A DNA stretch of 45,551 nucleotides. It comes from Candidatus Gastranaerophilales bacterium. Its GTDB lineage: Bacteria > Cyanobacteriota > Vampirovibrionia > Gastranaerophilales > Gastranaerophilaceae. The translations under genes were made by a program, and so were the position numbers. Location of the stretch: contig CALVEO010000010.1 in the NCBI GenBank assembly GCA_944326615.1, forward strand, positions 1 through 45,551, written 5' to 3'. Numbering within the stretch: the first letter of the stretch is position 1; every line of letters begins with the position of its first letter. Below the pieces are notes generated by a model. The model searched no databases. It was not told where the DNA came from and was given only the letters and a program-made list of their open reading frames with translations. Below, in pieces: positions 1-45,551 of the stretch.

Positions 1-176
1 GCATTGATTACGATTACGAAATCACCTGTATCAACGTTTGGTGTATATTCAGGTTTATTTTTTCCTCTTAAAATATTTGCTACTCTGGTAGCCAATCTGC
101 CGAGGATTTCTCCTTCTGCATCGATTAAATACCATTTTCTTTCTACTTCAAGAGGTTTTGCTGAATATGTTTTCAT
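1..176 (-). CDS. rplM: 50S ribosomal protein L13, N-terminal part (runs off window)
   Basis: The first 58 codons are visible on the minus strand, starting at the ATG at 176-174 and leaving the window at base 1. The protein begins [20 protein letters not shown] and continues with [20 protein letters not shown], the typical L13 N-terminus. L13 is an early assembly protein of the large subunit that binds 23S rRNA. It lies 32 nt downstream of truA in the same direction, the cyanobacterial order rplQ-truA-rplM; rpsI would be expected next, outside the window. The assignment is firm, but only about 40% of the protein can be read. Confidence 0.95.
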
Positions 177-208
177 GCTTAGTCTCCGTTGTTTATCCCT
201 TTTCAGGG

Positions 209-976
209 TTAATATGTTACTTCAATTAGTGTCAGTCCGTAGGGGCTGACTGTTTGTCCTGCTTTACGTCTGTCGCAGGCCTCTAAAACCTGTTTCATTT
301 GTTCGGCAGGAAGATTATGCCCTTCTATTTCAAGAAGGGTTCCGACGATTGTCCTTACCATATTGTAGAGAAATCTGTTCCCTTTAATATCAATAATTAC
401 TTTATCGCCGTCTTTTTTACATTCGGCTTTTTCTATAAAACAGACTGTGCTCGGGTTCAGCGTACCGGAACTTTTGAAGCTTGAAAAATCATGTTCACCT
501 AAAAGATAATTTAAGGCTTTTTGCATTCTTTCAATGTCTATGTCGAATTTAACACGCATCAAATCACCATCAAAAGCATTTTTACATTTACGGTTAATAA
601 AAATGTATCTGTAATGTCTGCATTTCGCGGATTTTTGGGCGTGGAAATTATCATCGACACATCTCAAATTACTAACAGAGATATCTTTTGGGAGTATTTC
701 GTTCAGCTGATAGACAAACTTTGAAGCAACAATCGGTTTGTCCGTATCAAAATGAACTGTCTGCCCTGTTGAATTGACTCCTCTGTCAGTTCTTCCGGAA
801 AAGACTGTTTTAAATTGCCGGTTATTATTTTCGGTATCACCGAATATCAATGTACTGATTGCTTTTTCAAGTTCACCTTGTATGGTCGGAGTTTCGATTT
901 CTTTGCCGTTTTTAAACTGTATCTGGCTTCCGGCATAATTCTTACCGATATACTGGACTTGAATTGCGTAACGCAT
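209..976 (-). CDS. truA: tRNA pseudouridine(38-40) synthase TruA
   Basis: A 255-residue protein, normal length for TruA, which isomerises uridines 38-40 of the tRNA anticodon arm. The catalytic aspartate is in [14 protein letters not shown] (Asp at about residue 64). Other family blocks are CRHYRYIF near 122, HDFSSF near 162 and [19 protein letters not shown] near 201-219. The ATG at 976 lies 6 nt after the rplQ stop, so the two are probably co-transcribed and translationally linked. Nothing in the sequence looks damaged. Confidence 0.96.
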
Positions 977-982
977 AACGGC

Positions 983-1411
983 TTATACCAGTTGGATTAA
1001 AGCCATTTCTGATGCGTCGCCGCGTCTGGGTGGGAGTCTGAATATTCTGGTATATCCGCCCTGACGGTTTGAATATTTTTTGCCGATAATAACGAAAAGT
1101 TTTCTAAGAACTGTTTCTTCTGCTAATTTTTTATCGGCAGAAGGAGCTTCAAAAACTTCTCCTGTTGCCAAATCCATATATTTGCCGGTTTCTTTGTCAA
1201 AAATGAATTTAGCAGCCTGACGGCGAGCGTGAAGGTCGCCTCTTTTTGCAAGGGTGATAATTTCTTCAGCGTACGGCTTTAAAGCTTTTGCTCTAGCCAT
1301 AGTTGTTTTGATTTCACCATGTACAAAAAGTTCTGTTGCTAAAGAGCGTAACAAAGCATCTCTTTGATCCTTTGCTTTTCCTAGCGTATGTTTTTTAGTT
1401 TGGTGTCTCAT
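983..1411 (-). CDS. rplQ: 50S ribosomal protein L17
   Basis: A 142-residue protein opening MRHQTKKHTLGKAKDQRDAL, the L17 signature, with LATELFVHGEIKTTMARAKA following. L17 sits near the peptide exit tunnel of the 50S subunit. It is longer than the ~120-residue minimal form because of an insertion near residues 75-95 (ETGKYMDLATGEVFEA). The tail GGYTRIFRLPPRRGDASEMA is typical. It follows rpoA, as in most bacteria, but with a 240-nt spacer that contains a hairpin (1469-1542). Confidence 0.96.
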   Translation of the reverse strand: MRHQTKKHTLGKAKDQRDALLRSLATELFVHGEIKTTMARAKALKPYAEEIITLAKRGDLHARRQAAKFIFDKETGKYMDLATGEVFEAPSADKKLAEETVLRKLFVIIGKKYSNRQGGYTRIFRLPPRRGDASEMALIQLV

Positions 1412-1468
1412 TTTTTTATCCTTTATTTTTATTTTTTGTAATTAATTTATCCTGTCTTGGATTATTGG

Positions 1469-1542
1469 CAACTCGAAACTTATCATTTCACTCCATAAAT
1501 TTTTTTATAAAAATTTATTCCGTTACATTAAGTTTCTCGTTG
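1469..1542. repeat. Imperfect 74-nt hairpin in the rpoA-rplQ spacer
   Basis: The outer arms are CAACTCGAAACTTA (1469-1482) and TAAGTTTCTCGTTG (1529-1542), which pair with two adjacent mismatches. An inner A/T-rich stem (ATAAATTTTT against AAAATTTAT) closes the loop. It lies between rpoA and rplQ on the transcribed strand. It could be an RNA-processing or attenuation site or a relic of a mobile palindrome; the sequence does not decide. Confidence 0.5.
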
Positions 1543-1651
1543 GGACGTGCTGGGTTCGCTTTGTTGCCGCTCGCTGTTTTTTATTTACAATATTTCTAGT
1601 TTTAAATTCAGCGGCTCGCCCGAGCTCACGCGGCGCACTTGCCAAAATCCG

Positions 1652-2620
1652 CTACCCTACTTCTTCTTCGGTTTCAGGGTTTGGAGCCAAATCCAGACCG
1701 AAGTGGTGAAGTCTTTCTATTACTTCGTCAGAAGATTTTTTGCCGAAGTTTTTAATATTTAATAAATCATGTTCTGATTTTTTCAACAATTCAGCCATAG
1801 AATTTATGCTTGCACGTTTCAAGCAATTGTATGCTCTAACTGAAAGTTCCAATTCTTCAATAGTCATTGTAGGGGCATTTGAATCATCTTCAATTTTTTC
1901 TTCAACAGCCATTGAAGGAGCAACTACAGGCTGACCTGTAATTGATGCAATCTGCATAAAGTGATCAATCAAAAGATTTGAAGCCTGGCTTAAAGCATTT
2001 GTTACATCAATTGATCCGTTAGACCAAATTTCCAGAGTCAATTTGTCGAAATCAATAGAATCTCCTACACGTGTACTTTCTACATTGTAACTTACACGTT
2101 TGATAGGCATAAATGTTGCATCTATAGGAAGTACATCAATTGAAACGCCTTTAGAATCTCTTGGTACATCATGTGCAACATATCCTTTACCTGTTTCAAC
2201 AACTATATCTGCGTGGAAACTTCCGCCATCTGCCACTGTGCATATTAACCAGTCAGGGTTAACTACCTTAACACCTGCAGGAAGCTGAATATCACTTGCG
2301 AGTACTGCACCCGGACGATCAACATCAATTCTTAAATGCTGAGGATCTTTGGAATCAGTTTTTACAACCAATCCTTTAAGGTTAAGCATTACATCGATAA
2401 CATCTTCCAAAACACCGGGAATTGCAGTGTATTCGTGAGTTATACCTTCAATTCTTGTAGAAGTAACAGCTGTTCCTTCCAGACTTGAAAGAAGTACGCG
2501 TCTTAAAGAGTTACCGATTGTTGTACCAAACCCTTTTTCTAACGGCTCAATTACGAATTTTCCGTACTGTGATCCGTCAGAACTTGTTGTTGTATTAACA
2601 CATTTAATTTTCAATTCCAT
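1652..2620 (-). CDS. rpoA: DNA-directed RNA polymerase subunit alpha
   Basis: A 322-residue protein with the two alpha-subunit domains. The N-terminal assembly domain has FVIEPLEKGFGTTIGNSLRR near residues 22-41 and LLSSLEGTAVTSTRIEGI after it. The C-terminal DNA/activator-binding domain starts near 255 with LELSVRAYNCLKRASINSMA and contains the helix-hairpin-helix region IKNFGKKSSDEVIERL. A linker of about 20 acidic residues separates them. The stop is TAG. It sits between rpsD and rplQ in the alpha operon. Confidence 0.98.
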   Translation of the reverse strand: MELKIKCVNTTTSSDGSQYGKFVIEPLEKGFGTTIGNSLRRVLLSSLEGTAVTSTRIEGITHEYTAIPGVLEDVIDVMLNLKGLVVKTDSKDPQHLRIDVDRPGAVLASDIQLPAGVKVVNPDWLICTVADGGSFHADIVVETGKGYVAHDVPRDSKGVSIDVLPIDATFMPIKRVSYNVESTRVGDSIDFDKLTLEIWSNGSIDVTNALSQASNLLIDHFMQIASITGQPVVAPSMAVEEKIEDDSNAPTMTIEELELSVRAYNCLKRASINSMAELLKKSEHDLLNIKNFGKKSSDEVIERLHHFGLDLAPNPETEEEVG

Positions 2621-2659
2621 ATTTTTAAATCTCCTAGTTGTTGCTAACTAATCTTTGAG

Positions 2660-2738
2660 GGTAGGAAGCTAAGATGGTAAGAGGGTAGGCTGTTTTATAA
2701 AAGCATATCTTCCTATCTTCTTATCCTCCTATCTTCCA
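2660..2738. repeat. Dispersed purine-rich repeat, copy 1 (rpsD-rpoA spacer)
   Basis: On the plus strand this reads GGAAGCTAAGATGGTAAGAG, then GGGTAGGCT, a short A/T loop, then CTTATC-like units ending TCTTCCTATCTTCTTATC. The two halves are roughly complementary, so the unit is an imperfect palindrome made of GAAGATAAG-like 7-9-mers. Close copies occur at 3428-3506 and 30330-30386, and a half copy at 3990-4018. Confidence 0.7.
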
Positions 2739-3341
2739 TTATTTAGAATAGTACTCGATTACAAGTTGTTCTTTAAAGTCAGGGTCTAATTCTTCTCTTT
2801 CAGGAATTCTGTCGAAAGTGATTTTTAGAGCTTCTTTATCGATTGTCATCCATGCTGGAGCACATGCCATATCAATCATTTCAGTAACGCCTTTTAAAAA
2901 TGCATTGCTTTTTGATCTGATTGTAATTACATCACCTGCTTTTACAAGGTATGATGGTATATCAACTTTTTTATCGTTAACAAGAACATGTCCATGGTTA
3001 ACAATTTGTCTTGTTTGTTTACGTGTAATACCTAAACCTGCTCTATATAGAACATTGTCTAATCTTGATTCAAGAAGCTGTAAAAGAATTGTGCCTGTTA
3101 CGCCTTTTCTTCTTGCTGCTTCTTTATAGTATCTTGCAAATTGTTTTTCGCTTACCAGATATGTAAATCTGATTTTTTGTTTTTCTGCTAAATGAATTGC
3201 ATATTCAGAAAGTTTCTTTCTTACAGCGCCATGCTGGCCTGATGCTGTTTGTCTCATAGAAGAAGTAAGCTTTCTGTTTGACAAATCTTTAACTTTCTTA
3301 TTTCTGAATAATTTGTTTGATGGTCCTGTGTATCTAGCCAT
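2739..3341 (-). CDS. rpsD: 30S ribosomal protein S4
   Basis: A 200-residue S4, the usual size for the form lacking the longer zinc-binding N-terminus. It starts MARYTGPSNKLFRNKKVKDL. The S4 RNA-binding domain is at about residues 92-150 (SRLDNVLYRAGLGITRKQTR, then HGHVLVNDKKVDIPSYLVKAGD). S4 nucleates 30S assembly and in many bacteria autoregulates the alpha operon. It lies between rpsK and rpoA, as in proteobacteria and firmicutes; in most cyanobacteria rpsD is elsewhere. Confidence 0.97.
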   Translation of the reverse strand: MARYTGPSNKLFRNKKVKDLSNRKLTSSMRQTASGQHGAVRKKLSEYAIHLAEKQKIRFTYLVSEKQFARYYKEAARRKGVTGTILLQLLESRLDNVLYRAGLGITRKQTRQIVNHGHVLVNDKKVDIPSYLVKAGDVITIRSKSNAFLKGVTEMIDMACAPAWMTIDKEALKITFDRIPEREELDPDFKEQLVIEYYSK

Positions 3342-3427
3342 TTTGTTATTTTCTCCTTTACTTTTGCAGGGCGTCTATGGTTTACTTTTTGGCTTATAAA
3401 GCAAGCCCCTGCACTACATTGATGATA

Positions 3428-3506
3428 AGAAGCTAAGATGGTAAGAGGGTAGGCTATTTAACTTAAAAGGCTTATCTTCCTGCCTTCCTATCTTCTTATC
3501 TTCTTA
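3428..3506. repeat. Dispersed purine-rich repeat, copy 2 (rpsK-rpsD spacer)
   Basis: This is nearly the same as the 2660-2738 copy: AAGCTAAGATGGTAAGAGGG, TAGGCTATTT, a short spacer, AAAGGCTTATCTTCC, then CTTCCTATCTTC units. It fills the spacer directly before the rpsK stop codon. Confidence 0.7.
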
Positions 3507-3893
3507 CTAAACTCTACGTTTTTTAGGCGGGCGGCATCCGTTGTGCGGGATAGGAGTTACATCTTTAATCAATGTAATTTCCAAACCTGCTGCCTGAATT
3601 GCGCGGATTGCTGTTTCTCTGCCTGAACCCGGTCCTTTGATGTGTACTTCAACTTTTTTCATACCCTGGTCGATTGATTTTTTAGCCACAAGTTCTGCTG
3701 CAGATTGAGCTGCAAACGGTGTGCCTTTTCTTGCACCTTTGAAACCTGTTGCACCTGCTGTTGCCCAGGCAATAGCATTACCCTGAGTATCTGTTGAAGT
3801 TACGATTGTATTGTTGAATGTTGATTGAATGTGTACAACACCCTGCAATACGTTCTTTTTTTCTTTTTTCTTAGTTTTTACTGGTCTTGCCAT
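3507..3893 (-). CDS. rpsK: 30S ribosomal protein S11
   Basis: A 128-residue S11 of the 30S platform. Blocks include [20 protein letters not shown] near residues 18-37, [14 protein letters not shown] near 50-63 and the C-terminal [19 protein letters not shown], which is almost invariant in bacteria. It follows rpsM in the canonical order, with a 125-nt spacer that carries repeat sequence. The start is ATG at 3893. Confidence 0.98.
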
Positions 3894-3930
3894 TTTCTAT
3901 TCCTTTATGTTACTTTTGTATATTTTATTA

Positions 3931-4018
3931 AAAGTGAATAAGTCAATAAGCGAATAGGTTAATAAGTTCATTTCGTTAAAAGGCTTATCTTCCTATCTTC
4001 TTATCTTCCTATCTTCTA
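3931..4018. repeat. Composite dispersed repeat (rpsM-rpsK spacer)
   Basis: The first half (3931-3975) is a degenerate GTGAATAAG tandem: AAAGTGAATAAGTCAATAAG, CGAATAGG, TTAATAAG. The second half (3983-4018) is AAAGGCTTATCTTCC plus CTATCTTCTTATC units shared with 2660-2738 and 3428-3506. The first half matches units at 6948-6986, 7036-7074 and 30071-30112. Confidence 0.65.
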
Positions 4019-4390
4019 TTACACTGTTTTCTTCTTGGTGATTGCCAAACCTTTTTTACCGCGTCTTGTTCTTGCGTTTGTTTTAGTTCTCTGACCGCGG
4101 CATGGAAGGTTGCGTTTGTGTCTCAACCCTCTGTAAGAACCGATTTCCTGAAGACGTTTGATGTGTAAAGAAACTTCGCGACGCAAATCACCTTCGATGT
4201 GGTAGTTTGCAAGTTCGTTTCTTAACAATTTGATATCTTCATCTGTTAAATCGTCTGTTCTCAAATCCGGTGAGATTTTAGTAGCTTCAAGAATTTTTTT
4301 TGCTCTAGTCGGTCCTATACCGTAGATGTATGTTAATGCTACTTCCATTCTTTTGTTACGGGGTAAATCAACCCCTGAAATTCTTGCCAT
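4019..4390 (-). CDS. rpsM: 30S ribosomal protein S13
   Basis: A 123-residue S13, a head protein of the 30S subunit that contacts the P-site tRNA. It has [20 protein letters not shown] at the start, the helix-two-turns-helix [14 protein letters not shown] near 22-35, and the tail [20 protein letters not shown] then RGKKG. Length and conserved blocks are normal. The spacer to the upstream rpmJ is unusually long (333 nt). Confidence 0.98.
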
Positions 4391-4723
4391 TTTAATTTTT
4401 CTCCTTTTCTTGGCTTTTGGTGCGGGTTAGGGTTTGTTATTTTTTACTTAGCACCTATTTAATCATTGCGGTACCTTTCATCATTTAACGCGATTTCCTT
4501 TATTTCCGCCCTTTTGTTGTTAGATTTTTTTGTGTATGAGGCTTAAATACTTCCTCACCATTGACCGTTTAAGTCCGTCAATTCAACTATATCACGATTG
4601 TTCTGATTTATTGCTTCACGCTGCACTGTCATTCGCTTCATTTTATTACATAAAATTTTCGCTCATTCCGTTTCGCGCTTTTTCGAGTTCGTTCACTTGC
4701 GTTCACTCCACTCTACGCAAAAA
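4391..4723. other. 333-nt spacer between rpmJ and rpsM, no gene seen
   Basis: No convincing reading frame or RNA family was recognised. On the transcribed (minus) strand it contains repeated GTGAACG/GAGCGAA-like words, for example GAGTGAACGCAAGTGAACGA near 4690-4710, and an A/T palindrome around 4640-4655. The last 20 nt before rpsM include its Shine-Dalgarno (AAAGGAG at about 4400). It may be an untranslated leader or degenerate repeat DNA. Confidence 0.4.
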
Positions 4724-4837
4724 TCAGCCTTGTCTTTGTTTATGTTTAGGGTTTTCACAAATTATTGCGATTCTGCCTTTTCTTTTGATACATTTGCATT
4801 TGTCGCACATTGGTTTTACTGATGATCTGACTTTCAT
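4724..4837 (-). CDS. rpmJ: 50S ribosomal protein L36
   Basis: A 37-residue L36 read directly from the minus strand: [20 protein letters not shown] followed by [17 protein letters not shown] and a TGA at 4726-4724. The zinc ligands C11, C14, C27 and H32 of the C+ form are present. It lies 33 nt downstream of infA, the standard bacterial order. It encodes a small zinc-ribbon protein of the large subunit. Confidence 0.96.
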
Positions 4838-4870
4838 TTTTTCTTTCCTTTTATTTTGTGTACATTAATT

Positions 4871-5086
4871 TTATTTTAGTCTGAATGTAATTCTTCCGCG
4901 GCTCAAATCGTATGGAGTCATTTCAACTTTCACTTTGTCGCCGGGTAAAATTCTTATGAAATTTTTTCTGATTTTGCCTGAAATGTGGGCTAAAATTTCG
5001 TGGTCATTTTCGAGTTTTACGCGAAACATTGCGTTAGGCATTGCCTCTAAAATGGTACCTTCTAATTCTATGACGTCTTTTGACAT
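4871..5086 (-). CDS. infA: Translation initiation factor IF-1
   Basis: A 71-residue single-OB-fold protein: [40 protein letters not shown], then [20 protein letters not shown] and RGRITFR. IF-1 binds the A site of the 30S subunit during initiation. It is the first gene of this transcription unit: upstream is a 256-nt A/T-rich gap and then a prepilin gene. The secY-adk-map genes that usually precede infA are absent here. Confidence 0.98.
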
Positions 5087-5139
5087 ATTATCCTTTCAAA
5101 TTCGGCTGTTCAGTATACACCTATTCAGGCGTTAATTTT

Positions 5140-5167
5140 ATCTTACTTGGAAAATATTCAATTGCAA
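5140..5167 (-). promoter_or_regulatory. Possible promoter of the infA operon
   Basis: On the minus strand, TTGCAA (5167-5162) is followed after 16 nt by TAAGAT (5145-5140). It lies about 55 nt upstream of the infA ATG. The match to sigma-70 boxes is modest; position is the main support. Confidence 0.35.
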
Positions 5168-5342
5168 GGGGTTTGAACATGTTCAGCAAAAAAAATTATA
5201 AAAGATTGGCGTGAGTGTTTTTATAAAAACGGCACACTAACTATATTTACTTGCATCTTAAAAAATCTTTATTTAAGCAAGTTTTCACAAGTTTGTAAAA
5301 TTTTCTTAATATTTTTAAAAACGTGTATTTTTAATTAAACAT

Positions 5343-6133
5343 TTATTTACATCTTATTTTTTTATCCCAGCCTAATCCATCACAATGCAGATAATCCATA
5401 TTCCCATTGTAAATTACCCAGGCTGTACAGCCATAACCATTGTATTCACCTGATGCTCCATGCACGCAGCTGGTATCAAACGATCGTGATGTATCTCCTT
5501 GATAACCGTATGGTTTTATCCCATTTTTTGTAATTATGAAAAAGAAAATATCATGTCCAACAGCATTCGGTCCTTTATCACCGTTTAAATCTACTGCTAA
5601 ATCTCCGCATTTATTATCCTGAGAGCAAGATGTATTTGCATTTGTTTGCAGCCATGTTGATCTGATTACCGTACCATCATTGAACCACCAGAAACTTGTC
5701 AATGTATTGCTTAAAACAGATTTTTTATCCATTCCATATATTGTACGTGTCCATATTTCTGGCGTGATGACATTCCGATAAATTCGCCGTACCTTGCCCA
5801 AAAAGTATTAACACTTTTTGTTTTTTTGTCAATTTCTTCTTGAGTTGAAGAATCATCTTCTACAAAGGAATTTGACAGTCCCCATGAGTCTATGGTTCCA
5901 TATTCTTCTTCAACAAGTCTTCCGGCATTTTCCATAACAGCATAAAACTTTTTAAGTTTTGTTGTGTATTCTTTTTCTCTGTATTTTTGGATTAGTGATG
6001 GCATAGTCATCGCGGCGACTATACCGATTATCCCAAGTGTTATCAATACTTCTGCGAGGGTAAATCCAGTTTGGTGTTTATCACTTTTTGTTGTTTGATT
6101 TAGTGCTTTTTGATAATGGATACTCTTTTTCAT
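5343..6133 (-). pseudogene. Type IV prepilin-like protein, frameshifted
   Basis: The 5' half (6133-5711) encodes a 23-residue basic leader ending HQTG, then FTLAEVLITLGIIGIVAAMT, the prepilin peptidase site and hydrophobic helix of type IV/type II pseudopilins. The 3' half (to 5343) continues in another frame and ends DYLHCDGLGWDKKIRCK. That is almost the same tail as the prepilin at 20776-22091 (DYLHCDDLSWDGKTRCK), so the two pieces belong to one protein of about 260 residues. Both frames are open between 5801 and 5711, so the shift lies there, perhaps near the GMSS/NVITP junction. Either a real inactivating indel or a sequence error would explain it. The shared C-terminal signature DLNGDKGPN is present. 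Confidence 0.8.
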
Positions 6134-6162
6134 AAATACCTCTCTCTCAAAGTGAAAATTTA

Positions 6163-6196
6163 TGTATATTTGAACATAATAATGTTCATATACACA
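6163..6196. promoter_or_regulatory. Palindromic candidate operator between prepilin and HTH gene
   Basis: TGTATATTTGAACAT (6163-6177) and ATGTTCATATACA (6182-6194) form a near-perfect inverted repeat, with two extra T in the left arm. It lies in the 108-nt divergent gap between the prepilin (minus) and the HTH regulator (plus), a natural place for the regulator to bind. Confidence 0.45.
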
Positions 6197-6241
6197 TTAT
6201 TTAACATTTTTATATTTTTGTCAATAGTATAGGATTTATAT

Positions 6242-6460
6242 ATGAAGGATGAGAGACTGTTTCAGCTCGGACAAAAAATAAGATATGAACGATTGAAAAA
6301 AGGATTAAGCCAGGAAGATCTTGAAGAAAAATCTATGGTTTCGCGTAGAACTATAAGTGAAATAGAAAGAGGTAATGTTGATATCCGATATACAAATCTT
6401 TTGCAAATTGCCGAGGCCTTAAATATGACTTTATCAGAGCTGTTAAATTTTAAATTATAA
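6242..6460 (+). CDS. Small XRE-family HTH transcriptional regulator
   Basis: A 72-residue protein that is almost entirely one HTH_3/XRE domain: LGQKIRYERLKKGLSQEDLE near residues 9-28, SRRTISEIERGNVDIRYTNL near 35-54 and IAEALNMTLSELL near 56-68. It is likely a DNA-binding repressor or activator of nearby genes. It is divergent from the frameshifted prepilin and shares with it a palindrome-containing control region. A possible promoter TTAACA (6201) -18- TAGTAT (6225) would start the mRNA very near the ATG. There is no effector domain. Confidence 0.85.
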   Translation: MKDERLFQLGQKIRYERLKKGLSQEDLEEKSMVSRRTISEIERGNVDIRYTNLLQIAEALNMTLSELLNFKL

Positions 6461-6515
6461 TTGTTAACTTTTTTTACGAGTTTTTTATTTTCTGAAATCT
6501 GATGGGAATAATATA

Positions 6516-6545
6516 CTTAATATATATAGAGAGGTATATATTAAG
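6516..6545 (+). promoter_or_regulatory. 5' hairpin overlapping the Shine-Dalgarno of the 6556 gene
   Basis: CTTAATATATA (6516-6526) and TATATATTAAG (6535-6545) form a perfect 11-bp stem with an 8-nt loop. The right arm takes in the first three bases of the AAGGAG ribosome-binding site (6543-6548), so the RNA fold could limit translation of the next gene. Confidence 0.45.
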
Positions 6546-6555
6546 GAGATGTTCT

Positions 6556-6942
6556 ATGGCAATAAGAGTTGACGGAATAGAATCTGAAGATGAATTAAGA
6601 AAAGCGCAGGCAGCAGCTCAGGCGCAGGGAACATCTATTACAAATTATAACGATTGGGCGCAGATTTTGCAGGAATTTCAGGAAAACGGCATTGAATCAA
6701 CAGGCTCTTATGCGGGAGACAGGGCTTTGATGCAGGAAATTCAATCCACAATGGAGCAGTATGCCGAACAAATTCAGGAGCAGGAAAAAATTCAGCAAAA
6801 CACGCCTAAGAATACCGAAACCGAAAAAGTTCAGGAAGCAACAGCAACAGATAAAGATCAGGCAATAAAAGCAAATGTTGCAAATGCGACAAGTTCTGCG
6901 ATTATGGCCGATTATATGAAGTATTATCATATGTTGATGTAA
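6556..6942 (+). CDS. Small Gln/Ala-rich protein of unknown function
   Basis: A 128-residue protein from the ATG at 6556, chosen because AAGGAG stands 7 nt before it; an in-frame ATG at 6502 has no such site. It begins MAIRVDGIESEDELRKAQAA, is rich in Gln, Glu and Ala (predicted helical or coiled, roughly residues 50-100), and has no signal peptide or membrane segment. The C-terminus ends ADYMKYYHMLM. No family recognised. It is downstream of the HTH gene and may be controlled with it. Confidence 0.7.
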   Translation: MAIRVDGIESEDELRKAQAAAQAQGTSITNYNDWAQILQEFQENGIESTGSYAGDRALMQEIQSTMEQYAEQIQEQEKIQQNTPKNTETEKVQEATATDKDQAIKANVANATSSAIMADYMKYYHMLM

Positions 6943-6947
6943 TTTGA

Positions 6948-7074
6948 AAAGTGAATAAGTTAATAAGTGAATAGGAGAATAAGTCGTTTAATAAAGTAAT
7001 TATCTTTAAAATTTAAAGAATATTGTTTTTGTAAAGAACTTATTCACAGATTCACTTATTTACCTATTCACTTT
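6948..7074. repeat. GTGAATAAG-type inverted repeat between convergent genes
   Basis: The left arm (6948-6986) is a degenerate tandem beginning AAAGTGAATAAGTTAATAAG. The right arm (7036-7074) is its near reverse complement, 39 nt each with a handful of mismatches and about 50 nt between them. The right arm covers the last codons of lepB. It may serve as a two-way terminator, but lacks a clean U-tract. Confidence 0.65.
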
Positions 7075-7724
7075 AAATTCCCAAACACTTTTACCCTATT
7101 AAACGGCCAGAAAAGTATAACTGCACGCCCGATAAATCTGTCTTCCGGCAAAAAACCCCACCATCTGCCGTCAAATGAGTTGCCTCTGTTATCCCCCATC
7201 ATCAGATACTGGTGCTCCGGAATTATTACAGGGCCGCAAATCATATCTTTTGTGCAGGGTTTGTCATAGTATTCGCTTCTAATATAAGGCTCATCAAGCG
7301 GTTTGTCGTTAATGTAAACAGTGCTTTTTCCTTGTTTATTGGTTTTTATCTCGAATTTATCTCCAGGAGTCCCGATTACACGTTTAATATAAGCAACATC
7401 CTTGCAGAAAAAGCCTGTAAGACGCGAAAAAACTTTCCAGGGAGTATTTTTCAATTTTTCAAACGGCGGGTAAAATACCATAATATCTCCGCGTTTTGGG
7501 TGTGTATAAAATCTGGAAAATCTTTCAACAATAATTCTGTCCCCTTCTATTAATGTAGGACGCATTGAAGCTGACGGAATCCAGCGGATTTCTCCTATGA
7601 AAAATCTGATAATTATGACCATTACGACGACAAAGACGACTGTTTCAATAATTTCCCGCGTCATAGGGTTGATTTTAAGATAATTTTCTTTGATTTTTTT
7701 TATTAATTCTTTTATTTTATTCAT
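7068..7724 (-). CDS. lepB: Signal peptidase I
   Basis: 218 residues from the ATG at 7724. A single membrane segment (about residues 20-42, ETVVFVVVMVIIIRFFIGEI) anchors the protein, with the catalytic domain outside. Box B holds the nucleophile serine (IPSASMRPTLIEGDRIIVER), box D the general-base lysine (DVAYIKRVIGTPGDKFEI), and box E is MGDNRGNSFDGR WWGFLPE. It cleaves signal peptides of secreted proteins. The ATG overlaps the stop of the upstream prenyl synthase gene by 8 nt (ATGAATAA), so the two are translationally coupled. A TTG two codons earlier is possible. Confidence 0.96.
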   Translation of the reverse strand: MNKIKELIKKIKENYLKINPMTREIIETVVFVVVMVIIIRFFIGEIRWIPSASMRPTLIEGDRIIVERFSRFYTHPKRGDIMVFYPPFEKLKNTPWKVFSRLTGFFCKDVAYIKRVIGTPGDKFEIKTNKQGKSTVYINDKPLDEPYIRSEYYDKPCTKDMICGPVIIPEHQYLMMGDNRGNSFDGRWWGFLPEDRFIGRAVILFWPFNRVKVFGNLK

Positions 7725-8571
7725 TTGCAATAAGTTCCAAAAGCTCTTTCAAAGCTCTACTATACTTGTTATCTTCTAAAGTTTTTATTTCAAGTAAAGC
7801 TTTGTCAATGTAATTATTTAACAAAGTACGTGTTTTTTCAATACCGTTTTCACAACTTTCTACACTGCCTGCAAAAATTACGGGAGCTGTATAAATCCCT
7901 TCATTTATATCTGATTTTGTTGTTTTTATATTAACAATGTCATCTCTTATTTGAAAAGCTATGCCAAAGTTTCTGGCAAATTTAGAGCCATTTTTGGATG
8001 AATTTGCAAGCAATAAACTCCCGCAAAGAGCTGTTTCAAATAGTTTTGCCGTTTTTTGTTCTGTTTTTTCTATGTAATCTTCAAGTGTAGGAATTTTGAA
8101 TTTATTTAACTGTTGGTTTATTTCTCCGTTTGTCATGGATTCCAGTGTATCTGAGAACATTGTGATGAGCTTTGCACAGTTAAGTTTTGCGAGAATGTTT
8201 AGTGCTTTTGAAAGCAGATAATCTCCTGTAATTACTGCAAGTTTGTTATCAAATTCGTTATTAATTGTTTTTACGTTTCTTCTTATCAAACTTTCATCAA
8301 TTACATCATCGTGGATTAAGGATGCGTTGTGTACAAGTTCAATTGCAGTTTGGATTGAAATTTGTTTTTCGTCAATATTTATGCCGGCTGCTTTTAAGTA
8401 TAAGAATGATAGAAGCGGTCTTATATGTTTTGAGGGGGCATTTAAAATTTCAAGAAGCTTTGATTTTAAAGGTACAATGAGACCAATATCTTTTGTAATT
8501 CCTTTTGAAACCTTGTCTATCTCCTCTTTTACAAGGCCTGAAATTTTAGAATATTTGTCATTAAAATTCAT
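7717..8571 (-). CDS. Polyprenyl diphosphate synthase (trans-isoprenyl)
   Basis: 284 residues from MNFNDKYSKISGLV (ATG at 8571); an upstream in-frame start at 8646 would add 25 residues that do not look like the family. The first aspartate-rich motif is HDDVIDESLIRRN, with GDYLLSKALNIL and KTAKLFETAL following. The second motif reads FQIRDDIVNI: the final Asp of DDxxD is Asn, and the following loop is short. The enzyme builds linear isoprenoid diphosphates for quinone side chains or undecaprenyl-type carriers; product length cannot be told here. Its gene is coupled to lepB. Confidence 0.88.
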   Translation of the reverse strand: MNFNDKYSKISGLVKEEIDKVSKGITKDIGLIVPLKSKLLEILNAPSKHIRPLLSFLYLKAAGINIDEKQISIQTAIELVHNASLIHDDVIDESLIRRNVKTINNEFDNKLAVITGDYLLSKALNILAKLNCAKLITMFSDTLESMTNGEINQQLNKFKIPTLEDYIEKTEQKTAKLFETALCGSLLLANSSKNGSKFARNFGIAFQIRDDIVNIKTTKSDINEGIYTAPVIFAGSVESCENGIEKTRTLLNNYIDKALLEIKTLEDNKYSRALKELLELIANE

Positions 8572-8695
8572 ATAAAATATTCTAGCATAAAAATGAAGCT
8601 CAATAGTCTGTTCACATACAAATTGGTGTAAGTAAACATTATCCATAAGACAGAGAAAAATTCCTATTACACCATATTTTAATCTTGCAGCTTTA

Positions 8696-9760
8696 TTATT
8701 TTAGCAATTTGAATACATCCGCAATAGATTTATTATAATCGGGCCTTAATATTCCTTTTTCAGTAATTATACCGGTAATCAGATTATGAGGTGTAACATC
8801 AAAACCAGGGTTTATCACATTTACATCCGGAGCACATATAATTTTTCCGTTTATATGCGTAACTTCCTCATGTGAACGTTCTTCTATAACGATTTCATCA
8901 CCTGTTTTAATATTTACATCAATTGTAGATAAAGGAGCTGCGACATAAAAAGGTATATTATGGTATTTTGCAGCAATTGCGACAGTGTAAGTTCCTATTT
9001 TGTTTGCGGTATCGCCATTTGCGGCAATCCTGTCAGCTCCTACAACCACCATATTAATCATACCTTTTTTCATAAAATATGAACACATGCCGTCAGTAAT
9101 CAAGGTGGTAGGAATTCCGTCCATTGTAAGTTCAAAAGTCGTAATTCTTGCACCCTGCTGGCGCGGACGTGTTTCATCCGCAAATACCTGAATTGTCGGA
9201 TCATTTGCAAAAGCAGAACGGACAACGCCTAAAGCTGTTCCATAACCTACAGTAGCTAAAGCTCCGGCATTACAGTGAGTAAGTATTGAAGCGCCTTTTG
9301 GAACAACTGCTGCACCGTAATCGCCGATTTTTTTATTTATTGCAATATCTTCATCTTCCAATTTTATGGCATTTTGTTTAAGTTCTTCAATAATTCCTTT
9401 TATATCAGACTTTGAATTTTTAATCACTTCTTTTTGTTTTTCAACTGCCCACATCAAATTTACTGCGGTAGGCCGCGATGTTGTTATATAATCTACTTTA
9501 TCTAAAAGTTTATTTACAAATTCATCACGAGAAAGGTGTTCTTTTTCCAGTTCCTGCGCGAATAAAACAACGCCATGCGCGCCTGCAACACCAATTGCCG
9601 GGGCGCCTCTTACAATCATATTTTTTATAGCGTCAAACATTTGCTGTCCGCCTGTTATATTTACATATTTAAATTCGTATGGTAAAAGAGTTTGATCAAC
9701 CATTTTTGAGTAATTGCCAACCCACTCTATTGTTTTTATTTTTGAATGAAATTCTGCCAT
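8696..9760 (-). CDS. mtnA: S-methyl-5-thioribose-1-phosphate isomerase
   Basis: A 354-residue MtnA of the eIF-2B-like fold, which converts methylthioribose-1-phosphate to methylthioribulose-1-phosphate in methionine salvage. Visible motifs are RGAPAIGVAGAHGVVL near residue 51, SRPTAVNLMWAVEK near 95, the catalytic Cys163 in ILTHCNAGALATVGYGTALG, FADETRPRQQGARIT and Asp242 in VVVGADRIAANGDTANKIGT. No other methionine-salvage gene is nearby. Related ribose-1,5-bisphosphate isomerases share the fold, but these motifs fit MtnA. It is divergent from the riboswitch-led operon. Confidence 0.94.
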   Translation of the reverse strand: MAEFHSKIKTIEWVGNYSKMVDQTLLPYEFKYVNITGGQQMFDAIKNMIVRGAPAIGVAGAHGVVLFAQELEKEHLSRDEFVNKLLDKVDYITTSRPTAVNLMWAVEKQKEVIKNSKSDIKGIIEELKQNAIKLEDEDIAINKKIGDYGAAVVPKGASILTHCNAGALATVGYGTALGVVRSAFANDPTIQVFADETRPRQQGARITTFELTMDGIPTTLITDGMCSYFMKKGMINMVVVGADRIAANGDTANKIGTYTVAIAAKYHNIPFYVAAPLSTIDVNIKTGDEIVIEERSHEEVTHINGKIICAPDVNVINPGFDVTPHNLITGIITEKGILRPDYNKSIADVFKLLK

Positions 9761-9839
9761 TTCTATCCCCTTTTTTACCTTATAATAATAAAAATAAATT
9801 TATACGTAAAGTAAAATTTCAATATAAATTAACATTAAA

Positions 9840-9868
9840 TTGACTTACCGATATAATTATTTTAGTAT
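9840..9868 (+). promoter_or_regulatory. Promoter of the structured leader and 10020 operon
   Basis: TTGACT (9840-9845) and TAGTAT (9863-9868) are separated by 17 nt. The predicted start near 9875 coincides with the first base of the AGAGGA element that closes the structured leader. Confidence 0.55.
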
Positions 9869-9870
9869 AA

Positions 9871-10010
9871 AAAAAGAGGAAATGGAGTGGATATCTCCAG
9901 CTGTGCCGCAGCCGTAAAAGCCGGAACACTCAGAAAAATTTATTAACTGCGAGCATCAGTTAAATAAGTTATATTTTTCTTAAGTGTCCTCTAATGTGTA
10001 AAAGCTGGAG
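9871..10010 (+). promoter_or_regulatory. Structured leader, cobalamin class-II-like riboswitch
   Basis: The core (9875-9930) reads AGAGGAAATGGAGTGG, ATATCTCCAGCTGTGCCGC, AGCCGTAAAAGCCGGAACAC. This resembles the P4-P6 core of class-II cobalamin riboswitches: a GGAAA entry, a TGGAG/CTCCA stem, a GCTG/CAGC stem, then CCGTAAAAGCCGGAA. A distal stem TTAACTG/CAGTTAA (about 9943-9963) carries loop CGAGCAT, a candidate kissing partner of the TGCCG loop. AGAGGA (9875-9880) can close with TCCTCT (9987-9992). CTCCAGCT (9895-9902) is the exact complement of AGCTGGAG (10003-10010), which contains the Shine-Dalgarno, so ligand-dependent translational control is plausible. The class assignment is by eye from remembered consensus and needs a covariance search. 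Confidence 0.55.
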
Positions 10011-10019
10011 GATTTTTTA

Positions 10020-10724
10020 ATGTCGCTTGGCGCTGTACAAACAAATAGTGCAAGAGTAGGAACCTGTCCGCATGGACTGCCGCTTGGAGCATGTCCGATA
10101 TGTAACGGCATGGGCGGAGGCGGTATGAAAAAAGCTGATTTCTCGGCTAAGCCTGGCGAAATGAGCTGGAATGAATGTGCGGCTATCGGTGCATTTTTAA
10201 AAGCACAGCAAAATGCAAAGCTTCAACGCGCACAGGATGCTCAAAATTTTGCACAGAATGTTCAGGCCTTTCAAAATGCACTTATGAATTCAAGCCAGAA
10301 ACTTGCAAATATCGCACAGTTTTTTTCTAACAATATGCCGCCAATAATTGCAAAACCGGTAAATTTTGTATTAAATACAGTCCTTGGAGGAATTTTAAGA
10401 ACAATTGCAAATATTCCGGCAGCAATCTCTCAAACAATTCAAACATTACAACAAAAACTCGCAGATATCTCGGATAAATTAACCGCGATGCTAGGCGAAT
10501 TTAAAGCATCTGTTGAGAAAAAAATATCAGAAGCTTTCAAAGATTTGAAAAAGAAAGTAAAATCGCTCTTTTCCATATTTCAGCCGATGGATGCTGATAA
10601 CAATGACAAACAAATTGATGAAACAAAAAAAGCTTTTGAATTAAGGACATTTATACATGATTTATATAAAAAACTTACTCAAAACGAAAAGGATTTAGAA
10701 GAAAATGACAATAAGCCCGCTTAG
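10020..10724 (+). CDS. Unknown protein with N-terminal CPHG/CPIC motif, first gene of riboswitch operon
   Basis: A 234-residue protein of no family I recognise. The N-terminus has CPHGLPLGACPICNGMGGGG (Cys16, His18, Cys25, Cys28), which looks like a small metal- or cofactor-binding knuckle. The middle is amphipathic and helical: residues ~100-150 (IIAKPVNFVLNTVLGGILRT) may lie at a membrane, and ~150-190 is Lys/Glu-rich and coiled. There is no signal peptide. The start ATG is preceded by GGAGG at 10007-10011, inside the riboswitch alternative pairing. The last 20 nt overlap the next gene. The leader suggests the operon responds to a ligand such as cobalamin; this is inference. Confidence 0.75.
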   Translation: MSLGAVQTNSARVGTCPHGLPLGACPICNGMGGGGMKKADFSAKPGEMSWNECAAIGAFLKAQQNAKLQRAQDAQNFAQNVQAFQNALMNSSQKLANIAQFFSNNMPPIIAKPVNFVLNTVLGGILRTIANIPAAISQTIQTLQQKLADISDKLTAMLGEFKASVEKKISEAFKDLKKKVKSLFSIFQPMDADNNDKQIDETKKAFELRTFIHDLYKKLTQNEKDLEENDNKPA

Positions 10725-12174
10725 AGACAGTGAAACTTTAAGACAGCAGAAAAATTTAACGACAACACAAAAGCGCGCAAATACCGAAACCAGAGAAGGC
10801 GTTCTGGTTAATAACTTTATAAACACTGATAAAGTCAACCTTGAAGATACATGCGATACGCTTGTTATCTCAAAAAGTTCCAAAATGCCATCAAGGCTTT
10901 ATGAAAATAATAACCAGCCTGAAAAAAGTATTATTCCGATAAGTGCAGTTGCTGTTGGTGTTATGGGAATAATAGCTCTGCTTTCTGCTTTTGTAAAAAG
11001 AAATACGCGTATAAATCTTAAAATATCTGACGAAAAACGCCTCCCTGCAACAACAAGAAATGTTGCGCTGAATGAAGAAACACATCAGGCATTATACCAG
11101 ATGATTCAAAGTCCTACAAGAAAAACCATTCATGCTGGCGTCGGAGTGCTGACCCTCAGTGCTATGGCATTCATGGGCAAAACATTTTTTGACGGGTTTA
11201 AAGACGTCTGGGTGAAAAAACGCGAAGCTGATATTCAAAAAAATATGCAGGAACAGCTTATCAGCATAGAAACCCAATCTTTTGCAGGGAAAATCCAGAT
11301 TACAAGAAGTATGCTCTCAGAAAAAGCAAAAGAATTCAGTGAATATTTATCGGATGACAAAGAAAAAATTCTCCCAAATTTTGGTAAACATCTTAAATTT
11401 ACAGGTAGAAACAAAGACAAAAAAGAAAATAACAGCATTGCATACTTCCTTCTCGGCGCAGGAACTGTTGGTGCAATTATAGGATTAGGATTTTTGTCCC
11501 TCAAAAATTTGAGCAAAAGCAAAAATATGCTTGAAAATTATGTAAATAACAGAAAAAATTTGATAAAAAATCTGGTAAAAAATTCTACTATGGAAACTAA
11601 AGAAAACGATAAAAAACTTCTTGAAGCATATTTTCAGTCAATTGACGCCGGGGAAGATACTATAAATAAATATCTAAAAGATTTGAAATGGAATAAAACC
11701 GATATTGATGAATTTTCTCAAAAGTTAATTAAAAAAGCAAAAACTTCAACCACAAAAGTTAATGAAACCATAGGCGGTGACGGAACTCCAAAACCAACAT
11801 TTTATTCCCATGTGGATGATTACAGGGCATTTTTCTACAACTGGCTTTTAGATACCAATAACAAACAATTTAAACAGCTTTTCTTTGGAATTACAGGCCT
11901 GACGGCTTTAAGCTACGGCGGAAAACTTACAGGCGATGCTATAAAAGAAGTTCAGGTAAAAAAGATTAATGCACAGACAGAGGTAGATTTACAAAACCGC
12001 CTTGTCTCAACAGAGCTTAGAAATTTTAAATCAAAAAAAGAAGCAGCAATTCAGCCGCTTGTAGATGAATTTTACAAACAGGCGCAAAACGGCAAACCAA
12101 AAGAAGAATTAAAAGTAATTGCAGATAATATATTATTTGAAATTAAAAACGGACCGCCGTTTGTATATTCATAG
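10705..12174 (+). CDS. Large membrane protein of unknown function, second gene of riboswitch operon
   Basis: 489 residues with four likely membrane segments: about 75-97 (IIPISAVAVGVMGIIALLSA), 143-160 (AGVGVLTLSAMAFMG), 245-266 (AYFLLGAGTVGAIIGLGFLS) and 390-407 (FFGITGLTALSYGGKLTGD). Between them are charged, helical stretches. Segments 2 and 4 are each followed by a similar Lys-rich helix (VKKREADIQKNMQEQLISIE and VKKINAQTEVDLQNRLVSTE), which suggests an internal duplication. The ATG overlaps the preceding gene by 20 nt and the next gene starts 8 nt after its stop, so the three genes form a tight operon. No family or catalytic motif seen. Confidence 0.75.
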   Translation: MTISPLRDSETLRQQKNLTTTQKRANTETREGVLVNNFINTDKVNLEDTCDTLVISKSSKMPSRLYENNNQPEKSIIPISAVAVGVMGIIALLSAFVKRNTRINLKISDEKRLPATTRNVALNEETHQALYQMIQSPTRKTIHAGVGVLTLSAMAFMGKTFFDGFKDVWVKKREADIQKNMQEQLISIETQSFAGKIQITRSMLSEKAKEFSEYLSDDKEKILPNFGKHLKFTGRNKDKKENNSIAYFLLGAGTVGAIIGLGFLSLKNLSKSKNMLENYVNNRKNLIKNLVKNSTMETKENDKKLLEAYFQSIDAGEDTINKYLKDLKWNKTDIDEFSQKLIKKAKTSTTKVNETIGGDGTPKPTFYSHVDDYRAFFYNWLLDTNNKQFKQLFFGITGLTALSYGGKLTGDAIKEVQVKKINAQTEVDLQNRLVSTELRNFKSKKEAAIQPLVDEFYKQAQNGKPKEELKVIADNILFEIKNGPPFVYS

Positions 12175-12182
12175 AGGTGAAA

Positions 12183-12704
12183 ATGTATAATTGTATTGCA
12201 GTACAACCTTATAATACTTTATGTCATTGTACAGATATCATTACTCCGCAGTCCGCCCGTAATGATATTTATTCGCCCTGCCTTCTGCCGGCAGGTAATA
12301 GAAATTACACAATTGTTGACAAAAACAAAGTAGACTGCTTTGTCTCGCAAAAAGAAGCTGCTTTACCTTATCTTTCAGATATTCTCGCGCATTCAAACAA
12401 CGAAGCACAAATTGTCGAAACACTTTATATTGTTAATGAAATGCTTGATAAAGGGGTAAAAGGCATAGATAAAATGTATCCGGTTTTATCACGTTTCAAT
12501 AATACAACATCGCCTAATATTCAAACATATCTTGCCGGAATTTACAGAAAAACTCAAATTCCTGACGCTTTCGGGCCGCTTGTTAAAATGTTAATTCAAA
12601 ATTCTTTACATCCGCAAGCCTCTAATTTTGACCCGAATGAAGAAATCGGAGGGGCAATCCTTTCCTACATTTCAGACCGTTTTAGAAATCAGCCGCAAAA
12701 ATAA
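12183..12704 (+). CDS. Unknown protein, HEAT-like C-terminal helices, third gene of riboswitch operon
   Basis: 173 residues from the ATG at 12183, which has AGAGGTG just upstream; a GTG at 12177 in frame is an alternative. Residues from about 50 look like a helical repeat domain (EAALPYLSDILAHSNNEAQI, then VETLYIVNEMLDKGVKG), reminiscent of HEAT repeats. The N-terminal 45 residues are Cys-containing and low in similarity to the rest. They include a palindrome at DNA level (ATCATTAC ... GTAATGAT, 12237-12266) like the repeats found elsewhere in the window, so part of the N-terminus may be repeat-derived. Confidence 0.7.
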   Translation: MYNCIAVQPYNTLCHCTDIITPQSARNDIYSPCLLPAGNRNYTIVDKNKVDCFVSQKEAALPYLSDILAHSNNEAQIVETLYIVNEMLDKGVKGIDKMYPVLSRFNNTTSPNIQTYLAGIYRKTQIPDAFGPLVKMLIQNSLHPQASNFDPNEEIGGAILSYISDRFRNQPQK

Positions 12705-12812
12705 CATGTTACAAAATCTTAACATGATTTGTTACATGATTAAAGTTTTAAAAACCATGTGTCGATAACATGAATACTAGATACTAAGTAAACGAAAGGA
12801 TGATCGACAGCA

Positions 12813-13964
12813 ATGGGAATGGCAGCATCACAAGCTAGATTTCTTGGACTGACAGCCAGAAAAACCAATGTTGAATTTGAGGGTCAACAAATCAACCAGC
12901 AAAGAACAACATTGTCTAACCAGTCTGCTAACTACTACAACGATTTGTTGGGTATGTCAGTACCGGTTCCGCCGTCTGTCGATGATTACACAAAAACTGT
13001 GTATACCTTCCAGGATGGAGCTTTAACTAATCAAATAACAGCAATGATTGCCCAAAATGACGGAACATATACCGTAAGCTATTTGAGGCAATGGACCGAT
13101 GATTTTTCTGTTGTAGGAGCTTCTACAAGTATTGTTAATACTAATGCAGACAGAAATATATTTAGAGTAGGAGCTACAACTCTAAGAAATATGAGCGATG
13201 TAATTACTTTTGATATAGACGGAACAACAGCTTACTATAACTATGCGGATAAAAAATATTATACTAATCCTGATTTTACAGGCACACCGATTGATAGTGA
13301 AGGCAAAACTGTTAAAGTAAACAGCGATGATGAATATTTAAAAGAATTAACTCCCGATCAGATAGCTCAATTACAAAAAGAAGAAGAACAATACATAGAA
13401 TTACTTAATCAAAAATACGGAGCAAGCGACTATCTTGTCAGATATGTCAAAAATTCAACCACAGAAGAATATGAACCGTATTTCTATAAATTAACTGATT
13501 TACAAAATGCTATATATGACACAAATACAGGCAATTCACAGTCGAACATTAACTGCTACACAATAGGCAGCGAGACAAAAACTGAAGAAGTTAAAGCAGC
13601 TGGAGGATGCAGAATAGAAAAAGACAGTTCAGGACGTTATATTAATATAACTATTCCACAGTATGATGATGCCGGTAATCCTATTGAAGATACAGGTATT
13701 ACTTATTCACTGACAACTACAACAGCAACCGATCAGGATGCTTACGAAGATGCAATGAATCAGTACGAGTATGAAAAATACGAATATGATCAGGCGATCC
13801 AAGAAATTAACTCTAAAATTGAAATTGTCCAATCACAGGATAAAAACCTTGAATTGAGGTTAAAACAGCTCGATACGGAACAGGATGCAATTTCAACAGA
13901 AATGGATGCTGTTCAAAAAGTTATCGAAAAAAATACAGAATCAACATTCAAAACATTCGGCTAG
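12813..13964 (+). CDS. Unknown protein with N-terminal MGMAASQAR motif and C-terminal coiled coil
   Basis: A 383-residue protein. The N-terminus MGMAASQARFLGLTARKTNV is followed by a Gln/Asn-rich helix (about 20-45). The middle is beta-rich with many Tyr, Asp and Thr (about 55-305). The C-terminal 75 residues form a coiled coil (YEYDQAIQEINSKIEIVQSQ, LELRLKQLDTEQDAISTEMD). The helical ends around a variable middle recall secreted axial proteins such as flagellin or hook-associated proteins, but no such family can be asserted. There is no signal peptide. The ATG follows GAAAGGATGATCGACAGCA, a weak and rather distant ribosome-binding site. A terminator follows at 14111. Confidence 0.75.
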   Translation: MGMAASQARFLGLTARKTNVEFEGQQINQQRTTLSNQSANYYNDLLGMSVPVPPSVDDYTKTVYTFQDGALTNQITAMIAQNDGTYTVSYLRQWTDDFSVVGASTSIVNTNADRNIFRVGATTLRNMSDVITFDIDGTTAYYNYADKKYYTNPDFTGTPIDSEGKTVKVNSDDEYLKELTPDQIAQLQKEEEQYIELLNQKYGASDYLVRYVKNSTTEEYEPYFYKLTDLQNAIYDTNTGNSQSNINCYTIGSETKTEEVKAAGGCRIEKDSSGRYINITIPQYDDAGNPIEDTGITYSLTTTTATDQDAYEDAMNQYEYEKYEYDQAIQEINSKIEIVQSQDKNLELRLKQLDTEQDAISTEMDAVQKVIEKNTESTFKTFG

Positions 13965-14043
13965 GAGCGTAGCCGCTCCACCCGCCACATAAAGTCCTAG
14001 CAAGACTTTAATGAAATAACTAAAGAAGGAGCGTAGCCGCTCT
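13964..14043. repeat. GGAGCGTAGCCGCTCC palindrome pair after the 12813 gene
   Basis: The palindrome GGAGCGTAGCCGCTCC occurs at 13964-13979 and, lacking the last base, at 14028-14042. The two are 64 nt apart, and related CTAGCAAGACTTTAAT-like sequence recurs between and after them. Relatives are at 30246-30261 (GCAGCGTAGCCGCTGC), 21197-21212 and 21306-21325. The 13965-14265 stretch otherwise holds a terminator and no gene. Confidence 0.65.
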
Positions 14044-14110
14044 ATCACAAAAATACAAAAAGACTTTAATAAAAAAAATTTTTCCTTTCCCTTTTTCCTA
14101 TTGATTTTCC

Positions 14111-14141
14111 AACGACAAGCACACAGTTTGTCGTTTTTTTT
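14111..14141 (+). terminator. Rho-independent terminator after the 12813 gene
   Basis: AACGACAA (14111-14118) pairs with TTGTCGTT (14128-14135), followed by a run of T to 14141. It lies about 150 nt beyond the 12813-13964 stop codon. Confidence 0.8.
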
Positions 14142-14265
14142 GCATAAGGCAGCGTATTAAAGGTAGGATGTTAGATTAAAGGTATAACCTTTTATTAGGT
14201 GTATAAATTTATTTCTTGCCTTTTCCTGTTGTTGAGGGTGCGTATCATAAAGGCAAAAAGACAGG

Positions 14266-15222
14266 TCATTTTTTATAAACTATTTTGCCTACAATTTTCC
14301 CATCAATAGTTTTTATATCAGTATCACATTCTATGTCTGCCCAGTGTAGATTTTTTAGCACCTGAATTACAACGAGTTCGCGGGCTTTCATATCACAGTC
14401 AGAGATTTTTACAACGAATGCTTCTTCTGTTTTTGTATTTACAACAATACATAATCCGCCTGCGCCGACTTTTGCTACTATTCCTGTAGAATTTTCTATT
14501 ATTTTTGTATCGGTTCTGTCTTCTCCGCCTATAAGGTATGGATGATTAAGAAATGCATTTTTAATTTTTTCATATTTTACACTGCAAAATAGATTTAAAT
14601 ATCCATTGAGCATATTTGTCAAAGGCATAGACATAATCGGAACACCGCAGCCATCTGTTGTTACAGGATATTCTTTTTGAATACAACATAAATTATATAT
14701 TTTTTCTTTAATGGCTTTTTGAAGCGGATGTTCAGGCAAATAATATGTGTCTAAGTCCCAGTTTTTCATTTTGCATAAACCGAGCATCATAATATGTTTG
14801 CCGGAACAGTTATTTTGTAATATGTTTACAGGCGTTTTGTTTATAAGCATTTTTACCTGTTCTGTTTTAGAAAGCGGTTTATGAAGTCCGCATTTTAAAT
14901 GGTTTTCATCAAGCCCGATTTTGTTAAGCAGTCTGCGTGCGGTATTGACATGAATTTCTTCTCCGGCATGAGATGCACAGCAAAGAGCAATTTCATCTTC
15001 AGTCATTTCGTAAAATTTATCCATTTCGTAATCTATAATCAGACTGGCCTGCAGAGGTTTGGCGCAGGATCTTAAGTAAAAAGGATAATTATTAGAGTCT
15101 CCAGTAAAATCAAATGCTCTTTTTTTATTAGACAGCACAATAAATCCGTAATGTTCCTCATCACACAAACCGTCTCTTATGCATTCCAATAATAATTCGG
15201 GGGTTATTCTATTGCGGGACAT
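14266..15222 (-). CDS. Asparaginase II family protein
   Basis: A 318-residue protein of the PF06089 asparaginase II type (as in Rhizobium etli inducible asparaginase), unrelated to the classic type I/II enzymes. Conserved blocks are RSCAKPLQASLIID near residue 47, CCASHAGEEIHVNTARRLLN near 81, NNCSGKHIMMLGLCKMKNWD near 137 and TTDGCGVPIMSMPLTNM near 188, with the family serine, lysine and cysteine residues in place. It would hydrolyse L-asparagine to aspartate and ammonia. The start overlaps the end of the upstream 15209-15964 gene by 14 nt. Confidence 0.88.
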   Translation of the reverse strand: MSRNRITPELLLECIRDGLCDEEHYGFIVLSNKKRAFDFTGDSNNYPFYLRSCAKPLQASLIIDYEMDKFYEMTEDEIALCCASHAGEEIHVNTARRLLNKIGLDENHLKCGLHKPLSKTEQVKMLINKTPVNILQNNCSGKHIMMLGLCKMKNWDLDTYYLPEHPLQKAIKEKIYNLCCIQKEYPVTTDGCGVPIMSMPLTNMLNGYLNLFCSVKYEKIKNAFLNHPYLIGGEDRTDTKIIENSTGIVAKVGAGGLCIVVNTKTEEAFVVKISDCDMKARELVVIQVLKNLHWADIECDTDIKTIDGKIVGKIVYKK

Positions 15223-15964
15223 TTCTTTTTACCAGTTGTAAAAGCTGCAGGAGTTTATGTTTTAATTTTGTATTTTCATCTTTAAGATTAGCAATTTCTT
15301 CTTCAAATTTCTGGGTGTCATTTGTAAATGTTGTTTCCGGTTTCGGAACAGTATTGTAATCAAGTATGAAACGTTTTTGGGCTTCTTCTTTTAATATAAG
15401 AACAGCTTTCATATCACTTTCTTTTACAAAACCGAGTTCCACAAGAATTTCACCGAATTTTTTCGGCTGTCCTTTTTCAGCGGCATCTCTGTTTGCAAGT
15501 ATTGCCTGCTGCAGCTGGTCAACAGTTAATACGCCTTTTTGTTTGAAGTATTCGCCTATTCTGAATTTCCCTGCTATAAAACCAGCCATTGCATGAATTT
15601 CTTTGGAATCAGGTACTTTGATAAAATTCTGTTCAAGACATAGTTCATAGTATTTTGAAACTTCTTCCATAGAAAGAAATGTATTAATTGAAATTTCAAG
15701 CATGCTGTATTCATTTGAGCAGGCTTGAAGAAAATTGTAGATATTATTATCAAGTCCGTACTTTCTTTCCATTAATTCCGTCTTGCCCTTAAAGGTCAGA
15801 GTCGGAACAAATGTACAGTATGTATCATTAGGATTATTTCTTAAAAAATCTTCACAATCATACTCTTGCATTTCTTTTGCAAGTCTGAGATAAATTGCCT
15901 GTTTAATCCACAATGGTACATTCAAAATTTTTTCAAGAAACAAATCAAAAATGTTTTTTTTCAA
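15209..15964 (-). CDS. Protein with GspE/PilB N-terminal-like domain
   Basis: 251 residues. About residues 130-195 resemble the N-terminal domain of type II secretion/pilus ATPases (MshEN/GspE-N): RIGEYFKQKGVLTVDQLQQA then KFGEILVELGFVKESDMKAV. There is no ATPase domain. The first 110 residues include a helical segment (QAIYLRLAKEMQEYDCEDFL), and the C-terminus is a short coiled coil (EEEIANLKDENTKLKHKLLQ). It may be a regulator that binds a nucleotide second messenger, by analogy with MshEN; that is inference. It precedes and overlaps the asparaginase gene. Confidence 0.65.
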   Translation of the reverse strand: MKKNIFDLFLEKILNVPLWIKQAIYLRLAKEMQEYDCEDFLRNNPNDTYCTFVPTLTFKGKTELMERKYGLDNNIYNFLQACSNEYSMLEISINTFLSMEEVSKYYELCLEQNFIKVPDSKEIHAMAGFIAGKFRIGEYFKQKGVLTVDQLQQAILANRDAAEKGQPKKFGEILVELGFVKESDMKAVLILKEEAQKRFILDYNTVPKPETTFTNDTQKFEEEIANLKDENTKLKHKLLQLLQLVKRNVPQ

Positions 15965-16174
15965 ATCAACCTCTCAAAAAATATATAACTTCCATGTATT
16001 TTTTATTATAACATATAACATAATTAAATTCAAGTTTTGTTCTGATTTTTTAATTGTGCAGATTATTATGAAATATTACCCGAATGCAGGATTTATTTCT
16101 TCTGCTTTATGCTATTGATTTATAGGAATAAAAATTGTATTATGGAAGTATATTTTATAGGAGACTTTATATTT

Positions 16175-17368
16175 ATGGAAAAAGAGATGAAGAAAAAGAT
16201 TTCAATTGCGGTATTATCACTTATTGGTATAGTTACTACAATTAAGCTTGCTATTATTTATTATAACGCAAATTTTAATCCTTACGCATTATCAAGTTTT
16301 TGTTCAGTTAACGACTTTATAGACTGTGATGGAGTAGCAAAAACAATTGAATCACAGTTTTTTGGAATACCTTTAGCATACTGGGGGCTATTTTTATATT
16401 CTTTCATACTTATGCTTCTTTGTGCTCCCAAACTTAAAAACTATAAACTGCTAAAATTTTTGGAAGTTTTTAAAAATCCTTTAGACTATATAGCTTCGTT
16501 GGGATTGCTTGCTTTTATTATTTCTATGTCTCTGCTTTGCATAAGTTTGTTTGAAATAAAAAAATTGTGTGTGCTTTGTGCATTTACTTATATTTTAGAT
16601 TTGTTAATTGCCTGTATTGCAACGGATTTCAAAAACGGCGGATTTATACATTCAGTAAAACAAAGTTTTAGAGATTTTCTTGATGCGGTTAAGGTTAAAA
16701 GCTATTTAATCGCTTTTATTATAGTAATGCTTGCTGCTGCAGGATTTTTGGCTTACACAGGTATAACTTATAAATTTACACCTCAGGTTAAAAGGCAGCT
16801 TGAATACCGGGAATTTTCGCATAAGAAAAATCAGTATGCCGTAAAAGGTAATATTTTAGGTGATAAAAATGCAAAAATAAAACTTTATATATTTTCTGAC
16901 TATCAGTGTCCTATCTGTCCTGTGCATAATGTAATGATGCATAAACTTGTGAAAGAATTGAAAGGTATTCAAATAATTCACAGAAATCTTCCGCTGGACA
17001 CCGACTGCAACCCTTATCTGCAGACTCCGTTCCATTACGGTTCTTGTGTTGATGCAAGATATGTTATTGCCGCAGGCAAACAGGGCAAATTATGGGATAT
17101 GAATAATATTCTTTTTGAACATAAACCTCAGACCGAGGTAGAAATTTTGAGACTTGCCAAGCCGCTTGGACTTGATATTCAAAAGCTTCAAGAGGATGCA
17201 AACAGTCCTGAAACTATCAGGGAACTTAAAGAGGATATAGATTTTGCTCATAAACATGGCATAAATGGTACTCCTACTACTATGATAGGAAATGATATTT
17301 ATGTAGGAGTCAGAAATTACAAAGAATTTAAAGAATTGGTGGAAAAACTTGGTGCAAAAAAAAGATAA
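16175..17368 (+). CDS. VKOR-DsbA fusion, disulfide-bond formation
   Basis: 397 residues from the ATG at 16175 (AGGAG at 16159); an earlier frame start at 16109 lacks support. The N-terminal VKOR domain spans several membrane helices with the loop cysteines in FCSVNDFIDCDGVAK (43 and 51) and the active CVLC (132-135). A further membrane segment near 178-197 leads to a periplasmic thioredoxin-fold domain with CPIC (245-248) in SDYQCPICPVH and a cis-Pro site GINGTPTTMIG. VKOR reoxidises the DsbA-like partner using quinone. Such fusions are typical of cyanobacteria and relatives. Its end overlaps queH. Confidence 0.92.
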   Translation: MEKEMKKKISIAVLSLIGIVTTIKLAIIYYNANFNPYALSSFCSVNDFIDCDGVAKTIESQFFGIPLAYWGLFLYSFILMLLCAPKLKNYKLLKFLEVFKNPLDYIASLGLLAFIISMSLLCISLFEIKKLCVLCAFTYILDLLIACIATDFKNGGFIHSVKQSFRDFLDAVKVKSYLIAFIIVMLAAAGFLAYTGITYKFTPQVKRQLEYREFSHKKNQYAVKGNILGDKNAKIKLYIFSDYQCPICPVHNVMMHKLVKELKGIQIIHRNLPLDTDCNPYLQTPFHYGSCVDARYVIAAGKQGKLWDMNNILFEHKPQTEVEILRLAKPLGLDIQKLQEDANSPETIRELKEDIDFAHKHGINGTPTTMIGNDIYVGVRNYKEFKELVEKLGAKKR

Positions 17369-17894
17369 AATAGTTTTGCATACTTGTTGTGCAATTTGTT
17401 CCGGATATCCTGTATCTTATTTGCAAGATGCGGGATATCAGGTATATTCGTATTTCTATAACCCTAATATTTTTCCGGAAGAAGAATATCTTAGACGTTT
17501 AAACGCGGAAAGGATTTTATGCTCTAATTTAGGATGTGAATTAATAGAGGCGGAATACGAAACAGATAAATACTATAATTTTGTTAAAGGGCTTGAAAAT
17601 GAACCTGAAAAAGGAAAAAGATGCGATAAATGCTTTGAATTACGTCTTATCAAAACTGCAGAGTTTGCAAAATCCATGGAGATTAATAATTTTACAACAT
17701 CTATAGTAATCAGCCCTCATAAAAGTTTTCAAAAATTAACATTAATAGGAGAAGAAATCGCGAAAAAATATAATTTAAATTATGTTGCAATAGATTTTAA
17801 AAAGAAAGACGGTTTTCTTAAAACTAATAAAATCTCGCGTGAATTGGGTTTATACAGACAGAATTACTGCGGATGTAAATTTAGTTTACGATAA
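17349..17894 (+). CDS. queH: Epoxyqueuosine reductase QueH
   Basis: 181 residues of the QueH (DUF208) family, the cobalamin-independent enzyme for the last step of queuosine synthesis in tRNA. The metal-binding cysteines are in LHTCCAICSG, KRCDKCFELRL and NYCGCKFSLR. YNPNIFPEEEYLRR and SPHKSF are further family blocks. The start is TTG at 17349 or GTG at 17352; either overlaps the VKOR-DsbA gene by about 20 nt, which indicates co-translation. No strong Shine-Dalgarno is visible. Confidence 0.93.
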   Translation: MVQKKDKIVLHTCCAICSGYPVSYLQDAGYQVYSYFYNPNIFPEEEYLRRLNAERILCSNLGCELIEAEYETDKYYNFVKGLENEPEKGKRCDKCFELRLIKTAEFAKSMEINNFTTSIVISPHKSFQKLTLIGEEIAKKYNLNYVAIDFKKKDGFLKTNKISRELGLYRQNYCGCKFSLR

Positions 17895-17997
17895 ATCATA
17901 TATTTACACTATGATTATTTTATAAAATAGTATATAATAAGATAAAGGCTTGATTTATGCAAAAAAATTATTAAAAAGAGAGAAAAAGGATGTACGT

Positions 17998-18978
17998 ATG
18001 AATAAGAAAATAGTTGTAACATTATCTTTACTTTTAGCACTTGGTTCAGCTTGTGCTTATGCGAAAAGTGTAGACCAGCTTCAGCCCTTGAATGGCGATG
18101 CTTCGAATTCTGCAGATAATTCTGCAGATGTTTCTGCCGATATGCTGGGCGGGAACAAAGTGTATTATCCGAACGCTAATATTAAAAGCGTTGTTGCAAA
18201 ATATAAGGCCGGAAATTATACAGGATGCTTGCAGGAACTGTTTTCGCTTGTGAAAAAAGATCCTTCTAATGCTCTTGCTTATTATTATATGGCGATGGCT
18301 TATACTCATATTAACCTGAAAGACGAGGCAGTCGCTGCTTATGAAAAAGTAATTGCATTAAATCCGAATGAATATCTGGTTGATTATGCCGTTAAAGGCA
18401 GAGATTGTTTGACTGACGGACCGGCATGTCAGGCACAGCAGGCTCCTGAAGAAATGTCTGAACTTGATAAATTTATTAACGCTCCATACGGAAACGGTCT
18501 GTCCCCTGAATTAAATCAGGAAGTCGAACAAAAAGAACTTACAAATATTAAAGAAACAATTAACCAGAAAGAACAGCTTGAACAGAATGACATACAAAGA
18601 ATAAAAGAATTTGACAAGAAAAAATTAGAAAATAATTACTCATCAGAACTGCAGACAAATGAAAAGATTGCACAGGTTAGTGATGAAGATGTTTTGAAGG
18701 CTATACAAACATTAAAAGATGCAGGCTTAAATCTTACTGTTCAATCCGAAAATCCTTATGCAGGTATGATGCAGTATCAGGATCCGAAAATGGCTGAGGT
18801 GAGCATGCTTCTGGGAAATAATAACAATAATAATGCTAACAGTATGATGAACATGCTTCCTATGCTTATGTCTCAGGCACAAAACGGTAAAAATGTTGAT
18901 CCGAGATTAATGCAGGCTGTGATGATGAATTCTATGCTTCCTGATTTTACTTTTAATAACGATGACAACAGATACTAA
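17998..18978 (+). CDS. Secreted TPR-containing protein
   Basis: 326 residues from the ATG at 17998 (AAAGGA at 17985). A signal peptide is evident: MNKKIVVTLSLLLALGSACA with cleavage near YAKS. A TPR pair occupies about 45-115 (YKAGNYTGCLQELFSLVKKD, NALAYYYMAMAYTHINLKDE, AVAAYEKVIALNPNEYL). The middle is Gln/Glu-rich and helical. The C-terminal ~70 residues are Asn- and Met-rich (NNNNNANSMMNMLPMLM). TPRs imply protein-protein contacts in the periplasm; the partner is unknown. It is followed after 5 nt by another TPR-type gene. Confidence 0.8.
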   Translation: MNKKIVVTLSLLLALGSACAYAKSVDQLQPLNGDASNSADNSADVSADMLGGNKVYYPNANIKSVVAKYKAGNYTGCLQELFSLVKKDPSNALAYYYMAMAYTHINLKDEAVAAYEKVIALNPNEYLVDYAVKGRDCLTDGPACQAQQAPEEMSELDKFINAPYGNGLSPELNQEVEQKELTNIKETINQKEQLEQNDIQRIKEFDKKKLENNYSSELQTNEKIAQVSDEDVLKAIQTLKDAGLNLTVQSENPYAGMMQYQDPKMAEVSMLLGNNNNNNANSMMNMLPMLMSQAQNGKNVDPRLMQAVMMNSMLPDFTFNNDDNRY

Positions 18979-18983
18979 TTTTT

Positions 18984-19586
18984 ATGAATTTAAATTATAA
19001 AAAAGCAAAAGAAAAATTGTTGACAGAATTGGATAAAGACTGTCAGCAATTTTTTATAAAAAAAGGGTATATGCTTGAAAATGCCTATTATGAACTTTTA
19101 TCAGACAATCTTGAAAAAGCAAAAATATTATTTAATGCAATTAAAGATACAGATATTAGAGCGCATTGGGCATTATTTATGATATCAATGATTGATTCAG
19201 ATATAAAAGAATACCCGTCTTATTTTGAATTGAGAAATTTTCTTGAGATAGATTTGAATATTTTATTACATTATTATAAAGGAGATTACGTTCAAAATAT
19301 TATAAGATATGCAGATTTTATGTTTACGATTAATCCGGAAGTACACAAATTCATCGGGCGTGTATTTTATAATAACGGTTACCCTGAGCAGTGTATGTAC
19401 TTTTTAGAGCGTGCAAAAAATTATTTTTTTCATGACCCTGAATTGCATTATCTTCTTGCTTATATTTATTATAAAAGTGAGAATTTTGTTAAATCTCAAA
19501 GAGCACTGGAAGATTGCCTCTATGTTTTGCCCGGTTACTTTCCGGCTGTGAATTTGCTAAAAAAGGTTAAGAGCAGGGTAAAATAA
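18984..19586 (+). CDS. TPR-like protein of unknown function
   Basis: 200 residues, all helical by eye, with the repeat-like segments NGYPEQCMYFLERAKNYFFH and ELHYLLAYIYYKSENFVKSQ near 130-170 fitting the TPR pattern. There is no signal peptide or membrane segment. It starts 5 nt after the stop of the secreted TPR protein and is probably co-transcribed with it. Function not known. Confidence 0.7.
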   Translation: MNLNYKKAKEKLLTELDKDCQQFFIKKGYMLENAYYELLSDNLEKAKILFNAIKDTDIRAHWALFMISMIDSDIKEYPSYFELRNFLEIDLNILLHYYKGDYVQNIIRYADFMFTINPEVHKFIGRVFYNNGYPEQCMYFLERAKNYFFHDPELHYLLAYIYYKSENFVKSQRALEDCLYVLPGYFPAVNLLKKVKSRVK

Positions 19587-19589
19587 AAT

Positions 19590-19618
19590 TTGTTAATAAA
19601 GATTGTTCGTGTTACACT
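19590..19618 (+). promoter_or_regulatory. Possible promoter of the DAHP synthase gene
   Basis: TTGTTA (19590-19595) and TACACT (19613-19618) are spaced 17 nt apart, 36 nt before the ATG at 19654. AGGAG lies at 19640. Confidence 0.4.
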
Positions 19619-19653
19619 AATTTTTGCCGGAATACTTATAGGAGAAAATTGCT

Positions 19654-20703
19654 ATGATTATAATAATGGAGCGTAATGCTACTAAGGTTCAGATACAAAG
19701 AGTTATTGATTTTTTGAAAGATAACGGTTTTGATATCCGATTTAATCAAGGGCAGATACACAGTGTTATAGATGCTATCGGCGATAAAACAACTGTTACT
19801 CCGGGCAGGGTTTCGGCATTTGACGGTGTTAAAGAGGTTAAGATAATCAGAGAACCTTTTAGACTAGCATCTCGGGACAGAAAGCCTGATGATACTGTTA
19901 TTGAATTTGCAAACGGTGTTAAAATAGGCGGGAACAACAAACCTGTGTCAATGGTCGGTCCATGTTCTGTTGAAGAGGATTATGACGGGCTTATAAAAGT
20001 TGCGCTTGCTGCAAAAGAAATGGGATGTGAATTTTTAAGAGGCGGTGCGTTTAAGCCAAGAACTTCTCCGTATGATTTTCAAGGTTACGGCGAAAAAGCT
20101 TTGAAATATTTGAAAAGAGCAAGTAAAGAAACAGGACTTTTGACTGTTTCCGAGGTTATGGATGCGTCGGATCTTGATATGATGTGTGAATACATTGATG
20201 TTTTGCAGATTGGTGCCCGAAACGTACAGAATTTTAAATTACTTCATGCTGTAGGCAGATGCAGAAAACCGGTAATTTTAAAACGTGGTCTTGCAAGTAC
20301 AATAAGGGAATTTCTTCTTGCGGCCGAGCATATTATGTACAACGGCAATCCAAATGTTATTCTTTGTGAGCGCGGTATAAGAAGTTTTGACAGTGCTTTT
20401 ACCCGTAATGTAATGGATATAGCTTCAATTCCTGTTATTAAAAAATATTCACATCTTCCAATAATTGTTGACCCCAGCCATGGTACGGGGCAGAGATATT
20501 TGATTGAACCAATGGCAAAGGCAGGGCTTGTTGTCGGCGCTGACGGTATTATGATAGAAGTTCATCATGACCCTGAAAATGCTCTGTCAGATGGCAAACA
20601 GAGTCTCCCTATACCGATGTTTAAAGAAGTTATGGGCAGGATTAACCAATTTAATAACAGATTACATTATGAAAAGACCTGTTTATCGGCAAATGTAAAT
20701 TAG
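19654..20703 (+). CDS. aroF: 3-deoxy-7-phosphoheptulonate synthase, type I-beta
   Basis: 349 residues. An N-terminal ferredoxin-like/ACT-type regulatory domain (1-75) is joined to the TIM-barrel synthase. Barrel motifs include MVGPCSVEEDYDGLI near 107, FLRGGAFKPRTSPYDFQGYG near 129, QIGARNVQNFKLL near 191, PVILKRGLAST near 211 and IIVDPSHGTGQR near 272. The enzyme joins phosphoenolpyruvate and erythrose-4-phosphate, the first step of aromatic biosynthesis. The N-terminal domain suggests feedback by an aromatic product. A start at MERNATK (codon 5) is also possible. A strong terminator follows. The symbol could equally be aroG. Confidence 0.93.
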   Translation: MIIIMERNATKVQIQRVIDFLKDNGFDIRFNQGQIHSVIDAIGDKTTVTPGRVSAFDGVKEVKIIREPFRLASRDRKPDDTVIEFANGVKIGGNNKPVSMVGPCSVEEDYDGLIKVALAAKEMGCEFLRGGAFKPRTSPYDFQGYGEKALKYLKRASKETGLLTVSEVMDASDLDMMCEYIDVLQIGARNVQNFKLLHAVGRCRKPVILKRGLASTIREFLLAAEHIMYNGNPNVILCERGIRSFDSAFTRNVMDIASIPVIKKYSHLPIIVDPSHGTGQRYLIEPMAKAGLVVGADGIMIEVHHDPENALSDGKQSLPIPMFKEVMGRINQFNNRLHYEKTCLSANVN

Positions 20704-20709
20704 ATAAAG

Positions 20710-20738
20710 TTGAAAAGTGCTAAATTGTATGCTATAAT
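20710..20738 (+). promoter_or_regulatory. Strong promoter of the prepilin gene at 20776
   Basis: TTGAAA (20710-20715), a 17-nt spacer and a perfect TATAAT (20733-20738). The -10 box overlaps the left arm and loop of the aroF terminator hairpin. Confidence 0.75.
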
Positions 20739-20763
20739 GAGTATGTAGCATACAATTTTTTTT
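20723..20763 (+). terminator. aroF terminator overlapping the prepilin promoter
   Basis: AATTGTATGCTA (20723-20734) and TAGCATACAATT (20746-20757) form a perfect 12-bp stem with an 11-nt loop, followed by eight T to 20763. Transcripts from aroF would end here, while transcripts starting at the embedded promoter contain only the right arm. Confidence 0.85.
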
Positions 20764-20775
20764 AAAGGAGAGTTT

Positions 20776-22091
20776 ATGAGAAGATTATTAAGAAATGTTA
20801 ATCGGGGGGGGGGCACTCCCAGCTAGCAGAGAACAAGAAGTCGGGGAATCAAGTCGTTTACATTAATGTCATTGCGCATTTATTGCGCAATCTGGAATTT
20901 GTCCTAAAAAGATCGCGCAACAAGTGCGCGATGACAGGTCTTAATATTCAATCCAGCCTGCCTTCCTGCCATCTGAACTTCTGTTCTTCTGATAATGACC
21001 CTCTCCCCAGCCCTCCCCCGAGGGAGGGAGCATGTTCCCGTAAATCTTATCTAAGATCTAACAATTGTCATTGCGAGCGACAGAATGGAGCGTCGCAATC
21101 TCATAATATTTATATAAATAATGAGATTACTACGTCGAATGCTTCGCATTCTCCTCGTAATGACATAGAAAATTTATGCAACACCCAAGTAGTGGATGGA
21201 ACGGCTACGTTCCCCCTACCCCAGGGGAGGGAAGCAGAAAAATCCACTTCACGTTTCACTCTTCACCCTTCACTTAAAAAACGCGCCGCGTTTACTCTCG
21301 CTGAAGGTGCTACGCACGTAGCCACCTCCGACAATATTCGTCGCGCTGCGTTCACTCTGGCTGAGGTTTTGATTACCTTAGGAATTATTGGGGTTGTCGC
21401 TGCTATGACGATGCCTTCTTTAATTCAAAAGCAAAAAGAAAAAGAATATGCCGCTAAACTTAAAAAATTCAACAGTATGATGAGTCAGGCTGTTATTATG
21501 GCTATCAATGAAGAAGGACCCATTGAAAATTGGGGGTTGATGCAATTCTCATCAAGTGCTGGCATGAGTGATGAAGAAATAGCGGATGCGAATGAATCAA
21601 GAAACAAGTTTTTTGAAATTTTATCTAAATATCTCAAAGTAGTAGAATACTGCCCGTATAATTCTACCTGTGAGGAATGGGATAGGCATTCGCTTGATGG
21701 AACGGCCTATGACAGTTTTCCTAAACGTATGGTGTTGGCTGATGGTACTATGATTAACGGAGTAACTATTCTTTCGCCGCAATGTAATAAAAATCTCGGA
21801 ACTTCTACTTCTCTGCAGAATGTTTGCGGAGAATTCTTTGTCGACGTTAACGGAAAAAAAGGCCCCAATGCAACCGGTAAAGATGTATTTATGTTCTATT
21901 ACACAAAATACGGGGTTACACCTGTTGGAACTAAAGAAGAAACAAATGCTACATTTGAGACTAAATGTAACCGAAAAATTGCAGATAAGCTAAACGGTTA
22001 TGGATGTGCTGCATGGGTAATTTATAACGAAAATATGGATTATCTCCACTGTGATGATTTATCCTGGGATGGGAAAACCAGATGTAAATAA
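20776..22091 (+). CDS. Type IV prepilin-like protein with G10 tract at its start (out of frame as read)
   Basis: The ATG at 20776 has AAAGGAG 7 nt upstream and a strong promoter. As written it reads MRRLLRNVNRGGGTPS and stops at TAG (20827). A run of 10 G (20804-20813) lies in codons 10-13; with 8 or 11 G the frame passes without a stop into the pilin at 21351-22091. The leader of about 190 codons is repeat-derived. The pilin part has AAFTLAEVLITLGIIGVVAA, a helix KEKEYAAKLKKFNSMMSQA, the Cys-rich C-terminal domain DVNGKKGPNATGKDVFM, and the tail DYLHCDDLSWDGKTRCK. Type IV pilins and pseudopilins form extracellular fibres. The tract suggests phase variation, or an assembly error. Confidence 0.75.
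20804..20813 (+). repeat. G10 homopolymer, candidate phase-variation tract
   Basis: Ten consecutive G in AT-rich DNA, 28 nt after the prepilin ATG. The reading frame leading into the pilin is open from 20802 onward, so one inserted G (11) or two lost (8) would fuse it to the ATG. Confidence 0.8.
20860..21345. repeat. Mosaic of interspersed repeats inside the prepilin leader
   Basis: In order: an inverted GCGCA/TGCGC unit (20867-20935); CCCTCTCCCCAGCCCTCCCC with GAGGGAGGGAGC (21000-21031); TCATTGCGAGCGACAGAATG (21069-21100) with its partner CGTAATGACA (21155-21164); GGAACGGCTACGTTCC (21197-21212) with CCCCAGGGGAGGG; a CACTTCACGTTTCACTCTTC tandem (21245-21275); and the palindrome GGTGCTACGCACGTAGCCACC split as GGTGCTACGC and ACGTAGCCACC (21306-21326). 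Despite this origin the pilin frame has no stop throughout. Confidence 0.7.
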
Positions 22092-22111
22092 TTTTGTAGT
22101 ATAATTTCAGT

Positions 22112-22759
22112 ATGCTTCAACGTCTGATAAGCTTACTGGATTGGATATACAAAAAGAAATGCTACTTTTGCAAAAGTTCAAAAGAAGCAGTAAAAATGTG
22201 CTCTAAATGCTATGAACAAATGGATTTTCTGCCTAAAAAAATTAACCGTATTGTCGAGGGTAAAAAAGTTTACTGCGCAGGTGTTTATACCAAAAATTTG
22301 CAAAAACTTATCAGAGGCTTGAAATACCACAACCAGAGAGATTTAGCTTACTATCTTGCAAAATTTATGGCAGAATATTTCTCAAAAATCACAGACAAAA
22401 AAGATTTTGAAGTTATCCCTGTTCCCATTTTTCCAAAACGTGAGAAGAGAAGAAAATATAACCACATGAACCTTGCCGGAGAAGAATTTTGTAAAATTAC
22501 CGGAAATACGCTTAACACAAATCTTATTAAAAGAATTAAAGACACTAAACCGCAATACAAATTAAAACGAAACGAAAGGATGAAGAATCTTGAAAATGCC
22601 TTTGAAGTCGATAAAACAAATTACAAAGGGCAAACTTTGCTTTTAATCGATGACATTTGTACAACGGGGTCGACTTTTGAAGCGATGATTAAGGAGTTGA
22701 AAAGAAACGGCATAGATGATATTATATGCTTTGCGGCAACAACACCGTTTGAAGAATAA
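22112..22759 (+). CDS. comF: ComF-family phosphoribosyltransferase-like protein
   Basis: 215 residues. An N-terminal zinc-ribbon is formed by CYFCKSS and CSKCYE (about residues 18-37). A phosphoribosyltransferase-type domain follows, with VIPVPIFPKREKRRKYNHMN near 101-120 and the PRPP-binding loop LLLIDDICTTGSTFE near 178-192. ComF acts in natural DNA uptake in several bacteria; its location next to prepilin and pilus genes fits such a role, but this is inference. It starts 20 nt after the prepilin stop, in the same direction. Confidence 0.9.
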   Translation: MLQRLISLLDWIYKKKCYFCKSSKEAVKMCSKCYEQMDFLPKKINRIVEGKKVYCAGVYTKNLQKLIRGLKYHNQRDLAYYLAKFMAEYFSKITDKKDFEVIPVPIFPKREKRRKYNHMNLAGEEFCKITGNTLNTNLIKRIKDTKPQYKLKRNERMKNLENAFEVDKTNYKGQTLLLIDDICTTGSTFEAMIKELKRNGIDDIICFAATTPFEE

Positions 22760-22760
22760 G

Positions 22761-23084
22761 ATGATACTAAGTGAATTTTCAAAATATTTACAAAGCAGAA
22801 ATAACGACATAACATCCGGTGTATCAACAGGAACAAAAATTTTGTGCGATTGGATTAAGCTTGTAATTTACAAAAATCCGAAAAATAATGTAGACAAAAT
22901 TGTTCACAAAGAAATTATGCTTGCACAAAATTCATCGGGAGATTTCCTAATAGTCGGCAAATCAGAAAGCGGCCGAATTCTTGTTAAAGCGCTTTACAAT
23001 TACGCGCTCAGCTATGAACACTACATAATGAGCAAGTGGCTTGAGGATAAAAAACCGCAGGATTTTGATGATAAAAAGTTATAG
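22761..23084 (+). CDS. Small protein of unknown function after comF
   Basis: 107 residues from the ATG at 22761, one base after the comF stop; the start is chosen for this tight coupling. An upstream in-frame start at 22716 would overlap comF. The sequence MILSEFSKYLQSRNNDITSG continues into a soluble alpha/beta-looking protein with LCDWIKLVIYKNPKNNVD and a charged C-terminus. No motif or family seen. It is likely co-transcribed with comF. Confidence 0.65.
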   Translation: MILSEFSKYLQSRNNDITSGVSTGTKILCDWIKLVIYKNPKNNVDKIVHKEIMLAQNSSGDFLIVGKSESGRILVKALYNYALSYEHYIMSKWLEDKKPQDFDDKKL

Positions 23085-23177
23085 ATATTTCTATATTGTA
23101 AATTGCCCTGTAGGAGAATTCCTTTTTTACATTTAAGAAAATACAATAATCTTAAATAAAAAAGGAGTTAAAATTAT

Positions 23178-24035
23178 ATGACAAACGCTATTTTTCAAAC
23201 ACCTGTCTGCAAATTAAAAGAACTGAACAATCTTTTTATTGAATTAACCGAAAAGAACTGCAACCAGCACTGCAGACATTGTTACATAGATTTTCCGCTC
23301 AGCAAAAACATAAAAGATTTTATACCAGTAGAAACAATTAAAAATGCAATAAATGATACCAAAAGTGAAAATATAGAATGTATTTACCTCACAGGTGCAG
23401 AGCCAATGACACATCCTGATTTTAACTCAATCTTAAGGCAATGTCTTAAACGCTCAAATGTATGTATTTTTACAAACGGTACATTTATAAATGAGAAAAA
23501 AGTCCGTTTTTTAAAACGTGTTGAAGATGAAGGCAGCTTTGAAATTATTTTTAAACTCAGCATAGATCATTACAATGAAGTAAAAAATGATGATATCAGA
23601 GGCAGAGGTGCCTACAGGCAAACATTACATGCTGTAAAAAGCCTTGTTAAATATGGTTTTAACCCAATATTGTGTATTACAAATTACTATAATGAAGAAA
23701 AGAATACGCTTTTAACAGAATTCAAAAAAATTTGTATGAAAGCAGGGCTTGAAGCAACAGATAGCAATTTTACAATTAATATTTACCATGACAAAAACAA
23801 AGTCTGCGCAGATTTTCCGGAACTTTCCTGGGAGAGTCTTGACTGTGAATACGGAAGAATACTCACGTCAAAGGGGATATATAGCTGCCCATTCCTTGCA
23901 AACGACAGCAGAGGCAGATGCGGCTCAGATTTTAAAGATTTCGCAAGACATAATACGCTTGAAACATCTTTCTGCTCAACATGTATTAAGAATAAAGAAA
24001 AACTGTTTGGTATAAATTATGAATTGTTTAAATAA
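23178..24035 (+). CDS. Radical SAM protein with SPASM-like C-terminal cysteines
   Basis: 285 residues. The [4Fe-4S]-binding CxxxCxxC is CNQHCRHC (Cys28, 32, 35). YLTGAEPMTHPDFN near 74 matches the SAM-binding GGEP region, in the variant GAEP. C-terminal cysteines in YSCPFLANDSRGRCG and SFCSTCIKN resemble a twitch/SPASM auxiliary cluster. Such enzymes often modify peptides or cofactors; no precursor peptide gene is obvious next to it. AAAGGAG lies at 23160, well placed for the ATG at 23178. Confidence 0.85.
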   Translation: MTNAIFQTPVCKLKELNNLFIELTEKNCNQHCRHCYIDFPLSKNIKDFIPVETIKNAINDTKSENIECIYLTGAEPMTHPDFNSILRQCLKRSNVCIFTNGTFINEKKVRFLKRVEDEGSFEIIFKLSIDHYNEVKNDDIRGRGAYRQTLHAVKSLVKYGFNPILCITNYYNEEKNTLLTEFKKICMKAGLEATDSNFTINIYHDKNKVCADFPELSWESLDCEYGRILTSKGIYSCPFLANDSRGRCGSDFKDFARHNTLETSFCSTCIKNKEKLFGINYELFK

Positions 24036-24039
24036 AGCT

Positions 24040-24768
24040 TTATTGTGAAGCTTCAGGAGATACGCCGCCATCTGCAGGCTGTGGAGAAGGAACTGAACCG
24101 CCGCCTTCTGCATTTTCGGCCTGCTGTGCTGCCGCCTGGGCAGCCGCTTCTATAGCTGCACGTTCTTTAGCCGCAGTAGCTTCATCCTTTTGTGCGTACA
24201 ATTTTACTGAAACATTTATAAGTAAAATTCTTTTATTTTTTTCATATGGTGTTATTTCAAAATTTTCAATATTTAAGAAATGCTCATGCTTATACAATTC
24301 TCTTAAGAAGTTTGCAAAACTGTCATAACTTGCAATCATTTCTGCCGTAAATCTGCATACATGATATTTATATGGAATAAATTTAACAAAATTATCATCT
24401 TTAGGGTCATAATCATATTTAACAGAGCGAACCTTAATCTTGTTTGTTCGCATTAACTGTAGAATTTCACCGAATTCATCAGAAATAGCGGCTTCTGTAT
24501 CCAAACCTTCAGTTATAGGTTTGAAAAAGATATTTGCAACACTTTCGCTTTCTGCTTCCCTGCGTTCAGCATCAGCTTTCAATTCCGTAAGTTTTCTTTC
24601 AGCGTCAGCCAATGAAGCAGACTGAACCTTTTGATCTTCCTGAATTTGGATAATTCTCTGTACTTCAGGAACAATTTTAAAGAACATTGCAACAACTGAA
24701 ATAAAAACAAGTACAAATATTCCTACAGCTATTTTAAATTTTTTCAAATATATATTAAATTTTTCCAC
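24040..24768 (-). CDS. pilO: PilO-like type IV pilus inner-membrane protein
   Basis: 242 residues. A short cytoplasmic N-terminus, one membrane segment (about 13-32, IAVGIFVLVFISVVAMFF) and a periplasmic coiled coil (40-75, QEDQKVQSASLADAERKLTE) precede a ferredoxin-like fold (about 100-190), the PilO/GspM plan. The tail is Ala/Gln/Pro-rich. It lies 39 nt downstream of the PilM-PilN fusion. PilO with PilN forms the alignment complex that links the cytoplasmic ring to the outer-membrane pore. The family call rests on architecture and neighbour rather than a strong motif. Confidence 0.75.
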   Translation of the reverse strand: MEKFNIYLKKFKIAVGIFVLVFISVVAMFFKIVPEVQRIIQIQEDQKVQSASLADAERKLTELKADAERREAESESVANIFFKPITEGLDTEAAISDEFGEILQLMRTNKIKVRSVKYDYDPKDDNFVKFIPYKYHVCRFTAEMIASYDSFANFLRELYKHEHFLNIENFEITPYEKNKRILLINVSVKLYAQKDEATAAKERAAIEAAAQAAAQQAENAEGGGSVPSPQPADGGVSPEASQ

Positions 24769-24807
24769 TTTTATTCTCCTAGCAGTCTTACTTCCTGAAA
24801 ATTAGAC

Positions 24808-26481
24808 CTATTTTTTGTCTTTTTTATCATCACCCTTACCCTCGGCAGCCTGTTTAGCTTTTTCAGCCAGAGCTTTTTCAAGTCTGTTAAGCGCCGCTGT
24901 ACTCATATTTGTAATTTCAAATTCATAAGCAGTCGGCTGATTTGGGTCAATTGTAACTGCCTCATCTACAGAATCACTTTTCATTTCGAGTTTATGAAGT
25001 CTAAGCTGGGTGCTTATCAATGAATCTTTCATATTCTTAAAGAATACATAAATATCTTCAACATTATCAGATTCACCTTTTATGTCGAAATTACCGTCAT
25101 CGGCTGCTGTAAAATATGTAAGGAATACTTTTTTAGGCACAGCTTCTCCAAGAGCAGAATATCCCATAAGTTTTGAACGATTATTTGTCATTACTTTTTT
25201 AATTTCTGCATTTACATCAAAGTCATTTGCCCTGTTTTGTTCATCCTGAATACGTTTAATTTCAGCATTAGTCTGCTCAAGTTTCGCTTTCGTGTCATCA
25301 AGCTGTGTTTGTTTTTGCTGGGCAAACATTGGAATTGCTATAAAAGCAGCCAGAACAGGTGCAATAACAATTACAGCAATCAAAAGCGCAACATTCCTTG
25401 CAGCATTAGGAGAAATATCAAATTCATTGGCTCCTAAAACAACATGGACAGGTTCATTTGGATCTTCTTTAACTCCGCCTTCACCTGTACTTGATACCAT
25501 AAAGTTAAATTTAACAGGCATAGCAATATTGCTGCCAACTGCAATACCAATAGCTTCCAGTGAAATTTTATGGGCGGTATCTTCCAAAATTTCCAAACTT
25601 ACAGGCAAAACGTCCTGCTTTTTAAAACTGTTATTTTCAAGATAGTTAACAATGCTATCAGTCTGCAGTCTTTTTGCAAGAAGTTCCGCGCTGACCATAT
25701 CAGTTTCCGAAATTATATATAAATAATTTGCAGGATAACTCATTAATGTTATTTGGGCTGATGCGTTAATTGCATTGTAAATTTCATCACCTTCAAAAGA
25801 TTTAATTGCCAGCGGTTCATCATAATAATCAACAATTGTTTTACCGACCAGAGAACAAATAGAATATCCGCTCGGTGTAATAAGCATCAAATTCCAGGAA
25901 ACATTATCCTTCATCTGTTCTTCTGCCAAGCCTGAAAATGCCAGAGCTTTTAATATAGATGTCAATGACATTTCTACACCGGCAAGAGTAATACCTAACT
26001 CTGTCAATGCATTTTTAATATCTTCTATAACATTTTTTTGAACAGCAGAATAAAAAAGTTTTCTTGAATCGCCTGCCTGCATATTGTTAGAATCACACCA
26101 GCTTACGACAGGTTCATATCTTTTAAAAATATATGACTGTTCAACTTCAGAAGTCAGAGCTTCTTGTATAGCGTCATCGCCAAGAAGTAATGGAAGTTCT
26201 TTGCTTCCTAATAGTACCATAGGCAAATTCAGCACTACATTACTTTTAAGGTTAATTTTTAATTCTTCAAACAGCTCGTTTACGGCGTTTTTAAAAGCTT
26301 CAATATCGGTAATCTCTCTTAAAGATTCGTTATATTCAAGAGGACGATATGCATAATTTTTTACGGTACGGCTCTGTATATCCAGCTGGATAAGTTCAAG
26401 GCCTACACCCGGAGTTACTGAAAGATATACTGTATCTTTGCTGCCTACACCTAATTGTGATAAAATATTTTCTAAACTCAT
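24808..26481 (-). CDS. Fused PilM-PilN type IV pilus assembly protein
   Basis: 557 residues. Residues 1-330 have the actin-like PilM/GspL-cytoplasmic fold (TVYLSVTPGVGLELIQLDIQ, VVLNLPMVLLGSKELPLLLG). A membrane segment at about 362-386 (NVALLIAVIVIAPVLAAFIA) is followed by a coiled coil (387-420, QKQTQLDDTKAKLEQTNAEI) and a PilN-like periplasmic domain (430-535). The last 25 residues are Lys/Glu/Ala-rich. PilM and PilN are usually separate; here, as in GspL, they form one chain. With pilO it makes a two-gene minus-strand unit that could assemble the pilins encoded in this window. Confidence 0.75.
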   Translation of the reverse strand: MSLENILSQLGVGSKDTVYLSVTPGVGLELIQLDIQSRTVKNYAYRPLEYNESLREITDIEAFKNAVNELFEELKINLKSNVVLNLPMVLLGSKELPLLLGDDAIQEALTSEVEQSYIFKRYEPVVSWCDSNNMQAGDSRKLFYSAVQKNVIEDIKNALTELGITLAGVEMSLTSILKALAFSGLAEEQMKDNVSWNLMLITPSGYSICSLVGKTIVDYYDEPLAIKSFEGDEIYNAINASAQITLMSYPANYLYIISETDMVSAELLAKRLQTDSIVNYLENNSFKKQDVLPVSLEILEDTAHKISLEAIGIAVGSNIAMPVKFNFMVSSTGEGGVKEDPNEPVHVVLGANEFDISPNAARNVALLIAVIVIAPVLAAFIAIPMFAQQKQTQLDDTKAKLEQTNAEIKRIQDEQNRANDFDVNAEIKKVMTNNRSKLMGYSALGEAVPKKVFLTYFTAADDGNFDIKGESDNVEDIYVFFKNMKDSLISTQLRLHKLEMKSDSVDEAVTIDPNQPTAYEFEITNMSTAALNRLEKALAEKAKQAAEGKGDDKKDKK

Positions 26482-26594
26482 AATATCTTTTCTTACTTAT
26501 ACTTATTTACTCACTTACATTTTTATTATACAATATATTTTATAAAGTTTGCAAATTTAACATAAATTTACATTAAATGGAGGACTCCTGTTAT

Positions 26595-27503
26595 ATGAAT
26601 TACATAACCGAAGTAAATAAACTAAAAAAAGAAAAGAATGCTGTAGTACTGGCACATTGTTACCAAAATATAGAGATAGACCAAGTCGCTGATTATGTTG
26701 GAGACTCTCTTTATTTAAGCCAAATGGCTAAAAAAACTGATGCAGATATAATTATTTTTGCAGGAGTTTATTTCATGGCTCAAACAGCAAAAATTCTTAA
26801 TCCAAATAAAAAAGTTATTATGCCAAATCTTAAAGCAGGCTGCGCAATGGCTGATATGATAAACTTACAACAATTAAGAGAATTTAAAAGCAAATACCCG
26901 AATATTCCGACAGTATGCTATATAAATTCAACAGCTGAAGTTAAATCAGAATGCGATATTTGTTGCACAAGTTCAAATGCTGTACAAATTGTAAAAAGCT
27001 TAAACGCTCCAAAAGTGTTATTTTTGCCTGATAAAAATCTCGGCAGATGGGTAGAAAAACAACTTGGAAATGTTGAAGTTATAACATACAACGGCTATTG
27101 CCCGGTTCATGCTAAATTTGACCCATTCAGCATACGAGAAACTGCATATGTATATCGGAATGCACTTGTAATCGCACACCCTGAATGTCCTGAAGACTTT
27201 TCTTCTCGAGCAGATTATGTCGGTAGCACCTCAGGAATTATGAATTTTGTTAAAAACAGCAATGAAAAACAATTTATTGTTGCAACAGAAAAAGGTGTGA
27301 TTGACAGATTAAAACGCGATAATCCAAACAAACAATTCTATTACATTCATGATGTACCTTCAATTTGTCAAAGCATGAAATTAAATACCGTTTTGGATAT
27401 TTATTACGCCTTGAAAAATGAAACTCCTGAAATCGAAGTTGATAAAGAAATTTCTGAAAAAGCTCTAAAATGTATTAACCGAATGCTTGAAGTCTCAAAA
27501 TAG
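26595..27503 (+). CDS. nadA: Quinolinate synthase
   Basis: 302 residues from MNYITEVNKLKKEK, preceded by GGAGG 11 nt upstream; an ATG at 26577 would add six residues. The three cluster-binding cysteines are visible: LKAGCAMADM (about 83), AHPECPEDFSSRADYVGSTS (about 197) and VPSICQSMKLN (about 258). VVLAHCYQNIEIDQVADYVG is the N-terminal block. The oxygen-sensitive [4Fe-4S] enzyme condenses iminoaspartate with dihydroxyacetone phosphate in NAD synthesis. nadB and nadC are not nearby. The rlmB gene follows after 9 nt. Confidence 0.95.
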   Translation: MNYITEVNKLKKEKNAVVLAHCYQNIEIDQVADYVGDSLYLSQMAKKTDADIIIFAGVYFMAQTAKILNPNKKVIMPNLKAGCAMADMINLQQLREFKSKYPNIPTVCYINSTAEVKSECDICCTSSNAVQIVKSLNAPKVLFLPDKNLGRWVEKQLGNVEVITYNGYCPVHAKFDPFSIRETAYVYRNALVIAHPECPEDFSSRADYVGSTSGIMNFVKNSNEKQFIVATEKGVIDRLKRDNPNKQFYYIHDVPSICQSMKLNTVLDIYYALKNETPEIEVDKEISEKALKCINRMLEVSK

Positions 27504-27512
27504 GAATAGGAA

Positions 27513-28247
27513 ATGGATAATATAATTTTTGGTAAAAATGCAATAACAGAAGCTCTAATTAGTGGGGAACGAGAAATCAATAAGATTTTAATTTCCAAAA
27601 ATATCCACTCTGATGCAAAATTAAACAAAATAAAAGAACTTGCAAAAGAACGTGATATTGTATTTCAATTTGTTGCAAAAGAAAAATTTCTTCCGTATGC
27701 AGAATTTAATCATCAGGGAATTATTGCACAAATTTCCCCGATAAAATATATGGATCTGGATGAATTTCTTGAGCAGCAGCATGACAATTCATCGCTTGTA
27801 ATCCTTGACGGGATAGAGGATTCGCATAACCTCGGTGCAATAGTCAGAACTTGTGTATGTGCAGGAGTTTCAGGTATTATTATTCCTTCAAGACGCAGTG
27901 TACAGGTTAATGCCACTGTTGAAAAAACAAGCGCCGGAGCAATTAATCATATCCCGATTATAAAAGTTAACAGTCTTGTAAATGCCGTTCAAAAATTAAA
28001 AAATTCCGACTGGTGGGTAGTTGCCGCAGATGCAAATGCGGATGATAATTATTTTGATGTCGATTATAAAAACATGAATTTTGCACTTATTATGGGGGCA
28101 GAACATGCAGGAGTATCAAAATCGCTTCTCAAAGCATCAGACTTTATTGTAAAAATTCCGATGCTCAAAGAATTTAATTCACTAAATGTTTCAAATGCGC
28201 TGAGCGCAATTATTTTCGAAACTGTTAGACAAAAATTAAAAAATTGA
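27513..28247 (+). CDS. rlmB: 23S rRNA (guanosine-2'-O)-methyltransferase RlmB, SpoU family
   Basis: 244 residues. A substrate-binding N-domain ([20 protein letters not shown]) is followed by the SPOUT knot domain with motif 1 [20 protein letters not shown] (about 94-113), motif 2 [16 protein letters not shown] and motif 3 [18 protein letters not shown]. RlmB methylates G2251 of 23S rRNA. TrmH-type tRNA methylases are related, but the N-domain favours RlmB. The 3' end of the gene contains the rpoD promoter. Confidence 0.9.
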
Positions 28248-28254
28248 CTATAAT
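28226..28254 (+). promoter_or_regulatory. Promoter of rpoD, inside the end of rlmB
   Basis: TAGACA (28226-28231) and a perfect TATAAT (28249-28254) are 17 nt apart. The predicted start is near 28261, giving a short leader with its own hairpin. Confidence 0.65.
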
Positions 28255-28264
28255 AAATTTGTAA

Positions 28265-28298
28265 AGTGCAATAAAAAATTTTTCAATAAAATTGCACT
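28265..28298 (+). promoter_or_regulatory. Leader hairpin before rpoD
   Basis: AGTGCAAT (28265-28272) and ATTGCACT (28291-28298) pair perfectly around an A/T-rich loop that can itself fold (AAAAAATTTTT). It ends 2 nt before the AGGAG ribosome-binding site and may affect mRNA stability or translation. Confidence 0.5.
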
Positions 28299-28311
28299 AC
28301 AGGAGAGAGAG

Positions 28312-29313
28312 ATGAAAAAAGAACTAGAAAAATACGGCATATTAACAGATGATATTTCAGATGAAGATGTAAATTTCCATGAACTTGAAATCCCAGAAGA
28401 TGATGAAGATGTTCTGGAATCTGTAGAAGATCCGAAAGTTCAGGAAAATCTCTCTACCGTAAATTCAGATGACAGCGTAAGAATTTACCTCCAGCAAATA
28501 GGAAAAATTCCGCTTCTGTCGGCAGAACAGGAACATGAACTTGCTAAAAAAATATATGAAGAGCATGACGATTTTTCTAAAAACCTCCTTGTAAATGCAA
28601 ACCTAAGACTTGTGGTAAGTATTGCAAAGAAATATATAGGACGCGGACTTTCATTTCTTGATTTAATTCAGGAAGGGAATATGGGACTGATGAAAGCGGC
28701 AGGAAGGTTTGATTACACTAAAGGCTATAAATTTTCAACCTATGCAACATGGTGGATACAGCAGTCAATAAGCCGGGCAATCGCTGATAAAGCCAGAATT
28801 ATAAGGCTTCCGATACACATGATAGAATCGCTTGGCAAAATTCGCCGCGCAACAATTGACTTAACAACAGAACTCGGACATACTCCCACAAAGCAGGAAA
28901 TTGCCTACCGTCTCGGAGTCCCTGTAAATAAACTTACCCAAATAATAAAATCTGCCCAATCCACAATAAGTATGGAAACTCCTGCAAATTCATCTGAAGA
29001 CTCTTCAAAAATCGCGGATTTTATTGTTGATGAAGCATCAATTACGCCTGACAGCAGAGTTTCACAGGAAAATTTGTTTGATGATATCAGAAAAATGCTA
29101 AATCAATTAAGCCCCAAAGAACGGGACGTTTTAATATTGCGTTACGGACTAGACAGCAACGGAAACAAAAAAACACTGGATGAGATAGGTTCCCAATACG
29201 GAGTTTCCCGCGAACGTATAAGACAAATCGAAAACAGAGCAATTGCAAAACTAAAAAAACTATGTAAAAATAAAAAGCTTGCTGTCGGATTGAAAAACTA
29301 TTTTGGAGAATAA
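28312..29313 (+). CDS. rpoD: RNA polymerase sigma-70 factor (primary type)
   Basis: 333 residues. Region 1.2 is [20 protein letters not shown], region 2 [20 protein letters not shown] with the -10 contact helix [20 protein letters not shown], region 3 [20 protein letters not shown], and region 4 [15 protein letters not shown] with [20 protein letters not shown]. The acidic N-terminus is short (about 50 residues) and lacks a long region 1.1. The strongly conserved region 2.4/4.2 sequences fit a housekeeping factor reading TTGACA/TATAAT promoters like those listed here; a group-2 factor cannot be excluded. Confidence 0.93.
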
Positions 29314-29341
29314 AAAGGAGATTAAAAAAATCTCCTTTTAT
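29313..29341 (+). terminator. Terminator between rpoD and the convergent prepilin gene
   Basis: AAAAGGAGATT (29313-29323) pairs with AATCTCCTTTT (29329-29339) around a 5-nt A loop. A/T runs on both sides allow it to work in both directions. Confidence 0.75.
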
Positions 29342-29342
29342 A

Positions 29343-30510
29343 TTAAGGCAGACACTCCCAGTATGTCTTAGAATCATCATCAGGGCAAATATTTTGTACG
29401 GCATAAGGAGTACACCCGAATCCGTTTGATAATTTTGTGCTTGTCCTGCTGCATTCTTTTGACCTTTCATAATAAACTCCATCATCAGGAGAAAAAGAAT
29501 TTCCCTCATCATCTGTCTTATGAGCCAGTTCACTTGCAACGGCATCAAGTCTTGGTGAATAAGTCGATTTTATGACAAATATAAAAATGTCTTGTCCGTA
29601 TGCGTTAGGACCTTTTTTAGGGCCGTTTGTATCAATCGTAAAAAACCAGCCGCCCGAATTTTTCATTCCGCCTACGGCACTACCGTCTGCCAGTATATGT
29701 GTAATATAACTTTGCGATTGGGTCGGTGTCGCGCCTTTAATAGGCTTTCTGGTATATCCTTTTATCTCAATGCTGGTTGGATAATAATCACGTTCTACAA
29801 TTTGAATAGTATTTAATTTGTTGAAAATACTGACATAAAATTCATTATTATCAAAAGCAATAAAATTCGATGCCATAGATGGCACACCGTTTTCAGCAAT
29901 TGCTAAATTAACAGCGTTATACAGATTTGCGTAACTCTTTTTAAAAGCTGTTTCAAGAACCTTTTGCCGATGTTTTGCAATCAATGAAGGCATAGTAAGT
30001 GCCGCCACCACACCTATAATTCCTAATGTAATCAAGACCTCCGCTAATGTAAACGCGCAGCGTTTACAAGGTGAATAAGAGAATAAGTGAATAGGTGAAT
30101 AAGTTCGTTTCGAGGAATTAGTGTCATGCTGAACTTGTTTCAGCATCTTATAATTACTTACTTCCTCTCCTGTGGGAGAGGGTTGGGGTGAGGGCTGATT
30201 ATTATATATAATTTGATTGTAGTTACTTATTCCTTCTCCCCTATGCGGCAGCGTAGCCGCTGCACCCGATACCTGGGTCTTGTATGAACTTGTTATATCA
30301 CAACAAGAAGGTAGACTTCGACAATTAGAAAATAAGCCTTTTAACGTAAATAGCCTACCCTCATACCTTCTTATCTTCCTACCTTCCAAATAAAATCTTG
30401 CTGCTTTAGTGCGGTAGTACCTTTGTATCTTTTTAAATTCTACAAAATCGCAAACCTTTGTTATCCCTGACTTTGCGGGGGGGGGCGATTCTCAGCTCTT
30501 CTCTATTCAT
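29343..30510 (-). CDS. Type IV prepilin-like protein with C9 tract at its start (out of frame as read)
   Basis: The ATG at 30510 has AGGAGG about 8 nt upstream. It reads MNREELRIA into nine C (30485-30477) and, as written, stops at TAA after 26 codons. With 8 or 11 C it runs without a stop into the frame of the pilin. That frame is open from the tract to the stop at 29343. The leader of about 150 codons contains repeats (for example PSPQPSPTGEE). The pilin part has RCAFTLAEVLITLGIIGVVA, LAKHRQ-type basic residues, the signature IDTNGPKKGPNAYGQDIF and a Cys-containing tail. A TTG at 30389 is the first in-frame start if the tract is not read through, but has no good ribosome-binding site. Confidence 0.75.
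30071..30386. repeat. Mosaic of interspersed repeats inside the second prepilin leader
   Basis: From the pilin end: a GTGAATAAGAGAATAAGTGA tandem (30071-30112); ATGCTGAA ... TTCAGCAT around ACTTGT... (30126-30146); CTCTCCTGTGGGAGAGGGTT with GGGGTGAGGGCTG (30173-30199); GCAGCGTAGCCGCTGC (30246-30261); and the AAGCC...TAGCCTACCCTC ... CTTCTTATCTTCC unit (30330-30386) also present in the ribosomal operon. Confidence 0.7.
30477..30485 (-). repeat. G9/C9 homopolymer, candidate phase-variation tract
   Basis: Nine G on the plus strand, that is nine C on the coding strand, 25 nt after the prepilin ATG at 30510. Loss of one C or gain of two would restore the frame to the pilin. Confidence 0.8.
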
Positions 30511-30546
30511 AGTTTATACCTCCTGACTATTAATCCCTTTGTATTT

Positions 30547-30575
30547 ATTATTTACTATATTACACTTTTTGTCAA
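30547..30575 (-). promoter_or_regulatory. Strong promoter of the prepilin gene at 30510
   Basis: On the minus strand, a perfect TTGACA (30575-30570), a 17-nt spacer and AATAAT (30552-30547). It begins just after the stop codon of the 30580-31410 gene. Confidence 0.75.
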
Positions 30576-30579
30576 TCCT

Positions 30580-31410
30580 TTAAAGCCAGATATTAAATTC
30601 TATTTGTTCTTTTTCAGGATTAATTTCTATTTCCTTTCCTCTAAAAGCCACTCCACAGTAGTTAAAAAATTGGGCTATTCTGTTTGATTTAAATTTTAAA
30701 ATTTCAAATCCGTTGATAGACAGCGGATTTTCGATTACAACAACTTTGCCGTCTGCTGTTTTTGTTTGAAATTTTTTTAAATCAATCTGCGCATTATCAT
30801 AGGCCCAGCCGTTATCGCTTACATAATCAACTGTTCCGTAGACTGGAGTTCCCTTTTTTATGTATAATTTACCGTTTTTATAAACATCTTTTGCTGTTTT
30901 GAATTTAATTTTGTCTCCGACTTCTATTTCGTCATAGCAGGTAGAAATTTTTTGTGCAGGGGTGATTTTTACGGGTGTATCTTCTGAGTTAATGTAGTCG
31001 CTGAAAAATATCGTAAGTTTTGTTTTATCAGGCTTTAGTATAACTTCTCCGCCCCGTATTATAACCGTAGCCGGTACAATTCCATTATCTGCAAGGGTTT
31101 GATATTTTTTATGTTCGCCGCCTTTTACATAAATTTGCCCGTTTAAAATTTTATCAGAGTTTTTGTATTTGAAATTATTGATAAGAATTGATGCTGGTTC
31201 ACCTGCAAAACCGTTCGGTGTAAGTTCTTTTATAATACCGGTAATTCCTTCGCCGGTTTTGACATCTGTAAATTCAACAGTACTGCCTTCTTTTAGGTGT
31301 TTATCTCCTGTTGAAATTTTATTTACTGGCGTAATTGTAACAGGAATTTCCTCAGCATAAGAGGAAATTCCTATCATAAGTAAACTTATTAAAATTAATT
31401 TTTTTATCAT
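30580..31410 (-). CDS. Secreted protein with internal domain duplication, unknown function
   Basis: 276 residues with a signal peptide MIKKLILISLLMIGISSYAE. Two similar halves begin PVTITPVNKISTGDKHLKEG and PVKITPAQKISTCYDEIEVG, each leading into VEFTD/IKFKT beta-strands, a YVKGGE/YIKKGT turn and a region near ADNGIVPATV/SDNGWAYDNA. It is beta-rich and probably periplasmic. No catalytic motif or family recognised. It shares a base with the stop of the M48 gene upstream (overlap at 31410) and is translationally coupled to it. Confidence 0.75.
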   Translation of the reverse strand: MIKKLILISLLMIGISSYAEEIPVTITPVNKISTGDKHLKEGSTVEFTDVKTGEGITGIIKELTPNGFAGEPASILINNFKYKNSDKILNGQIYVKGGEHKKYQTLADNGIVPATVIIRGGEVILKPDKTKLTIFFSDYINSEDTPVKITPAQKISTCYDEIEVGDKIKFKTAKDVYKNGKLYIKKGTPVYGTVDYVSDNGWAYDNAQIDLKKFQTKTADGKVVVIENPLSINGFEILKFKSNRIAQFFNYCGVAFRGKEIEINPEKEQIEFNIWL

Positions 31411-32111
31411 TATAAATCACCCTGTTGTTTCATTCTGCGTTTTTTCTGTTTCAGCTGAAATTCAAGTATATCTTTTGACATCGCGTATTCAAAGTTTTTA
31501 TATGAAGGAGTACGCGTAAGAGGTGAATTTAAATATTGCGGATATTTTACGTAAATGTATTTATACATTTCGATAAGTCTTTTAGAACCTTTCGGGTGAA
31601 GGTATGTGCATCCCCAATCCCAGATTGGCTCTCCGAAAATTTTGTTTCCCATTGTGATTGCGGCAATCGGGTCATAGCCGGCTTTTACCATATAATCAAT
31701 ACCATTTAAATCAGCTTTTTGTTCATATTTTTTTGAATTTGCTCCCATTGCCATATATTTAATCATACCGCCGTATGCATCAACAGAATGCGCAATTTCG
31801 TGAGAAAGTACATACGCAAGTTCGTCATCATTATCTATATACAGGAATGCGCCTGAATTTATTGTTACTGTTTTGTCGTAAAGATTTGCACTTGCATTCA
31901 CTGATTTATTGTTGACAACAAATATCGGAACTCTTTTGGAAATTTTATTATCAAGCATGATTTTTTGGCCAACACTTAAAACTTTTTCTTCATCAATACC
32001 TTTTTTCTTCCAGAAATTCCCGAAATTAACCCCGCGGATTACGTAAACTTCTTCTGCAAAAGAGCATGCCCCGATTAACATGACTCCTAATAAAATTAAT
32101 AACTTTTTCAT
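31410..32111 (-). CDS. Secreted M48-type zinc metallopeptidase
   Basis: 233 residues. The N-terminus MKKLLILLGVMLIGACSFAE is a signal peptide; IGAC could be a lipobox with Cys16. The zinc motif HEIAH (104-108) is in YVLSHEIAHSVDAYGG, and EQKADLNGIDYM (Glu130) supplies the third ligand, as in M48 Ste24/HtpX-like peptidases and BepA-type chaperone-proteases. The C-terminus has CTYLHPKGSKRLIEMYKYIY, the usual M48 'HP...R' region. It probably processes envelope proteins, together with the coupled 30580 gene product. Confidence 0.88.
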   Translation of the reverse strand: MKKLLILLGVMLIGACSFAEEVYVIRGVNFGNFWKKKGIDEEKVLSVGQKIMLDNKISKRVPIFVVNNKSVNASANLYDKTVTINSGAFLYIDNDDELAYVLSHEIAHSVDAYGGMIKYMAMGANSKKYEQKADLNGIDYMVKAGYDPIAAITMGNKIFGEPIWDWGCTYLHPKGSKRLIEMYKYIYVKYPQYLNSPLTRTPSYKNFEYAMSKDILEFQLKQKKRRMKQQGDL

Positions 32112-32265
32112 AATATTTCCCCTTTACTTAATTACGTGTTAAATATTACTATATAAAATCAATTTTTGCAAGCGGATGTAAAACTTTTATAAGGAGATTT
32201 AATTTTGAATATTTCAATGTTATAATATGAAATAGAGAGATTCAGATTATTGGAGAGAAAAATAT

Positions 32266-34110
32266 ATGTGCGGAATAGTCGGATATGTAGGTAACAAATC
32301 TGTTGTTGATATATTATTAGACGGTCTGGAGCAGCTTGAATACAGGGGATATGATTCTTCAGGCATTGCTGTAATGTGCGAAGAAGATATCAAAGTTTAT
32401 AAAGCTGTAGGCAAACTGCAGAATTTACGTGATAAATTAAATGGGCATGAAGCTGAATTCAATCATTCAACAATGGGTATCGGTCATATAAGATGGGCAA
32501 CGCATGGCGCGCCGACACTGTTGAACGCACACCCGCACACCTGTAACTGCGGTAATCTTGTAGTAGTACATAACGGTATTATCGAGAATTATAAAGAATT
32601 ACGCAAATCTCTTGAAGATGCCGGCTGTATTTTTAGATCACAAACAGATACGGAAACTATAGCACATCTTGTTGCCAGAAGATATGCAGAATGCAAGGAT
32701 TTGACTGAAGCTGTAAGGCTTGCATCAGAAGAAATAGAAGGTGCTTATGCTCTTTGCGTTATGCATAATGATTGCAAAAACAAGCTCGTTATTACAAAAC
32801 GCAATGCTCCGCTGCTTATAGGTATTGGAGACAGTGAATATTTTGCGGCATCTGACGTGCCTGCAATTATTAAGCATACAAATAAGGCTGTGTATCTTGA
32901 AGATAACCAGATAGCAACTTTAACTCCTGAAAGTATGGATATTATCGATGTTGAAAAAAATAAAATTTCTCCGAAAATTGAAGTTCTTCCCTGGGAACCT
33001 GTTGCGCTTAGTAAAATGGGATATAAGCATTTTATGCTTAAAGAAATTCATGAGCAGCCTGATGTTATAAGAAATATTCTTGTCGGGAGACTTCATGCTC
33101 CTGATGAAGAAATTATTCTTAATGAAGTAAACCTTAATAAAGAAAGGCTTAGACATCTAAACCGCATTCAAATTATTGCATGCGGAACATCTTTGCATGC
33201 TGCAATGGTAGGGAAATACCTCATTGAAAGTTTTTGCGGAATTGCTGTTGATGTAGAAGCCTCAAGCGAATATATTTACAGAAAAACTGTTACGGATGAA
33301 CATACACTTGTTATCGGGGTTTCCCAGTCAGGTGAAACAGCGGATACTTTAACTGCGATAAGGCAGGCTAAAGCCAAAGGTTCGCATATTTTAATTATTA
33401 CAAACAGGCCTGACAGTGCAATGGCAAGAGAAGCAGACAGCCTTATCCCTGTTAATGCGGGAATTGAAGTTTCTGTTGCGGCTACAAAATCTTACATCGC
33501 ACAGCTTATGGCATTTTATCTGTTGTCTTTATATATGGCTGAGGTTAAAGATTCAATTGCAGCTTCTACTTTGACTTCTTTGAAGGCTGAATTAATGATT
33601 CTTCCGCAAAAAATTGAACAAATTCTTGCGCACAAAGAAAATATTCAGACTGTTGCAAGAGCGTATGCAAATACAAAAGATTTTATTTATATTGCAAGAG
33701 GCATAAATTATCCGACAGCTCTGGAAGGGGCTTTGAAACTCAAAGAAATAAGCTATATTAATGCAACAGGTTATCCTGCAGGTGAATTAAAACATGGACC
33801 TATTGCAATGTTGGATGAAACAATGCCTGTTTTATCAATTTTGATGAACGGATCGGTTTATGACAAGCTTCTTTCAAACAGCGAGGAGGCAAAGGCAAGA
33901 AACGCAAGAATGATTGCTCTGACAAATTCTAAAGATGAAAAATTGAATGATTTGTTTGAACACATAATAAGAGTTCCGGATGTTCAGGAATTGTTCTCGC
34001 CGATAATTGCCGTTATACCTTTGCAGTTAATAGCTTATTATATCGCAGAATTTTTAGGCAAAGATGTTGACCAGCCGAGAAACCTTGCAAAATCGGTTAC
34101 GGTAGAATAG
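32266..34110 (+). CDS. glmS: Glutamine-fructose-6-phosphate aminotransferase
   Basis: 614 residues. The glutaminase domain begins MCGIVGYVGN, where Cys becomes the N-terminal nucleophile; EYRGYDSSGIAV, GHIRWATHGAP and HNGIIENYKELR follow. Two SIS isomerase domains contain IIACGTSLHAAMVGKYLIES near 302 and VIGVSQSGETADTLTAIRQA near 345. The C-terminus DQPRNLAKSVTVE is typical. It makes glucosamine-6-phosphate for peptidoglycan and lipid A precursors. No glmS ribozyme is recognisable in the 154 nt upstream; a TATAAT box is at 32221-32226. Confidence 0.98.
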   Translation: MCGIVGYVGNKSVVDILLDGLEQLEYRGYDSSGIAVMCEEDIKVYKAVGKLQNLRDKLNGHEAEFNHSTMGIGHIRWATHGAPTLLNAHPHTCNCGNLVVVHNGIIENYKELRKSLEDAGCIFRSQTDTETIAHLVARRYAECKDLTEAVRLASEEIEGAYALCVMHNDCKNKLVITKRNAPLLIGIGDSEYFAASDVPAIIKHTNKAVYLEDNQIATLTPESMDIIDVEKNKISPKIEVLPWEPVALSKMGYKHFMLKEIHEQPDVIRNILVGRLHAPDEEIILNEVNLNKERLRHLNRIQIIACGTSLHAAMVGKYLIESFCGIAVDVEASSEYIYRKTVTDEHTLVIGVSQSGETADTLTAIRQAKAKGSHILIITNRPDSAMAREADSLIPVNAGIEVSVAATKSYIAQLMAFYLLSLYMAEVKDSIAASTLTSLKAELMILPQKIEQILAHKENIQTVARAYANTKDFIYIARGINYPTALEGALKLKEISYINATGYPAGELKHGPIAMLDETMPVLSILMNGSVYDKLLSNSEEAKARNARMIALTNSKDEKLNDLFEHIIRVPDVQELFSPIIAVIPLQLIAYYIAEFLGKDVDQPRNLAKSVTVE

Positions 34111-34221
34111 ATATTGTGTTCAGCACGTATTTTATTGTTAATATATTTTAATCTGTTTTATTTTAATAGCAATTATTATAAATAATTTTTGTTTATATAT
34201 AAAACAGGGGAAAATAAATAT

Positions 34222-35241
34222 ATGAGTAATATTGTTGCAACGGGGATTAAATTCGCCGCTAAAAGTCTTGATAAACAAGCAAAAGCTTTTTATAAGTATC
34301 GAGCAAATTTGACAAGTCAAAATATTTTAAATTACTACAAACAATGTGATAAGCCTCTTTCTGAATAGGCTTTAGAAACAAGGGACAAGTTTACCGGAAC
34401 TATGAAGGCTTATAATGTCGCGCCTGAAATATTAAAGGAATTACAAAATGCAAAAACTGTCGGAGAATTACAGAGTGCAATTTTTAATTTTCAAAATGTT
34501 TATAGAAGTAAAACAATTGTGCCTTGTTTAACAAAGTTCAAGCGTGATAAAAAATCTTTCCCTTTAGAGTTGGAACAAGAATTTTATCATAAAAAGAATT
34601 TCATGGATGATTGTGTAAGATGGCTGCATGCATTATTCGCCGCTCCTTCAAGAAATCCTGAAGTTGTAAAAATTGAAGAGATTTTAAGAAATCAATATGG
34701 AGTTAAACTTGCTCTGCTCGGAAATGATTTGCCTAATGCTCAAAAAATCTTGAAAGCAGTTCAAATCGCAAAATCAAAAGGAGTGAAAATCCCTGAGGAG
34801 TTTATTGTTTCGCATTATAAAACATGCGGAGAACACCTTAGAACATCAATGGGGAGTGCTGATACAGTTATAATACCTTCTTCATTAATAAGCAATTTAG
34901 CTGGAAATATGCAGAAAAAGATGAATTTAGGTAAAAAAAATTTAGATGTATGGAAAAATTGGATTAATTCATGTGGATTTTCTGGTTTTCAATCTACAAA
35001 ACTTGATTGTCATATGGCATTGCATGAGATATACCATTCTGAACATTTACCGTTTATGGCTTTTAAAATGAAAAAAATTCCTGCAAAATATCGTTCGACT
35101 ATAGAGCATCTGTCTGGTTATGCTGCTTTAAGGGATAATTGTGCTCATGAAGTTTTTACAGAATTAAATACTAAAAATGCAGTTTCTAAATTGACAGAAG
35201 AGGAAAAAGAATTGTTTAAATTTTTGGGCGGGGATTTGTAA
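34222..35241 (+). pseudogene. HEXXH-motif protein interrupted by an in-frame TAG
   Basis: An ATG at 34222 (AGGGGAAAAT upstream) opens MSNIVATGIKFAAKSLDKQA and meets TAG at codon 49 (34366-34368). The same frame then continues, with an internal ATG at 34402, to a stop at 35239-35241. The natural protein would be about 339 residues. The C-terminal part has MALHEIYHSEH, an HEXXH zinc-peptidase motif (His208 and His212 counted from 34402), with acidic candidates further on in AHEVFTEL. There is no signal peptide. CAG to TAG is a one-base change, so this looks like a recent nonsense mutation; translation from 34402 would still yield 279 residues including the motif. Family not recognised. Confidence 0.65.
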
Positions 35242-36000
35242 TTAATTAATATTAAATATTTTTTCAGCGTTCAAAGTTGTTATTTTATCAATTTCTTCAA
35301 AAGAAATTCCGCGCAGAGTTGCGATTTCCTGTGCAGCGTATTTTACATAAGCCGGATGGTTTTCTTTGCCTCTGAACGGTACAGGCGTAAGGTAGGGGGC
35401 GTCTGTTTCAAGCAGAAGTTTATCTAACGGAACTTCTTTTGCAACTTCTTTAACTTTTACTGCATTTTTGAATGTTACAACTCCGCCTATAGCAATATAC
35501 CAGCCTTCTTTTACGCATTCTTTCATAAATTCTACACTTCCTGAAAAACAGTGCATAATGATTGTAGAGCCGTTATTGTGTTCTTTTAAAATGTCAAAAG
35601 TATCCTTGTGTGCTTCTCTATCATGTATTGATATGGGTAAATTAAGTTCGTTAGCAAGTTGTATCTGTTTTATGAATACTTCTTTTTGCAAATCGTTAAA
35701 ACTCTTATCCCAGTAATAATCAAGTCCGATTTCTCCGATACCGACAATTTTTTTATTGTTAGAGTACTCTCTGATTTTTTCAGCCGTCTCATCTGTCCAA
35801 TCTTTTGCTTCTGAGGGATGAATTCCTAAAAGCCCGTAAACATTATCATATTTCTTTACAATTTCATATACTGCATCAATGTCTGAAAGCGAAGCTGATG
35901 GAAGAATTATTTTTTCAACGCCGTTATCTTTTGCTTCTTTTATAATGTCACCAAGCGGCAATCCTTCAATCATATTTATGTGGGAATGCGTGTCTATCAT
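35242..36000 (-). CDS. tatD: TatD-family metal-dependent deoxyribonuclease
   Basis: 252 residues from MIDTHSHINMIEGL (ATG at 36000); the reading frame extends 23 codons further upstream but without family similarity. Metal ligands are in DTHSHIN, GEIGLDYYW (Glu/Asp), ISIHDREAHKD, IIMHCFSG and LLLETDAPYLTP. The enzyme is a TIM-barrel hydrolase with 3'-5' DNase activity linked to DNA repair. A promoter 6 nt upstream of the ATG predicts a leaderless message. The stop abuts the stop of the convergent HEXXH gene with no spacing. Confidence 0.93.
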   Translation of the reverse strand: MIDTHSHINMIEGLPLGDIIKEAKDNGVEKIILPSASLSDIDAVYEIVKKYDNVYGLLGIHPSEAKDWTDETAEKIREYSNNKKIVGIGEIGLDYYWDKSFNDLQKEVFIKQIQLANELNLPISIHDREAHKDTFDILKEHNNGSTIIMHCFSGSVEFMKECVKEGWYIAIGGVVTFKNAVKVKEVAKEVPLDKLLLETDAPYLTPVPFRGKENHPAYVKYAAQEIATLRGISFEEIDKITTLNAEKIFNIN

Positions 36001-36006
36001 AGAGTA

Positions 36007-36035
36007 ATTATATAATGAAAAGTTTTTAATGTAAA
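36007..36035 (-). promoter_or_regulatory. tatD promoter, predicts leaderless mRNA
   Basis: On the minus strand, TTTACA (36035-36030), a 17-nt spacer and a perfect TATAAT (36012-36007). Only 6 nt separate the -10 box from the ATG, so transcription would start at or next to the A of the start codon. Confidence 0.6.
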
Positions 36036-36066
36036 AAAAAAACCTGATTTTCGAAAAAATCAGGTA
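36032..36066 (-). terminator. Terminator of the small gene at 36106
   Basis: On the plus strand, ACCTGATTTT and AAAATCAGGT pair around a short loop (36042-36065). The adjoining A-run (36033-36041) is the U-tract in the minus direction. It partly overlaps the tatD -35 region. Confidence 0.75.
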
Positions 36067-36105
36067 CAAAAATTTGTAGGGGAAAAATTAATTGGAGTTA
36101 AAATG

Positions 36106-36270
36106 TTAGATTAAGTGTAAAGCTTGTTTGTTTGCCATTGCAATGAAATTCATCTGGGCAAAAAGTAAATCCGATCTATCTTCAAACGGCTGATTATTAT
36201 TGACTGTTACTTGATTTTCATAGATGTTTTTTAATTTGTCATCAATTTTTTTCAAATTTGCAACTGCCAT
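36106..36270 (-). CDS. Small 54-residue protein of unknown function
   Basis: Read directly from the minus strand: MAVANLKKIDDKLKNIYENQ, then VTVNNNQPFEDRSDLLFAQM, then NFIAMANKQALHLI, ending TAA at 36108-36106. GAGAGG stands 7 nt before the ATG at 36270 and a good terminator follows 40 nt after the stop, which supports a real small gene. It is helical, with a coiled N-terminus and a Met/Ala C-terminus; no membrane segment. An A/T palindrome (GTATATATAAAGTATATAC, about 36305-36323) lies upstream and may be its control site. No family known. Confidence 0.7.
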   Translation of the reverse strand: MAVANLKKIDDKLKNIYENQVTVNNNQPFEDRSDLLFAQMNFIAMANKQALHLI

Positions 36271-36439
36271 TTTATGCCTCTCAATCTTCTTATTTATCGC
36301 TTGTGTATATATAAAGTATATACAAATTTTGAAATTTCAAAAAACACTTAACTTGTTACATTTCTTTACATAAGATTTAAAAAAGCAATAATTGTAAGTC
36401 TTTTGTTTTTATATTTATATAGGGGAAAATAGGAAAACT

Positions 36440-38614
36440 ATGCTTGATAATAATTATCTAAATAATCAACAGGGACCAAAATTTCAGGCGGTAACACCGC
36501 AGCCTTCCACGCAGGCAGGTCAGCCTCAGGTTGCAATGCAGGCGGTTAATCCTGAACTTTTAAAGCAGAATGTTCAGGACAGTTATGTAGCAAATCGTCT
36601 TGGAGAAAATGCTGACGATCCAAAAACAATGCTTTATACAGGAGCTTTGGCTATACCTACATGGTTTGCTATATCAAAAGGTATGGATTATTATGCCGGC
36701 AAATCAAGAGGTGATTTTGAAAAAACAGTTCATCATAAAGTCGGACAATTTGGTGATGATATTACAAGTCATGTAAAAAACAGCGCATTTGGGAAATCAA
36801 GCTTTGCTCATTCTCTGAATAACGGATTTAATAATTTTAAAGGATTTTTAAAACGAAATTTTGTTGACAGATTTCGTATAACAAGGGCAATGGCATATAC
36901 TCCTTCTAAGCCAGAGCTTGATATGGTAAAAGGTCAGGCAAACGGTATGTGCGGCATGCTGCTGTTTGATTACCCGCAGCAAGGCGAGCAGTTTGTAAAA
37001 CCTCTTAAGTATATTGAAGATTTAGATTGTTATGGAGCTTCCAAAAAAGATATTAAAAAATGGAAAGCTTTAATGGATAAAGCTTCTACAGTTCAGGCTA
37101 AAAATGAAATATTACAGCGTGCAGAACTTGAAACTATATTGCAAAATTCAAGATTAAAGAGAACTCCTGCACAAATAGCTAAGGAAATCAGTGATTTTAA
37201 AACTCTTGGTGATGATGCCAAAATCGCAAAATTAAAAGATTTAAAAGCCTTTGAATGGGGCTATAAAGATTTTGCGGAAATGGAAGCGGTTCAAAAAAAT
37301 ATTCAGGAAAGAATGCCGAGAGTTATTGAAGCCAGCCATAATGCAAATAAAAAAATGTTTGCAAGAATATGGGGTACAAATCACAGCAAGTGGGGCAGAA
37401 TTAGAACATGGCTATTTGGCCGTAATGTTTACGCATCCGAAACCGCCAATAAGCTTGCAGGATCATTAGGCAATGTTGATTTAAATGCAAAAGAAAACAA
37501 AGATCTCGCAGATGTTCTTAAGAAAACTGGTTTGGATAAGAAAATTCCAAAATCTGCGTTAGGTAAATTTTTCGCAAAATATAACAACCTTGTTCTTGAA
37601 GGAGCAACAAACAGGGTAGCAGGCGGTAAGTTTGTTGCCTTGATGCAGGCTGCATATCTGGCTGATGTTTTATATAAAACAGCTAAAACTGAAGGTGTAA
37701 GTGAAAAAGTTAAGACATTTGCAGAACGTTTCACAGAGATGATTGCCTTCTTCGTTGCAATGCCTCTTGCAATTCAGCTTATGCACAGAATTGGCGGACT
37801 GCAGTATGCCGGTATGACAAAAGAACAGGTTGAAGCATACAGAAAAGCTTTGAAACTTCACAATGATACTGCTATGGCAGGTTTGTTTAAAGATAAAGCT
37901 GCATGGAAAGCTTCTAGGGATAACTTGAAACAAATGCTAAATGCAGGAGTTAAAAATCCGATTACAAAACTGTTTAAACGTGCAGGCAGAATTGTAACAG
38001 TCGGTCTTGAGCAGATAAGGCCTTATGATAAGAAGGATATTGCAGATATTGCAAAAGACGGAACAAAAACATATAGAAAAGGTATAATGAGCAAGATTAG
38101 AGATTTGTTCAGACATCCGAAATTTGGAATGAAACAAATGACAGGCTATCCGATGAGGATTATTTTAGGTATGATGATAATTCTGCCGTTCTTAAGCAAA
38201 ATTGCAGTAAAAGGATCTCATCTGATATTCGGCAAACCTAAAAATTCTCTCCTTGATGAAGGAAAAGAACCTGAAAAGCCTGCACAGCTCAATAATCAAA
38301 CTCAGCTTCCGCCACAGCTTCAGCAGGCTGCACAACAACAGCAGACTAATATTCAAAATCAGCCGGTTCAAACTACGCTGAACAATTCACAGTCAAATTT
38401 GCTGAATAAATATAGAAACGGTAATTCCCAGACTCAAACAGCTCAATCAAGTAACAATATCCAAAATTCTCAAGAGCCTGTTAGAACTTATATCCCATCT
38501 CCTGTCGGTGTTCAGCTTCAGCAGGGCAATGAAGATCTGACGGCTGCTGATGCTGCTATGAGACGCGCAGATTCTGCAGAACAGCTTGCATTACAAACTT
38601 TAAAAATGAATTAA
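36440..38614 (+). CDS. Large membrane-associated protein, unknown function
   Basis: 724 residues. The N-terminal 45 are Gln/Pro-rich and disordered. Likely membrane or hydrophobic segments are near 66-86 (LYTGALAIPTWFAISKGMDY), 436-455 (MIAFFVAMPLAIQLMHRIGG) and 572-592 (MRIILGMMIILPFLSKIAVK). Between them are long Lys-rich helical regions. The last 120 residues are Gln/Asn/Ser-rich low complexity (QLPPQLQQAAQQQQTNIQNQ). It resembles in style the 10705-12174 protein (charged helices, scattered membrane segments), but no shared motif is clear. Start: ATG at 36440 with AGGGGAAAATAGGA upstream. No enzymatic motif. Confidence 0.75.
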   Translation: MLDNNYLNNQQGPKFQAVTPQPSTQAGQPQVAMQAVNPELLKQNVQDSYVANRLGENADDPKTMLYTGALAIPTWFAISKGMDYYAGKSRGDFEKTVHHKVGQFGDDITSHVKNSAFGKSSFAHSLNNGFNNFKGFLKRNFVDRFRITRAMAYTPSKPELDMVKGQANGMCGMLLFDYPQQGEQFVKPLKYIEDLDCYGASKKDIKKWKALMDKASTVQAKNEILQRAELETILQNSRLKRTPAQIAKEISDFKTLGDDAKIAKLKDLKAFEWGYKDFAEMEAVQKNIQERMPRVIEASHNANKKMFARIWGTNHSKWGRIRTWLFGRNVYASETANKLAGSLGNVDLNAKENKDLADVLKKTGLDKKIPKSALGKFFAKYNNLVLEGATNRVAGGKFVALMQAAYLADVLYKTAKTEGVSEKVKTFAERFTEMIAFFVAMPLAIQLMHRIGGLQYAGMTKEQVEAYRKALKLHNDTAMAGLFKDKAAWKASRDNLKQMLNAGVKNPITKLFKRAGRIVTVGLEQIRPYDKKDIADIAKDGTKTYRKGIMSKIRDLFRHPKFGMKQMTGYPMRIILGMMIILPFLSKIAVKGSHLIFGKPKNSLLDEGKEPEKPAQLNNQTQLPPQLQQAAQQQQTNIQNQPVQTTLNNSQSNLLNKYRNGNSQTQTAQSSNNIQNSQEPVRTYIPSPVGVQLQQGNEDLTAADAAMRRADSAEQLALQTLKMN

Positions 38615-38647
38615 AATATAAAATAGTTTGTAATTTTGGAACTTATC

Positions 38648-38791
38648 TCGCAGTTTACACTAAAAATATGTCACACCTGAAATAAATTCAGGGCAGGCTC
38701 TGGACTTGTTTCAGGGTCTTACAATAAGATTCCGAAACAAGTTCACAATGATATCTGCCTGTTTCTTGAGAATATCGGGTGTAAACTGCGA
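38648..38791. repeat. 144-bp inverted-repeat element (MITE-like)
   Basis: Perfect 13-bp ends TCGCAGTTTACAC (38648-38660) and GTGTAAACTGCGA (38779-38791). Inside, GGACTTGTTTCAGGGTCTTA and TAAGATTCCGAAACAAGTTC form a second nested inverted repeat, and GGCAGG/CTGCC a third. The right inner part matches the repeat at 42930-42960 in 25 of 26 positions when inverted. No coding sequence inside. Confidence 0.7.
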
Positions 38792-38813
38792 TACAAATCC
38801 CGTAATTTTTTAC

Positions 38814-38842
38814 TTGCCCTGATTTTTCAAGCATGATATAAT
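38814..38842 (+). promoter_or_regulatory. Promoter of the 38859 gene
   Basis: TTGCCC (38814-38819), a 17-nt spacer and a perfect TATAAT (38837-38842). GGAGGG at 38849 is the ribosome-binding site for the ATG at 38859. Confidence 0.6.
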
Positions 38843-38858
38843 ATACTCGGAGGGTTTT

Positions 38859-39548
38859 ATGACTGCAACATTTGATTATAAGGGTTTTGCAAAAGATTTG
38901 ACCAAACAGGCAGAAAGTGTTATGCCTGAAGATATTGCATTAAAGCATAAAAAAGAGTTTCTTGACAGAATTTATGATTTCACATACATTGCCGGAGAAG
39001 CATTTTCTAATGATGATACTATTGAAGATTCTGAAACGGCAAAAGTTTTGACACAGATGATTTCAGAATGGACATTTCATAAATATGTTGATTTATTACG
39101 TTCAGACATTCCTGATATGTACCATGAAAGTATTTTGCAAAAAGTTGCTTATGTTGCCTTTGAAATGGGTAAGGAATCTGAATTTAGCAAACTGACTCAG
39201 GAACAGATGCTTACTCTTGTTGAACAGCATACAAAGAAAGCTTATGATAAAGCTTGTAAAAAACTGTTTGAAAATGGACAAATTTCGCAGGAAGCTTATG
39301 AAAAAGCTTTAAATCTTTCTAATGTAGATGACTATTCAAGCAAACTTGTTCACAATGTCAAAATTGTGAAAAAAACTAAATCAACCCTTCCTTACACTAT
39401 TATTGCTTTAATATTGGGTATTTTAACTGTAGTATTAAATATTGTATATGCAGGAGCTCCTGATTTAATACTTATAGATACAATAATGCTTGTTCTTTTA
39501 TCAATATATGTCGGTATTTATATAGGAGCACAAATTTTCGGGAAATAA
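38859..39548 (+). CDS. Protein with two C-terminal membrane segments, unknown function
   Basis: 229 residues. The first 170 are helical and charged (MTATFDYKGFAKDLTKQAES). Two membrane segments lie at about 175-196 (TIIALILGILTVVLNIVYAG) and 202-222 (LIDTIMLVLLSIYVGIYIGA). The short loop between them suggests a hairpin with the helical domain in the cytoplasm. No family recognised. It is a single gene with its own promoter and a good GGAGGG site. Confidence 0.75.
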   Translation: MTATFDYKGFAKDLTKQAESVMPEDIALKHKKEFLDRIYDFTYIAGEAFSNDDTIEDSETAKVLTQMISEWTFHKYVDLLRSDIPDMYHESILQKVAYVAFEMGKESEFSKLTQEQMLTLVEQHTKKAYDKACKKLFENGQISQEAYEKALNLSNVDDYSSKLVHNVKIVKKTKSTLPYTIIALILGILTVVLNIVYAGAPDLILIDTIMLVLLSIYVGIYIGAQIFGK

Positions 39549-39566
39549 CTCCCCATTAAGGCAGTC

Positions 39567-39594
39567 TTGAATTTGATATATAATATGTTATAAT
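39567..39594 (+). promoter_or_regulatory. Promoter of the 6S-like RNA
   Basis: TTGAAT (39567-39572), a 16-nt spacer and a perfect TATAAT (39589-39594). The expected start at about 39602 is the first base of the closing stem of the RNA. Confidence 0.7.
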
Positions 39595-39600
39595 ATAATT

Positions 39601-39780
39601 AGCTCTGTACAGGTGCTCATTTTGTTCCTACATTTATTTTAAAAGGGAGAATTGACTCTGTCAGGATGTGAAGTATACCCGCCGATCTTTTTATCGCCAG
39701 CGGGAAACGGATAATCCGAGGCGTTCACCCACCTGCGAGACCACGCAGGCAACAAAATCACATCTGTATAGGGCTTTTTA
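39601..39780 (+). ncRNA. ssrS: Structured non-coding RNA, 6S RNA-like
   Basis: About 178 nt with its own promoter and a T-rich end (39775-39784). The ends pair in a long stem: GCTCTGTACAGGTG (from 39602) with CATCTGTATAGGGC (to 39774), continued by CATTTTGTT with AACAAAATC. Inside, GTGAA...CGCC pairs with GGCG TTCAC, and the 3' side carries a small hairpin CCTGCGAGACCACGCAGG after GTTCACCC. Closing stem, asymmetric central bubble with a 3' hairpin, apical stem and total size match 6S RNA, which binds the sigma-70 polymerase. Assigned by eye; a covariance search is needed. Confidence 0.6.
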
Positions 39781-39790
39781 TTTTAGTTTT

Positions 39791-40702
39791 CTAAAGGACA
39801 CAGGCTAAAATCATCAGTAAGATTGTACCAATCTGCATCGCGGTTGCCATGTTCTGGGAAAACTTGTTTGAGTCGTATCTGCTTGCTGTTTTTTGAGCCT
39901 TGTAAGCACTTGAAATACGTCTCAAACGATCCTCCTGTGTGTCTGAATCAAATGTTGTTCCAAACATTGTTGATTCAAGACGGGCTAATCTGTTATTTAT
40001 GTCATCATTGTTAAATGACTGTCTTAATATCGATTTTTCAACAGAGGCAAGATTTACTTTTTCAGGCTTTTTATTTCGTGTATTATACGCATCATAGTCA
40101 AATTCCGGCGGTTCGTATCCGCTCAAACTGTAATCCTTATCAAGCGGAATTGAGCCTTCATCCTCTGCAATTTTATTTTCCATAAGAGAGGAAGGTTTAA
40201 TTTTTGCCTGTAGTCTTTCTACGCGTGATGAAAACGCATCATTTTCAAATGTCTGCCCGAGAGCTTCTTTTTCAAGTTTTGCAAGCCTGCTGTTCAAATC
40301 CTGATTTTTGAATTCCTGCTTAAATATTTGTTTTTCAAGTTCGTTAACAGACGGATAATCAACATTAGCACCTGCAGGCGGCATTTTTTCTTCTGCTATT
40401 TTGTCGTTATATTTGTATTCGTCTTCGGCAAAAGTATCTTCTTTGGGCGTGATTTCCTGTCCTATTAAATCGGCAGACATATCTTTTTTTAAGGAAGCTA
40501 TACGTTCGTTAACCGATTTATTTGGCTTGCTTTGTCCGTAAACACTTTCTTCAATTCTTGAAAGTCTTGAAGCGTCATCTGCTGTTGTATATGTAAAACC
40601 GTATAAAGAATTTTCCAGATTATCAAGTATTGCTCCATACTGGCTTGCAATACAAGGGTTAGAGATAATCAAAAAACTAAATATTAATATAAATTTTTTC
40701 AT
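39791..40702 (-). CDS. Secreted protein with LE..I.xQ.F repeats and C-terminal anchor
   Basis: 303 residues. A signal peptide (MKKFILIFSFLIISNPCIAS) and a C-terminal hydrophobic segment (about 286-303, ATAMQIGTILLMILACVL) flank a repeat region. Units of about 25 residues recur: NLENSLYGFTYTTADDASRL, LEKQIFKQEFKNQDLNSRLA, LEKEALGQTFENDAFSSRVE, VEKSILRQSFNNDDINNRLA and LESTMFGTTFDSDTQEDRLR. Each has a helix, a 'G/Q x F' turn and an acidic stretch before R-L. This suggests an elongated envelope protein. Function unknown. It converges on the 6S-like RNA. Confidence 0.75.
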   Translation of the reverse strand: MKKFILIFSFLIISNPCIASQYGAILDNLENSLYGFTYTTADDASRLSRIEESVYGQSKPNKSVNERIASLKKDMSADLIGQEITPKEDTFAEDEYKYNDKIAEEKMPPAGANVDYPSVNELEKQIFKQEFKNQDLNSRLAKLEKEALGQTFENDAFSSRVERLQAKIKPSSLMENKIAEDEGSIPLDKDYSLSGYEPPEFDYDAYNTRNKKPEKVNLASVEKSILRQSFNNDDINNRLARLESTMFGTTFDSDTQEDRLRRISSAYKAQKTASRYDSNKFSQNMATAMQIGTILLMILACVL

Positions 40703-40793
40703 AGCCGTAAACTCCTTAAAGACAGGATAAGGGTGAACGTTATGAAAAACTATTCAACACAGTCGGGATTTGAAAAAGTTTATATTTCAATAA

Positions 40794-40828
40794 AAAATCG
40801 TAGAACTTAAGCACTACGATTTTTTTTT
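40794..40828 (-). terminator. Terminator after nifS
   Basis: AATCGTAG and CTACGATT pair around a 10-nt loop (40796-40821), with A/T runs on both sides. It lies 27 nt beyond the nifS stop in the minus direction and could also act on the plus strand. Confidence 0.7.
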
Positions 40829-40854
40829 ATTGGTATAAAGTATTAAATTTAAGA

Positions 40855-42048
40855 TTAATGTTTTAATTTTCTCAAAGCTTCCAATTCGTCCTGGAAAGGT
40901 GAAATGCGTGTTAATTTTTCTATAATTCCCGGAAGTTTTTCACAAACATAATCGATTTCTGCTTCTGTTGTAAATTTGCTCAGAGAAAATCTTATGCTTC
41001 CATGTATTGCAGTGAACGGAACGTTCATGGCTCTTAATACATGGCTTGGCTCTAGTGAACCTGATGTGCAGGCACTGCCTGAACTTGCACAAATACCTAA
41101 ATCACTCAGGTGAAGAAGAATTAATTCTCCCTCAATATATTCAAAACCTATGTTTGTCGTATTCGGAACCCTGTTTACGATACCTGTGTTTAATCTTGCA
41201 TTGAATACGTTTTTAACGATATTTTTTTCGAGCTTATCACGCAGTCTTTTAACTTCCGTTGCCTCGTATTTCAAATGGTCTTGAGCAAGTTCTGCCGCTT
41301 TTGCCATACCGACAATATAGGGTACATTTTCAGTTCCGGCACGTTTGCCGCGTTCTTGGTGCCCGCCGATAATCAGAGGGGTTATAAGCGTTTTAGAATT
41401 TACGTATAAAGCACCGATACCTTTCGGGGCGTGGAATTTATGTCCTGAAATTCCCATTAAATCAACTCCGAGAGCCTGAACATCAATAGGAATTTTGCCT
41501 GATACCTGAACTGCATCTACAAAGAATTTTGTTTCCTTATTTTTTGATTTTATAATTTCAGATATTTTTTCAATCGGGAAAATTACACCTGTTTCGTTGT
41601 TTGCATACATTATTGAAACAAGTGCGGTATCATCATTAATAGCATCTTCAAGTTGTGCCAGATCAAGTTCACCGTTTGAGTTTACTCCGATATAATCAAC
41701 GTTGTATCCTTCTTTTTCAAGAGTCTGATAGAGGTTTAAAACGCAGGGGTGCTCAACTTTTGTTGTTATAATATGTCTTTTGTTTTTATTCATGTTCAAA
41801 ACACCGCGGATTGCTGTGTTTGCACTTTCAGAACCGCAGGAAGTGAAGATGATTTCTTTTTCATCTTTTGCGTTAAAAAAGTCTTTCATAACCCCGCGTG
41901 CTTCTTTTACTGCATGGTTGGAACGCTTTGCAAATTCGTAAACGCTTGAAGGGTTTGCATATTCTTCTTTTAAAAAGGGGAGCATAGCATCTAATACTTG
42001 AGGATCAACTTTTGTTGTTGCGTTATTATCTAAATATATTAAACTCAT
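40855..42048 (-). CDS. nifS: Cysteine desulfurase NifS/IscS
   Basis: 397 residues. The PLP lysine is K204 in MGISGHKFHAPKGIGALYV, and the sulfur-carrying Cys327 is in ICASSGSACTSGSLEPSHVL, the extended active loop of group I desulfurases. YLDNNATTKVDPQVLDAMLP is the N-terminal block. It takes sulfur from cysteine for iron-sulfur cluster assembly. It starts 2 nt after nifU, so they form an operon. With no nitrogenase genes here, it is probably the housekeeping cluster-assembly system. Confidence 0.96.
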   Translation of the reverse strand: MSLIYLDNNATTKVDPQVLDAMLPFLKEEYANPSSVYEFAKRSNHAVKEARGVMKDFFNAKDEKEIIFTSCGSESANTAIRGVLNMNKNKRHIITTKVEHPCVLNLYQTLEKEGYNVDYIGVNSNGELDLAQLEDAINDDTALVSIMYANNETGVIFPIEKISEIIKSKNKETKFFVDAVQVSGKIPIDVQALGVDLMGISGHKFHAPKGIGALYVNSKTLITPLIIGGHQERGKRAGTENVPYIVGMAKAAELAQDHLKYEATEVKRLRDKLEKNIVKNVFNARLNTGIVNRVPNTTNIGFEYIEGELILLHLSDLGICASSGSACTSGSLEPSHVLRAMNVPFTAIHGSIRFSLSKFTTEAEIDYVCEKLPGIIEKLTRISPFQDELEALRKLKH

Positions 42049-42050
42049 TT

Positions 42051-42902
42051 TTATACCTCTACAACTTCAATATTAGCATCAACTGTATCTCTCAAAGTTT
42101 TTTCTACAAATGCTTTAAGAGTAAGATGCGAATTTTTGCATCCCGAACATTTTCCGCGCAGTTTTACCATAACTTTATTGCCGTCAATATCGACTAAAGT
42201 TATGTCTCCTCCGTCTTTTCTCAATTCATTTGAAATTTGATTTTCTATAACGTTGTTTATTTTCAAAATCTTTTGAGCAGGGCTGAGAGTCGATGCTGTC
42301 TTTTCTTCCTGTTCTTCTTTTTTATAGTAAGTGTCAATAATATCCTGAATTAAACCTTTGCATTTACCGCAGGCGCCGCCTGCTTTTGTATAATTTGTAA
42401 TTTCTTCAACGGTTTTAAGTCCGTTTATTTTTATTGCATCCCAGATAACATTTTCAGTTATGCCAAAGCAGGTGCAGACAATTTTTTCTCTTTTCTGGTT
42501 TGCTGCTTCTTCGTTTCTTATGTCATCGAGGTCAGTGTAATCATCGTAATTTTTTAAAGCATCTTCTAGTGCTTCATATCCCATAACAGAACAGTGCATT
42601 TTCTCCGGCGGAAGTCCGCCCAATTGGTCTGCAATATCTTTGTTTGTAATTTTTTTTACTTCTTCAACAGGCTTTCCAATAATCATTTCAGTCAGAATAC
42701 TTGAGCTTGCAACGGCAGAGCCGCATCCGAAAGTCTGGAATTTAGCATCCGTTACAATGCCGTTGTTAATTTTTAAATATATTTTTAAAGAATCTCCACA
42801 TGCTAAAGAGCCTGCTTCGCCGATTGCATCGGCATTATCAATTTTTCCCACGTTTCTGGGGTTTCTGTAATGATCTATAACTTTATCCGAGTAATCCCAC
42901 AT
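42051..42902 (-). CDS. nifU: Three-domain NifU iron-sulfur scaffold
   Basis: 283 residues with all three NifU domains. The IscU-like domain has Cys35 (SLACGDSLK), Cys60 (FGCGSAVASSS) and Cys104 (KMHCSVMGYE). The central BFD-like [2Fe-2S] domain has CTCFGITE (143, 145) and GGACGKCKG (178, 181). The C-terminal Nfu domain has KLRGKCSGCKNSH (252, 255). NifU receives sulfur from NifS and passes clusters to target proteins, such as NadA, QueH and radical SAM enzymes of the kind encoded in this window. Full-length NifU outside nitrogen fixers is known in several anaerobes. Confidence 0.96.
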   Translation of the reverse strand: MWDYSDKVIDHYRNPRNVGKIDNADAIGEAGSLACGDSLKIYLKINNGIVTDAKFQTFGCGSAVASSSILTEMIIGKPVEEVKKITNKDIADQLGGLPPEKMHCSVMGYEALEDALKNYDDYTDLDDIRNEEAANQKREKIVCTCFGITENVIWDAIKINGLKTVEEITNYTKAGGACGKCKGLIQDIIDTYYKKEEQEEKTASTLSPAQKILKINNVIENQISNELRKDGGDITLVDIDGNKVMVKLRGKCSGCKNSHLTLKAFVEKTLRDTVDANIEVVEV

Positions 42903-42929
42903 AGTCTTTATCCTTATATTGTGTATGTA

Positions 42930-42960
42930 ATCCCGAACTTGTTTCGGGATCTTATTGTAA
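42930..42960. repeat. Dispersed palindrome ATCCCGAA...TTCGGGAT upstream of nifU
   Basis: ATCCCGAACTTGTTTCGGGAT (read as ATCCCGAA, a short loop, TTCGGGAT) followed by CTTATTGTAA. The same sequence, inverted, is inside the 144-bp element (38724-38745); a variant, ATGCTGAA...TTCAGCAT, is at 30126-30146. Confidence 0.7.
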
Positions 42961-43009
42961 TTATATTTTATCCCAAAAACATCTGAGGGAATACATACTT
43001 AATATAAAA

Positions 43010-43768
43010 TTAATTATTAATGATTATTTTTTTTAGATTTTCTTCAAGATATTTATATAGTTTATAGATCTTTTCATCTACTATTTCACTTCTGCTGCAT
43101 TTTTGAAAATTTCCAACCCAGTCATCAGTGTTTATATCCCAGTTCATAATAATTTGATGAATTTGTTTATTATTTATACTTTTTATTTCTTTTGGTATGA
43201 TTAGTATTAGTTCAAAAGGTTTACTTTTTCTGATTTTTTTTAGACTATTATACAAATTTTTAATATCATTACTATCCGGATAATTATCAATATTATCTGT
43301 TGAGTAAATAAAATAAATTTTTTGTTTAGTATTAACAATATTTTTAAAATTTGTTATTCTCTTTTCATATATTTTTTTTACATCCCGCAGCGTTTTTTCT
43401 GTCTCGTGATTATATTCTGCATTGAATGCTTTATTTATATATATTTGCTTTTTATTATCATATTCTATATTTTCAGTGTAATTTTTAAAATTCGTATTTA
43501 TGCATTCTGTTATTTTTGACATATTCGTGTGAAAACATAAATCAAAAGGACAGCTTTTTTCTCCATAGATCTTAGGTGGTTTAAGTTTTGTTAGTGTAGT
43601 TATAACTCTTGGCAAGCAAAAATCTCCGAGTGATACGATTTTGTAGTTTAATGATTTGTAATAAAAATAATCAATAAATGAAAAATTTATTAAGAATTTG
43701 CGAATTTGCTTTCTTTTCGTTTTTGGAAAAATAAAGCATGTTATTAATTTGGCAAATAATTTCTTCAT
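43010..43768 (-). CDS. DUF1796-type putative cysteine peptidase-like protein
   Basis: 252 residues. The blocks NYKIVSLGDFCLPRVITTLT near 41-60 and GEKSCPFDLCFH near 74-85 match the SLG-x-x-C ... PFDW pattern of the DUF1796 putative papain-like family, usually found in polysaccharide or surface gene clusters. The middle and C-terminus are Lys/Asn/Ile-rich, more AT-rich than the neighbours, which suggests horizontal acquisition. No signal peptide is clear. The catalytic role of the family is unproven. It is a single gene between nifU and an HTH regulator. Confidence 0.65.
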   Translation of the reverse strand: MKKLFAKLITCFIFPKTKRKQIRKFLINFSFIDYFYYKSLNYKIVSLGDFCLPRVITTLTKLKPPKIYGEKSCPFDLCFHTNMSKITECINTNFKNYTENIEYDNKKQIYINKAFNAEYNHETEKTLRDVKKIYEKRITNFKNIVNTKQKIYFIYSTDNIDNYPDSNDIKNLYNSLKKIRKSKPFELILIIPKEIKSINNKQIHQIIMNWDINTDDWVGNFQKCSRSEIVDEKIYKLYKYLEENLKKIIINN

Positions 43769-43914
43769 TTTTATTCCCCATAATTTTTGAAATTATTAAT
43801 ATATTCTTTTAAATATTATTTCTACTATTAAAAGGAATAAAAATCAATAAAATATTCTTGTAAGCTTGTTAAAATATATATTTTAATCGTTATTATAATT
43901 TATGAGAGATAAAA

Positions 43915-44235
43915 ATGAACATTAAACAAAAATTAGGGGCAAGAATAAAAGAACTGCGAAAGCAAAATGGTTTTTCTCAGGAACGACTCGCTGAGATGAT
44001 AGATATTTCCCAAAATTCACTCAGCAAAATTGAAATAGGAGAAAATTTCCTTTCTGCTGATACTTTGGAAAAATTGTTACAAGCGTTAAATATTAATGTC
44101 CAGCAGCTTTTTGATTTTGAACATTTGAAAAATAATAAAGAGTTATTAAATGATATTTATGAATATTTAAATAATTTAGATAATGATAAACTCGTAATAG
44201 TATACAAAATTATTCAATCTATAGCAAAACCGTAA
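43915..44235 (+). CDS. XRE-family HTH transcriptional regulator
   Basis: 106 residues. The HTH domain is at 8-62: LGARIKELRKQNGFSQERLA, SQNSLSKIEIGENFLSADTL, LLQALNINVQQLF. A short helical C-terminus (about 75-106, LLNDIYEYLNNLDNDKLVIV) may dimerise. It is divergent from the DUF1796 gene, and its last 22 nt overlap the end of the convergent LD-carboxypeptidase gene. Targets unknown. Confidence 0.88.
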   Translation: MNIKQKLGARIKELRKQNGFSQERLAEMIDISQNSLSKIEIGENFLSADTLEKLLQALNINVQQLFDFEHLKNNKELLNDIYEYLNNLDNDKLVIVYKIIQSIAKP

Positions 44236-45017
44236 GGTATAGTAGCCTTTTTGGCTGAATGAGATGCCGGAAAATTTTTTATTAAAGGCAAGTCTAAATC
44301 TTCAAAAATATAATCAATATTTTCACAGTCTAAAAAATCTCCGATAGCTATGGCTTTTGTGTTTTTTCTGATTTTTTCAATGTTGAATAACTGTGTAACC
44401 ATTTTATCTATTTTATACGACGGCTCGTTCAAATCTTCCAGAAATAGTGTGAATTCAAAATCAGGTATAAAATCCTGCCCGCAAAGCGAAACAAGCGTTG
44501 ATAAATTCCCGCCCCAGAATATTCCTTCATAATCAAATCTTCCTTCACTTACGGTTTCAAAAAACTTGTTAATTGTATATTCGCATAAATTTTCCTGTCC
44601 GAAGTCGCTTAAAATCATCGGGCCTGAAAAAGTTACAAGTCCGGCACGTTTTAAAAACATCGCGTTAAGTGCTGTAATATCTGAATATCCGCAGAAAATT
44701 TTCGGGTTTTGACGGATTAAATCATAGTTAATTTTATTTATAAGTCTTATTGCCCCGTAACCGCCGCGAAGACATATGATTGCATTAACATATTTATCCG
44801 CAAACATTTTATGAAGTGCGTCAAGTCTTTCTTCATCTGTTCCTGCAAGATATCTGTTTTTAGAATAGATATTTTCTGATAATTTTACCTTATAGCCTCT
44901 GTGTTCAAAAAACTCTATGGCTCGTTTAAGGTTTGTATCATCTTCCATTGCACCTGACGGCGCAAGTATTCCTATTGTATTGCCTTCGTTTAATAGCTGC
45001 GGTTTAATAATTTTCAT
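44214..45017 (-). CDS. ldcA: LD-carboxypeptidase (S66 family)
   Basis: 267 residues, slightly short for the family. Blocks: TIGILAPSGAMEDDTNLKRA near 14, IICLRGGYGAIRLINKINYD near 79-98, IFCGYSDITALNAMF near 105, with the serine of GYSD as the likely nucleophile, FWGGNLSTLVSLCGQ near 167, and the C-terminal SHSAKKATIPYGF bearing the catalytic His. The enzyme trims the terminal D-alanine from tetrapeptides in peptidoglycan recycling, or removes microcin-like compounds (MccF branch). Its end overlaps the HTH gene by 22 nt. Confidence 0.9.
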   Translation of the reverse strand: MKIIKPQLLNEGNTIGILAPSGAMEDDTNLKRAIEFFEHRGYKVKLSENIYSKNRYLAGTDEERLDALHKMFADKYVNAIICLRGGYGAIRLINKINYDLIRQNPKIFCGYSDITALNAMFLKRAGLVTFSGPMILSDFGQENLCEYTINKFFETVSEGRFDYEGIFWGGNLSTLVSLCGQDFIPDFEFTLFLEDLNEPSYKIDKMVTQLFNIEKIRKNTKAIAIGDFLDCENIDYIFEDLDLPLIKNFPASHSAKKATIPYGFAID

Positions 45018-45037
45018 ATTTTTATTTTAGCATAAAA

Positions 45038-45551
45038 TCAATACGGATAATCTTTTGGAAATTGCCATCCGTTCATCATAATTAATTGGGAACAGCAAGT
45101 TCCATCGCCGGTTTTTGAGCAGCTTGAAGCAATTTTATTATCTGTATACTCATAGCAATATGGTAATATACCTTTATCTTTAACTCTTGTGAATACAAAA
45201 ATATCTTTACCATAAATGTTTGGTCCTTTGCTGCTGTTTATGTCAATATGAATTTGTGAATTGGTAGTATAATCATCATCTTCTCCTTTAGCAATTGATA
45301 TTGAATAAAGAATTCCATCAGTCGTTATAAAAGGGATTCTGTAATTTGGATTTGAAAATATAAGAGAGCTTTGGTTTCCGTTTAGCAGTGTCCATGGATA
45401 AACACTTTGATAACCGCATTCATCATAAGATTTACAAATCTTTAATACATTAAAGTACGGTAACCAGTATTTTTGTAGATATTGTTCTGCTCCCAAGCCA
45501 AATCCTTCATCCCAATATTCATATTCCCCATTGTCAATTTCAGACATTTTT
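45038..45551 (-). CDS. Type IV prepilin-like protein, C-terminal part (runs off window)
   Basis: Only the last ~170 codons are visible; the frame is open to the window edge, and the ATG at 45547 is probably internal. The signature IDINSSKGPNIYGKDIFVF matches the pilins at 5343-6133, 20776-22091 and 29343-30510 (D-x-N...KGPN..G.D.F.F), and the Cys-rich ending (SSCSKTGDGTCCSQLIMMNG) is in the same place. The N-terminal methylation site would lie beyond the window. It starts 20 nt after the LD-carboxypeptidase gene, same strand. Confidence 0.75.
   Translation of the reverse strand, partial: KMSEIDNGEYEYWDEGFGLGAEQYLQKYWLPYFNVLKICKSYDECGYQSVYPWTLLNGNQSSLIFSNPNYRIPFITTDGILYSISIAKGEDDDYTTNSQIHIDINSSKGPNIYGKDIFVFTRVKDKGILPYCYEYTDNKIASSCSKTGDGTCCSQLIMMNGWQFPKDYPY

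Follow-up and report, generated by a model that had tools for sequence, protein, structure and literature searches.

Guanine tracts as putative frame switches with an OFF default in a family of prepilin-like genes of Gastranaerophilales

In Neisseria, a G tract lies near the start of the pilus-related gene pilC, and slippage in this tract shifts the reading frame. Only two genes, encoding pilus-tip adhesins, are concerned in that case, whereas the genes described here form a large family of prepilins. The pilE/pilS system of Neisseria relies on many variant pilin copies of which few are expressed; its gene conversion is initiated by a G4 element, and no start sites are present in the silent copies. 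The present genes resemble pilE/pilS in having a G-rich DNA element near pilin genes and in showing signs of recombination between copies, but each of them carries a promoter and a start of its own, with the tract placed inside the coding frame. The organism considered in this work belongs to the Gastranaerophilales, common but uncultured non-photosynthetic relatives of cyanobacteria that live in animal guts, and to our knowledge their interactions with host and phage are unknown. The nearest published case is that of Bifidobacterium breve UCC2003 (bbr_0113 and bbr_1889), in which a sortase-dependent pilin gene is split by a G tract of about 11 nt (PMC9187656). This tract separates an ORF carrying the secretion signal from the pilin ORF, and the two are out of frame in the reference sequence; the second ORF has no active start, and it was shown experimentally that replication slippage restores the frame (PMC9187656). 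The likeness extends to the lifestyle of a gut commensal and to the order signal, tract, pilin. However, B. breve has Gram-positive sortase pili encoded at two loci instead of about 45 type IV prepilin-like genes, and the mosaic leaders, the sharp tract length of 10, the C-G10-CA context and the G run oriented along the replication strand are features found here and not in B. breve. Finally, Campylobacter jejuni NCTC11168 has 29 polyG/polyC loci (PMC4965091). The present genome resembles C. jejuni in its dozens of G tracts, their lengths of around 8-11, the surface-glycan genes among the targets, the predicted frame switching and a length-dependent equilibrium. Unlike in C. jejuni, the targets are mostly prepilins with few glycan genes, the length is much tighter, and the usual length leaves most prepilins OFF; in addition, this genome has MutS/MutL genes. 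Our literature search, which covered few subscription journals, returned no report of phase variation in Gastranaerophilales and none of phase-variable prepilins of this kind; within this limit, we found no paper against the claim, made in a preliminary description of this DNA, that such a switch is undescribed for these pilin-like proteins.

The window that we analysed is the whole of contig C10 (45,551 bp), from a genome of 1.96 Mb in 78 contigs that is 98% complete; its features are listed in Table 1. The preliminary description had proposed a phase-variable prepilin gene with a TTGAAA-17-TATAAT promoter, an AAAGGAG site, an ATG at 20776 and a G10 tract at 20804-20813, and we found each of these elements where it had placed them. 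The spacing of 28 nt that it gave is correct when counted from the A of the ATG, but the gap between the codon and the tract is itself 25 nt. Its reading of the frames was also borne out: as written, the frame ends at a TAG at codon 17 (20824-20826), the pilin frame has no stop from 20802 until 22089-22091, and 11 or 8 G would connect the ATG to the pilin. Two features of the window had not been mentioned. One is the inverted repeat at 20722-20758, a strong terminator-like hairpin that overlaps the −10 box TATAAT of the tract gene and that, by inference, is probably the terminator of the upstream gene, which ends at 20703. The other is a second tract prepilin on the minus strand (29343-30510), whose C9 tract (30477-30485) lies 25 nt after the A of its ATG (30510-30508) and which also requires a length of 8 or 11 to be ON. 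A third, tract-less prepilin (5343-6133, minus strand) is split over two ORFs (5711-6133 and 5343-5801), the C-terminal half being in a different frame; this resembles a simple frameshift, and the junction contains no long homopolymer. No Rfam match was found in the window.

Table 1. Coordinates of the prepilin-associated features of the window.
Feature	Position	Strand	Remark
Sigma-70-type promoter TTGAAA-17-TATAAT of the tract prepilin gene	20710-20738	+	−35 box 20710-20715, −10 box 20733-20738
Perfect 13-bp inverted repeat with 11-nt loop, followed by T8	20722-20758	+	Fold z-score −3.6
Ribosome binding site AAAGGAG	20764-20770	+	
OFF-state frame, ATG 20776-20778 to TAG 20824-20826 (codon 17), MRRLLRNVNRGGGTPS*	20776-20826	+	
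G10 tract, context C-G10-CA	20804-20813	+	Pilin in frame at length 8 or 11
Prepilin leader without stop in the pilin frame	20814-21350	+	Mosaic modules; AAFTLAE stretch duplicated
Mature pilin-like protein FTLAEVLITLGIIG..., 246 aa, with stop at 22089-22091	21351-22091	+	PF07963 N_methyl
PilO-like (below cut-off) and PilN-domain genes, type IV pilus assembly proteins	24040-26481	−	
Pilin body of the second tract gene	29343-30053	−	
Leader of the second tract gene	30054-30476	−	Open
C9 tract of the second tract prepilin (G run on + strand)	30477-30485	−	OFF as written
Promoter TTGACA-17-AATAAT of the second tract prepilin	30547-30575	−	

We then considered the tract at the scale of the genome. 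The whole-genome list of G/C runs of at least 8 nt comprises 74 tracts (64 of length 10, five of 9 and five of 11); from base composition, about 0.08 runs of at least 10 G/C are predicted for this genome. The G10 at 20804-20813 is real and far beyond chance. The full homopolymer spectrum was determined only in 364 kb around tracts and prepilins, where runs of 6, 7 and 8 nt number 8, 1 and 0, respectively, indicating that the runs of length 10 form a class of their own rather than a distribution tail. On the G strand, their context is usually C-G10-CA or C-G10-CG. The genome encodes 110 prepilin-like proteins, and 48 of the 74 tracts precede a prepilin motif at a distance of 27 to 1346 nt, against 8% of the genome (P ~2e-33). 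In about 45 prepilin genes, the distance between the A of the ATG and the tract is mostly 21-38 nt; the prepilins without a tract have mostly short, ordinary leaders. The view of the G10 switch as a single locus must therefore be abandoned, as about 45 genes form the system.

The relation between the tract and the reading frame is the same in all intact tract prepilins. Leaving aside one tract unlinked to its pilin (C46), one gene whose start is lost at a contig end (C55) and two genes with broken leaders, the 48 tract prepilins come down to 44 intact genes, 26 in G-form and 18 in C-form. Every one of the 44 is in frame only at a length of 2 mod 3, that is 8 or 11; as assembled, 42 are OFF (40 at length 10 and two at 9) and only two, C11:15450 and C15:7004, are ON at G11. 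The phase of the start-to-tract and tract-to-pilin distances varies among genes, and only the sum of both is constant. Promoter-like sites matching at least 10 of 12 consensus bases precede 39 of 46 tract genes, with 4.2 expected from shuffles; they tend towards TTGAAA-17-TATAAT in G-form genes and TTGACA-17-AATAAT in C-form genes, so that the two forms look like two separate start modules with the same length, context and register. Given these two dissimilar 5' modules, their different promoters and the several phase classes, the register does not come from one frozen ancestor, and we rejected a single inherited ancestral module as the whole reason for it. Between tract and motif, the leaders of 47 genes (6876 codons) contain 10 stops in the pilin frame, all of them confined to the two broken genes, whereas the other two frames have 593 and 423 (1016); 45 leaders are free of pilin-frame stops. 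This near-absence of stops shows that the leader is kept translatable, and from the ATG the pilin frame can be reached only through the tract. Translation from an internal start was rejected, since an SD-like start between tract and pilin occurs in just 12 of 47 genes, mostly as TTG or GTG, and none preceded by an SD-like or other ribosome binding site was found in that interval of the window gene. The proposal that the tract switches the frame remains the best explanation of the common register (44/44), of the 45 stop-free leaders and of lengths 9, 10 and 11 that toggle the predicted state, although switching itself is inferred. We assign a probability of about 0.75 to slipped-strand phase variation with an OFF default, the window gene being one of about 45 prepilin members.

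Related genomes were examined for the same arrangement. Each of the 18 other species of the genus that were searched first has G tracts, most of them of length 10, and among 71 tract prepilins sampled mainly from the genus, 58 would be in frame at 11, nine at 10 and four at 9 or 12. When the search was widened to the order, 83 of 192 genomes and 20 of 40 genera had the tract motif, mainly this genus and some others of the family. A group of other Gastranaerophilales genomes (G030-G035) has a usual length of 11, with the pilin in frame at 10 or 13; the two groups therefore have different offsets but the same OFF default. In the loci read in this second group (L337-L366), only G-form prepilin tracts were seen. 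Three orthologues of the window gene differ in state: one has C10 and is OFF (L257), one has C11 and is ON (L259), and one has no tract and an ordinary leader (L258, MKKIRNAFTLAE). Two paralogues (L237 and L238) have tracts of 9 and 10 behind a 5' flank identical at 60 of 60 positions. It must be stressed that these length differences are between species or paralogues, not strains; within the genome of the window, a change of one unit, as between G10 and G11, toggles between a predicted intact frame and an early stop; no same-species copies that could reveal length variation were found in IMG/VR.

The tract is not restricted to prepilins. A C-G10-CA tract in frame at 10 occurs in a GT2 glycosyltransferase (C53:4637) and a PMT_2 glycosyltransferase (C59:2179), and tracts in frame at 10 are also found in a large membrane protein (C4:49429) and an unknown protein (C53:10281). 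A YadA_head/N_methyl protein (C15:35093) has its G10 tract in frame as well; this unusual adhesin-like pilin joins a prepilin N-terminus to YadA head repeats. Surface targets such as these glycosyltransferases and the adhesin-like protein are the usual targets of phase variation. At the same length of 10, then, prepilins are mostly OFF and these five genes ON, which speaks both against a systematic undercall and against obligatory slippage at the RNA level, and argues that a process on DNA sets the length while the register is selected in each gene separately. An undercall, the alternative raised in the preliminary description, would mean that the true length is 11, the ON length, and that sequencing or assembly has lost one base. 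Such an error has a precedent in the pilus G tract of the B. breve reference genome (PMC9187656), and if systematic it would produce a uniform −1 offset. However, the assembly's own glycosyltransferase genes have intact frames at 10, which a length of 11 would destroy, the second group of genomes reports a usual length of 11 with the opposite offset, length 10 is usual in many independent assemblies of the genus, and lengths 9 and 11 are called too. We consider a miscalled homopolymer extremely unlikely, and its systematic form was rejected on the first two of these points.

The orientation of the tracts provides a further argument. Of 128 pairs of adjacent tracts from three genomes, 124 share the strand of the G run, with genes pointing either way, and at third positions the GC skew of this strand is positive in 36 of 40 regions. 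In one genome (G007) all 14 regions agree, and the skew sign flips together with the tracts. By the usual convention, we infer that the G-run strand is the leading strand. The G run therefore follows the replication strand, gene direction setting only whether the mRNA carries a G or a C run, and this again points to a process acting on DNA. As a side observation, G-run polarity could mark origin and terminus in draft genomes of the group, for example on contigs C1-C3 of G007. These data bear on the possibility that the DNA is fixed at G10/C10 and that reframing occurs on RNA, through mRNA slippage adding one base or through −1 ribosomal frameshifting. The uniform length of 10 and the uniform −1 register in the genus would fit such a mechanism, and a homopolymer of 10 contains a slippery heptamer in every phase. 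Nevertheless, the mRNA run is G in some genes and C in others according to the replication strand, efficient slippage would be harmful in the glycosyltransferases that are in frame at 10, the correction required in the second group is the opposite one (its default of 11 is ON at 10 or 13), and the bacterial RNA polymerase slippage described in one paper (PMC6260861) is on A/T runs. Reframing on RNA thus appears unlikely, and fixed −1 frameshifting everywhere is disfavoured by the glycosyltransferases and by the opposite offset of the other group. Another variant keeps the process on DNA: the tract may be a defined element whose run is held at 10, and sometimes altered, by a dedicated replication-coupled process. 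The fixed length, the flanks C and CA/CG on the G strand, the independent emergence of the tract in dissimilar genes and the strict confinement of the G run to the leading strand led us to consider this variant, which we regard as a doubtful possibility only; if true, the OFF state of this set of pilins would be a programmed default.

Variation is also apparent downstream of the tract. Pieces of the region 20764-21343 recur in 10 to 60 other loci with identities of about 80-96%, and the boundaries of the leader modules are conserved near 20953, 21149, 21214 and 21341, all modules being free of stops in the pilin frame. From 21341 to 22090, the pilin body (C10:21351) is 97% identical in DNA to that of C37:2411 in the same genome, which has a different leader and an unrelated 5' module in the opposite orientation (C-form versus G-form). 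The junction lies at the AFTLAE codons, suggesting from these sequences a recombination at the motif. Mosaic leaders and near-identical bodies behind other 5' modules imply that recombination between copies may add variation. They would also suit a silent reservoir or decaying genes, in which the tract does not switch and variation arises through recombination of bodies and leaders. Against this, decay would leave stops, yet the pilin frame is stop-free in 45 of 47 leaders, the promoter, RBS and ATG are all retained, and some copies and orthologues stand at the ON length. We therefore judge a mere reservoir very unlikely.

Several observations bear on the assignment of the window product to the type IV prepilin-like proteins. 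The prepilin N-terminal motif is met (AAFTLAEVLITLGIIG), with A/G before FTLxE and a hydrophobic helix (PF07963, 22.9 bits for a cut-off of 21.2). The predicted structure of the mature protein consists of a helix (3-55) and strands, with a mean pLDDT of 92. Several of the best chains in the structure alignment are type IV pilins, but the matches are weak (Z at most 4.8), and a Foldseek structure search with the window pilin returned no match at E 0.001; the sequence profile reaches known pilins via the helix. A prepilin peptidase is encoded in the genome (PF06750 at C16:30829-31080, E 7e-37). The leader of 170-180 aa is unusually long, and its cleavage, like pilus assembly, is only inferred. 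As removal by the prepilin peptidase is expected, the length and sequence of the leader would not matter.

Slipped-strand phase variation would then operate as follows. Each of the about 45 prepilin genes would be read from its own promoter, RBS and ATG into C-G10-CA or its complement, the orientation of which would be set by the direction of the gene relative to replication. At length 10 the ribosome would halt a few codons past the tract and no pilin would be made. A replication slip to 11 (or 8) would link the start to the stop-free leader and the pilin body, another slip would return the gene to OFF, and the leader would presumably be cut off by the prepilin peptidase. With few pilins in frame at any moment, surface pili may vary from cell to cell. 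The tract, the register, the open leader, the promoters, the length differences between genes and species, the polarity and the prepilin peptidase can be read from the sequence, while a reversible change of length in one population, a protein made at 11 and its arrival in a pilus remain inferences. No read- or strain-level data are available, and the consensus of a MAG hides minority lengths. Moreover, almost every gene of the genus needs +1, without a mixture of +1 and −1, and simple slippage does not require such uniformity, which counts against our best explanation. Loss of mismatch repair was rejected as the cause of slippage, since MutS and MutL genes or domains are present in this genome and in nearly all relatives; slippage rates may for this reason be below those of Campylobacter. 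That tracts approach a mutational equilibrium length is an accepted idea, and the published Campylobacter rates give a broad equilibrium with a peak at 9 (43%) and 24% at 10 (PMC8224891). The length peak here is sharper, and this, like the mismatch repair genes, weighs against our explanation; MAG consensus calling would sharpen the peak.

The link between the G run and the replication strand makes these genomes a clean natural data set for relating the direction of replication to homopolymer mutation. For the bacterium itself, about 45 separately switchable pilins, OFF by default, would constitute an unusually large contingency system.
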